DNA from: Acholeplasmatales bacterium
GTDB lineage: Bacteria > Bacillota_I > Bacilli_A > Acholeplasmatales > Anaeroplasmataceae
Reading direction: 5' to 3'
Assembly: GCA_016288855.1 (NCBI GenBank)
Contig: JAEELJ010000082.1
Location: forward strand, 1 to 47,678
DNA: 47,678 nt
Made by a program: the position numbers and the translations under genes. Under the pieces are notes generated by a model. That model saw nothing but the letters and a program-made list of their open reading frames with translations. It was not told the DNA's origin and did not search any database. Below, one piece after another: positions 1-47,678 of the stretch. How positions within the stretch are numbered: position 1 is the first letter of the stretch; each line of letters starts with the position of its first letter.

Positions 1-3000
1 AACAGTAAATACAACAACAGCTGCACCAAGTACAACAACAGTAAATACAACAACAGCTGCACCAAGTACAACAACAGTAAATACAACGACAGCTGCACCT
101 AGTACAACAACAGTAAATACAACGACAGCTGCACCAAGTACAACAACAGTTGATACAACAACAGCTGCACCTAGTACAACTTCAGTAAATACTACTACAT
201 CTACTAGTGAAATCACTGAAGCAGGAGAAGTTTCAAAGGATGGACAAGTAAATGTTCTAAATTGCTATGGTGAACTTGAATCTGCATATGTTGAATTCAC
301 ACCTGTTGCTGGAGCAACATCTTATAATGTATATCTTGAGGGTGGTAAATATACAACATCAACACTTGTTGATTCTAATGTTGCTTATACAAGACAAACA
401 TCAAGTACTGTTACAAGAATTGATTTGATTGGTTTACAATCAAGTGATTATAAGGCTAAAATTGTTCCTGTTTATGGAACAGAAGAATCTTTAGCAACAC
501 CAACAGAAGTAACCTTTAATGTAAAATCATATGATCGTTCAGGTTATGCTCACTTCAAGTACACTAATGGTGTTGGTGCATATAATGACGATGGAACATT
601 AAAGGATAATGCAATCGTTATTTATGTAACTGATGAAAATAAGAATACAGTTATGAAGGATATTTGTGAAAAATATTCTGAATTATCAATGTTCCAAATT
701 CCATCATATTATACAAATGATTACATGGGACAGGATGCTAATTCAATTGGTTGGTGGTTAAATAATACACAATTCTCTAAGGCTGAAAAGGACTCTAAGG
801 GAAATATTTATGAACCACAGTCTGGTAGGAAAACATCAGATACATACGATCCAAATGGTGCAAGCCTTGGATTTGCACAATTAGGAACTGAACATCCAAT
901 TGTAGTTAGATTTGTAGGAGAAGTAACTGCACCAGAAGGCTTAACTGTTTATGATTCATACAAGCTTGGTGGTTCAGAGGGCGATAATGGTATGATGGCT
1001 CGTATGAAAAACCTATTAAATGTAACTATCGAAGGTGTTGGTGACGATGCTATTATTGAAGGATGGGGCTTCCATTTCATTTCAGCAGATACAACAGGCA
1101 CTTATGGTAAATCATTTGAAGCAAGAAATTTAACATTTGATAAATACGCTGAAGATGCATTAGGTATGGAAGGCGATCAATCAAATGGTGTAATTACTAA
1201 GTCAGTTGAAAGATGCTGGGTACACCATAATACATTCTTACCAGGATATTGTGCAAATCCTGCAGAATCTGATAAGGGTGAAGGTGATGGTTCATGCGAC
1301 TTTAAGCGTGGTCAATATTTCACAATGTCTTATAACTATTATGAATACTGCCATAAGACTAACTTAGTTGGTTCAGCTGATGACTCATTACAGTTCAACC
1401 TTTCATTCCATCATAATTATTGGTATAACTGTGGTTCAAGAATGCCTTTATTAAGACAAGCTAATATTCACTTCTATAACAATTATATTTATGGTGATTC
1501 AAGTGATTCTAAATCAGCATTATCATATGTATCATCAGTTAGAGCTGGTGCTTATATGTTTGCGGAAGCAAATTATTATGAAGGATGCAAGCAAATTGTT
1601 GAATTAAAGAGTGGAGCAGTTAAAGCATTCAATAATGCATATGTTCAATGCTTCAATGGCGATGGTTCTACAAGAGTAGATGCAAGAGAAACATCTGTTC
1701 CAGCATCAGCTTCTTGCAACTATAATGGAACAAGCTTCCAAGATTTCGATACAAATTCAACATTATTCTATTATGATCAATCTAAGAATAAGAGTGATTG
1801 CTATTTAACAACTCCTGAGGTTGCAAGACATGAAGTAATTATGAATGCAGGTTCTCGCTATAGAACAAATCTAGACAAGGCATCTGCAACAATAGTTGAT
1901 TCAGGATTCAGTGGTGTAACACCTGCAAATGCTGTTAATGTTCCATCTGAAGGTGTGTTTACTGCAACAATTCCTACATCAAAGGGTTCAACTACAGTTG
2001 ATAATATTGTTTGGAATAATATTACAGGCTCAAGCAATGGAGAAGCAAAGATTCGTGGCAAGGGACTTACATTTAAGCTATCAACTTATGCTACAGTAAC
2101 AGTAACTGGTTCTGCATCATCAACTGCAGCATTAAATCCGATTTCAATTGTAAAAGAAGATGGTACTGTTGTAGCCGGTGATTATGGTTCAGTAGTACTT
2201 GCTCCTGGTATTTATACAATTACATCTTGTCAAAAGGATAAGGATTCTACTATTGCATCATTAACATTTGAAAAGTTTGATTCTGAAGCATTAAAAGAAC
2301 AATTAATTAGTGAATACAATGCTGCATACGCATTAATTCCTTCTGAGATTACATTTACTGATAGCTGCTATGAGGCTATTTCTAATGCTATTACAGCATA
2401 TGATGCTTTAGGCGATTTCAAGAGTGAAGTTTCAACAAATCCATATAATCAATTTAATGAATATATTGCATTAAATGTTTCTTATGTTGAACAGTTAATT
2501 TCTGCAATTGGAACTGTTTCAAGTGAATCTTCTCAGGCAATTGCATTAGCAAGAAGCGCTTATAATTCTTTAATTGCAAAGGATTCAACAGCAGTTGTAT
2601 CAAATTACAATGTCTTAGTTGCTGCAGAAGCTGAATATCAGTCTTATGCTGTTGATGGTTGTGTTGCATTAATTAACGCAATAGGTACAGTTACATTAGA
2701 TAGTAAAGAAGCAATTACATTAGCTAGAACAGCATATGAAGCTTTATCAGATACACAAAAGGAACAAGTATCTAATTATTCAGTTTTAGAAGCAGCAGAA
2801 GCTACATATAATGATTTATATGCAGTAAATGCAGTTGAAGTTTTAATTAATAATACATCTTTAGAAGCTAATCAATCAGCAATAAAGGCTGTAATTGATG
2901 CTTATAATGGATTAACAGACACACAAAAAGCTAAAGTTACAAGTACTGAAAAATTATCTCAATTAAAGGTACAATATGTAATTAACTTAATTGCATCATT

Positions 3001-3541
3001 ACCTGCAACAATTACTTATTCAGATGCTGCAAGTGTAAATGAAGCAAAGAATGAATATGAAAAGTTAACAACAGAAGAAAAGTCAAGTGTAACAAATTAT
3101 TCTAAGCTTGAAACAGCAATTAAGGCTTTAGATGATTTAGGTATTGAAACTGTATCTTCTTATAATTCAGGTAATTTAACAAATGGTTGGACAGTTACTG
3201 GTGGTACTGCAACATCAACTAGTACAACAGCAGCAGTACATACTGGCTCATCTTTAGTAGCAGTTTCATCATTTGCATTAGAAAGCCTTTCATCTGTAAC
3301 AATTACAGCTCAAGTAAATGATAAGGGTTCTACAACATTCTCATTCTATTACTCACTTGATGGTGGTGAAACTTGGCAGTTATTTAGCTCAGGTAAGGCT
3401 GGTGTAAATGGTTCATCAACTGATATTGCATTAACTGGCACTGCAGTTACAGGTCCTGTACTTGTTAAACTTGTTGTAACATGTACAAAGGCAGAATCAA
3501 ACGCTAAGAGTGTATCAATTACAAATATAAAAATTAACTAA
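1..3541 (+). CDS. secreted pectate lyase, PL1 family, 5'-truncated by window edge
   Basis: The reading frame is open from base 2 (1179 codons visible), so the gene begins outside the window. Order seen: Thr-rich tandem repeats (2-217); a fibronectin-III-like segment (about 240-530); a pectate lyase family 1 parallel beta-helix core (about 550-1830) with WVHHNTF, DGSCDFKRGQYFTMSYN and HHNYWYNCGSRMPLLRQ, the last holding the family's conserved Arg; a beta-rich, carbohydrate-binding-like segment (about 1950-2270); about four helical repeats (2480-3150) of the form AY..L...QK..V.NY..L..AE; and a C-terminal beta-sandwich ending in TNIKIN. Enzymes of this family cleave polygalacturonate by beta-elimination outside the cell. 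No LPXTG sorting signal is present at the C-terminus. The signal peptide would lie upstream. A terminator follows directly. The lyase call is strong; substrate and the accessory-domain roles are inferred. Confidence 0.88.
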   Translation, partial: TVNTTTAAPSTTTVNTTTAAPSTTTVNTTTAAPSTTTVNTTTAAPSTTTVDTTTAAPSTTSVNTTTSTSEITEAGEVSKDGQVNVLNCYGELESAYVEFTPVAGATSYNVYLEGGKYTTSTLVDSNVAYTRQTSSTVTRIDLIGLQSSDYKAKIVPVYGTEESLATPTEVTFNVKSYDRSGYAHFKYTNGVGAYNDDGTLKDNAIVIYVTDENKNTVMKDICEKYSELSMFQIPSYYTNDYMGQDANSIGWWLNNTQFSKAEKDSKGNIYEPQSGRKTSDTYDPNGASLGFAQLGTEHPIVVRFVGEVTAPEGLTVYDSYKLGGSEGDNGMMARMKNLLNVTIEGVGDDAIIEGWGFHFISADTTGTYGKSFEARNLTFDKYAEDALGMEGDQSNGVITKSVERCWVHHNTFLPGYCANPAESDKGEGDGSCDFKRGQYFTMSYNYYEYCHKTNLVGSADDSLQFNLSFHHNYWYNCGSRMPLLRQANIHFYNNYIYGDSSDSKSALSYVSSVRAGAYMFAEANYYEGCKQIVELKSGAVKAFNNAYVQCFNGDGSTRVDARETSVPASASCNYNGTSFQDFDTNSTLFYYDQSKNKSDCYLTTPEVARHEVIMNAGSRYRTNLDKASATIVDSGFSGVTPANAVNVPSEGVFTATIPTSKGSTTVDNIVWNNITGSSNGEAKIRGKGLTFKLSTYATVTVTGSASSTAALNPISIVKEDGTVVAGDYGSVVLAPGIYTITSCQKDKDSTIASLTFEKFDSEALKEQLISEYNAAYALIPSEITFTDSCYEAISNAITAYDALGDFKSEVSTNPYNQFNEYIALNVSYVEQLISAIGTVSSESSQAIALARSAYNSLIAKDSTAVVSNYNVLVAAEAEYQSYAVDGCVALINAIGTVTLDSKEAITLARTAYEALSDTQKEQVSNYSVLEAAEATYNDLYAVNAVEVLINNTSLEANQSAIKAVIDAYNGLTDTQKAKVTSTEKLSQLKVQYVINLIASLPATITYSDAASVNEAKNEYEKLTTEEKSSVTNYSKLETAIKALDDLGIETVSSYNSGNLTNGWTVTGGTATSTSTTAAVHTGSSLVAVSSFALESLSSVTITAQVNDKGSTTFSFYYSLDGGETWQLFSSGKAGVNGSSTDIALTGTAVTGPVLVKLVVTCTKAESNAKSVSITNIKIN
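2..217 (+). repeat. 36-bp in-frame tandem repeats encoding a Thr-rich linker
   Basis: Five near-identical 36-bp units start at 2, 38, 74, 110 and 146, each encoding TVNTTTAAPSTT (one has D for N). A degenerate sixth unit starts at 182. Differences between units are mostly third-base changes. The array probably continues upstream of the window. It is a flexible, glycosylation-prone type of linker between extracellular domains. Confidence 0.95.
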
Positions 3542-3552
3542 ATAAGAGATTG

Positions 3553-3584
3553 TGGCATCGCTATATGGTGATGCCATTTTTTCT
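3553..3584 (+). terminator. terminator of pectate lyase gene
   Basis: A 9-bp stem (TGGCATCGC with GGTGATGCCA, one G-T pair) is followed by a T run, 12 bases after the TAA stop. Confidence 0.85.
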
Positions 3585-3630
3585 TTATTACAAATTTTCT
3601 TTTTAGACAATCAAACGCATACAGTCTTAT

Positions 3631-3645
3631 TTGTAATATTTACAA
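3631..3645. promoter_or_regulatory. small inverted repeat upstream of nifJ promoters
   Basis: TTGTAA and TTACAA arms are separated by 3 bases. It lies upstream of both nifJ promoter candidates and could be an operator. The spacing does not fit the redox regulator Rex, whose site has a 6-base spacer. Function unknown. Confidence 0.25.
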
Positions 3646-3663
3646 CAATTTTTAACGAGTTAG

Positions 3664-3692
3664 TTGGTTAGTCAAAAATAACTTGTTATAAA
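3664..3692 (+). promoter_or_regulatory. possible distal nifJ promoter
   Basis: TTGGTT, 17 bases, then TATAAA preceded by TGT (extended -10). It would give a leader of about 100 bases and act with the proximal promoter. Confidence 0.35.
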
Positions 3693-3738
3693 AGAATAAA
3701 ACTCGACGTAAAAGTGACTAAAATTTGCCTTAATTTTA

Positions 3739-3767
3739 TTGATATTTTATTGTATAAGTTTTATAAT
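3739..3767 (+). promoter_or_regulatory. proximal nifJ promoter
   Basis: TTGATA (3739-3744), a 17-base spacer and a perfect TATAAT (3762-3767). A consensus AGGAGG at 3791-3796 lies 6 bases before the nifJ ATG. Confidence 0.8.
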
Positions 3768-3802
3768 AAACATGTATCAAAATCTCATTTAGGAGGAATA
3801 AT

Positions 3803-6800
3803 ATGAGTAAAGAAATTAAAAGAATGGCAATTGATGGTAACAATGCAGCAGCATGGTCATCATATGCCTTCACAGAAGTAGCTGGTATTTACCCTATCAC
3901 TCCGTCATCTCCAATGGCAGAGTATACAGATGAATATGCAGCCCAAGGAAGAAAGAATTTATTTGGTATGCCAGTTAAGGTTGTTGAAATGCAGTCTGAA
4001 GCTGGTGCAGCAGGTTCTGTACATGGTTCATTACAAGCTGGTGCATTAACTACAACTTATACAGCATCTCAAGGTCTTTTATTAAAGATTCCTAACATGT
4101 ATAAGATTGCTGGTGAATGCTTACCTGGTGTTATTCACGTTGCAGCACGTGCTCTTGCAGCACAATCACTTGCTATCTTCGGTGATCACCAAGATGTTAT
4201 GGCATGTCGTCAAACAGGATTTGCAATGTTATGTTCAAACTCTGTTCAGGAAGTTATGGATTTAGCTGGTGTAGCTCACTTATCAGCTATTGAAGCAAGT
4301 ATTCCATTCTTACACTTCTTCGATGGTTTCAGAACTTCTCATGAAGTTAATACAATTGAACCAATTGATTATAGTGTATTTGATAAATTATTAGATAAGG
4401 AAGCTGTAGCTAAGTTCCGTGCTAGAGCAATTAACCCAGCACATCCAAGAACAGCTGGTACTGCACAAAACGATGACGTTTACATGCAGACAAGAGAATT
4501 ACAGGCTCAGCAGTATGAAAAGGTATATCCAATTGTAGAAAAGTACATGAAGGCTATATCAAAGGCTACTGGTCGTAAGTATACTCCATATCAGTACTAT
4601 GGTGATCCAAATGCAACTAGAGTAATTGTTGCTATGGGTTCAGTTAACCAATGTGCTCAAGAAGTAATTGATTACTTAGTTGCACATGGTGAAAAGGTTG
4701 GTTTAGTACAGGTTCACCTATATAGACCATTCGTTGTTAAGAAGTTCTTAGCAGCATTCCCTAAGACAGTAAAGAAGATTGCAGTATTAGATAGAACTAT
4801 TGAACAAGGCTCTTTATATGAACCTTTAGCATTAGATGTTATGGCTGCATTCGACCAATATGGCGACAAGGATGTTAAGATTGTTGCAGGTCGTTATGGT
4901 CTATCATCTAAGGATACTAACCCAGATATGGTTCATGCTGTATTCGAAAACTTAAAGAAGAAGAATCCTAAGGATCATTTCGTTATCGGTGTAAATGATG
5001 ATATTAAGAATACATCATTACCTATTCCAGCTCCAATTGACGTTGCTGACCCATCAACTACAGAATTATTATTCTTTGGTTTAGGTGGAGATGGTATCGT
5101 TGGTGCTTGTAAGAATATTTCTAAGATCATCGGTGACTATACTACATATTATTCACAGTCATATGCTGCATATGACTCAAAGAAGTCTGGTGGATCTACA
5201 AGATTACATATCAGATTCTCTCAAAAGCCAATTCGTTCAACTTATTTAGTTAACCAACCTCACTTCGTAGCTTGTACTACAGATGCATATCTTGACAAGT
5301 TCGATATGATTGATGGTTTACGTGAGGGTGGTACATTCTTACTTAATACAGTAATTGATGCTGACCATATTGAACAAAGATTACCTAACAAGTATAAGAG
5401 ATTATTAGCTCAAAAGCATGCTAAGTTATATATTATCAATGCTTATGATGGAGCTAAGCAAGCTGGTTTCGGCGGTGGAAAGGGTGTTAATACAATCATC
5501 CAATCTGCATTCTTCAAGTTAAATGAAAATATCATGAACTATGAAGAAGCTAAGACTCACATGAAGGAATTCGCTAAGAAGACATATTTAAAGAAGGGTC
5601 AAGATATCGTTGATCAAAACTACTTAGCAATCGACCTTGGTGGATCTATGCCAGTTCAAGTAGAAGTTAAGCCTGAATGGGCTAATTTAGCTGATGATGT
5701 TGTTGCTGTTGATGAAAACAGACCAGCATTCGTTAGAGAAATTGCAGACGTAATGAACTCTATTAAGGGTGATTCATTACCATTATCTGCATTCAAGAAG
5801 TTTGACCTTGGTGCTTCAATGCAACCTGGTACAGCAGCTTGGGAAAAGCGTGGAGTTGCTACAGCAGTACCTCTATGGACTTCATCTAACTGTATCCAAT
5901 GTAACCAGTGTGCATTCGTATGTCCACATGCATGTATTCGTCCATTCTTATGTGATGAAAATGAAGTTAAGAATGCTCCAGAAGGTGCTCAATTCTTAGA
6001 TGCAACAGGATTCCCTGGATATAAGTTCCACTTATCAATCTCTACATTAGATTGTACAGGTTGTGGTGTCTGCTTAACAGTTTGTCCTGGTAAGAAGACT
6101 AAGAATGCTGAAACTGGTGAATTCGAACAGAACCCAGCTTTAACAGCACATTCTATGGCTAAGTCTAGAGCTGCTAAGGAAGAAGTTGTTGCTCAATATT
6201 TCTTAGATAAGGTTACATATAAGGGCGATATCGCTACAGCTAAGGCAGTTAATGCTAAGAACGTTCAATTCAAGCAACCTATGTTTGAATTCTCAGGAGC
6301 TTGTGGTGGATGTGGTGAAACTCCATATGTTAAGGCAGTATCACAATTATTTGGTGAAAGAATGTTAGTTGCTAATGCAACAGGTTGTACATCAATTTAT
6401 TCTGGTTCTTATCCATCTTCTCCATACACAGTTGATAAGAAGACTGGCCGTGGACCAGCTTGGGCTAACTCATTATTCGAAGACAATGCTGAATTCGGCT
6501 TCGGTATGAGAATGGCTGTTGAAACTTTAAGAGATAGATTACAAACTATCATGGCTAACCATGAAGAAGAAATGCCAGCAGAAGCTGCAGCTTTATGTAA
6601 GGAATGGAGAGAAAACCGTCGTAGCGCTGCTAAGACTAAGGAATTAGCTCCAAAGATTATTGAAGCTATGAAGGGCATTAATGCTCAATATGCTGAAGAA
6701 ATCTTAAGCTTAAAGGATTACTTACAGAAGATTTCTCAATGGATCATCGGTGGTGATGGTTGGGCTTACGATATCGGTTATGGTGGATTAGACCATGTTA

Positions 6801-7396
6801 TCGCTAATAACGAAGATGTTAATATCTTAGTTGTAGATACAGAAGTTTACTCTAATACTGGTGGACAAGCATCTAAGTCATCTCGTACAGGTGCTATTGC
6901 TAAGTTCGCTGCATCTGGTAAGCCAACATTCAAGAAGGATTTAGCTTCAATTGCTATGTCTTATGGTCATGTATATGTTGCTACAGTATGCCATGGTTAT
7001 AACCAAAACCAAGTTATTAAGGCATTACAAGAAGCTGAAGCATATGATGGTCCATCAATCGTTATCTGCTATGCTCCATGTATCGCTCATAACATTAAGA
7101 AGGGTCTATTCATGTCTCAAATGGAAGCTAAGAAGGCTACAGAATGTGGTTACTGGCCAACATTCCGTTTCAACCCTGATTTAGCTAAGGAAGGCAAGAA
7201 TCCATTCCAAATGGACTCTAAGGAACCTGACTGGTCTAAGTATAATGACTTCTTAATGAACGAAGGTCGTTATGTTCAGTTAACTAAGGTTAACCCAGCT
7301 AAGGCTGAAGCATTACTTGAATTAAATATTAAGGATGCTCAAAAGAGATACAACCATTATATGGATTTAGCAAACGATCCTAAATATAAGGCTTAA
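3803..7396 (+). CDS. nifJ: pyruvate:ferredoxin (flavodoxin) oxidoreductase
   Basis: At 1197 aa this is a full-length single-chain PFOR, which oxidatively decarboxylates pyruvate to acetyl-CoA and CO2 and reduces ferredoxin in the cytoplasm of anaerobes. Domain I carries YPITPSSPMAEYTDEYA near residue 30. Two ferredoxin-type 4Fe-4S motifs follow: CIQCNQCAFVCP near 697 and CTGCGVCLTVCP near 751. GACGGCGETPY near 832 supplies further cluster ligands. The thiamine-diphosphate site is GDGWAYDIGYGGLDH near 984 with NTGGQASKSSRTGA near 1018. The gene stands alone between its own promoter(s) and a strong terminator. It uses TTC, AAG and ATC much more than the neighbouring genes, a bias typical of very highly expressed genes. 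PFOR presumably replaces pyruvate dehydrogenase here as the route from pyruvate to acetyl-CoA. Confidence 0.98.
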   Translation: MSKEIKRMAIDGNNAAAWSSYAFTEVAGIYPITPSSPMAEYTDEYAAQGRKNLFGMPVKVVEMQSEAGAAGSVHGSLQAGALTTTYTASQGLLLKIPNMYKIAGECLPGVIHVAARALAAQSLAIFGDHQDVMACRQTGFAMLCSNSVQEVMDLAGVAHLSAIEASIPFLHFFDGFRTSHEVNTIEPIDYSVFDKLLDKEAVAKFRARAINPAHPRTAGTAQNDDVYMQTRELQAQQYEKVYPIVEKYMKAISKATGRKYTPYQYYGDPNATRVIVAMGSVNQCAQEVIDYLVAHGEKVGLVQVHLYRPFVVKKFLAAFPKTVKKIAVLDRTIEQGSLYEPLALDVMAAFDQYGDKDVKIVAGRYGLSSKDTNPDMVHAVFENLKKKNPKDHFVIGVNDDIKNTSLPIPAPIDVADPSTTELLFFGLGGDGIVGACKNISKIIGDYTTYYSQSYAAYDSKKSGGSTRLHIRFSQKPIRSTYLVNQPHFVACTTDAYLDKFDMIDGLREGGTFLLNTVIDADHIEQRLPNKYKRLLAQKHAKLYIINAYDGAKQAGFGGGKGVNTIIQSAFFKLNENIMNYEEAKTHMKEFAKKTYLKKGQDIVDQNYLAIDLGGSMPVQVEVKPEWANLADDVVAVDENRPAFVREIADVMNSIKGDSLPLSAFKKFDLGASMQPGTAAWEKRGVATAVPLWTSSNCIQCNQCAFVCPHACIRPFLCDENEVKNAPEGAQFLDATGFPGYKFHLSISTLDCTGCGVCLTVCPGKKTKNAETGEFEQNPALTAHSMAKSRAAKEEVVAQYFLDKVTYKGDIATAKAVNAKNVQFKQPMFEFSGACGGCGETPYVKAVSQLFGERMLVANATGCTSIYSGSYPSSPYTVDKKTGRGPAWANSLFEDNAEFGFGMRMAVETLRDRLQTIMANHEEEMPAEAAALCKEWRENRRSAAKTKELAPKIIEAMKGINAQYAEEILSLKDYLQKISQWIIGGDGWAYDIGYGGLDHVIANNEDVNILVVDTEVYSNTGGQASKSSRTGAIAKFAASGKPTFKKDLASIAMSYGHVYVATVCHGYNQNQVIKALQEAEAYDGPSIVICYAPCIAHNIKKGLFMSQMEAKKATECGYWPTFRFNPDLAKEGKNPFQMDSKEPDWSKYNDFLMNEGRYVQLTKVNPAKAEALLELNIKDAQKRYNHYMDLANDPKYKA

Positions 7397-7407
7397 TTTA
7401 TAATTTA

Positions 7408-7447
7408 AATAGGTGATATGGTTTACCATATCATCTATTTTTTTTAT
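7408..7447 (+). terminator. nifJ terminator
   Basis: A long stem, AATAGGTGATATGG paired with CCATATCATCTATT, has a 4-base loop and is followed by a run of T. The marR -10 element lies just downstream. Confidence 0.88.
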
Positions 7448-7455
7448 TGTTTTTT

Positions 7456-7464
7456 TGTTATAAT
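7456..7464 (+). promoter_or_regulatory. extended -10 promoter for marR-yfcE
   Basis: TGTTATAAT (TGn plus perfect -10). No -35 box is visible because the upstream DNA is the nifJ terminator T run. GGAGG at 7478-7482 precedes the ATG. Confidence 0.6.
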
Positions 7465-7487
7465 ATATCTAAATTACGGAGGCTCAT

Positions 7488-7919
7488 ATGGAAAGAAAAA
7501 ATATAGAAAATACTACAGTACATGTTATTACATCTTTATCAAGCTATATAATGACAATTAGAGATGAACTTTCAATTCCATATGACTTATCCCCTATTCA
7601 GTCAAGAATAATATTTGATTTAAATGCGCATCCTTCATCAAAAATTACTGATGTTTGTAAAAGATTATCTAAATCGACTAATTCTATTTCTCCATTAATA
7701 AAAAGATTAGAAAATAAAGGCTTTATTGAAAGAAAACGTTCAAATAATGATGCGAGAATAACATATGTTTCTTTAACTCAAAAAAGCTTAGATTTTATAA
7801 AGGACTTAGATAATGATATAAGAGATTATACAGAACCTATGTTTAAGAAATTAAATGATGAGGAATTAAACAAAACTCTAGATTGTCTAATAAGATTAAG
7901 AGAGGTTATAAAAGAATAA
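7488..7919 (+). CDS. MarR-family transcriptional regulator
   Basis: A 143-aa winged-helix protein. The recognition-helix region reads SKITDVCKRLSKSTNSISPL, followed by LIKRLENKGFIERKRSNNDAR and then ITYVSLT, matching the MarR wing with its D-x-R motif. Members are dimeric DNA-binding repressors or activators that often respond to small phenolic or oxidative signals. It is co-transcribed with the overlapping phosphoesterase gene (stop/start TAATG) and sits just after nifJ. Its own target cannot be read from the sequence; autoregulation at its 7459 promoter would be typical. The start is the ATG 5 bases after GGAGG. Confidence 0.88.
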   Translation: MERKNIENTTVHVITSLSSYIMTIRDELSIPYDLSPIQSRIIFDLNAHPSSKITDVCKRLSKSTNSISPLIKRLENKGFIERKRSNNDARITYVSLTQKSLDFIKDLDNDIRDYTEPMFKKLNDEELNKTLDCLIRLREVIKE

Positions 7920-8461
7920 TGAAATATTTAATTGTAACAGATATTCATGGTGGACTTTTAGGAACACAATTTATTTTAGATGAATATAAGAAAAATAATT
8001 ATGATAAGCTTATTTGCTTAGGAGATGTATTATATCATGGCCCAAGAAATGATTTACCTAGTGATTATAATCCAAAAGAAGTAATTAAGCTTTTAAATTC
8101 AATTTCTAATGATATTATCTGGGTTAGAGGTAATTGTGATGCTGAAGTTGATGAAATGGTATTAAATTTCAAGGTTTTTGAGGAATTAGACATGGATATA
8201 AATGGATATAGTACTCATATATTCCATGGTCATCATAGAGATTTATATAAGGAACATCCAAATGTAGTATTATATGGTCATACTCATATCCCAGATTGTC
8301 ATATAGATTTATATAATACATTATGGTTAAACCCGGGCTCTATTACCTTACCAAAAGAGAATTCAACTAAGAATTATATTATATGGGAAGACAATAAAAT
8401 TTGTTGTAAATCAATTGATGGTAAAATAATTTTTGAAAAAGTTTTAGAAAAAAGGAAATAA
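7919..8461 (+). CDS. yfcE: YfcE/MJ0936-type metallophosphoesterase
   Basis: A 180-aa calcineurin-like phosphoesterase. All metal-ligand motifs are present: TDIHGG near the N-terminus, LGDVLYHGPRN, RGNCD, FHGHH and YGHTHIPD, followed by NPGS. Family members are dimetal phosphodiesterases, usually active on model phosphodiesters, with physiological substrates mostly unknown. The ATG at 7919 overlaps the marR TAA by one base. An upstream TTG at 7883 lacks a ribosome site and would add only 12 non-conserved residues, so it was not used. The ribosome site AGAGG at 7901 is distant (13 bases), so translation is probably coupled to marR. Confidence 0.9.
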   Translation: MKYLIVTDIHGGLLGTQFILDEYKKNNYDKLICLGDVLYHGPRNDLPSDYNPKEVIKLLNSISNDIIWVRGNCDAEVDEMVLNFKVFEELDMDINGYSTHIFHGHHRDLYKEHPNVVLYGHTHIPDCHIDLYNTLWLNPGSITLPKENSTKNYIIWEDNKICCKSIDGKIIFEKVLEKRK

Positions 8462-8473
8462 TATAAAAAAAAT

Positions 8474-8502
8474 CACCTCTTATTTATATGAGAGGTGTTT
8501 TT
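8474..8502 (+). terminator. marR-yfcE terminator whose 3' arm holds the comEA ribosome site
   Basis: The stem CACCTCT (8474-8480) pairs with AGAGGTG (8491-8497) and is followed by TTTTT. The AGAGGTG arm is also the only Shine-Dalgarno-like sequence before the comEA ATG at 8505. Confidence 0.8.
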
Positions 8503-8504
8503 AT

Positions 8505-9110
8505 ATGGGAAGAAGAAAAGAAATATTAATAATATCTATAATTATATTTATAACTGTAATACTTGCGCTAATGCCACAAATAATATCATGTTCAAAATCT
8601 AATAATATTGAAGTAAATACAAATATAGACAGCACTTATAGTAAAACTATAAATATTACATTAAAGGGAGAAATCAATGTTCCATTAGTATCTGATTTAT
8701 CTAATGGTGAATACACTAATGAGGTTACATTAGAATTTAGAAATGGAGTGTCCTATAGAGAAATAATAGAAGTAGTATATAATTCATATAGAACAAAATA
8801 TACTATCTTTGATACTAATTTATCAAAAACATACACTAATGATACAACAATAGTTTTTGAATCATCATATGTAAGTTTAGATAATGAAGATGATAATACA
8901 TCTTTAGAAGAAGATACTTCATCATTAATATGTATTAATACAGCATCAAAGGAATTATTAAAAACAATATATGGAATTGGTGAAGCAAGGGCAACTTTAA
9001 TAATATCTTATAGAGAAGTAAATACAATAGATAGCTTTGATGAATTAAAATCATTACTTGGAGTATCAGATGAGGTTATTGAAACTATTAAAAAACAAGC
9101 CATTTTGTAA
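8505..9110 (+). CDS. comEA: competence protein ComEA, helix-hairpin-helix DNA receptor
   Basis: A 201-aa protein. One N-terminal membrane segment (about residues 6-28, IIIFITVILALMPQI) is followed by an extracytoplasmic region with a beta-rich stretch (about 50-90, EINVPLV and TLEFRNGVSYREIIEVVY) similar to the SLBB domain usual in ComEA. An Asp/Glu/Ser-rich linker precedes the C-terminal helix-hairpin-helix pair (INTASKELLKTIYGIGEARA). ComEA binds incoming double-stranded DNA outside the membrane and passes it to ComEC, encoded next with a 41-base overlap. No separate promoter is evident. Its ribosome site lies in the preceding terminator hairpin, so expression may depend on read-through or on hairpin opening. 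Confidence 0.92.
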   Translation: MGRRKEILIISIIIFITVILALMPQIISCSKSNNIEVNTNIDSTYSKTINITLKGEINVPLVSDLSNGEYTNEVTLEFRNGVSYREIIEVVYNSYRTKYTIFDTNLSKTYTNDTTIVFESSYVSLDNEDDNTSLEEDTSSLICINTASKELLKTIYGIGEARATLIISYREVNTIDSFDELKSLLGVSDEVIETIKKQAIL

Positions 9111-11181
9111 TGACACTCACCTATTAATAATTCCAGTATTATTAATAATAATTGGATTCAAATATTATTTTACTTTTATATTCCTTTTAATATATTTAAT
9201 ATGGATTATAAAAAGAACTAAATATATATTTCCAATAATAATATTATCATTATCATTTATATGCATTATATCTATAAAAAATATATTTAAATATATTAAT
9301 CAGGATAAGTTAGAATATATGGGATATGTAGATGATGTAATAAACGAAAATAACTTAGATTTATACAGTAATGGAATAATTATTAGATGCTATATATATA
9401 ATCATGAATATAAGCCTGGTGATATCATAAAAGTAGAAGGAGTAAATATTTTATCTAATAAATCCTATGATACGGATTATTCATATTTAGATTATTTAGA
9501 ATCAAAGGGTATTTCAAAATATATTAAGGTTTCATCATCTAGCTTGGTTTGTCATTTATTTTCTTTTAAAACTATAAAATATAATTATTTATCGTATTTA
9601 AAAAATATTTTATCATCTGATTCATATGGCTATATTGCAACAATGGTATTTCAATCTAATGAATTAGATAGTACTCTTAAGGATTCTTATAGTATTTTAG
9701 GAATATCTCATATACTTGCAATATCAGGATTACATATAATGTTTTTATATAGTATTCTTTCTTTTATATTATTTAAAATATTTAAATATTATAAAAAGCT
9801 AATACCTTTAGTAATATTAGGAATATATGTATTTATAATAGGCGCTCCATCAAGTGCCCTAAGAAGCTATTTATTTTTATTAATTGCGTCATTAAATAGA
9901 GGTAAAATTAAATATCAAAGATTAGATATCTTATCAATTACTGCCTTAATATCTTTATTATTTAATCCATATAGATTATTTGAAACAGGATTTATATTAA
10001 GCTATATTGTATCCTTTATATTGATATTTTCATCTGATTTTATAAAAACAAAGAATAGTCTATTAAATAAATATTTATTATATATATTAATATTTCTATC
10101 AACATTGCCATTTACATCATCAATTAGTGGTAATATATCAATATTAGGACTATTGCTATCACCAATATTAAGTTTATTAATTGGATATATAATATTACCT
10201 TTATCATATGTATTAGCATTAGTACCAATATTAGATTATATATTAAAATATATTTTTATTTTTATTAATAATTATGTTACTAATCTTTCTTCAATGTCAT
10301 TATTAATTCCTATTATGTCATTTAATATTTATATGAAAATAATATATTATATGGCATTAATATTCTTATATCATTCTTTTTTAAATAAAAGTAATTTAAT
10401 AATATCTTTATTATATTATTCAATATATTTAATAAGTATTTTATCAATTAATTATATTAATCCTTTATATCAAATAACATTTTTAGATGTAGGGCAAGGC
10501 GATAGCTGTTTTATTAGGTGTCCTAATAATAAGGGGAATATGCTAATAGATTGCTATAACGCATATGATTATTTAAAGGATATGGCAATAGATAGATTAG
10601 ATTATTTAGTTATTACACATTCTGATCAAGACCATATAGGAGATTACTTAGAAATTATTGATAATATAGAGGTTAGAACAATTCTTTATCCTAAATATGA
10701 TACTAGGGCAAGTGAATTATTAAGCCAATATTCTAATTCTATTGAGGTTGATTACACTTATTCATTTTATTTATCAAATCTATATATAGATATTTTAGGA
10801 CCAATAAATAGCTATAGTGAATGTAATTCATGTAGTATTGTGTTAAAATTTGAAATTAATGGATATAAATTCTTATTTACTGGGGATGCAACAGAAGAAG
10901 AGGAATTAGATATAGTAAATATGTATGGAGAATATATAGATTCAGATATATTAAAGGTTGGACACCACGGAAGTACTACATCATCATCTGAAATATTCTT
11001 AGAAAAAGTAACACCTATTGTTTCTATAATAAGTGTTGGATTAAATAATAAATATAACCTACCTAATGAAGAGGTAATTAAAAGATTAAATAAATATTCT
11101 AGTATATATTTAACTTATAAAACTGGTAATGTAATTATAAGCGTTTTTAGTACTAAAATTAAAATTCACTCTTATTATTAA
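9070..11181 (+). CDS. comEC: competence DNA-uptake channel ComEC/Rec2
   Basis: A 703-aa polytopic membrane protein that moves single-stranded DNA across the membrane during transformation. Seen in order: two N-terminal membrane segments; an OB-like soluble region (about 80-160); the Competence domain with the signature SHILAISGLHIMFLY near 212, followed by many hydrophobic helices to about 460; and a C-terminal metallo-beta-lactamase-like domain with FLDVGQGDS near 470, THSDQDHIGD near 515 and KVGHHGSTTSSSE near 630. The nuclease-like metal-binding residues appear intact. The chosen ATG at 9070 follows GGAG at 9060; the frame also extends to a TTG at 9058. The start lies inside comEA, indicating translational coupling. 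Pilus genes needed for uptake are not in the window. Confidence 0.95.
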   Translation: MRLLKLLKNKPFCNDTHLLIIPVLLIIIGFKYYFTFIFLLIYLIWIIKRTKYIFPIIILSLSFICIISIKNIFKYINQDKLEYMGYVDDVINENNLDLYSNGIIIRCYIYNHEYKPGDIIKVEGVNILSNKSYDTDYSYLDYLESKGISKYIKVSSSSLVCHLFSFKTIKYNYLSYLKNILSSDSYGYIATMVFQSNELDSTLKDSYSILGISHILAISGLHIMFLYSILSFILFKIFKYYKKLIPLVILGIYVFIIGAPSSALRSYLFLLIASLNRGKIKYQRLDILSITALISLLFNPYRLFETGFILSYIVSFILIFSSDFIKTKNSLLNKYLLYILIFLSTLPFTSSISGNISILGLLLSPILSLLIGYIILPLSYVLALVPILDYILKYIFIFINNYVTNLSSMSLLIPIMSFNIYMKIIYYMALIFLYHSFLNKSNLIISLLYYSIYLISILSINYINPLYQITFLDVGQGDSCFIRCPNNKGNMLIDCYNAYDYLKDMAIDRLDYLVITHSDQDHIGDYLEIIDNIEVRTILYPKYDTRASELLSQYSNSIEVDYTYSFYLSNLYIDILGPINSYSECNSCSIVLKFEINGYKFLFTGDATEEEELDIVNMYGEYIDSDILKVGHHGSTTSSSEIFLEKVTPIVSIISVGLNNKYNLPNEEVIKRLNKYSSIYLTYKTGNVIISVFSTKIKIHSYY

Positions 11182-11185
11182 ATTA

Positions 11186-11194
11186 TGTTATAAT
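11186..11194 (+). promoter_or_regulatory. extended -10 promoter for FRG gene
   Basis: TGTTATAAT begins 5 bases after the comEC stop; TTCACT at 11165-11170 is a possible -35 with an 18-base spacer. The transcript would start near 11201, only about 13 bases before the ATG, with AGGTGG at its very 5' end. Confidence 0.6.
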
Positions 11195-11213
11195 TTATTT
11201 AGGTGGTGGTTAT

Positions 11214-12428
11214 ATGATTTACAAATTAAAAATCAATTCACTTGAAATACCTGGAGCATTTTTTTATGATAAGGATTTTGGATTTTATTTTTTCTCAGAT
11301 TACCAAGTAGAAATAACATTAAAAGAAGTTTCATTTGATATTGTTGATGATCTTATAACTATAAAAGACAAAAATATAAATGAATATACTGTATATAAAA
11401 TTGATAGATTCAATCATAATGCATACGCTTTTGCATTAAAGGATGGAATAGAAATGCCTAAGGTTGAATATTTAAATTTTGATAAGCTTGAGATTAATTC
11501 AAAATTTGAATTATTTACTGGTGGAGATGTATTAGAATTTTTAGCATCTATATCAAAGCTTCCTAATGGTAATTATGTAGTTGGATGTGTTGAGGACTAT
11601 ATTACGGCAATAGGTGAGCTTAATAATAAATATAAGAACCAAGAGCATTTCTTTAGGGGACATTATTATTATAAATATCAGCTTGTACCTTCATTATTTA
11701 GAAAACCTAAATTCTTTAATAATGAAAGTGATATTTATATGGATTTTAAAACTCAATTCTATAATGAGCTTTCAAATAAGAAATATATTGAAATACTAAC
11801 TACTATGCAGCATTATAGAATGCCAACAAGATTATTAGATACTACATCTAATCCACTTGTTGCCTTATTCATGGCTTGTGATAAGCCACAGGGATTCCAC
11901 AATAAATATTATGGAATAGGGGAAGTTATATTTATGTCTTGTGAGAAGAAGAATGTAAAATATTCTGATTCTAACACAGTAACATTATTATCAAGTCTTG
12001 CAGTACTTGAGACAAAATATAAACAAGAATTATACGAAAAAATAATGGAATATAAGAAAACTGGGGATAAATCAATTTATAAAGAATCAAATGCTTATAA
12101 AAGATTTGTTGCGGAAGTTCAAAATGAGCTTGCTTATTTTGATGAATCATTTTTTGATCCACTTTTATTACTAAACCACTTACATGTTAAGGTCGGTATG
12201 ATTAACGAAAGAATAATTGCTCAAAGTGGTAATTTCATTCTATTTGGTTTATGTAATTATCAAACTGGAGAATATGAACCTGTAAAAACAGTTTCAAAGG
12301 AAAGAATATTTGTTGTTCATCGTCCTTATATTTCATCTCAGCTAGATATGCTAAATATATCTACAGGTTCAATGTATCCAGATAAAGATCATATGTCACA
12401 AGAAATTATAAAGAGCTACGATAAGTAG
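11214..12428 (+). CDS. FRG-domain protein of unknown function
   Basis: A 404-aa soluble protein. An FRG domain spans about residues 128-225, with FFRGH (146-150) and QHYRMPTRLLDTT (199-211), the hallmark motifs of this domain, followed by NPLVALFMAC. The N-terminal ~120 residues are beta-rich and unrecognised; the C-terminal half has ERIIAQSGNFILFG, which is usual in longer FRG proteins. FRG domains recur in bacterial accessory genes, some in anti-phage or toxin settings, but their biochemistry is not settled. No signal peptide or membrane segment is seen. It has its own promoter and a terminator overlapping its TAG stop, so it is probably a single-gene unit. I infer no defence role from its neighbours, comEC and a MATE transporter. 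Confidence 0.8.
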   Translation: MIYKLKINSLEIPGAFFYDKDFGFYFFSDYQVEITLKEVSFDIVDDLITIKDKNINEYTVYKIDRFNHNAYAFALKDGIEMPKVEYLNFDKLEINSKFELFTGGDVLEFLASISKLPNGNYVVGCVEDYITAIGELNNKYKNQEHFFRGHYYYKYQLVPSLFRKPKFFNNESDIYMDFKTQFYNELSNKKYIEILTTMQHYRMPTRLLDTTSNPLVALFMACDKPQGFHNKYYGIGEVIFMSCEKKNVKYSDSNTVTLLSSLAVLETKYKQELYEKIMEYKKTGDKSIYKESNAYKRFVAEVQNELAYFDESFFDPLLLLNHLHVKVGMINERIIAQSGNFILFGLCNYQTGEYEPVKTVSKERIFVVHRPYISSQLDMLNISTGSMYPDKDHMSQEIIKSYDK

Positions 12429-12437
12429 CTCTTTTTC
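12411..12437 (+). terminator. FRG-gene terminator containing its stop codon
   Basis: AAGAGCTA pairs with TAGCTCTT around a 7-base loop, then a T run. The TAG stop (12426-12428) begins the 3' arm. The next gene's GAGG site starts immediately after. Confidence 0.8.
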
Positions 12438-12448
12438 GAGGTTTTAAT

Positions 12449-13819
12449 ATGGAAAAAGAAGATATTAGTTGTAGTAAAAAGATTGATGTTAAATTATTAA
12501 TTTTACTTACGATTCCTATATTTATTGAGCTAATATTACAGCTTTTAGCTGGTAATGTTGATAAGGTAATGGTATCAGATGATAACCTTGCGACAGCAAT
12601 TAATCAGGCTAATACAATCCTAGATTTATTAGTTGTTTCTCTATCAGTATTATCTGCAGCATCATTAGTACTTATAAATCAATATAAGGGTGCAGGAGAT
12701 AAGATAAGAGAAGCACAGGTTTATAAATTATCATTTTATTTTAATTTATTTATTGGAATTATAATTTCTATTATATTAGTAAGCTTAGCATGGCCTTTTT
12801 TAAAGGCGTTACAGGTTTCAGATGAGGTTTTACCTAGTGCAGTTTTATATTTAAGAATTACAGGATCAGCTGTATTCTTACAAGCTATGATGCTATCACT
12901 TGCATCATACTTAAGAAGCAATGATATGATGATTAAATCAATGATTGTATCAATTGTATTTAATGTAGTAAATATTGGCTTAAATGCGTTGTTTTTATAT
13001 GTTTTATTACCAAATGATAAGATTGTTGCAGTAGCATTAGGCTCTGTTATATCTAGAGTAGTTGGTGCGTTTTTATTATTGTTAATGGTTGTATTTAAAC
13101 TTAAATTAGATTTAAAGCTTAAAGGTTTATTCCCATTAAAGGTTAGTGAATTAAAGAAAATAATAATGCTTGGTATACCATCTGCAGGAGAATCATTTTC
13201 ATATTCAATGTCACAAATTGTTATACTTGCCTTAATTAATTTAATTGGCAGTAAGACTATAGGATTTGAATCTTATGCGCCAGCAGCAAAAACATACGCT
13301 TCAATGATTGTAATGTTTACTTATTTATTTGTTTCAGCAATATCTCAAGGAATGCAGATTTTATTAGGTAGATATTTAGGTGCAGGAAATAAAGAGCTTG
13401 CTAATAAGCTTGTTTGGAAGACTACTATAATATCTCTTGTTGTAAATGAAATATTTGCGGTAGTGATTGCATTAATATCTCATAAGATATTTGGTTTATT
13501 AACTAGTGATAAAGAAGTAATAGATTTAGCAGTTAAAATAATGTTTGTAGAAATATATTTAGAATTTGGTAGAGCAATTAACATTGTAATGGTAAGAGCA
13601 CTACAAACTGCAGGTGATGTATTATTCCCAACAATTTGTGCAATTGTTTCATGCTGGATTGTTGCAACATTAGGTTCATTTATTTTTGGATATGTATTTA
13701 AGTTTGGATTAGTTGGTGTTTGGTTTTCCATGGCTACTGATGAATTTATACGTTGTATTATATTTTTATTTAGATGGCATGGTGGAAAATGGAAGAATAA
13801 AAATCTTGTTAAAAACTAG
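12449..13819 (+). CDS. MATE-family multidrug/cation antiporter (first copy)
   Basis: A 456-aa protein with about twelve predicted membrane helices and the two-lobed MATE pattern: PIFIELILQLLAGNVDKVMV in helix 1, SVISRVVGAFLL, and a second-half repeat with GIPSAGESFSYSMSQIV and ISQGMQILLGRYLGAG. MatE proteins export cationic drugs and metabolites in exchange for Na+ or H+. Substrate cannot be read from the sequence. The start ATG lies 7 bases after GAGG in the spacer behind the FRG terminator; no separate promoter is obvious, so it may rely on read-through. It is clearly different from the second MATE protein 2.5 kb downstream, so the pair is not a recent duplication. Confidence 0.92.
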   Translation: MEKEDISCSKKIDVKLLILLTIPIFIELILQLLAGNVDKVMVSDDNLATAINQANTILDLLVVSLSVLSAASLVLINQYKGAGDKIREAQVYKLSFYFNLFIGIIISIILVSLAWPFLKALQVSDEVLPSAVLYLRITGSAVFLQAMMLSLASYLRSNDMMIKSMIVSIVFNVVNIGLNALFLYVLLPNDKIVAVALGSVISRVVGAFLLLLMVVFKLKLDLKLKGLFPLKVSELKKIIMLGIPSAGESFSYSMSQIVILALINLIGSKTIGFESYAPAAKTYASMIVMFTYLFVSAISQGMQILLGRYLGAGNKELANKLVWKTTIISLVVNEIFAVVIALISHKIFGLLTSDKEVIDLAVKIMFVEIYLEFGRAINIVMVRALQTAGDVLFPTICAIVSCWIVATLGSFIFGYVFKFGLVGVWFSMATDEFIRCIIFLFRWHGGKWKNKNLVKN

Positions 13820-13836
13820 TTTATTCAAAAGCAATA

Positions 13837-13845
13837 TGTTATAAT
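13837..13845 (+). promoter_or_regulatory. extended -10 promoter
   Basis: TGTTATAAT with no good -35. The ribosome site AGGTG is at 13856-13860, so the leader is very short. Confidence 0.55.
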
Positions 13846-13867
13846 AAAAGAGAAGCAGGTGATTATG

Positions 13868-14362
13868 ATGTCAGTTGAAGAAATGTTAAAGTTTTTAGGC
13901 GTAAAAACTCAATCAGAAGAATCTATTGATTTATGTTATTTGATGGATAAAGAAGCATTTAATATGATGTCAAAGGGAAGATATGATTATTCATATGAGC
14001 TTGCTAAATATGAAGCTGTATATGAATTATTAAAATGTGAATTAGGTTATATTGAATTAGATCAAAATCATTTAATGCAATATTCTGAAATTGTAGATAA
14101 AATAGATTTAACTGAGGAAGATAAGGATTTCCGTGATCAGCATTTTACTGGATTAGAAAGAGTATTATTAAGATACAACAGAAGTGATTTAGTTGGATTT
14201 AAATATATTAAAGAAAACGGAATTAGCTATGAAGATATGGTCCATGATGCCTATTTATATGAAATGGGTGGGGACTATAATGAGGCAAGAAGCCTTTATC
14301 GTCATACCGGATATAATGATCGTGAAGAGATTTGTTTGAAGAAAAGCGAACAAAATAAATAG
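13868..14362 (+). CDS. conserved-looking hypothetical protein, 164 aa
   Basis: Not recognised. The protein is acidic, mostly alpha-helical in appearance and soluble, with no membrane segment. Notable pieces are DLCYLMDKEAFNMMSKGRYDY near the N-terminus and a C-terminal EMGGDYNEARSLYRHTGYNDRE, which looks like one tetratricopeptide-like helical hairpin. The start is chosen at the ATG 7 bases after AGGTG; an ATG at 13865 and a GTG at 13859 are in frame. It has its own extended -10 promoter and a terminator, so it is likely expressed alone. Codon use matches its neighbours. Confidence 0.75.
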   Translation: MSVEEMLKFLGVKTQSEESIDLCYLMDKEAFNMMSKGRYDYSYELAKYEAVYELLKCELGYIELDQNHLMQYSEIVDKIDLTEEDKDFRDQHFTGLERVLLRYNRSDLVGFKYIKENGISYEDMVHDAYLYEMGGDYNEARSLYRHTGYNDREEICLKKSEQNK

Positions 14363-14363
14363 G

Positions 14364-14400
14364 AAAAGTCAACTAATGAAAATTAGTTGCTTTTTCTTTT
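14364..14400 (+). terminator. terminator of hypothetical gene
   Basis: AAAAG-CAACTAAT pairs with ATTAGTTG-CTTTT (one bulged T), followed by TCTTTT. It starts 1 base after the TAG stop. Confidence 0.82.
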
Positions 14401-14412
14401 ATGACTTATTAG

Positions 14413-14441
14413 TTGAAAAAAATTATGAAAAAGTCTATAAT
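14413..14441 (+). promoter_or_regulatory. promoter for small membrane protein
   Basis: TTGAAA, 17 bases, TATAAT; AGGAGAGGGG follows at 14451 before the ATG at 14467. Confidence 0.75.
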
Positions 14442-14466
14442 AAGCTAGAAAGGAGAGGGGATAGAG

Positions 14467-14877
14467 ATGAAAAAGGCAAGCAGTATTTTATTAATGATTG
14501 GTGCAATATTATCAATTGTTTCTGCATTTACATTAGCTATTTGTGCTATAGTATTTGTATTTATAGCAAGCCAACCAAAGGAAGCAATTATTGAATCAAT
14601 TAATAATGGTACAACAACTGTTTCAGGAAATTTTGCTACAGTTGAAGAAGAAGCTGATTATGTTATCATTCTTTTTAACACATTAGGTATTACTTTCTTT
14701 ATTTTTGCAGTATTATATATTGTTTCTGCAATTTGTGCATTTGTTGCAAGAAAGATTAATAGCATTGGTATGTATATCGTTTCTTTAGTATTTGGTATTG
14801 GCAATGGTTTATTAATCGTTGGTTCTATTTTAGGACTTATTTCTACATCAAAGGGAACTTCTAAAGTAGAAGAATAA
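14467..14877 (+). CDS. small membrane protein, 136 aa, unknown function
   Basis: Three to four predicted membrane helices: residues about 6-35, 65-92 and 96-125, with a short polar loop (KEAIIESINNGTTTVSGNF) and a polar tail ending in KVEE. The pattern resembles the small four-helix DUF4064-type proteins of low-GC Bacillota, though I cannot confirm membership. It has a near-consensus promoter, a strong purine-rich ribosome site and a strong terminator, indicating a well-expressed single-gene unit. No catalytic motif is visible. Confidence 0.82.
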   Translation: MKKASSILLMIGAILSIVSAFTLAICAIVFVFIASQPKEAIIESINNGTTTVSGNFATVEEEADYVIILFNTLGITFFIFAVLYIVSAICAFVARKINSIGMYIVSLVFGIGNGLLIVGSILGLISTSKGTSKVEE

Positions 14878-14882
14878 GAATT

Positions 14883-14905
14883 AGAGGCTTATGCCTCTTT
14901 TTTTT
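14883..14905 (+). terminator. terminator of small membrane protein gene
   Basis: AGAGGC-TTAT-GCCTCT followed by eight T. Confidence 0.88.
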
Positions 14906-14940
14906 GAAAACATTTTTTAAAACTTTAGATGCTTTATCTA

Positions 14941-14968
14941 TAGACAATTTATTTTAAAGTATTATAAT
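14941..14968 (+). promoter_or_regulatory. promoter for second MATE gene
   Basis: TAGACA, 16 bases, TATAAT (14963-14968). The ribosome site AGGTGA at 14975 is close behind, so the leader is about 12 bases. Confidence 0.6.
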
Positions 14969-14986
14969 CTCTTTAGGTGATTTTTT

Positions 14987-16300
14987 ATGGGTAAAAGCTA
15001 TATTTCAATATATTTAAGAAATGTACTACCAGCAGTAATAACTGCAGTAGTATTAGGTACATTTTCTATAGTTGATGGACTATTTATTGGTAATAAAATT
15101 GGAGATTTAGGTCTTGGGGCTATAAATTATGCATATCCTATAACTGCCTTTATTCAATCAATTGGATTTGCGATAGGTATGGGTGGTGCAGTATTAATAT
15201 CTATTGCTAGAGGAAAAAATAATGAAGAAGAAATAAATAAAATTCTTTTTAATACATATATTTTATTTGTTATTGCTTGCTTTTTAATGATGATAATATT
15301 TATTCCCTTAGAAGACTTTTTAATGGATATTTTTGGTGCAACTGATAAAGAAATGCATGATGTTGCAGTTTCTTATTTAAATATGATTTTAATTGCAACA
15401 GTTCCTCAAGTATTAAGTCAAGGCTTAGTTCCTATTTTAAGAAATTTTAAATTAAATGTTTATGTAATGATTGTAATGTCTTTATCATTTATATCAAATA
15501 TTTTCTTAGATTGGCTATTTATATATCTCTTGGATTTAGGATTAAAGGGTGCAGCTATAGCAACAAATATTGCACAAGTTATTACAACCTTAGGATGTGT
15601 TTTTGTATTAGTTAGAAAGAAATATAGACCAACTATTTCATTTGATAAAAGAATAATAACTTCAATATTAGTTGTTGGTCTTTCACCATTTGGTATTATG
15701 TTTGCCCCATCATTTATCTTAATTTTAATGAATAAGAGCTGTTCTATTTATAAGGGTGATGTTGCAGTTGCAGCATATACTGGAATATCATATGTAACAT
15801 TTATGGTAACAAGATTAATACAAGGTGTAGGAGATGGAGCACAACCATTAATGAGTGAATATTATGGCAGAGGGGATAAGAAGAATTTAATTAAAACATT
15901 AAGATATTCTTTAATAATATCAGCTATAATTGGCTTAATTATGATGATTATAGTAATGATATTTAGTAAGCAATTCTCGTATATTTTTGGCTTATCAGAT
16001 GAAGCAAGAGAATTGTTTATGCAGTCTGCAATATTCTTTACATCACCATTTGTAAGTCTTGCAGTAATGAAAATATCTATGAATTATTTTTATTCTCAAA
16101 AGAAGAATATATATGCTTATTTAATTGTTTATTTAGAACCTATTATTGTATTAATAATAGTGTTTGTTTTTCCAATATTTATGGGAACTAATGGTATTTG
16201 GATTTCACAAACAATTGCCCAAATAATACCAGCAATTATAGCAATAATATTAATACTAAAATTAAATAGAAAAGAAAAAGAAGAAAATGCCATAGCATAA
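14987..16300 (+). CDS. MATE-family efflux protein (second copy)
   Basis: A 437-aa protein with about twelve membrane helices. The first half has the MATE opening VLPAVITAVVLGTFSIVDGL and FIGNKIGDLGLGAINYAYP; the second half has RLIQGVGDGAQPLMSEYYG, matching the family's paired motif. It is more like the MepA/DinF-type branch than the 12449 copy, by eye. It would export cationic compounds using an ion gradient. It is transcribed alone, from its own promoter to a bidirectional terminator shared with the convergent yidD gene. Confidence 0.92.
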   Translation: MGKSYISIYLRNVLPAVITAVVLGTFSIVDGLFIGNKIGDLGLGAINYAYPITAFIQSIGFAIGMGGAVLISIARGKNNEEEINKILFNTYILFVIACFLMMIIFIPLEDFLMDIFGATDKEMHDVAVSYLNMILIATVPQVLSQGLVPILRNFKLNVYVMIVMSLSFISNIFLDWLFIYLLDLGLKGAAIATNIAQVITTLGCVFVLVRKKYRPTISFDKRIITSILVVGLSPFGIMFAPSFILILMNKSCSIYKGDVAVAAYTGISYVTFMVTRLIQGVGDGAQPLMSEYYGRGDKKNLIKTLRYSLIISAIIGLIMMIIVMIFSKQFSYIFGLSDEARELFMQSAIFFTSPFVSLAVMKISMNYFYSQKKNIYAYLIVYLEPIIVLIIVFVFPIFMGTNGIWISQTIAQIIPAIIAIILILKLNRKEKEENAIA

Positions 16301-16320
16301 AAGCCATGGCATTTTATTTT
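16284..16320. terminator. bidirectional terminator between MATE and yidD genes
   Basis: AAAATGCCAT pairs with ATGGCATTTT. A T run follows on the plus strand, and an A run upstream supplies the T run for the minus strand. It contains the MATE TAA (16298-16300) and overlaps the yidD stop (16314-16316). Confidence 0.85.
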
Positions 16321-16589
16321 TCTTCTATATCGAAAAGATTTTCTTTATTTATTTGATTCATCTTTTCCTTTTTTGTTAAAGGTACAGGATCATATCCACC
16401 TTTAAATAATGGATTACATCTAAGAATTCTTCTTAATGTATAAAAAGATGCTTTAAAAAAGTTAAATTTCATATAGCATTCTTTTGCATAATGACTACAT
16501 GAAGGATAAAACCTACATTTAGGAGAAGTAGAAGATGAAACATCAGTTTGATAATGGCTAATTAATTTAATTACCCATTTATTTTTCAT
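16314..16589 (-). CDS. yidD: membrane protein insertion efficiency factor YidD
   Basis: A 91-aa protein with the full family signature: CRFYPSCSHYAKECYMKF, then LRRILRCNPLFKGGYDPVP. YidD is a small peripheral membrane protein that helps YidC/SecYEG insert proteins. In many bacteria it lies with rnpA-yidC near the origin. Here it is instead the second gene after a DJ-1-like protein, overlapping it by 11 bases. A short charged tail ends in DIEEK. Confidence 0.95.
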   Translation of the reverse strand: MKNKWVIKLISHYQTDVSSSTSPKCRFYPSCSHYAKECYMKFNFFKASFYTLRRILRCNPLFKGGYDPVPLTKKEKMNQINKENLFDIEEK

Positions 16590-17115
16590 AATAAATTTTT
16601 TCCCAAACTGATTCTAATACATCACGACCCATAACTTTTTCGATAATTGCATATGCAAAATCTAATGAATATGCAACACTTTTAGCAGTTATTAGATTAC
16701 CATCAACAACTACACCACTATCCATATATGTTCCACCAAAATCTTTATTCATTGATGTAAAGCATGTATAATTCTTTCCTCTTAAGAATCCTAAATCACC
16801 AATAATTGTAGGTGCTGCACAAATTGCACATACAATCTTATTATTAGTAATGAAATGTGTAATTATGTTATGTACAAGTTGAGATTCTCTTAAAAACTTA
16901 TAATGTGGTCCACCAGGAATAATTAAGCATCCATATTCACCAAAGTTAACTTCATTAAGTGAAGTAATATTTGTATATGCAATGTTATGGTTTCCAATAA
17001 CAGTAGTATTATTTGAAGCAATAGTTAAATCAGCTTTAGCTCTTCTTAATAAAGCAAATGGAGCAGTTGCCTCTTCCTCTTCAAAACCATCGAATATAAG
17101 TGCTAGTATTTTCAT
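16579..17115 (-). CDS. DJ-1/PfpI (YajL/ThiJ-like) family protein
   Basis: A 178-aa flavodoxin-like fold. FDGFEEEEATAP near residue 8 carries the conserved Glu, LIIPGGP lies near 64, and the nucleophile elbow AICAAP (Cys near 99) is followed by GDLGFL. The length and motif order fit the YajL/DJ-1 subgroup, linked to oxidative-stress protection and deglycase or chaperone activities. The specific activity is unsettled for the family and is not inferred here. It is the first gene of a minus-strand pair with yidD, behind a good promoter; AAGGATGTG precedes the ATG. Confidence 0.9.
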   Translation of the reverse strand: MKILALIFDGFEEEEATAPFALLRRAKADLTIASNNTTVIGNHNIAYTNITSLNEVNFGEYGCLIIPGGPHYKFLRESQLVHNIITHFITNNKIVCAICAAPTIIGDLGFLRGKNYTCFTSMNKDFGGTYMDSGVVVDGNLITAKSVAYSLDFAYAIIEKVMGRDVLESVWEKIYYEK

Positions 17116-17135
17116 ATAATCACATCCTTAGATTA

Positions 17136-17164
17136 ATTATATCAAAATACATTTTAAAAAACAA
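17136..17164 (-). promoter_or_regulatory. promoter for DJ-1-like gene and yidD
   Basis: On the minus strand TTGTTT (17159-17164), a 17-base spacer, then TATAAT (17136-17141). Confidence 0.65.
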
Positions 17165-17231
17165 TTTTAAGAATAAATTTAATTTCAATTTTCATTTGTA
17201 AACTTGTAATTTTTATATATTTATATTATTA

Positions 17232-17237
17232 TATAAT
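17232..17237 (+). promoter_or_regulatory. probable -10 for the tail-anchored protein / mutSL operon
   Basis: Perfect TATAAT in an A/T-only stretch; TTGTAA at 17204 is too far (22 bases) to be a normal -35. GGAGGA at 17258 precedes the ATG at 17270. Confidence 0.4.
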
Positions 17238-17269
17238 ATAGGTTTATTTTTTGCATTGGAGGAAATAAG

Positions 17270-18847
17270 ATGGATATCAATTTAGAAAAAGGTACAGTTA
17301 TATTATTCGGAAAGGCAAATAAATTACAAACTTTAATTAATAAGTTTGCTTCATTATCAGGAGAACAAGCCTATTCATTTTTTATCAATAGAGGAATTCA
17401 ACTTCCAAGATTAATAAATGTAATGGCATTACGTTCTGTTTTAAATGATAGAATTAAATGGATTAATTCAAATACATTATCAAAGGATTATTTTACTAGA
17501 TTAAAATATTATCCTCATTTTACAGAACAGCAATTATATAATCTTTTCATTGCAATCTGTAATGACGAAGAATCATTCCAATTATATAGAGAAAATTTAT
17601 TCCGTTTAGTTTTATTAAATTTCGTTGCCCTAGATTTAAAGGACGGAGAAATCAATTATGTTAAAACATTAAGAAAAGCTAAAACTGAACCTTTCGAGCA
17701 ATATTTTAATTTTATTTCTGGTGCATGCTTAGAGCAGGATAATACATTTGATGGTATTAATACTGATGAATTAAGAGAATTCTTACCATTATCTGCATCT
17801 AACCAAGAAATAGTTGATTTAGCTTCTAAGTATGGTATTACCTTACCAATACGTTTATCTAAAGAACAATTATTAGCATATATTTATGATTATATGCAGA
17901 AGAATAAAACTTATTCTGATGAAATTAAAGAAGAATTAGAAAAGATGACATTACAGCAGTTAACTACTTATTCTAAGAGAACTGGAATAGATATGGAACC
18001 ACAAATGACAAAAGAGATGCTTGTAACTTATCTTTTCTGGTATCTAGAGCAATGTACTATTTCTAAGACTACAGTTAGAAGAATTGAAGCAGATGATTTA
18101 TATGCTCCACTAGGATTTGAGGTTGACTTAACTAAAATTAATATTTTTGGAAATGGTAGAGGGAAAAGATTAATTAAGTATGATGGAATGTATGATGATA
18201 CTGAAAAGTGGAATCAAATTCAGGATGGTACTTATAATAAGCCAGAACCAAAAATTGAAGAAGAGGTTGAAGAAATAAAAGAGGAAGCTAAGGAAGAAGA
18301 GGTTGTTGAATCACCTTCTTCATTTGCAAAGCCAGAAGTTGAAAAGGAAGAAGCAAAGAAGGCTCCTTATGAAAAAGAACCTTCACCTTTACCAGTAGAA
18401 GGTGATGAAGTCAATGAAGGACTTGACGCAACAACTATTCATGGTGAAGAAAATACAATAGATTCAATAAGTGAAGAATTAAAGAAAGAAAAGCAAGAAC
18501 AAGAAGAAATAGCTAAAAAGGCTCAAGCACTAAAAGAAGAGCAAGAAAGAAAAAAAGCAGAGCAATTAATTTCTGATAAGAAGCTTGATGAAATTGTAAA
18601 AGATACTAATAACCAAAAAGTTGATACAAAAGATAATGATAATGTTGTAAGAGACCATGGCTTAAAGGTTGATGAGGATTTTGCTTCTACTCAGGCAATT
18701 GATAATGATAAATATGGCTCTGAGGCATTAATGGGAATTGATAGCAACGGAAGAGCTAAGGTAGTATTCTCAATTATATTAATTTTATTATTAATTGGTG
18801 GTATTGGCTTTGCAGTATATTATTTCTTCTTAAGAGGAATGTTTTAA
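17270..18847 (+). CDS. tail-anchored protein with repeated helical motifs, unknown function
   Basis: 525 aa, not recognised. Residues 1-305 are folded and helical. Three related segments occur at about 35-62, 180-209 and 230-259, each of the form (hydrophobic)xxGI-x-L/M-P-(6-7 residues)-L-x-x-Y/L-I/L, for example YGITLPIRLSKEQLLAYIY and TGIDMEPQMTKEMLVTYLF. They recall SAP/Rho-N/HeH-type helix-extended-loop-helix units, which often bind nucleic acid. Residues about 325-490 form a low-complexity Glu/Lys-rich linker. A single membrane segment at about 499-520 (FSIILILLLIGGIGFAVYYFF) ends the chain, giving a tail-anchored topology with the folded part in the cytoplasm. It lies 27 bases ahead of mutS and likely heads that operon. 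The membrane tail is certain; the motif relationship is by eye. Confidence 0.8.
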   Translation: MDINLEKGTVILFGKANKLQTLINKFASLSGEQAYSFFINRGIQLPRLINVMALRSVLNDRIKWINSNTLSKDYFTRLKYYPHFTEQQLYNLFIAICNDEESFQLYRENLFRLVLLNFVALDLKDGEINYVKTLRKAKTEPFEQYFNFISGACLEQDNTFDGINTDELREFLPLSASNQEIVDLASKYGITLPIRLSKEQLLAYIYDYMQKNKTYSDEIKEELEKMTLQQLTTYSKRTGIDMEPQMTKEMLVTYLFWYLEQCTISKTTVRRIEADDLYAPLGFEVDLTKINIFGNGRGKRLIKYDGMYDDTEKWNQIQDGTYNKPEPKIEEEVEEIKEEAKEEEVVESPSSFAKPEVEKEEAKKAPYEKEPSPLPVEGDEVNEGLDATTIHGEENTIDSISEELKKEKQEQEEIAKKAQALKEEQERKKAEQLISDKKLDEIVKDTNNQKVDTKDNDNVVRDHGLKVDEDFASTQAIDNDKYGSEALMGIDSNGRAKVVFSIILILLLIGGIGFAVYYFFLRGMF

Positions 18848-18874
18848 AAAGTAGTTTAGTAGTAGGTGATTTTG

Positions 18875-21430
18875 ATGGCTAAGGCTAAAGTTTGTGGCAC
18901 ATATAGTCCAATGATGCAAGCTTATATAGATTTAAAAAAAGATTATGAAGATTATATTGTTTTCTATAGATTAGGCGATTTTTATGAAATGTTTTTTGAT
19001 GATGCAAAAATCGCATCAAGAGAACTTGAACTTGCATTAACAGGAAAGGATGCAGGACAAGAGGAAAGAGTACCAATGTGTGGCATTCCTCATCATGCAT
19101 CTGATCAATATATTGAAAAGCTTGTTAGAAGAGGTTATAAGGTCGCAATTGTTGAACAATTAGAAGACCCTAAAAAGGCAGTTGGAATCGTAAAGAGAGG
19201 AGTTGTTAAAATTGTAACTCCTGGTACAATGAACCAAGGCTTAAATGATAAAGAAAATAATTATATTGGTGCTATAACTTTTTATAATAAAGAATATGTA
19301 TTATCATATTCAGATATGTCTACAGGTGAAGGATATGTTGCAACATATCATGCAATAGATGTATTACTTAATGACATCATTTCATTAAAAATAAAAGAAG
19401 TATTATTAAAAAGTGATTTTACAAATTCTAAAATAATAGATTTTTTAAATAAGAATGAAATATTAATTTCTATTGAGGATAATGAAATTATTCCAGTACA
19501 ATTAGAAAATATTGTTTCTTTAATTGATGGTAGCCTAAGAAGTGGTGTTGGAATGCTTATTGAGTATTTCATTAAAACTCAAAAGACAGCACCTTCATTC
19601 TTTAAACCATTTGTTTTATTAAAGGACAATGAATATCTTCATTTAGATGCTTTTACAAAGCGTAACCTAGAATTAAATGAAACATTAAGATTAAATACTA
19701 AAAATGGATCATTATTATCATTACTAGATAAGTGTAATACTGCAATGGGTTCTAGAATGATGAATAAGTGGATGAATAAGCCACTTATTTCTAAGTCTTT
19801 AATAAATAAGAGATTAGATGCGGTTAGTGCATTTAATGATAATTTAATTATTAAAGAGGATATTAAATCTGTTTTTAAGAATGTTTATGACCTAGAAAGA
19901 ATTATTGGAAGAATTTCTTCTGGTTCCGCTAACGCAAAGGATTTAGTTTGGTTAAGAAGAAGCTTAGAAAATATTCCTTTTGTTAAAGAATCATTATCTA
20001 AGATGAATAATCCAATAATTGATGAATTAAATAATGAAATTGACCCACATAGTGACTTAAATGACTTATTACAACGTTCATTAGTAAATGATCCTCCATT
20101 CCTAATTACTGAAGGTGGACTTATTCAAGATGGCTTCAATAAGGATTTAGATGAAATACGTTCTATTTCTAGAAATTCAAAAGAATTTATTATGAATTAT
20201 GAAAAGGAAGAACGTGAGGTAACAGGTATTACTACCTTAAAGGTTGGATACAATAGAGTAACTGGATATTATATTGAGGTTACTAAGGGACAGCTTGATA
20301 AATTAGATCCTGAAAGAGGATACCAAAGAAGACAAACTTTAGCTAACGCAGAACGTTTTATTACTCCTGTATTAAAAAAATATGAGGATACTGTATTAAA
20401 TGCTAAAGAAAGAATTGAATCTTTAGAATATCAAATATTTGTTTCATTAAGAGATGAAGCTAAAAGATATATATCTTCATTACAAAATCTTGCAGATATT
20501 ATATCAACATTAGATTGCTTTATTTCTTTATCAGATCTTGCTATTAAGAATAATTATGTAAGACCTACATTTAATGATAGAAAAGAAGTATCTTTAGTTG
20601 ATTCTAGACATCCAGTATTAGAAACTATTCAAAAGGGAGCATATATTGTAAATGATTGTTATATTAACAAATATAATATGATTCTAATAACAGGTCCTAA
20701 TATGAGTGGTAAATCAACTTATATGAAGATGATTGCAACAATAGTAATATTAGCACAAATGGGATCATTCGTTCCTGCAAAAACTGCAGATTTAATGATT
20801 TTTGATTCTATTTTCACTCGTATTGGTGCATCAGATGACCTAGTATCAGGTCAATCTACATTTATGGTTGAAATGGTTGAAGCAAATTATGCAATTTCTA
20901 ATGCAACACAAAATAGCTTATTACTATTTGATGAAATAGGTAGAGGTACTGCAACTTTTGATGGTATGGCACTAGCTCAATCTATTCTTGAATATATTCA
21001 TGAAAAAATTGGATGTGTGTGCTTATTTTCAACACATTATCATGAATTAACTCAGCTAGAGGGTAAGCTTAAGAGATTAAAGAATGTCCATGTTGAGGCT
21101 GAAGAGGAAAATGGTAAGGTTAGATTCTTACATAAGGTTATTGATGGACCTACAGATAAATCATATGGTATTAATGTTGCATCACTTGCTGGCTTACCAA
21201 AGTCTTTATTAAAAAGAAGCCGTGATATTTTAGATGCCTTAGAAAAGGATAAGGCTTCACATAATGGTGTAAAGCTTGATTTATTTAATTTTACAGCCTA
21301 TGAGGAAGAACCTGAGGTAATTATGGAATCTAAGGCTGATTTAATTAAGAAAAGATTAGATGAGATTGATCCAAATAAGATTTCTCCAATGGATGCTTTA
21401 AAAATTATTTATGAACTAAAGGAGATTTAA
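18875..21430 (+). CDS. mutS: DNA mismatch repair protein MutS
   Basis: An 851-aa MutS1. The mismatch-reading motif FYEMFFDDA (Phe-x-Glu) lies in the N-terminal domain near residue 37, followed by connector, lever and clamp domains. The ATPase domain has Walker A GPNMSGKST near 610, Walker B LLLFDEIGRGT and STHYHEL. MutS binds mismatches and, with ATP, recruits MutL. The start is the ATG at 18875, 6 bases after AGGTG; the upstream in-frame GTG at 18866 is part of that ribosome site. mutL follows after 3 bases. Confidence 0.98.
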   Translation: MAKAKVCGTYSPMMQAYIDLKKDYEDYIVFYRLGDFYEMFFDDAKIASRELELALTGKDAGQEERVPMCGIPHHASDQYIEKLVRRGYKVAIVEQLEDPKKAVGIVKRGVVKIVTPGTMNQGLNDKENNYIGAITFYNKEYVLSYSDMSTGEGYVATYHAIDVLLNDIISLKIKEVLLKSDFTNSKIIDFLNKNEILISIEDNEIIPVQLENIVSLIDGSLRSGVGMLIEYFIKTQKTAPSFFKPFVLLKDNEYLHLDAFTKRNLELNETLRLNTKNGSLLSLLDKCNTAMGSRMMNKWMNKPLISKSLINKRLDAVSAFNDNLIIKEDIKSVFKNVYDLERIIGRISSGSANAKDLVWLRRSLENIPFVKESLSKMNNPIIDELNNEIDPHSDLNDLLQRSLVNDPPFLITEGGLIQDGFNKDLDEIRSISRNSKEFIMNYEKEEREVTGITTLKVGYNRVTGYYIEVTKGQLDKLDPERGYQRRQTLANAERFITPVLKKYEDTVLNAKERIESLEYQIFVSLRDEAKRYISSLQNLADIISTLDCFISLSDLAIKNNYVRPTFNDRKEVSLVDSRHPVLETIQKGAYIVNDCYINKYNMILITGPNMSGKSTYMKMIATIVILAQMGSFVPAKTADLMIFDSIFTRIGASDDLVSGQSTFMVEMVEANYAISNATQNSLLLFDEIGRGTATFDGMALAQSILEYIHEKIGCVCLFSTHYHELTQLEGKLKRLKNVHVEAEEENGKVRFLHKVIDGPTDKSYGINVASLAGLPKSLLKRSRDILDALEKDKASHNGVKLDLFNFTAYEEEPEVIMESKADLIKKRLDEIDPNKISPMDALKIIYELKEI

Positions 21431-21433
21431 TTT

Positions 21434-23323
21434 ATGGGTAAAATAAATGTAATGTCTCCTCATCTAGCAAATATGATTGCTGCAGGAGAGGTTGTTGAAG
21501 GACCACAATCAATCATAAAAGAATTAATTGAAAATTCCATAGATGCTAATTCTAAAAACATTACTATTTATTTAAAGAATTCAGGACTTGATTCAATTAA
21601 GGTAATTGATGATGGAGATGGAATGGATAGTGAAGATGTAGAAAAAGCATTCTTACCACATGCAACATCAAAAATTAAAAATGAATATGACCTATTTAGA
21701 ATAAAAACATTAGGATTTAGAGGAGAAGCTATCGCGTCTATTGCGTCAGTTTCAAATATGTCAATAACATCCTCAACTGATGGTATAGGTGGTTTTATTG
21801 TTAGATATAAAAATGGAGTAAGACAAGAAGGACATATTATAAATGCAAATAAAGGTACGACTATAATAGTTGAAGAATTATTTTATAATACTCCTGCAAG
21901 ATTAAAGCACTTAAAAGCTCCTAATAAAGAATTATCTTCAATTATATTCTTTGTAAATAAGATTGCTTTATCAAATCCTAATATAAGAATAACATTATAT
22001 AACGATGATAAGGTAATAATACAAACTATAGGTGATGGTAAGCTTGAGTCTTTAATATTAAAAATTTACGGTATTGAAGCAGCTAAAAATATAATAACTA
22101 AGGATTATACCGCAAATGGATATAAGTGTAAGCTATTATTTATTAAGCCTGTTTGTTATCGTTCAACAAAGAATGAAATAACATTAATATTTAATGGAAG
22201 ATATGTAAAAAATTATAATTTAACTAATATGATTTCTGAAGCATATCTACATTTCTTACCTATTAATAAATATCCAGTTGGTGTTTGTTATTTTGAGGTT
22301 GATCCTTTGCTAATAGATTGTAATATTCATCCATCAAAGGCAATTATTAAAATATCGGATGAAGATTTAATGGCTAAGAGATTAAAAGAAGAATTATATA
22401 GCCTAATTAGTAGTGAGACACTTATTTATAATAGAAATATTGAAGAAAAAAAGTCTTACGAAAAACAAAATATTTTTACTGATTATAATGTTAATTTATA
22501 TAAAAAAGAAGATAATGAATTAAATGATAATATTTTAGTAAATAAAACTATAAATACATATGATTCTAATATTAATTTAGATAAACCTTATATATCTAAT
22601 GATAATTTATCAAATAGAGTTAATCCTTTTGATTCATATAAAAATGTTAAAAAAGAAGACCCTATTATAGAAAAAAAAGATAAAAAGGTAGAAGAAATTG
22701 ATATAACACCTGATGCACAATCAATAGAAATGGATAAAAAATTACCTGTTATGCAGTATATTGGTGAGATATTTGGTACATATTTAATATTCCAAGGTAA
22801 GGATTCTATGTATTTAGTAGATCAGCATGCAGCTGCTGAAAGAATAAATTATGAATATTATTATGATTTATTAAGTAAAAATTCAAATATTAAAATTGAT
22901 TTAATTGTACCAAGCTATGTTTCATTTACTAAAAATGAAGCATTATATATTCTTGATAATTTAAATGAATTTGAGAAGATTGGTTTTTCACTAGACCAAG
23001 CATCAGAAACTGATTTTATTATAAGAAGTATTCCATTATGGTTAAAAATGGATAATATTGATTCTGTAATATATGACATTTTAGAATTATTAGTATCTAA
23101 TCATTCTATTGATGTAATGAAATATAGAGATACAATTTGTAAGCAAATTGCATGTAAAGCCTCTATTAAAGCAAATCATCATATCAATATTGATGAAGTA
23201 AATTCACTAATTAAAAGATTAAATGAATGTAAGAATCCATATACTTGTCCACATGGAAGACCTACAATCATTAGATTAAAAGAGGATGATTTAGAAAAGA
23301 TGTTTGAAAGGATTCAATCATAA
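21434..23323 (+). CDS. mutL: DNA mismatch repair endonuclease MutL
   Basis: 629 aa. The N-terminal GHKL ATPase has ENSIDAN, DDGDGM and LGFRGEAIASI. An Asn/Asp-rich linker of about 130 residues separates it from the C-terminal dimerisation domain. That domain keeps the endonuclease motif DQHAAAERINYE near 463 (DQHA-x2-E-x4-E), ACKASIK and CPHGRPT. It therefore belongs to the nicking MutL type found where MutH is absent. GEVVEGP replaces the usual GEVVERP in the first motif, a minor oddity. The TAA overlaps the miaA start (TAATG). Confidence 0.97.
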   Translation: MGKINVMSPHLANMIAAGEVVEGPQSIIKELIENSIDANSKNITIYLKNSGLDSIKVIDDGDGMDSEDVEKAFLPHATSKIKNEYDLFRIKTLGFRGEAIASIASVSNMSITSSTDGIGGFIVRYKNGVRQEGHIINANKGTTIIVEELFYNTPARLKHLKAPNKELSSIIFFVNKIALSNPNIRITLYNDDKVIIQTIGDGKLESLILKIYGIEAAKNIITKDYTANGYKCKLLFIKPVCYRSTKNEITLIFNGRYVKNYNLTNMISEAYLHFLPINKYPVGVCYFEVDPLLIDCNIHPSKAIIKISDEDLMAKRLKEELYSLISSETLIYNRNIEEKKSYEKQNIFTDYNVNLYKKEDNELNDNILVNKTINTYDSNINLDKPYISNDNLSNRVNPFDSYKNVKKEDPIIEKKDKKVEEIDITPDAQSIEMDKKLPVMQYIGEIFGTYLIFQGKDSMYLVDQHAAAERINYEYYYDLLSKNSNIKIDLIVPSYVSFTKNEALYILDNLNEFEKIGFSLDQASETDFIIRSIPLWLKMDNIDSVIYDILELLVSNHSIDVMKYRDTICKQIACKASIKANHHINIDEVNSLIKRLNECKNPYTCPHGRPTIIRLKEDDLEKMFERIQS

Positions 23324-24210
23324 TGAAAAAGGTATTAGTTGTTGTTGGTCCTACTGCGGTAGGTAAAACAAAAATATCAATTGAAATTGCAAAAAAGTAT
23401 GGCTTAGAAATCATTAACGCAGATTCAGTTTCAGTATATAAGGAATTAAATATTGGTTCTGCAAAGCCTACAGTGGAAGAAATGGATGGAGTTAAGCACT
23501 ATTTAATTGATATATTGAATCCAAATGATATATATTCAGTTGCGGATTTTCAAAAGGATGCAAGAAGAATTATAGATTCATCTGATGAAATCAAATTAAT
23601 ATGTGGTGGTACGGGTCTTTATACTCAGGCTGTATTATTTAATTATGAATTTGAAGCAAAGGAAAGAGATTTTTCTTTTGAGGATAAATATAAGGATTAC
23701 AACAATAATGAATTATATAATTTATTGTTAGAGCGTGATCCAAATCTAGATAAAGAAAAAATACATCCTAATAACAGAAAAAGAGTATTAAGAGCTTTAG
23801 AGGTATTAGAAGAAACAAGTAAATCTATACAATCTTTCAATAAGAAAAATGAAGCATTATATGATTATTTTATTGTTTATCTTTCTATGGAAAGAGATTT
23901 ATTATATGAAAGAATTAATAAAAGAGTAGATATAATGTTTGATATGGGTCTAGAAAAGGAAGTTAAGGATTTATATGATAGAAATATAATGCCACATGCG
24001 ATAGGATATAAAGAATTTATTCCATATTTCTTAGGACAAGAGGATTTAAATACTGTAAAAGAAAATATTAAAAAGAACACAAGACACTTAGCTAAACGCC
24101 AAGAAACTTGGTTTAGAAATCAAATGACTACTCATTTTTATGATGTAGATATAAATGATATTAATAGGACTATAGATGAGATAAGAAAAGATATTGATAG
24201 GTGGATTTAA
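23323..24210 (+). CDS. miaA: tRNA dimethylallyltransferase MiaA
   Basis: 295 aa. P-loop GPTAVGKT near the N-terminus, DSVSVYKELNIGSAKPT and the VKHYLIDI motif are typical, as is the C-terminal RQETWFRNQ. It transfers a dimethylallyl group to N6 of A37 in tRNAs reading U-starting codons. mutS-mutL-miaA is a common gene order. The start overlaps the mutL stop by one base; the end overlaps the aroK ribosome-site region. Confidence 0.97.
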   Translation: MKKVLVVVGPTAVGKTKISIEIAKKYGLEIINADSVSVYKELNIGSAKPTVEEMDGVKHYLIDILNPNDIYSVADFQKDARRIIDSSDEIKLICGGTGLYTQAVLFNYEFEAKERDFSFEDKYKDYNNNELYNLLLERDPNLDKEKIHPNNRKRVLRALEVLEETSKSIQSFNKKNEALYDYFIVYLSMERDLLYERINKRVDIMFDMGLEKEVKDLYDRNIMPHAIGYKEFIPYFLGQEDLNTVKENIKKNTRHLAKRQETWFRNQMTTHFYDVDINDINRTIDEIRKDIDRWI

Positions 24211-24212
24211 AA

Positions 24213-24692
24213 ATGAAATTATATTTAATTGGGATGCCTGGGTGTGGTAAGTCAACACTTGGTAAAAAGCTTGCCTCTAGATTAGGTTATTCATTTATAG
24301 ATATGGATAGCTATATTGAAAAGAAAATGGGAATGTTTGTAGAAGAAATTTTTACAAATTATGGTGAAGATTATTTCCGTGCACTTGAGGTAAAAACATT
24401 AGTTGAATTTAGAGAATTAGATAATGTTATTATTGCAACAGGTGGTGGAGTTATAAAAAATAAAGCCAATAAGAGCATAATGGATGGTAAATGTGTGTTC
24501 TTAGAGGTTCCACTTGATGAATTAGAAAAGAGATTAAGCAAAAGTAATATTGTAAGACCTTTACTAAAAACTAATACTATATATGATTTATATGAAGAAA
24601 GAAAAGCTTTATATGATTATTTTACAGATATTAAGGTATCAAATGTTAATGTAGATGAAGCAATAGATAAAATTATGGAGGCATTAAAGTAA
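24213..24692 (+). CDS. aroK: shikimate kinase
   Basis: 159 aa, NMP-kinase fold. Walker A GMPGCGKST, the shikimate-binding DMD (FIDMDSYIE), ATGGGVIKN and the lid Arg region SNIVRPLL are present. It phosphorylates shikimate at the 3-hydroxyl on the path to chorismate. The start is the ATG at 24213, behind AGGTGG at 24199; the in-frame GTG at 24201 is inside that ribosome site and was rejected. The TAA overlaps the aroQ ATG. Confidence 0.93.
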   Translation: MKLYLIGMPGCGKSTLGKKLASRLGYSFIDMDSYIEKKMGMFVEEIFTNYGEDYFRALEVKTLVEFRELDNVIIATGGGVIKNKANKSIMDGKCVFLEVPLDELEKRLSKSNIVRPLLKTNTIYDLYEERKALYDYFTDIKVSNVNVDEAIDKIMEALK

Positions 24693-25126
24693 TGAAAATT
24701 TTAGTTATTAATGGTCCTAATCTAAATATGCTTGGAAAAAGACCAAAGGAACATTATGGTTCTATGACATTAGACGAAATTAATTCTTTAATGTTAAAGG
24801 AAGCAAAAGAAGATCAGCAATTAACTTTTTATCAGTCTAATTACGAAGGTGATATTGTTACTAAAATTCAAGAAGCTTTAACATCATATGATGCAATAAT
24901 AATTAATCCTGCAGCATATACTCACACATCTGTTGCAATACATGATGCATTAGAAATGTTTTTAGGACCAATTGTTGAAGTACATCTATCTCATGTTGAT
25001 GATAGAGAGGATTTTAGAAAGGTTAATTTTATTAGAAGTGTTGCAACTATGACTTTTTCTGGTAAGAAGGAAGAATCATATATTGATGCATTAAAGTACC
25101 TAGAAGAAAAACTAGGTAATAAATAG
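24692..25126 (+). CDS. aroQ: 3-dehydroquinate dehydratase, type II
   Basis: A 144-aa dodecamer-type enzyme. INGPNLNMLGKRPKEHYGS holds the catalytic Tyr and Arg region, NPAAYTHTSVAIHDAL gives the active-site Asn/His, and EVHLSHVDDREDFR the second His/Arg set. It dehydrates 3-dehydroquinate to 3-dehydroshikimate, two steps before the AroK reaction. The other shikimate genes are not in the window. It ends with TAG and no clear terminator; the efp promoter follows. Confidence 0.96.
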   Translation: MKILVINGPNLNMLGKRPKEHYGSMTLDEINSLMLKEAKEDQQLTFYQSNYEGDIVTKIQEALTSYDAIIINPAAYTHTSVAIHDALEMFLGPIVEVHLSHVDDREDFRKVNFIRSVATMTFSGKKEESYIDALKYLEEKLGNK

Positions 25127-25157
25127 TTTATAGGATATATCTATATAGGTCATATAT

Positions 25158-25200
25158 TTGAAATCTATATATATTTATGTTATAATCTCATTGTTATAAT
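25158..25200 (+). promoter_or_regulatory. efp promoter with tandem extended -10 boxes
   Basis: TTGAAA (25158-25163), 17 bases, then TGT-TATAAT (25178-25186). A second TGT-TATAAT follows at 25192-25200, 14 bases downstream. Either could start transcription before the efp ATG at 25231. Confidence 0.75.
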
Positions 25201-25230
25201 TTTTTAAAATATGAAAGAGGTATATTTAAG

Positions 25231-25788
25231 ATGATTAATGTTAATGATTTAAAGAATGGCGTTGTAATTGAATACGATGGTAAGTTAATGCAAATCCTTG
25301 AATTCATGCACGTTTTACAGAACAAGGTTGCATATGTAAGAGTTAAAATGAAGGATTTAAGAACTGGTACAGTTACTGAAACTGCATTAAAGGGTTCTGA
25401 TTCAGCATTCAAGAAGTGCTTCATCGAAAAGAGACCAATGCAATATATTTATTCTCAACCAGATTCATATGTATTCATGGATAAGGATACTTATGAACAA
25501 ATGGAAATTCCTGCTGAAAGACTTGAATGGGAAAAGAATTTCATGTTAGAAGGTATGGATGTAGATTTAACATTCTATGAAACAGAATTATTAGGTGTTT
25601 CATTACCAGATAAGGTTACATTAGAAGTTGTAGAATGTGATCCAGCTGTTAAGGGTGATACTAAGACTTCAGCACAAAAGGATGCAACAGTTGAAACAGG
25701 ATATACTTTAAAGGTACCTATGTTCGTTAACAAGGGTGATAAGTTAATCGTTTCTACAAAGGATGGAAAGTATTCTTCTAGAGCTTAA
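25231..25788 (+). CDS. efp: elongation factor P with unusual tip loop
   Basis: 185 aa, the normal three-domain length. Domains II and III are typical (GDTKTSAQKDATVETGYTL, IVSTKDGKYSSRA). EF-P relieves ribosome stalling at polyproline by reaching the peptidyl-transferase centre with a loop in domain I. That loop is usually KPGKG with a modified Lys or Arg; here the equivalent stretch reads FMHVLQNKVAYVRVK, so Pro-Gly is missing and the loop is about one residue longer. Position by position the usual modified residue falls on Asn or on the Lys after it. Codon use (AAG, TTC) points to high expression, as do the twin -10 boxes. The family call is firm; the modification state is unknown. Confidence 0.93.
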   Translation: MINVNDLKNGVVIEYDGKLMQILEFMHVLQNKVAYVRVKMKDLRTGTVTETALKGSDSAFKKCFIEKRPMQYIYSQPDSYVFMDKDTYEQMEIPAERLEWEKNFMLEGMDVDLTFYETELLGVSLPDKVTLEVVECDPAVKGDTKTSAQKDATVETGYTLKVPMFVNKGDKLIVSTKDGKYSSRA

Positions 25789-25835
25789 TAGCTAGTTGAA
25801 TTAATAATATTATTTAAATTGGAAGGTAAATAGAA

Positions 25836-27218
25836 TTGGACGTACATTCGGTTGTTTTTACGACTGTGTATTTTAATACACCATTGTTTATCGTAATGAT
25901 TGTGTTAATCTTATTTAGTGCATTTTTCTCTATGAGTGAAACTGCGTTTTCATCATGCTCTGAATCTAAATTAAAGCTGATGATTGATAATAAGGTTAGC
26001 GGATCTAAGAAAGCAATGTATTTATATGAAAAATTTGATAAGACTTTAGTAACATTACTAATTGGAAATAATTTAGTTAATATTGCATTATCTACTTTTG
26101 CAGTTATTTTCTTTACGCAATTAATTGTTAATTTAGATGAGAATATGATTTCATTAATAACTACTGGTGTAATTACAGTTGTATTATTGATTTTTGGTGA
26201 AATTGTACCTAAAATGTTAGCTAAAAGAAATCCTGAAGGTGTAGCAGTTAAGGTATCTATAATTGTTTATATGATTATGTATATACTATATCCTTTTGTA
26301 ATGTTATTTTATGGGATTCAAAAAGTTTTCGCATCTAAGAAGGATGATGAACCTCAGGATCGTGAAGAGCTTGATGTTATTGTCGATGAGTTCCAAGAAC
26401 AAGGTGCAATTGAAGACGAAGAAGCTGAACAAATCCATAATTTATTAGATTTGAATGAAACTACAGTTGATGACATTATGGTTCCTAGAATTAAAATGGC
26501 TTCAATTCCATTTACAGCTACTCTTGATGAGGTAAAAGCATTTATGCTTGATAATCCTTATTCAAGAATTCCTGTTTATAAAAATGATAAAGACCACATT
26601 GTTGGTATTTTATACGAAAGAGATTTCTTCCCTGCATTAGTAAAAAATAAAAATTGCAGTTGGAAAAAATTGTTAAGACCTGTTAAATATGTATCAGGTG
26701 CAATGCATGTTGATGATTTAATTAAGGATCTACAAAAGTCTAAAACACATTTAGCTGTTGTTATATCTGAGATCGGTGAGGTTCAAGGTATTGTAACAAT
26801 GGAAGATGCGTTAGAAGAAATTGTTGGAGAGATTTATGATGAGCATGATAATCCATCTCTTGGCGAATTAAGATTCGAAAAGCAATCTGATGGAACATAC
26901 ATTGTTGATGCTGATATGTTCGTTGATGATTTATTTGAAAAGCTTGATATAGGTGCCGCACCAGAAAATATTCCTTCTAAAATTGCTGGTTGGTTATTTG
27001 AAAAGTGCGAAAGCTTACCTGTAGCTGGTTTTAAAATGCAATATTTAGCTTCTTTTTCAAAAGAGGACGAAGAAGTTGAAGGAAAATATATTGATTATAA
27101 TAAGATGTTAACTATTAACATTTATGAAGTCAAAAATAGAGCGATTACTTTAGCGAAGGTTGAAGTAAGAGATGCAACTTCTGAAGAAATTGAAAATTTC
27201 CAAAATGATGAAGAATAA
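25836..27218 (+). CDS. CNNM/CorC-HlyC family membrane protein (hemolysin-like, CBS pair)
   Basis: 460 aa. An N-terminal CNNM (DUF21) membrane domain of about four helices starts FFSMSETAFSSC and includes GEIVPKMLAKRNPE. A CBS pair follows (VPRIKMASIP, NPYSRIPVYKNDKDHIVGIL, GEVQGIVTMEDALEEIVGEI), then the CorC_HlyC domain. Family members are linked to Mg2+/Co2+ transport or efflux; the haemolysin name is historical. The start is TTG at 25836, 9 bases after GGAAGG; no ATG lies upstream in frame, and the next Met (residue 20) would fall within the first helix. Confidence 0.9.
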   Translation: MDVHSVVFTTVYFNTPLFIVMIVLILFSAFFSMSETAFSSCSESKLKLMIDNKVSGSKKAMYLYEKFDKTLVTLLIGNNLVNIALSTFAVIFFTQLIVNLDENMISLITTGVITVVLLIFGEIVPKMLAKRNPEGVAVKVSIIVYMIMYILYPFVMLFYGIQKVFASKKDDEPQDREELDVIVDEFQEQGAIEDEEAEQIHNLLDLNETTVDDIMVPRIKMASIPFTATLDEVKAFMLDNPYSRIPVYKNDKDHIVGILYERDFFPALVKNKNCSWKKLLRPVKYVSGAMHVDDLIKDLQKSKTHLAVVISEIGEVQGIVTMEDALEEIVGEIYDEHDNPSLGELRFEKQSDGTYIVDADMFVDDLFEKLDIGAAPENIPSKIAGWLFEKCESLPVAGFKMQYLASFSKEDEEVEGKYIDYNKMLTINIYEVKNRAITLAKVEVRDATSEEIENFQNDEE

Positions 27219-27247
27219 TGCCTAAACCTAGGCATTATTTTTTTTGT
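27214..27247 (+). terminator. terminator containing the CNNM-gene stop codon
   Basis: AATAATGCCTA pairs with TAGGCATTATT, then eight T. The TAA at 27216-27218 is inside the 5' arm. Confidence 0.88.
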
Positions 27248-27322
27248 TCTTGAATAATTATAAATTATTCATAAAGTTTATAAGACTCAAAAAAAATATT
27301 ATAAAAATATCATTTAATTTGA

Positions 27323-27351
27323 TTGCAAAAAAGGTTTTTATAAGTTAAAAT
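27323..27351 (+). promoter_or_regulatory. possible ftsZ promoter
   Basis: TTGCAA, 17 bases, TAAAAT; leader about 43 bases. Confidence 0.4.
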
Positions 27352-27400
27352 TAATATACGATATTAGCGTAAGTTTGGTTGGAAGAAGTGTGATGTTATT

Positions 27401-28714
27401 ATGATTTTTGATGAATTAGATGAATTAGAAGCTGCAAAAACAAAAATTAAAGTTATTGGTGTAGGTGGAGCAGGTAAAAACGCAATTGACCACATGATTG
27501 ATAATGAGGTTAGAGGTGTTGAATTTTACGCTGTAAATACAGATGCTACTGACTTAAGAGTTTCTAAGGCTCCTCATAAATTATTAATAGGAAAAACTAA
27601 GACTCATGGACAAGGTGCAGGTGCTAATCCAGATGTTGGACGTGAAGCTGCAGAAGAATCAGTTGATGATATTCATGATATGATTGGTGATGCACAAATG
27701 GTATTCATTACTTGTGGTATGGGTGGTGGAACTGGTACAGGTGCCGCTCCTGTTATTGCAAGAATTGCAAGAGAGCACGAATGCTTAACTGTTGGTGTAT
27801 GTACAAAACCATTTAATTTCGAAGGACCAACACGTATGGAAAATGCGATTGTAGGTTTAGAGGATTTAAGAGAATATGTTGATACATTAATTGTTATTCC
27901 AAACCAACGCTTACTTTCATTAGTTGATGTTCATACTTCTGTATTAAAAGCTTTCCGTGAAGCTGATAATGTATTAAGACAAGCTGTTCAAGGTGTTGCA
28001 GATATTATTACTGTACCTGGATTAATTAATGTAGACTTTGCCGATGTTAAGTCAGTTATGACTGATGCTGGTACAGCCTTATTAGGTATTGGTGTAGGTC
28101 ATGGTGAGAATAGAGCTGTTGAAGCAGCTAGAAATGCTATTCATAGTGCATTACTAGAGGTTACAATTGATGGTGCTACATCAGCTGTTGTTAATATTAC
28201 TGCATCACAAGATTTTACATTAAGAGAAGTAGATGCTGCTATTCAAGAAATCAGAAATAATTCTGGAAAAGAATTAAATATCATTTATGGTTCAGCTATC
28301 AATAATGATTTAGGTGATGAAGTTGTAATCACAGTTATTGCAACAGGTTATGAACTTAAAGCTCGTAACAATGGTTATGATGATTTAGCAGAACAAATTT
28401 ATAGAAACATGAGTGATAAGAATATTACTTATGATGGAATGAATGATGTTGATCCAATTAAATTAGATGAATCTGAACCTGAGGTTGCTGTTGCATCTCA
28501 AGATAGAGTATCAGAATTGTTCGATTCAGGCCTTTCTAAGAAGGAAGAAAGAAGAAGAGCAAAGGAAGAGGCAAAACAGCGTAAGGAAGAAGAAAAGAGA
28601 CTTAAGAAAGAAGAAAAACTTAAATTAAGTCAATCTAAATCTAATAATGAAGAAAAATCTTCATCAGATGATTCAAAGAAATCTAAATTACCTGCATGGT
28701 TACAAAGAAAATAA
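27401..28714 (+). CDS. ftsZ: cell division GTPase FtsZ
   Basis: 437 aa. Tubulin-like GTPase motifs are GVGGAGKNAIDHM, NTDATDL, GMGGGTGTGAAPVIA near 104-118 and FNFEGPTR. The C-terminal ~70 residues are a very charged Lys/Glu-rich linker ending in LPAWLQRK, which fits the conserved FtsZ C-terminal peptide that docks FtsA/SepF. FtsZ assembles the division ring. Here it is a single-gene unit, with no ftsA or wall-synthesis genes next to it, flanked by a CNNM protein gene and a divergently oriented coiled-coil operon. The ribosome site is a modest GGAAGAAG at 27381. Confidence 0.97.
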   Translation: MIFDELDELEAAKTKIKVIGVGGAGKNAIDHMIDNEVRGVEFYAVNTDATDLRVSKAPHKLLIGKTKTHGQGAGANPDVGREAAEESVDDIHDMIGDAQMVFITCGMGGGTGTGAAPVIARIAREHECLTVGVCTKPFNFEGPTRMENAIVGLEDLREYVDTLIVIPNQRLLSLVDVHTSVLKAFREADNVLRQAVQGVADIITVPGLINVDFADVKSVMTDAGTALLGIGVGHGENRAVEAARNAIHSALLEVTIDGATSAVVNITASQDFTLREVDAAIQEIRNNSGKELNIIYGSAINNDLGDEVVITVIATGYELKARNNGYDDLAEQIYRNMSDKNITYDGMNDVDPIKLDESEPEVAVASQDRVSELFDSGLSKKEERRRAKEEAKQRKEEEKRLKKEEKLKLSQSKSNNEEKSSSDDSKKSKLPAWLQRK

Positions 28715-28720
28715 TAATAA

Positions 28721-28747
28721 CGGAAGATTAATTCTTCCGTTTTTTTT
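28721..28747 (+). terminator. ftsZ terminator
   Basis: CGGAAGA-TTAAT-TCTTCCG followed by eight T. Confidence 0.88.
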
Positions 28748-28753
28748 AGCTAA

Positions 28754-28783
28754 TAAAAGACCTTTGACAATAATCAAAGGTCT
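28754..28783 (-). terminator. terminator of minus-strand lipoprotein operon
   Basis: AGACCTTTGA pairs with TCAAAGGTCT; reading on the minus strand it is followed by TTTTATTA. It starts 4 bases after the lipoprotein gene's stop. Confidence 0.8.
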
Positions 28784-28787
28784 TATT

Positions 28788-30404
28788 TTATAAATTATTA
28801 ATATAGTTATCTAATGTGATTAAATCATATAGGTCAGTGTAATTTGTATAAAGATAATCAACATCTATACCATTTTCTATTTGGTTATAAATACCATTAT
28901 CATCTTTAATTACAATTTGTTTTAATGATGATGTTGTAAATGTTGTTCCATCAGGTAATACTTGATACCCTATAACACAAGTTCCACCACCTGATTTTAC
29001 ACCTATAGATTTACCAATATTATGAGCTTTAAATTCTGCTGAAAATAAATTTGCAGCAGAAAAAGTAGAATTACTTGTTAAAAGATAATAATTATATTCA
29101 TTATGTGCTTCATTATCATGAAAGTCTAAATCCTTATCATTATCAAAAATTGCATCATATTTATAATATAGATTGCTATTGTTATATTGATAAGTGAATG
29201 ATAGAGAATCATCAGTTAATAAAGATAATATTTGATATGCTGTAAATACTTCTCCACCAGTATTACAAGTTAAATCAAAAATTATATTTTTAATATTATA
29301 CAGATTTCCTTCATTTAAATTAAATAGATTATCTATAATGTTATATTTATTTGTATCAAAATTATTAAAACATACTAACATGCTATCATCATAAATATAC
29401 GCATTTACATCATTAATAGTTATTTTACCATATTTTTTTGTTAGACTATTTCTTATAGAAATATCATTATTTAATTTTTCTACTAAATTATTATATGAAT
29501 CACTATGTATAATATCATGATCATAATAATTACTTAATGGAGAATAAGTAATTAATGATGTATGTAGGTCATTTAAATTATTAAAATAATTAATTTCAGC
29601 AAATTGATAAGTATCAGAAGAAGTAGATAATATATCATTTTTATAAGTTTCAAATGATGATATTACATTATCTAATGAAGACATATTTTTATATTCTTTT
29701 AATCCATAGAATTGATCTATAAATAATTCAATATAGCTTAAGTTATTTTTTCTTTCCTCTAATGTAGAAATTGAACCTTTAAAGTTTTCATTTATCGCAC
29801 TATATACTAAAGGTAATGGATATCCTTCAAATCCAAATACAGTTTTATCATTATATAATGGATTAAAATAAAAATTTATATTACATGGAGAAGATATTAA
29901 TAAAGATGCAATTGATATTGGTAATAATATCAATCCATCTTCATTAATTATTTTGATATCGTAATCACTTAAATTAATACTTACTTCCTCAAAAGAAGAG
30001 GTAGGTTTAGTAATACTAAACTTTGAAATATATGAGATTCTATCTATTAAATCATATGAATAGAAATTGTAGCTTGATAAAGTTACAATATTTGTTTTTG
30101 AATTGAATATCATATAATTATTAATATTATTATCTTTATATGATAGCTTAATATAATCATTTTCTTTTTCTATTTCATAAGATAGATTATAGTTATCACC
30201 CATTATCTTAAAGATAGTTGATGGTTCAATATATCTTAAAGAAGAACCTTTAATTTCATATGTTTTATCAGTTGTACCCTGCAAGCTGAAAAATGAAAAA
30301 TAAGTATTTATTTCAGTGATAGAATCATCTTTACTACATGATAATAATAAAAGAATTATAATGCTTAAAATTGTAAAAGAAATCTTTTTAATATATTTAT
30401 TCAT
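28788..30404 (-). CDS. lipoprotein with S41-peptidase-like C-terminal domain
   Basis: 538 aa. A lipoprotein signal is clear: MNKYIKK, a hydrophobic run, then LLSC with the lipid-bearing Cys at 23. The middle is novel-looking and Asn/Tyr/Ser-rich. The C-terminal ~180 residues resemble tail-specific (S41) proteases: IIFDLTCNTGGEVFTA followed by LLTSNSTFSAANLFSAEFKAH, where Ser in TFSAAN matches the nucleophile, then IGVKSGGGTCVIG. The general base is not identified with confidence, so it may be an active protease or a binding relative. It would act on the outer face of the membrane. Its ATG lies 2 bases after the coiled-coil gene's stop, so the two are co-expressed. Confidence 0.75.
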   Translation of the reverse strand: MNKYIKKISFTILSIIILLLLSCSKDDSITEINTYFSFFSLQGTTDKTYEIKGSSLRYIEPSTIFKIMGDNYNLSYEIEKENDYIKLSYKDNNINNYMIFNSKTNIVTLSSYNFYSYDLIDRISYISKFSITKPTSSFEEVSINLSDYDIKIINEDGLILLPISIASLLISSPCNINFYFNPLYNDKTVFGFEGYPLPLVYSAINENFKGSISTLEERKNNLSYIELFIDQFYGLKEYKNMSSLDNVISSFETYKNDILSTSSDTYQFAEINYFNNLNDLHTSLITYSPLSNYYDHDIIHSDSYNNLVEKLNNDISIRNSLTKKYGKITINDVNAYIYDDSMLVCFNNFDTNKYNIIDNLFNLNEGNLYNIKNIIFDLTCNTGGEVFTAYQILSLLTDDSLSFTYQYNNSNLYYKYDAIFDNDKDLDFHDNEAHNEYNYYLLTSNSTFSAANLFSAEFKAHNIGKSIGVKSGGGTCVIGYQVLPDGTTFTTSSLKQIVIKDDNGIYNQIENGIDVDYLYTNYTDLYDLITLDNYINNL

Positions 30405-30406
30405 AA

Positions 30407-33400
30407 TTAAGCCTTCCTTAAGTTAGATGCTTTCTTAATATATTTACTTTGCTCCTTATCAATTTCAGCAATGTTTTTATTATAATTTTGTAGGATAATA
30501 TCAATTTGATTTTTAGATTTCTTTTTCTTTTGAGAATAGCTTATATGCATTTCTGATATAGAATTATCTATATCCTTATTTCTATCTTTTAAATCTAATA
30601 CTGCAGCTAAATTCTTATGCTTTAGGGCATTAGGTATTCTTTTAATATCTATATCACGTTGCATTAGGTATTCTACTAAATTATTATCACAAATTTGTTT
30701 TTTATTTTGAGCTTCCTTAAAATAAATAAATCTACTATTCTTATATTCTGTCTCAATTCTATTGTTAAATGATAAATAATCCATTTTAATATCATACATA
30801 TTTTGGTTTATTGCATTCAACTCTCTATATAATTGTGTTTCACTATTAGTTAATAATAATTTCTTTTCTTTGTTATCAACTGCGTATGAATTATCAAGTC
30901 TTCTATCATATGTTCTATATAGATGCTCTGTATTGCTTTCTTTTTTTCTTGCAATATTTAAGTCTCTATTTTTAGAACTATATTCTTGTACGAATCTTTG
31001 GTTTTGGTTTCTTAGATTCTTTGAGTTTTCTTTTGCAAGCTCTTTAATAGAAGAAGAGAATGAATTATTAAGAGTAGTTTCGCCAGCCTTATGATATTTA
31101 ATACTTTCTGTTTTAAATGTTTTAATTATAGAATATACATCATAATATATTACATTCATATAATCTCTTAGTGCTATATATTTTTCCTTTAAAGCATCCT
31201 TATATGAATCAAATGGCACTTCAATTTTATTAATATATTGATATTTTTCATCTAATCCTTGAGCTAACTTTTCTGTTAAATCCTGAACCATTGTATTAAG
31301 CTTATATAATGAAACAGTATTAGTTTTTTGCATAGTAGAAATATCTTTTATTTCACGGTTATGTCTTATAACTAAATCCTTTAATTCATTATTTAATCTC
31401 TTAATAGAATTATTATATCCATTTAATAGCTTATTCTTATTTGAAATATCCTTTTTCAATGTTTGAATTTGCTTTAAAAGATCTTGCTTTGATGCAGATT
31501 TATCGTTTTTAACGCCATATAATAGGTTTTGGATTGTTTTGTTTTCTTTATTAATTTCATCCTTTAGAATTTCTATACGCTTTTTAGTATCACTAATGTT
31601 ATTATTGATTCTTAGGTTTTCTTCATTAAAATGGTCATTTGATGAATTAAATGAAACCTCAAATTTAAATGCTGCTTCAAATTTAATTGTTTGATCAATT
31701 AATTCAATAATAACCTTTTTATAATTATCGATACTGATTTTTGCGAATTCATATAATTCAACTTTAATTTTTTCTAAGAATTTTTTATTAAATTCAAAGT
31801 CCTTAGGATTTTTAATATTATCATTAAGTAAAACATTAGTTGTTTTTATTAATATGTTTTCTAATGCGTTAAAGATTATTAAAAGAGAAGAAGTATGATG
31901 ATTAATATCTCTTATTTCATATTCAAATCTTTTTCTTAATGTTTCATTAATTGTCTTTTCTTTCTTATATGTAAATTCCATAAATAATTTTCTAGATTCA
32001 TATTGCTCACGATTTCCTAAAATAGAAATATCGTTATTAACGTTCATAATATGTAAATCTAGCATAATGTTATTTATATTATGCTTACATTCATTAATTG
32101 CACGTCTTGCATCATTTTGTAATTCAATTTTCTTTTGTGAATAATCAAATAATGAATTAGAAATTTTTGTATATATCTCAAGCTGTCTTTCATTATATTC
32201 TAAAAGTTTTTTACATCTTTCAATATATAATGCTCCAGTAACACGTAGATACATAATTTCTTTGTTATGCTTTTTTTGAATCATTTCTGAAACTAATTCT
32301 TTAAGCTTATGAGAAGATTCTATTTCCAAAATACACTTTCTTTTTTCTGTTAAAAGCTTTTCGTTGTTTTTTAGATATTTAGCTTCTAATGCATCCGCTT
32401 TAGCTTCTAATTCATATAATTTCATATCAGATGAGTGTCTGATATGATTAATCTTTTTATTGATTTCATAGCTATCAAGAGATATTTCATAATTTGATAA
32501 AGCATCCGCCTGATTATTCTTTTCCTGATAGTATTTGTTGTCCTTTAATTCGTTTTCGTTATACTTTTTTATGGCAGTTTGTCTTGATGAATCAATTAAG
32601 ATTTTATTTGACTGATATTCATTTACCTTTTTATTGAATTCATTTTCTAAAGTTTTAATTTGCTTTTTAGTTTCATTCATCATATTCTTATAATAAGAAT
32701 ATGATTTTCTTTTAACTTTTTTCATTAAGCAATTTTTATTAATGTTATGACTTTTGTTTAATTCATAAAGCTCTTTTTCTTCCTCTAAATGATTTAAGTA
32801 TAAATCATAATAATTGTTTTCTAGGATTTCATTTGCTTTTTCTACATATAATTCTTTAGCTTCATTATGTCTTTTTAGATTTTGTTCAGTAGAGGTAATG
32901 AATTCCTTATTTGAATCCTGAGCTAGCTTTAAGTATTCATTCTTTTTTGTGTTACGTTCTTCTAATAGCTTATTTTGAGTTTCTTGATAATGTTGCTTAG
33001 AAGTATTAGCCATACTAGAATGAGTAATATTTAATTCTTTAATTTTATTATTTAATTCAATACTTAGATTTCTTTTTTCTTCATTGATTTTTTTAATATC
33101 ATCAATATGATTAAGCCTTAATTCTTCAAGTTGAGATTCAACCTTTTCTAGGCTATATTCATAATTCTTTATTATTTCATCAATTTGAGAATGGAAGATG
33201 TGTTCGTTTTTTTTATGATTCTTTTCAGATTCATCAAGCTTTTTAAATGTTTCTTCGTTATAATTTTCAGCATCCTCATCATATGTATATTTAGCTTCGG
33301 TATATTGGTATGTATATTTTGCAATATCATTTTTAGCATCATTTCTTAGCATATCAATATTTAGGTTAGAAGAATTGATGAATGTATCAGTATCTAATCC

Positions 33401-33766
33401 AAGGTCATCATTTTTATTTTTGTTTGCTTCATATGATTCCTTAATTGAATATTTTTTTGAATCAATTTGTGCTTGAATATCTTGTGTCGCAAGGCTTATT
33501 CTTTTTTGATAATCCTTATTAAGCTCGTTAACTTTTTTATTATGTAATACAAGATCATTTTGGAAAGAATTAGTATTTGTATCAATGACTTTGTTTAATC
33601 TTAGAAGGTTATCACAAATGTGATGATAATTAAGATCAACAATGTCTCTTATTTTATCAACCATAGAAGGAGAAACTGGTGACTTTGAGTCTAGTCCATC
33701 ATATGAATTAATTATTGATTGAAGTTTTAGATTGAATTTGTCTAGATCAATATCAAAATCACTCAT
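30407..33766 (-). CDS. giant coiled-coil protein, unknown function
   Basis: 1119 aa, almost wholly charged helix (Lys, Glu, Asn, Gln with heptad-spaced Leu/Ile/Tyr). No membrane segment, signal peptide, Walker A/B motif or hinge-like globular centre is visible, so it is not an SMC/Rad50 ATPase. An N-terminal ~60 residues (MSDFDIDLDKFNLKLQSII) look less coiled. Runs such as SQIDEIIKNYEYSLEKVESQ and YKKEKTINETLRKRF are typical of long parallel coils. The start is ATG at 33766 after GGGAGGA; an in-frame GTG 7 codons upstream was rejected. It forms an operon with the S41-like lipoprotein, between ftsZ and ruvA, opposite to the flanking genes. A filament or scaffold role is a guess. Confidence 0.85.
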   Translation of the reverse strand: MSDFDIDLDKFNLKLQSIINSYDGLDSKSPVSPSMVDKIRDIVDLNYHHICDNLLRLNKVIDTNTNSFQNDLVLHNKKVNELNKDYQKRISLATQDIQAQIDSKKYSIKESYEANKNKNDDLGLDTDTFINSSNLNIDMLRNDAKNDIAKYTYQYTEAKYTYDEDAENYNEETFKKLDESEKNHKKNEHIFHSQIDEIIKNYEYSLEKVESQLEELRLNHIDDIKKINEEKRNLSIELNNKIKELNITHSSMANTSKQHYQETQNKLLEERNTKKNEYLKLAQDSNKEFITSTEQNLKRHNEAKELYVEKANEILENNYYDLYLNHLEEEKELYELNKSHNINKNCLMKKVKRKSYSYYKNMMNETKKQIKTLENEFNKKVNEYQSNKILIDSSRQTAIKKYNENELKDNKYYQEKNNQADALSNYEISLDSYEINKKINHIRHSSDMKLYELEAKADALEAKYLKNNEKLLTEKRKCILEIESSHKLKELVSEMIQKKHNKEIMYLRVTGALYIERCKKLLEYNERQLEIYTKISNSLFDYSQKKIELQNDARRAINECKHNINNIMLDLHIMNVNNDISILGNREQYESRKLFMEFTYKKEKTINETLRKRFEYEIRDINHHTSSLLIIFNALENILIKTTNVLLNDNIKNPKDFEFNKKFLEKIKVELYEFAKISIDNYKKVIIELIDQTIKFEAAFKFEVSFNSSNDHFNEENLRINNNISDTKKRIEILKDEINKENKTIQNLLYGVKNDKSASKQDLLKQIQTLKKDISNKNKLLNGYNNSIKRLNNELKDLVIRHNREIKDISTMQKTNTVSLYKLNTMVQDLTEKLAQGLDEKYQYINKIEVPFDSYKDALKEKYIALRDYMNVIYYDVYSIIKTFKTESIKYHKAGETTLNNSFSSSIKELAKENSKNLRNQNQRFVQEYSSKNRDLNIARKKESNTEHLYRTYDRRLDNSYAVDNKEKKLLLTNSETQLYRELNAINQNMYDIKMDYLSFNNRIETEYKNSRFIYFKEAQNKKQICDNNLVEYLMQRDIDIKRIPNALKHKNLAAVLDLKDRNKDIDNSISEMHISYSQKKKKSKNQIDIILQNYNKNIAEIDKEQSKYIKKASNLRKA

Positions 33767-33798
33767 TATAAGTCCTCCCTTTCGCACTAATTATATAT

Positions 33799-33804
33799 AT
33801 TATA
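33799..33804 (-). promoter_or_regulatory. possible -10 for the coiled-coil operon
   Basis: Minus-strand TATAAT in the 161-bp divergent region between the coiled-coil gene and ruvA; TTTACT 17 bases upstream is a weak -35. A second TATAAT is at 33790-33795. Confidence 0.4.
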
Positions 33805-33927
33805 TAATTTTTTTCTATTTTAGTAAAGGAAAACACTTATTAAAAGAAAGCTTTTACATGTTTTTTTCAACATGATTTTCTTTTAATTTTTCCTACATTA
33901 TGGTAATATATACTATGGTGATTTGAA

Positions 33928-34488
33928 ATGTACGGATATATTATTGGAACTGTGACAAAAATAACTCCAAAGTTCATAATTGTTGAGAATAATGGTATTG
34001 GCTATATTATTATTGTGCCAAATCCATATAATTATAAATTAGATACTTTATATACAATTTATACATATCAGCATGTGAAAGAGGATGCAATCGAATTATA
34101 TGGCTTTTTATCATGGGATGAGCATGATTTATTCTTAAGACTTATTACTGTTTCTGGAATTGGTCCTAAGAGTGCATTATCAATCCTTGCGGCAGCAACA
34201 GTTTCTGAGGTTGTAAGAGCTATTGAGGCAAGAGATGATAAATATCTTAAGAAATTCCCGGGAATTGGTCCTAAGGCTGCACAACAAATTATCCTAGATT
34301 TAAAAGGAAAATTAGCTGAACCTGAAGATAATTTATCTATTAAAGATTCAAAGCTAAATGATGTTTTAGATGCGTTAGTTGCATTAGGGTATTCTAAAAA
34401 GGAGGTTTCAGGAATCTTAGCTAAGCTTGATAATACAAAGGATGTATCAAGTCTTGTTAAGGATGCGTTAAGATTACTGGTAAAATAA
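33928..34488 (+). CDS. ruvA: Holliday junction branch-migration protein RuvA
   Basis: 186 aa. N-terminal OB fold ([12 protein letters not shown]), two helix-hairpin-helix motifs ([13 protein letters not shown] and [13 protein letters not shown]) and the short C-terminal domain III that contacts RuvB. RuvA tetramers bind four-way junctions. A possible TATACT -10 lies at 33909. First gene of ruvA-ruvB-queA-ppiase-tgt; ruvB starts 2 bases after its stop. Confidence 0.97.
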
Positions 34489-34489
34489 T

Positions 34490-35509
34490 ATGGTATTAGA
34501 TGATGAAATTTTAGTTGATCCTAATGAACATAAAAGCGATGATTTTGATGAATTATCTATAAGACCTAAAACTTTAAGTGAATATATTGGTCAAGCTGAA
34601 GCAAAGGAAATGCTTGATGTTTATATTAAGGCTGCATTAAAGCGTGATGAGTCATTAGATCATACATTATTATATGGTCCTCCTGGATTAGGTAAAACTA
34701 CATTAGCGCAAATAATTGCTAATGAATTAGGAGTTAATATTAAAACAGTTTCAGGTCCTGCAATTGAAAGAAGCGGTGATTTGGCTGCAATATTATCTAC
34801 ATTAGAAGAAGGTGATGTATTATTTATTGATGAAATACATAGATTACCTAGATATGTAGAAGAGGTTTTATATAGTGCAATGGAAGATTATTCATTAGAT
34901 ATAGTTGTTGGTAAGGATGCCCAAACAAGAACTATAAAAATTGATTTACCACCATTTACACTTGTTGGTGCAACAACTCGCTTTGGAGATTTATCAGCAC
35001 CGCTAAGAGATCGTTTTGGTGTTGTATTAAGATTGGAATATTATACTATAGATGAGCTTGCAAATATAATTAGAAGAACTGCAAAGGTTCATCGAACTAA
35101 AATAGATGAGGATGCAGTATTAGAGCTTGCGAAAAGAAGCAGAGGTACACCTCGTATTGCAAATCGTTTATTTAGAAGAGTTAGAGATTTTGCCGATGTT
35201 AAGAACAACGGAGAAGTTTCAATTGATGTATGTAAGAATGCATTAAATAAGTTAGGAATTGATGAGGATGGCCTAGATTATACAGATTATAAATATTTAG
35301 GTGCAATTATTAATTCATTTAATGGGGGCCCTGTTGGCCTTGAGTCTTTGGCTGCAACTATTTCAGAAGAATCTTCTACTATAGAAGATGTTTATGAGCC
35401 TTACTTATTGCAAGAAGGTTATATTAAAAGAAGCCAAAGAGGAAGAATAGCTACAGAAAAAGCTTATAATAAGCTTGGAATTGAATTCTATAAGGGGATT
35501 TTTGCCTAA
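34490..35509 (+). CDS. ruvB: Holliday junction helicase motor RuvB
   Basis: 339 aa AAA+ ATPase. Walker [12 protein letters not shown], Walker [10 protein letters not shown], sensor [18 protein letters not shown] with the Arg finger region, and the C-terminal winged helix ending [13 protein letters not shown]. It drives branch migration on RuvA-bound junctions. Its TAA overlaps the queA ATG (TAATG). Confidence 0.98.
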
Positions 35510-36540
35510 TGTTAAGAACAGAAGATTATGATTATAATTTACCTGAGGAGTTAATTGCTCAAACTCCTTTAAAGGATAGAAGTGGTTCAAGATTAATGAT
35601 CTTGGATAGAAAAAATAAAAAATTTAGTGATCATCATTTTAAAGAAATAATTGATTATTTAACTCCAAATGATGTTTTAGTTTTAAATGATACAAAGGTT
35701 ATACCTGCAAGATTAATTGGTGAAAAGGAAGAAACACACGCATCAATTGAGGTATTATTATTAAAGGATTTAGGTGATAACGTTTGGGAATGCTTAACTA
35801 GACCTCAAAAAAGAGTACATGAAGGAACAATTGTTTCATTTGGTGATGGAAAGCTTAAAGCTCAATGTATTAAGAAGTTTGATGAAGGTATCACACATTA
35901 TAAGCTAATTTATGATGGTATTTTAGTTGAAATACTAGATCAGCTTGGTGAAATGCCTTTGCCACCATATATTCATGAAAAATTAAAGGATAAGGATAGA
36001 TATCAAACAGTATATGCTAAGAACCCAGGTAGTGCAGCTGCACCTACTGCAGGATTACATTTTACTCCTGAGCTTTTAGAACAAATAAAGGCTAAGGGTA
36101 TTGAACTTATTTATGTAACATTAAATGTTGGTTTAGGTACATTTAGACCAGTTACTGAAGAAGATGCTTCAAAGCATGAAATGCATACTGAGTTATATCA
36201 AATATCTAAGGAAGCTGCAGAAAGATTAAATGCTGCCAAAAAGGCTGGTAAGAGAATTGTTGCGGTAGGTACTACATCAACAAGAACATTAGAAGCTGCG
36301 TATAGAGATGAATTAGGTGGATTTGAGGCATGCTGTGAAAATACATCAATTTTTATTTATCCAGGATATAAGTTTAAGGCAGTAGATGCACTTATTACTA
36401 ATTTCCATTTACCTAAATCTACATTAATTATGTTGGTATCTGCACTTGCAGGAAGAGAATTTATTTTAGATGCATATAAGCACGCAGTTGAAGAAAAATA
36501 TCGTTTCTTCTCATTTGGTGATGCAATGTTTATTGAATAA
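35509..36540 (+). CDS. queA: S-adenosylmethionine:tRNA ribosyltransferase-isomerase
   Basis: 343 aa, full length. [46 protein letters not shown] and [10 protein letters not shown] are family signatures. It makes epoxyqueuosine in tRNA after Tgt has inserted preQ1. The ruvB-queA-tgt order is common in Firmicutes; here a cyclophilin gene sits between queA and tgt. Confidence 0.97.
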
Positions 36541-36558
36541 TATTTAAGGAGATATAAT

Positions 36559-38195
<1,637 letters not shown>

Positions 38196-38230
38196 TTATA
38201 AAAACGTTTTAATTTTCTTTTAAGTAAAAC

Positions 38231-38259
38231 TTGAATAAAATCTTTTAAATTTATATAAT
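38231..38259 (+). promoter_or_regulatory. promoter for EIIB-like gene and ptsH
   Basis: TTGAAT, 17 bases, TATAAT. Leader about 65 bases; AGGT at 38321 precedes the ATG. Confidence 0.7.
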
Positions 38260-38330
38260 ATAAATAGTATAAATATATAAGCTAATTATTATTGGAATAA
38301 AATTCGATGATAGAAAGATAAGGTATTATT

Positions 38331-38696
38331 ATGACTCCATTACAAATTGTACTATTTATAGTTCTTCCAGTATTAGTTCTTATAGCAGCAGGAATTGTTG
38401 TTGCTAAAGTACTAAAGATTAATAAAAAGAATAAATCAAATAAGCCAAAGATTAAAGTGGATGATGAATTTATTACAAATCTTATAGAATTATATGGTGG
38501 AAGTAGTAATATAGTTGATGTTGTAGTTGATAACGGTAGATTAAATATTACAATTTCTGATTTAGATAAAGCTAATTTAAATGGATTAAAAGAGATTGCA
38601 ACAAATGGTGTATTTGTTACAGGATCTACAATAAAAACATTATTTAGATTAGATTCTGAGTTAATTAAAAAGGCTATTTTAAATAGATTAAATTAA
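38331..38696 (+). CDS. membrane-anchored PTS EIIB-like protein lacking the phosphocysteine
   Basis: 121 aa. One N-terminal membrane helix (about 4-28), a Lys/Asn-rich linker, then residues 44-120 resembling the EIIB domain of glucose-family PTS permeases. By eye it aligns without gaps to the E. coli PtsG EIIB segment from GG-x-x-NI (here 56-61) through RL (70-71) and GLK (85-87) to GVxVxGS (93-99) and F (105). The phosphorylated Cys of the family, in the C-I-T-R-L motif, is replaced by Asp67 (VVDNGRLNI), so it cannot carry phosphate as a thiophosphate. ptsH starts 16 bases later, in the same transcript. A regulatory or sensory role in the PTS is inferred, not shown. Shorter than YajC-type proteins and not matching them. 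Confidence 0.65.
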   Translation: MTPLQIVLFIVLPVLVLIAAGIVVAKVLKINKKNKSNKPKIKVDDEFITNLIELYGGSSNIVDVVVDNGRLNITISDLDKANLNGLKEIATNGVFVTGSTIKTLFRLDSELIKKAILNRLN

Positions 38697-38712
38697 AAAG
38701 GAGACTATAGTT

Positions 38713-38985
38713 ATGGTTAAGAAGACATTTAGAATTACTGCAGAAAATGGAATTCACGCAAGACCTGCAACTACATTAGTAAATGTATGTATGAATTTCA
38801 AGAGTGATTTAAAGCTTACTGCAATGAGAAAAACAGTTGATTTCAAATCAATAATGGGTGTTATGTCACTTGGAATTTATTCAGGAACAACAATTGAAGT
38901 AAGAGCTGAAGGCGAAGATGAAGAAGAAGCTCTTGCAGCAATTAAGTCAAAGATTATTGAACTTTCATTAGGAAAAGAAATTTAA
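38713..38985 (+). CDS. ptsH: phosphocarrier protein HPr
   Basis: 90 aa. NGIHARPAT carries the His15-type phosphorylation site and DFKSIMGVMSLGI the Ser46-type regulatory site used by HPr kinase in Firmicutes. HPr takes phosphate from Enzyme I and passes it to sugar EIIA proteins; Ser phosphorylation mediates catabolite control. ptsI does not follow, unlike in many genomes. AAGGAG at 38698 is the ribosome site. Confidence 0.97.
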   Translation: MVKKTFRITAENGIHARPATTLVNVCMNFKSDLKLTAMRKTVDFKSIMGVMSLGIYSGTTIEVRAEGEDEEEALAAIKSKIIELSLGKEI

Positions 38986-39007
38986 TTTTTAATAAATTTT
39001 AATGATA

Positions 39008-39045
39008 CAAAATTAATCCCAGTGATTAATTTTGTTTTCATTTTA
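39008..39045 (+). terminator. ptsH terminator
   Basis: CAAAATTAATC pairs with GATTAATTTTG around a 5-base loop, then TTTTCATTTT. The pepV ribosome site follows at once. Confidence 0.75.
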
Positions 39046-39054
39046 GGAGGAATT

Positions 39055-40407
39055 ATGGAAAAATTTAAAGATTTATATTTTAATAAATATAAAGAAGAAG
39101 CATTACAATTATTAAAAAAATTAGTATCTTATAAGAGTGTATTAGATGAATATAAGCCTAATACTTTAGCTCCTTTTGGTACTGAGGCAAAGGAATGTTT
39201 AAATTATATGCTTGACTATGCGTCTAAAGATGGATTTAAAACATATAATGCTGATAATTATGCTGGTCATATTGACTTTGGTAATGGTAGTGAAACATTG
39301 GGCCTTTTAGCTCATTTAGATGTTGTACCTGTAGAAGGTCAAGTATGGGAAAGTAATCCATTTGAAGTAAGAATTAGCGATGGTAAGATGTATGGACGTG
39401 GTGTTGCTGATGATAAGGGTCCTGTTGTTGCATCATATATTGCTATGAAAATGCTTAAGGATCTTGGAATTAATCCTTCTAAAAAGGTTAGATTAATTTT
39501 AGGCTGTGATGAAGAAAGTGGTTCTAGATGTATAGAACATTATTTTGAAAAAATGCCTAAACCTAATATGGCATTTTCTCCTGATGCAGATTTCCCAGGT
39601 ATTTATGGTGAAAAGGGTAATATGTCATATGATATATTATTTGAAAATGATAATGTAATAACATCATTTGATTCAGGAACAAGATATAATATTGTTCCAT
39701 GTGATGCTAAAGCAACACTAAATATAGATTTAAAAAAGGAATTTTATGAATATTTAAAAGAAACTTCACTTAAGGGTGAGGTTATAGGTGATACATATTA
39801 TATCCATGGACTATCAGCTCATGCTATGTGTCCTGAAAAGGGTATCAATGCCGCAACTAAATTAATGGATTTCATTGCTAAATATTCTGATTCTAAATTA
39901 GCTAAATTTGTTAGTGAATTCTTTAGTGATGATACATTAGGTAAGAAGATTGGTTATAATGATTATGATGGTGAAATGAAGAATTTAACTTCTAATTTTG
40001 CATTAGTTAAATTTGATAATAATAATGCTAAAATTGGTATTAACTGTCGTCTACCTAAAGATAGTGATATTAAATTAATTGAAGATAAGGTTTCTATTGC
40101 AACAGCTAAATATGGATATAAATATGAAATTATTCATGCAACAGGCACTCACTATGTATCAAAGGATTCTCCTTTAATGTCTACTTTATATAATTCATAT
40201 AAAAAGATTACGGGAGATAATATTAATAAACCACAGACTATAGGTGGAGGTACATATGCACATGACCTAGAAGGTGCAGTTGCCTTCGGACCATTATTCC
40301 CAGGAAGAGAGGATGTTTGTCATATTGCAAATGAATATATGTCAATCGAAGACTTTGATAAGATGACTGAAATATATTTTGATGCATTATACGAATTAAC
40401 AAAATAA
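39055..40407 (+). CDS. pepV: M20 family dipeptidase, PepV-like
   Basis: 450 aa. Metal ligands sit in LAHLDVVPVEG (His, Asp), GRGVADDKGP (bridging Asp) and GCDEESGSRC (catalytic Glu pair); a further His is near the C-terminus in GGGTYAHDLEG. Length and motif order fit PepV, a cytoplasmic dizinc dipeptidase feeding on imported peptides. The start is ATG at 39055, 4 bases after AGGAGG; the frame extends to a GTG at 39022 but that lies within the ptsH terminator. TAATG overlap with trmB. Confidence 0.92.
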   Translation: MEKFKDLYFNKYKEEALQLLKKLVSYKSVLDEYKPNTLAPFGTEAKECLNYMLDYASKDGFKTYNADNYAGHIDFGNGSETLGLLAHLDVVPVEGQVWESNPFEVRISDGKMYGRGVADDKGPVVASYIAMKMLKDLGINPSKKVRLILGCDEESGSRCIEHYFEKMPKPNMAFSPDADFPGIYGEKGNMSYDILFENDNVITSFDSGTRYNIVPCDAKATLNIDLKKEFYEYLKETSLKGEVIGDTYYIHGLSAHAMCPEKGINAATKLMDFIAKYSDSKLAKFVSEFFSDDTLGKKIGYNDYDGEMKNLTSNFALVKFDNNNAKIGINCRLPKDSDIKLIEDKVSIATAKYGYKYEIIHATGTHYVSKDSPLMSTLYNSYKKITGDNINKPQTIGGGTYAHDLEGAVAFGPLFPGREDVCHIANEYMSIEDFDKMTEIYFDALYELTK

Positions 40408-41054
40408 TGAGATTAAGAAAAATTAAAAATGCACAAGAAAGATTACAAATCAATGACAATAAATTTTATATTGCTGATGCAATAGAATTAAAAGGTAAAT
40501 GGAAGGAATTATTTGGAAATAATAATCCTATCCATATTGAAATTGGATGTGGCAAGGGACAATTTATTTCTACTCTTGCAAAGCTAAACCCAGGTATTAA
40601 TTATATTGCAATTGAAAAATATGATTCAGTATTATTAAGAACATTAGAGAAGGTTATTGAATCAGATTTAGAAAACCTTAGATTAATTAATATAGATGCT
40701 TTAGAGCTTTCTAATTATTTTGATTCAAAGGAAGTAAATACTATTTATCTTAACTTCTCAGATCCATGGCCTAAAAATCATCATGCGAAAAGAAGATTAA
40801 CATCTCCTTTATTCTTAGAACAATATAAGAAGGTTTTAGATGATAATGGTGTTTTAATTCAAAAGACTGATAATCGCCATTTATTTGAATATTCATTAGA
40901 ATCATTCTCACAAAATGGATGGTATCTATCAAATATATATTTAGATTTACATAAAGAAGAAGTATTTAATATTACTACAGAATATGAAGATAAATGGAGC
41001 CAAAAGGGCCCTATTTATAAGCTTGAAGCAAGATTATATAAAGAGGGGAAATAA
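40407..41054 (+). CDS. trmB: tRNA (guanine-N7-)-methyltransferase
   Basis: 215 aa. SAM motif IEIGCGKGQF, the diagnostic LNFSDPWPKNHHAKRR and the C-terminal TEYEDKW are all present. It methylates G46 in the tRNA variable loop. It starts on the last base of the pepV stop and ends on the first bases of the next gene's ATG, so it is the middle of a coupled operon. Confidence 0.97.
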   Translation: MRLRKIKNAQERLQINDNKFYIADAIELKGKWKELFGNNNPIHIEIGCGKGQFISTLAKLNPGINYIAIEKYDSVLLRTLEKVIESDLENLRLINIDALELSNYFDSKEVNTIYLNFSDPWPKNHHAKRRLTSPLFLEQYKKVLDDNGVLIQKTDNRHLFEYSLESFSQNGWYLSNIYLDLHKEEVFNITTEYEDKWSQKGPIYKLEARLYKEGK

Positions 41055-41770
41055 TGAGTGTTAAATTTGCGTTAATTGGTGGAAAAGTAAATAGAGAACA
41101 CTTACCAAATAAAATTGAAGAAGAAATCTTTAAGTTATCTGGTAAGAAAACGCCTAAGGTACTTTTTTGCCCTTACGCAGCAAAAGATATTGATAAAACA
41201 ATAAAAAAGTTTCATAGCCTAGTAAGTAACTTAGATTGTGAAATAATAGATTTAACATTTGAGAATGTAGGATTATTTGATGAATATTTAAATAAGGCTG
41301 ATATTTTATATATTTCAGGTGGTGTATCAGATGATTTATATGAATTCTTTATTAAAAATGGCTTAGATAAAATATTAATTAAATATTTAGATACAGATAA
41401 AATATATGCTGGCTTGAGTGCTGGTGCAATGCTTTATACAAAAATAAGCATGGGAGATAAATATATGTATTCTGATAATTTCCATAACTATAATTATAGA
41501 ATGGTTAAGGGATTAGGAATATTAAATATAAGTATTTGTCCTCACTATCAAAATGAGGATTTAATATGTTATAATGGAGAAGTAGAAAATATTAAAATTG
41601 ATTCTTTTGGAATTGAAGAAGATTGCTGCTTAGTAATTGATGGAAATAAATATTATGTCATCAAGGAAGAAAGATGCATGAGTGTTTATGAATTTATTGA
41701 ACCAAGCTTCCAAATGAATCCATTATATGAGGGAGAAATTTATGAGAAAACTGGCGGTTTTAGGTCCTAA
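41054..41770 (+). CDS. S51 family (peptidase E-like) protein
   Basis: 238 aa, class-I glutaminase-like fold. YISGGVSDDLYEF, then GLSAGAMLY with the nucleophile Ser in the elbow, and CPHYQNED with the likely His. This fits the S51 family: alpha-aspartyl dipeptidase PepE, cyanophycinase and relatives. The exact substrate is uncertain because the N-terminal part is not close to classical PepE. A peptidase role fits its operon mate pepV. Its 3' end overlaps pheA by 29 bases. Confidence 0.85.
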   Translation: MSVKFALIGGKVNREHLPNKIEEEIFKLSGKKTPKVLFCPYAAKDIDKTIKKFHSLVSNLDCEIIDLTFENVGLFDEYLNKADILYISGGVSDDLYEFFIKNGLDKILIKYLDTDKIYAGLSAGAMLYTKISMGDKYMYSDNFHNYNYRMVKGLGILNISICPHYQNEDLICYNGEVENIKIDSFGIEEDCCLVIDGNKYYVIKEERCMSVYEFIEPSFQMNPLYEGEIYEKTGGFRS

Positions 41771-42608
41771 GGGCACATACTGTGATATTGCAAAAGATAA
41801 TTATCTTAAGAATATCAAAGAAGAATTTGAAATTGAATATAAGCCTACTATTATTAAAACTGCACAGGCTTCATCACGTGATACAATTGCAATTGTCCCA
41901 TTTGAAAATATGCTTGATGGATTTGTATTAGAAGCATTAGATACTATTTGTGCTACTAATTCATTAATAGTAAAGCAATTAAGTCTTCCTGTTGATTTTG
42001 CATTTGTTTCAATGGCAAAGGATATTAAGGATGTAAAAGAATGCTTTGTACAATTTAAAGCAGCAGGTCAATGTCTAAAATTCATTAATAGATATGATTT
42101 TAGAGTGACTAAAACAGATTCTAATGGTTTAACTTTAGAAAAGTATTTAGAGAACTTAAAAGATCCTCAGGTTGGCGCAATAATTCCAATTCATTTATTA
42201 GATAATTTGGAATATAACATTATTTATAAAAGAATTGCTGATGTTAAAGGGAATAGAACAAGATTCGTTGTTTTAAAAGGTGAAAGAGAAAAAGATTTAC
42301 GAGATGTAAATCTATATTCATATATCAAACATTTAATTGGAAGAAGAAAGAAGTTTTCTGCATCTTTTATGATAACATCTGAAGAAGATAAACCTGGTAT
42401 ATTATTCCAAATATTAAATTCATTCCATGAGCTTAATATTAATATGAAATCTATTATGTCAAGACCATTAAAAACACATATGGGAGAATATAAATTCTAT
42501 ATAGAAGCATCATTTGATTTAGATGCAAAATATAAAATAATTGATTTATTAAAAAGATTAAATAATAACTTTTCAACTGACTTATTAGGAATTTATAATA
42601 CTAAATAA
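41742..42608 (+). CDS. pheA: prephenate dehydratase
   Basis: 288 aa. N-terminal catalytic domain with VLGPKGTYCDIA, VPFENMLDGFV (usual form VPIENSLEG) and GNRTRFVVL, the last being the conserved Thr-Arg-Phe. A C-terminal ACT domain (DKPGILFQILNSFHELNIN, MSRP for the usual ESRP) normally binds phenylalanine for feedback inhibition; Met for Glu there may weaken it. It converts prephenate to phenylpyruvate. The chosen ATG follows GGGAG; an in-frame ATG 15 bases upstream is too near that site. Confidence 0.93.
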   Translation: MRKLAVLGPKGTYCDIAKDNYLKNIKEEFEIEYKPTIIKTAQASSRDTIAIVPFENMLDGFVLEALDTICATNSLIVKQLSLPVDFAFVSMAKDIKDVKECFVQFKAAGQCLKFINRYDFRVTKTDSNGLTLEKYLENLKDPQVGAIIPIHLLDNLEYNIIYKRIADVKGNRTRFVVLKGEREKDLRDVNLYSYIKHLIGRRKKFSASFMITSEEDKPGILFQILNSFHELNINMKSIMSRPLKTHMGEYKFYIEASFDLDAKYKIIDLLKRLNNNFSTDLLGIYNTK

Positions 42609-42651
42609 TCGTTTTAAAATTTAAAATTTAAAATTGAAAGGAGACATTTTT

Positions 42652-43947
42652 ATGAGACCACAAGATATCATTTTACGTAAAAGGGATGGCTTTGAGCTTA
42701 CTGAAGAAGAAATTGATTTTATGGTTATGGGATATACATTTAATAAAATCCCTGATTATCAAATGTCTTCTTTTTTAATGGCCATATATTTTAGAGGAAT
42801 GACTGATGATGAAATATATTATTTAACAAAATCAATGTTGAATTCTGGTGATATTATCACATTTGATGAAATAGAAGGACTAAAAGTAGATAAGCATTCT
42901 ACAGGTGGTGTTGGAGATAAAACAACATTTGTTGTTGGTTCAATACTTGCAGCATCAGGTATTAATGTATGTAAAATGTCTGGAAGAGGATTAGGCTATA
43001 CTGGTGGCACAATAGATAAGCTTGAGTCAATCCCTGGATTTAATGCAAACCTTAATGAAGAAGAATTTATTGATATTGTAAAGAAAAATAAATTTTCTAT
43101 AATTGGTCAAACTAAAAATATAGCCTTAGCAGATAAAAAAATATATGCTTTAAGAGATGTAACTGCAACAGTTGCATCAATACCTTTAATTGCATCGTCA
43201 ATAATGTCTAAAAAATTAGCAATCAAAACTGATTTAATCTCTTTAGATATAAAGGTTGGTAATGGAGCATTCATGAAGGATTTAAATGAAGCTAGATTGC
43301 TTGCAAAAACAATGATTAAAATTGGTAAAAAATTTAACCGTAAGGTTATTTCAACACTTACATCTATGGATGAGAACTTAGGATATGCGATTGGTAATTC
43401 ATTAGAAATAATAGAAGCAATTGATACACTAAAAGGTAAGGGACCTATAGATTTTTATGAATTGTGTATTCAAATATCAGCTAATACAATATATGAGCTT
43501 GGATTAACAAAAACATTAGAAGATGCTTTAGAATTAGCTAAAGAAAAAATATATAACGGTAGTGCATTTAATCATTTTAAAGAAATGGTTTTATTGCAAG
43601 GTGGTAATATATCATATATCGATAATCCAACACTTTTTGAAAAGCCAAAATATATTATTCCATTATATTCTAAAGAAGAAGGCTATGTTTCTTTAATTGA
43701 TACTAAATCATTAGGTCTTGCATCTATGATGCTAGGAGCTGGTAGAGTATCATTAGGAGATAATATTAATCATATGGTTGGATTAAAATTTTATCCTAAA
43801 ATTGGCGACTACATTAAGAAGGGTGATTTAATATCAGAAATATATTCTGATGCTAACGATAATAATATTCTTGATTTAGTAAATAACTCTTATAAATTAA
43901 CTAAAGAAAAAACTGATTTTAAATTAATTTTAGATGTATTAAGTTAA
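42652..43947 (+). CDS. pdp: pyrimidine-nucleoside phosphorylase
   Basis: 431 aa. KHSTGGVGDKTT, MSGRGLGYTGGTIDKLESI and DVTATVASIPLIASSIMSKK are signatures of the Pdp/DeoA family. It phosphorolyses uridine and thymidine (and deoxyuridine) to free base and (deoxy)ribose-1-phosphate. DeoA is the alternative name; Pdp is the usual form in Firmicutes. The start is ATG at 42652 after AAAGGAG; the in-frame TTG at 42634 overlaps that site. It is separated from pheA by 43 A/T-rich bases containing TTTAAAA repeats. Confidence 0.95.
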   Translation: MRPQDIILRKRDGFELTEEEIDFMVMGYTFNKIPDYQMSSFLMAIYFRGMTDDEIYYLTKSMLNSGDIITFDEIEGLKVDKHSTGGVGDKTTFVVGSILAASGINVCKMSGRGLGYTGGTIDKLESIPGFNANLNEEEFIDIVKKNKFSIIGQTKNIALADKKIYALRDVTATVASIPLIASSIMSKKLAIKTDLISLDIKVGNGAFMKDLNEARLLAKTMIKIGKKFNRKVISTLTSMDENLGYAIGNSLEIIEAIDTLKGKGPIDFYELCIQISANTIYELGLTKTLEDALELAKEKIYNGSAFNHFKEMVLLQGGNISYIDNPTLFEKPKYIIPLYSKEEGYVSLIDTKSLGLASMMLGAGRVSLGDNINHMVGLKFYPKIGDYIKKGDLISEIYSDANDNNILDLVNNSYKLTKEKTDFKLILDVLS

Positions 43948-44004
43948 AATATTTTTAATAAATAATTATTTGTCATGGGATATTCATTATTTAAAATATT
44001 TCTA

Positions 44005-44033
44005 TTGAAATATATTATTAAATCTTGTATAAT
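44005..44033 (+). promoter_or_regulatory. secG promoter
   Basis: TTGAAA, 17 bases, TATAAT; AAGGAGG at 44052 precedes the ATG. Confidence 0.75.
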
Positions 44034-44066
44034 TATTAAGAACTTTTGTTTAAGGAGGGCAGTCTC

Positions 44067-44303
44067 ATGACAACATTTATAATTGACATATTTGTAGCAA
44101 TAGTTTCAATCTTATTAATAGTAATAGTTATGCTTCAAGCATCAAAAGATGATATCAATGACGCCTTCAATGGTTCTAAGTCAGAATTATTTAAGGACCA
44201 AAAAGTTCGTGGTATTGAATTATTTATGCAAAGAGCAACAATAGTGCTTGCAGTATTATTCGTAGTACTTGTAATTGCATCTATTTTAATTCATAAGGCT
44301 TAG
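44067..44303 (+). CDS. secG: preprotein translocase subunit SecG
   Basis: 78 aa with two membrane helices (about 4-23 and 55-75) and a short loop between them, the SecG size and layout. VMLQASKDD matches the family's first-helix end. It stabilises SecYE during export. The start is the ATG 8 bases after AAGGAGG. The position just ahead of rnr-smpB-ssrA is the conserved Firmicutes order and supports the call. Confidence 0.9.
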   Translation: MTTFIIDIFVAIVSILLIVIVMLQASKDDINDAFNGSKSELFKDQKVRGIELFMQRATIVLAVLFVVLVIASILIHKA

Positions 44304-44309
44304 TTTATT

Positions 44310-44340
44310 AATGAGATTTCAAAACGAAATCTCATTTTTT
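44310..44340 (+). terminator. terminator between secG and rnr
   Basis: AATGAGATTTC pairs with GAAATCTCATT, then six T. No separate rnr promoter is seen, so rnr probably depends on partial read-through. Confidence 0.82.
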
Positions 44341-44359
44341 ATTTGAAAGGAGGTAAATC

Positions 44360-46663
44360 ATGGATAATATTAAAGAGGAAATATTAAATGCTTTAAAAGA
44401 AGGTAATCTATCATTTGATATATTAAAGGAATATTTAGGAATAGAAAATGATGATGAGCTAAATAATGCATTAAATGATTTAATTGAAGAAAAAAGAATT
44501 AAATATCTAGCTGGTCAAGAACTATATAAGCTTTTAAAATTCCAAGGCCTTGATTTAGCCCTTTTATTAGACTTTTTCAAAGAAAGACTATATTTATCTT
44601 ATTTTGATATAAAAAAGCATTTTAAGGCAAAAAAAGCGGAAATAGATTCAGCTATATCTATTCTTTCTAAGGAAGGAAAGATAAAAAATATAAAAGAATA
44701 TAATGTTTACTCATATTTAATAGAAGGAACAATTGATCTACATGAAAAATTTGGATTTGTTTCTGTTGAAGGATATGATGATGATTTCTTTATTCCAGGT
44801 GATTTTGTATCAAATGCTTATAATAAGGATAAGGTTTTAATTGCACCAGTTGAAAGAACCTCTAAAAAAATAGTTGCGTATGTAGTTAATGTAATAGAGC
44901 GTAGTACAACTAAGGCATTTGGTGTATTAAAGGAAAAGGGAAATAAATATAAAAAATACTATATTAGACCTATTCAAAATTCTTTTCAGCAGGATATAGA
45001 TTTAGTTGGTGATGTTAATGAATCTGATTTAGGTAAAATATGTCAGGTTTCAATAGAATATAATGGTTTCAAGATAAGAGGAAGAATTATTAATGTAATT
45101 GGATATAAGGATGATCCAGGTCTTGATATTTCTGTAATCGCATTAAAATATGGATTTCCTGTTAATTTTAGTGAAGAAACATTACTAGAGCTTGATTCTA
45201 TACCTGATGAGGTTAAAGCTTCTGATAAAGAAGGAAGAATTGATTATACTTCTAAAAAGATAATAACTATTGATGGTGATGGATCAAAGGATTTTGATGA
45301 TGCAGTTTCTTTAGAAATAATGGATAATGGTAATTATAAGCTTGGTGTTTATATAGCCGATGTTTCACATTATGTAAAAGAAGGAAGCCCACTTGATAAG
45401 GATGCATTATCTAGAGGTACATCATGTTATCTTGCAGATAGAGTTATACCTATGATTCCAAGAAAGCTTTCAAATGGTATTTGTTCTTTAAATCCTGATG
45501 TTGAAAGATTAGTTTTAGCAATCATTATGGAAATTAATCCTAAGGGTAAGGTTTTAAATTATGATATCAATGAAGGCGTAATAAAATCAGCTCATAGAAT
45601 GACTTATAATAATGTTAATAAGATTCTAAATAATGATGAGGAAATAACTAATCAATATCTAGATATTAAGGATATGCTATTCAATATGAATAAATTATCT
45701 AAGATTATTAGAGATATTAGATATAGAAGAGGCGGCTTAGAATTCGATGATACTGAATTTGAATTTGAATTAAATGATAAGGGTGAGCCTATATCAATTA
45801 TAAGAAGAGAAAGATTTGATGCTGAAAAGCTAATTGAAGATTTTATGCTTCTAGCAAATGAAATGATTGCATATCATATGAATTTAATGAAACTTCCAAT
45901 TGTATATAGAGTACATGAAGAGCCAGACCAAGAAAAATTACAGCAAACATTAGAAGTTATAAGAGGATTTGATGTAAAAATTAGGAATATAAAAGGAGAT
46001 ATTCATCCTAAAGAAATCCAAGAAATTTTACATGATTCAAAGGATAATCCTAATTCAGCAGTAATTAATAATTTAATGCTAAGAAGTATGATGAAGGCAA
46101 AATATTTTGAGGAATGCTTAGGACATTATGGACTTGCTTTAAAATATTATTGTCATTTCACTTCTCCAATTAGAAGATATCCTGACTTAATGACTCATAG
46201 AATGATAAAAAAATTATTATTACATCCAAGTGAGCATATAGGACATGATATTAAGAAATATAATGCTTTAATACCTGAGGTAGCTTTTAAGAATTCTAAA
46301 TCAGAAAGAAATTGTATTGATTGTGAAAGAGAAGTAGATGATATGCTATATGCTTGGTATATGGAAAAGCATATAGGTGAGGTTAGAGAAGGTGTTATTG
46401 TTGGTATGACATCTTATGGTATGTTTGTTGAGCTTTCTAATGGTGCTGAAGGTTTAATTAGCTATTCATCTATGGATGGTTATTATGAATATAATGAGGA
46501 TACATATCAAGCTTCTAATGGAAAGAAGACATTTAAGCTTGGTCAAAAGGTTGAAATTGTTATTACTAATTCAGATAAAGAAAAGCATCAAATTGACTTT
46601 ATGTTGAAAAGTGATTATGAAAAAGGTGGTTTAAAGCCAAATGAAAATTATATGTCAAAATAA
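44360..46663 (+). CDS. rnr: ribonuclease R
   Basis: 767 aa. N-terminal winged-helix region, cold-shock domains (GFVSVEGYDDDFFIPG), the RNB catalytic core with DGDGSKDFDDAVS (metal-binding Asp cluster) and ADVSHYV, then HFTSPIRRYPDL and a C-terminal S1 domain (EGVIVGMTSYGMFVEL). A 3'-5' exoribonuclease that degrades structured RNA and, with SmpB-tmRNA, the stalled mRNA. The Lys-rich tail of E. coli RNase R is absent. AAAGGAGGT is a near-perfect ribosome site. It overlaps smpB by 23 bases. Confidence 0.97.
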   Translation: MDNIKEEILNALKEGNLSFDILKEYLGIENDDELNNALNDLIEEKRIKYLAGQELYKLLKFQGLDLALLLDFFKERLYLSYFDIKKHFKAKKAEIDSAISILSKEGKIKNIKEYNVYSYLIEGTIDLHEKFGFVSVEGYDDDFFIPGDFVSNAYNKDKVLIAPVERTSKKIVAYVVNVIERSTTKAFGVLKEKGNKYKKYYIRPIQNSFQQDIDLVGDVNESDLGKICQVSIEYNGFKIRGRIINVIGYKDDPGLDISVIALKYGFPVNFSEETLLELDSIPDEVKASDKEGRIDYTSKKIITIDGDGSKDFDDAVSLEIMDNGNYKLGVYIADVSHYVKEGSPLDKDALSRGTSCYLADRVIPMIPRKLSNGICSLNPDVERLVLAIIMEINPKGKVLNYDINEGVIKSAHRMTYNNVNKILNNDEEITNQYLDIKDMLFNMNKLSKIIRDIRYRRGGLEFDDTEFEFELNDKGEPISIIRRERFDAEKLIEDFMLLANEMIAYHMNLMKLPIVYRVHEEPDQEKLQQTLEVIRGFDVKIRNIKGDIHPKEIQEILHDSKDNPNSAVINNLMLRSMMKAKYFEECLGHYGLALKYYCHFTSPIRRYPDLMTHRMIKKLLLHPSEHIGHDIKKYNALIPEVAFKNSKSERNCIDCEREVDDMLYAWYMEKHIGEVREGVIVGMTSYGMFVELSNGAEGLISYSSMDGYYEYNEDTYQASNGKKTFKLGQKVEIVITNSDKEKHQIDFMLKSDYEKGGLKPNENYMSK

Positions 46664-47087
46664 GAAAGCATCATTTGAATATTTTCTTTTAGATACATAT
46701 GAAGCAGGCATTAAATTAAAAGGCTCTGAAATAAAATCAATCAGAGCTGGTAATGCCAATATAAATGATGCATATGTAATAATAAGAAATGGTAAGCCAG
46801 AAATTTTAAATATGTTCATAAAAAAATATGAACATGGTACATTATTTAATCATGAAGAATTAAGAACTAGAGAATTATTATTAAATAAGCATGAAATATT
46901 AAAACTTAGCCAAAGAATCCAAAAGGAAGGATTAACTTTAGTTGCGACAAAAGCTTATTTTAAGGGCTCTCTTGTTAAAATTGAAGTTGCACTTGCTAAG
47001 GGTAAGAAATTAGTAGATAAAAGAGAAACTATTAAAGAAAGAGACGAAGCAAGAAGAATTTCTAAAGAGTTTAAAAACAGATATTAG
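46641..47087 (+). CDS. smpB: SsrA-binding protein SmpB
   Basis: 148 aa. KASFEYFLLDTYEAGIKLKG, GSEIKSIRAGNANI and the basic C-terminal tail (KGKKLVDKRETIKERDEARR) are family hallmarks. It escorts tmRNA to stalled ribosomes. It starts inside rnr, so translation is coupled. AAAGGTGG at 46621 is the likely ribosome site. ssrA lies 52 bases downstream. Confidence 0.97.
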   Translation: MKIICQNKKASFEYFLLDTYEAGIKLKGSEIKSIRAGNANINDAYVIIRNGKPEILNMFIKKYEHGTLFNHEELRTRELLLNKHEILKLSQRIQKEGLTLVATKAYFKGSLVKIEVALAKGKKLVDKRETIKERDEARRISKEFKNRY

Positions 47088-47110
47088 TTTTCTTGAAAAT
47101 ATCTGTTTTT
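47073..47110 (+). terminator. smpB terminator containing its stop codon
   Basis: AAAAACAGATA pairs with TATCTGTTTTT (11 bp). TAG at 47085-47087 lies in the loop, along with the ssrA -35 box. Confidence 0.8.
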
Positions 47111-47120
47111 AGGCTATAAT
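47093..47120 (+). promoter_or_regulatory. ssrA promoter inside the smpB terminator
   Basis: TTGAAA (47093-47098), 16 bases, TATAAT (47115-47120). The start would be near 47127, leaving a short 5' leader for RNase P to remove. Confidence 0.75.
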
Positions 47121-47139
47121 ATTAATGCAAATTAAATAT

Positions 47140-47544
47140 GGGGTTGTCCTGGATTCGCTATGATCCATGAAGTATTGTAAGCATGTGGTGGGATACCGTC
47201 CACCTAAAAAACGTCGAGGTTTGTAAATAAACGCAAACGAAGAAGAAAATAATTATGCATTCTTAGCAGCTAGAAATACTACTGCTAACTATGCTTACGC
47301 TTGCTAATATAATATAAGCGGCCCACCCTTGTTGTTTCCTATGCAATAAGGCTTTGGGTTTCATTACAGTAGGATATATTATGATACTGCTACTCTAAGT
47401 ATTAATAATGAATTCAATAGAGTGTAGGTAGGTTTTGGTCTGCTAGTTAGCTTAGGCCTATCGAAAGCTATTGACTAGATAAACATGTAGAAAGCACTAT
47501 GGATTGGGTTGTATACAGGGGTTCGATTCCCCTCAGCTCCACCA
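47140..47544 (+). ncRNA. ssrA: tmRNA
   Basis: About 405 nt. The 5' end GGGGTTG pairs with CAGCTCC at 47534-47540 (one G-U, one U-G), followed by ACCA. CTGGATTCG is the conserved 5' part, and the T-arm AGGGGTTCGATTCCCCT is at 47517-47533. The tag frame begins at GCA (47233) after TAAATAAAC and ends at TAA (47305-47307): 24 codons, opening ANEEENNY and closing NYAYAC. The CCA end is encoded. It acts with SmpB and RNase R, both encoded just upstream, to free stalled ribosomes and tag the product for proteolysis. Confidence 0.95.
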
Positions 47545-47589
47545 AATAGTCAAAAACCGAACCCATAAAACTAAAGGTTTGGATTAAAA

Positions 47590-47595
47590 TATAAT
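47590..47595 (+). promoter_or_regulatory. possible promoter downstream of ssrA
   Basis: Perfect TATAAT; no good -35. A start near 47602 would give the folded leader that follows. Confidence 0.4.
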
Positions 47596-47601
47596 AATTA
47601 A

Positions 47602-47676
47602 AAAAGGCTTTGTTAGATTTTCTAACCTTAGAGTGAGGGGGTTCTCACCGTATGATAAGCCAATAGGAGATACCAT
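47602..47676 (+). promoter_or_regulatory. structured 5' leader, three-way-junction fold, possible riboswitch or attenuator
   Basis: GGCTT (47606) pairs with AAGCC (47657), enclosing two hairpins: GTTAGA-TTT-TCTAAC (47612-47626) and GTGAG-GGGGTT-CTCAC (47633-47648). AGGAG follows at 47665 and CATAT ends the window, so an ATG may begin at 47677. No known riboswitch class was recognised. Function unproven. Confidence 0.35.
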
Positions 47677-47678
47677 AT

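Follow-up and report, generated by a model that had tools for sequence, protein, structure and literature searches.

The EIIB domain of the E. coli glucose permease PtsG is a catalytically competent part of the phosphotransferase system (PTS), and at the membrane it also sequesters the repressor Mlc; PDB entry 3bp8 is the Mlc/EIIB complex. A membrane-bound EIIB domain can thus act by protein binding as well as by phosphate transfer. Small EIIB-like proteins outside permeases have been described in mycoplasmas. MG_129 was termed an orphan EIIB in a 2026 study in which the SRP receptor FtsY was predicted (AF3) to bind both MG_129 and PtsH, and in which one crosslink of MPN_268 to FtsY is cited (PMC13047044). 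Of the PTS genes, M. hominis is described as carrying only those for HPr and EIIB (PMC8895549). No publication on a class-wide family of such proteins was found in the literature searched.

The window, a 47,678 bp stretch from an Acholeplasmatales genome, carries an EIIB-like gene followed 16 nt downstream by ptsH, with both reading frames placed as in the original prediction, which was made from the DNA letters and their translated open reading frames. The features of the locus are as follows.

38331..38696, + strand: EIIB-like gene, 121 amino acids, one transmembrane helix and a Cys-less glucose-type EIIB domain (from sequence, homology and model)
38337..38429, + strand: predicted N-terminal membrane helix, residues 3-33 (AlphaFold2 model and hydropathy peak)
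38463..38690, + strand: predicted EIIB domain, residues 45-120 (PDB alignment, model and Foldseek)
38529..38531, + strand: codon of Asp67, aligned with the phosphocysteine Cys421 of E. coli PtsG
38538..38540, + strand: codon of Arg70, which stands opposite Arg424 in the alignment with E. coli PtsG and is near-invariant in the order
38697..38703, + strand: Shine-Dalgarno-like AAAGGAG ahead of ptsH, within the 16-nt gap (from sequence)
38713..38985, + strand: ptsH, HPr of 90 amino acids that carries both the His15 site (GIHARPA) and the Ser46 site (KSIMGVMSLG)

The resemblance to glucose-type EIIB that had been seen by eye is borne out by profile, sequence and structure comparisons. Two glucose IIBC models of NCBIfam match the protein (E=2e-9 and 1.8e-7), as does the EIIB_glc model (E=1.7e-4), all below the curated cut-offs; a match to Pfam PF00367, the check that had been proposed, does exist, but it is weak (E=0.019) and also falls below the cut-off. 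EIIB-Glc sequences in the PDB match it at E ~1e-6, and the alignment, free of gaps over residues 45-114 (about 70 positions), retains the GG..NI motif and the arginine that follows the active site, with Asp67 opposite Cys421 and Arg70 opposite Arg424. An AlphaFold2 model (mean pLDDT 90) places a single helix at residues 3-33 and an EIIB domain at residues 45-120, and its best Foldseek matches are the E. coli EIIB-Glc structures 3bp3 (target TM 0.84) and 3bp8 (target TM 0.88); the fold is that of 1o2f as well. It is therefore very likely, from alignment and modelled fold, that the gene product has the EIIB fold, is anchored in the membrane and is missing the phosphotransfer residue. A lysine-rich stretch after the helix suggests, by the positive-inside rule, that the EIIB domain is cytoplasmic. 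It differs from the EIIB of PtsG, the Mlc partner, in that the latter keeps its phosphocysteine and lies within a permease, whereas here the cysteine is gone and the protein's own single helix stands in place of the EIIC domain.

Functional glucose-type EIIB works with EIIA and EIIC partners, and in this genome neither was detected: searches found no glucose-type EIIC (PF02378), no EIIA from any of three families, glucose, fructose/Ntr and mannose (PF00358, PF00359, PF03610), and no PF00367 domain other than that of the EIIB-like protein itself. The general part of the PTS is there. The genome has HprK, two PF00381 (HPr) matches (one of them the HPr of the window) and one EI (L074:118-1626 on contig C56; 502 amino acids) that keeps its His loop and PEP-domain motifs. 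At about 500 amino acids, with catalytic motifs retained, EI in this family falls short of the usual 570-575. Among the named relatives is Anaeroplasma bactoclasticum ATCC 27112, at 55% identity, which places the genome in or close to Anaeroplasma.

Within the order the protein is very well conserved, being present in 57 of 60 relatives and in all 34 of those with good-quality genomes. None of the 57 aligned sequences has Cys in the active-site column; Asp or Glu, the two being equally frequent, occupies it in 48 (84%), and Val, Thr, Lys, Ser or Ile in the others, and Arg70 is nearly invariant. The linkage to ptsH is strong: it lies directly downstream in 53 of the 57 loci, with a median gap of 3 nt. 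The original prediction of a non-transporting, membrane-bound, Cys-less EIIB fold beside HPr thus describes a conserved arrangement of this order. In two of its genomes HPr was not detected and the EIIB-like gene nevertheless remains at its usual place, immediately before trmB; the active-site residue is Glu in one (G175, locus L229) and Thr in the other (G039, locus L051). A possible second homolog in G025, a 1002-amino-acid open reading frame in locus L059, showed a weak local match and no further resemblance and was taken as a chance similarity. Genus g23 of the same order (G219, G246, G268 and others) has genomes of 0.5-0.9 Mb in which HPr was not detected and EIIB-like hits are weak and fragmentary.

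In a profile search of the class, 355 of its 394 genomes gave a match, and with them 178 of the 195 genera; this count includes three weak hits in g23 and may include true permease EIIB domains; with the g23 fragments scored as negative, 352 genomes are positive. Since permease EIIB domains can match the profile, a cleaner count comes from the 254 genomes without PF02378, of which 217 are positive. The protein is intact in most of the 394 genomes, some smaller than 1 Mb among them, and the helix, Asn60 and mostly Arg70 are retained in the class-wide homologs. The active-site residue is far less constant: in 54 short homologs from other families it is Thr in 14, Glu in 11, Asn in 10, Lys in 7, Ser in 5, Asp in 3, Cys in 2, and Val and Ile in one each. 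The loss of Cys that had been predicted for homologs is thus complete in the order, but two proteins elsewhere keep it, and these group with permease domains. The view of Asp67 as a natural phospho-mimic does not extend to the family, many members of which have Thr, Asn, Lys, Ser, Val or Ile instead. Linkage to ptsH, likewise expected to be conserved, holds in the order but is patchy across the class. The neighbor of the EIIB-like gene is HPr in the window's own order and in families f12, f15, f16 and f24; NAD kinase in f8, f11, f13, f21 and f25; transketolase in f7 and f19; pyruvate formate-lyase in f17; and a histidine kinase in f14.

The protein does not occur solely alongside HPr. By a single profile search, HPr is undetected in 135 of the 352 positive genomes, and in 130 neither HPr nor a glucose-type EIIC was detected; these last include all 57 positive genomes of f14, all 39 of f11 and 11 genomes from a single mycoplasma-like genus. 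Retention across the class even where the PTS appears to be gone indicates that the protein probably has a job other than sugar transport, and the value of ptsH linkage as proof of a PTS role is weakened because genomes without HPr keep the protein. Across the class as a whole, the protein and HPr do tend to occur together (odds ratio 8; Fisher p 3e-8), in a test that ignores relatedness and owes its result partly to g23; among genomes without EIIC the odds ratio is 5.5, again with relatedness ignored.

Among the described proteins closest to this family are MG_129 and MPN_268 of Mycoplasma. The family's profile matches proteins in mycoplasma-like genomes, and the relative at locus L205, of about 120 amino acids, combines a single membrane helix with a Cys-less EIIB-like domain; the protein of the window is likewise a small, single-helix, Cys-less EIIB-like protein, as expected of an MG_129-like orphan EIIB. 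The gene order at L205, TrpRS-Spx-NAD kinase-EIIB-like, is like that of the MG126-MG130 region of M. genitalium, with the EIIB-like gene in the place of MG_129. The family therefore apparently includes the counterpart of MG_129, as judged by the L205 profile match and gene order. The window's order differs from MG_129 and MPN_268 in that the gene lies ahead of ptsH and has Asp or Glu at the active site, where L205 has Thr.

Descent of the family from a ptsG-like permease is plausible because degenerate IIC-IIB forms, shared neighbors, the position of the gene in f15 and the tree all point that way. Two proteins of f22 (L206:1501-3087 and L207:1860-3386) are full-length and IIC-IIB-like, one of them matching PTS_EIIC at 2.9e-14, and have neither the GITEP motif nor the phosphocysteine; they are apparently pseudo-permeases. 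One of the two adjoins genes for FtsW and for an NAD kinase, the latter cut at the edge of the stretch read, as does the short form in f17. In f15 short homologs lie ahead of ptsH and ptsI, a position that a full IIC-IIB protein occupies in a relative. A tree of the short domain groups 14 Cys-keeping permease EIIB domains with the two Cys-keeping short proteins (SH-aLRT 96) and leaves the Cys-less short proteins outside that group, with the two degenerate permease-like proteins of f22 placed among those of f17, although the tree is weak and built from few columns. Divergence is fast, with a median end branch of 0.71. The ptsH linkage may then be a remnant of an ancestral ptsG-ptsH-ptsI gene order.

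The explanation tentatively favored here, and one that could well be correct while falling somewhat short of probable, is that the protein is a phosphotransfer-dead docking domain anchored at the membrane, whose core role needs no PTS; speaking for it are the EIIB fold and single helix, the loss of Cys, the class-wide retention, and the persistence of the protein in G175 and G039 and in the 130 genomes with neither HPr nor glucose-type EIIC detected. In this scheme the sugar-transporting part of a ptsG-like IIC-IIB permease probably decayed and left the EIIB domain on one helix; with the phosphocysteine gone, EIIB chemistry would no longer be possible. The helix would hold a cytoplasmic docking surface at the membrane, and the EIIB fold would most likely bind a partner without phosphate transfer. 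The core partner would be something shared by the class outside the PTS, and HPr contact in the window's order may be an added role, or the coupling to ptsH may simply be inherited gene order. The ptsH coupling in 53 of 57 loci, the association with HPr, genus g23, where HPr was not detected and the protein is missing apart from weak fragments, and the description of M. hominis as having both HPr and EIIB genes count against a core role outside the PTS. For its core partner FtsY is the sole published candidate, put forward for MG_129; that the domain is specifically a docking site for this receptor in protein targeting is in accord with the published AF3 and crosslink evidence, with the matching gene order of the L205 relative and with class-wide retention, but appears distinctly unlikely, as no ftsY linkage was noticed in the loci read and, in the predicted complex, the MPN_268-FtsY crosslink has to bridge 33 A (PMC13047044). 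Genus g23 also sits badly with it, being without the protein though FtsY is presumably present there.

The main rival is the function first proposed, a sensor or sequestering partner of the PTS, in which the dead EIIB, held at the membrane, would bind HPr or a PTS-linked regulator, thereby reporting or buffering the phosphorylation state of EI, HPr and HprK. The tight coupling to ptsH, the acidic residue in most members of the order and the retention of a catalytically equipped EI, HPr and HprK in a genome without glucose-type EII parts all speak for it, but the acidic residue is not retained outside the order, the protein outlasts ptsH within the order itself (G175 and G039) and is kept in those 130 genomes, and HPr normally contacts EIIA rather than EIIB. 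The proposal is thus partly supported: it is not supported as the core function, given the 135 genomes without detected HPr, but contact with HPr may remain in the window's order, where a PTS-linked role seems rather unlikely without being negligible. That the gene is a decaying ptsG remnant with little function would agree with the permease origin suggested by the degenerate IIC-IIB forms and with the fast divergence of the sequences, but is improbable for a protein found intact in most genomes of the class, even in some under 1 Mb, with its helix, Asn60 and mostly Arg70 preserved. Least credible of all is that Asp67 is phosphorylated instead of Cys and keeps the relay alive; acidic residues three positions before the conserved Arg are common in the order, but Glu serves there as often as Asp, five non-acidic residues occur there too, Thr, Asn and Lys are found elsewhere in the class, and no EIIA donor of the three families searched was detected in the genome.

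The docking role proposed above has a broader and more speculative form, which seems doubtful at present: a class-wide, PTS-independent and possibly essential membrane factor, for example in membrane targeting, derived from a glucose permease stripped down to a dead EIIB on a single helix. What emerges overall is a class-wide picture of a barely noticed family; it does not amount to a proven PTS sensor. If the docking role is true, a catalytic sugar-transport domain became a binding module that nearly a whole bacterial class retained, even in small genomes where neither HPr nor a glucose permease was detected. The orphan EIIB MG_129 gains many more relatives for functional tests, and "PTS EIIB" annotations in such genomes need not indicate sugar transport.

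Elsewhere in the window, a gene at 30407-33787 on the - strand encodes an 1126-amino-acid protein rich in charged, coiled-coil-like sequence, and the 1038-amino-acid open reading frame at 425-3541 on the + strand looks by eye like a secreted polysaccharide lyase.
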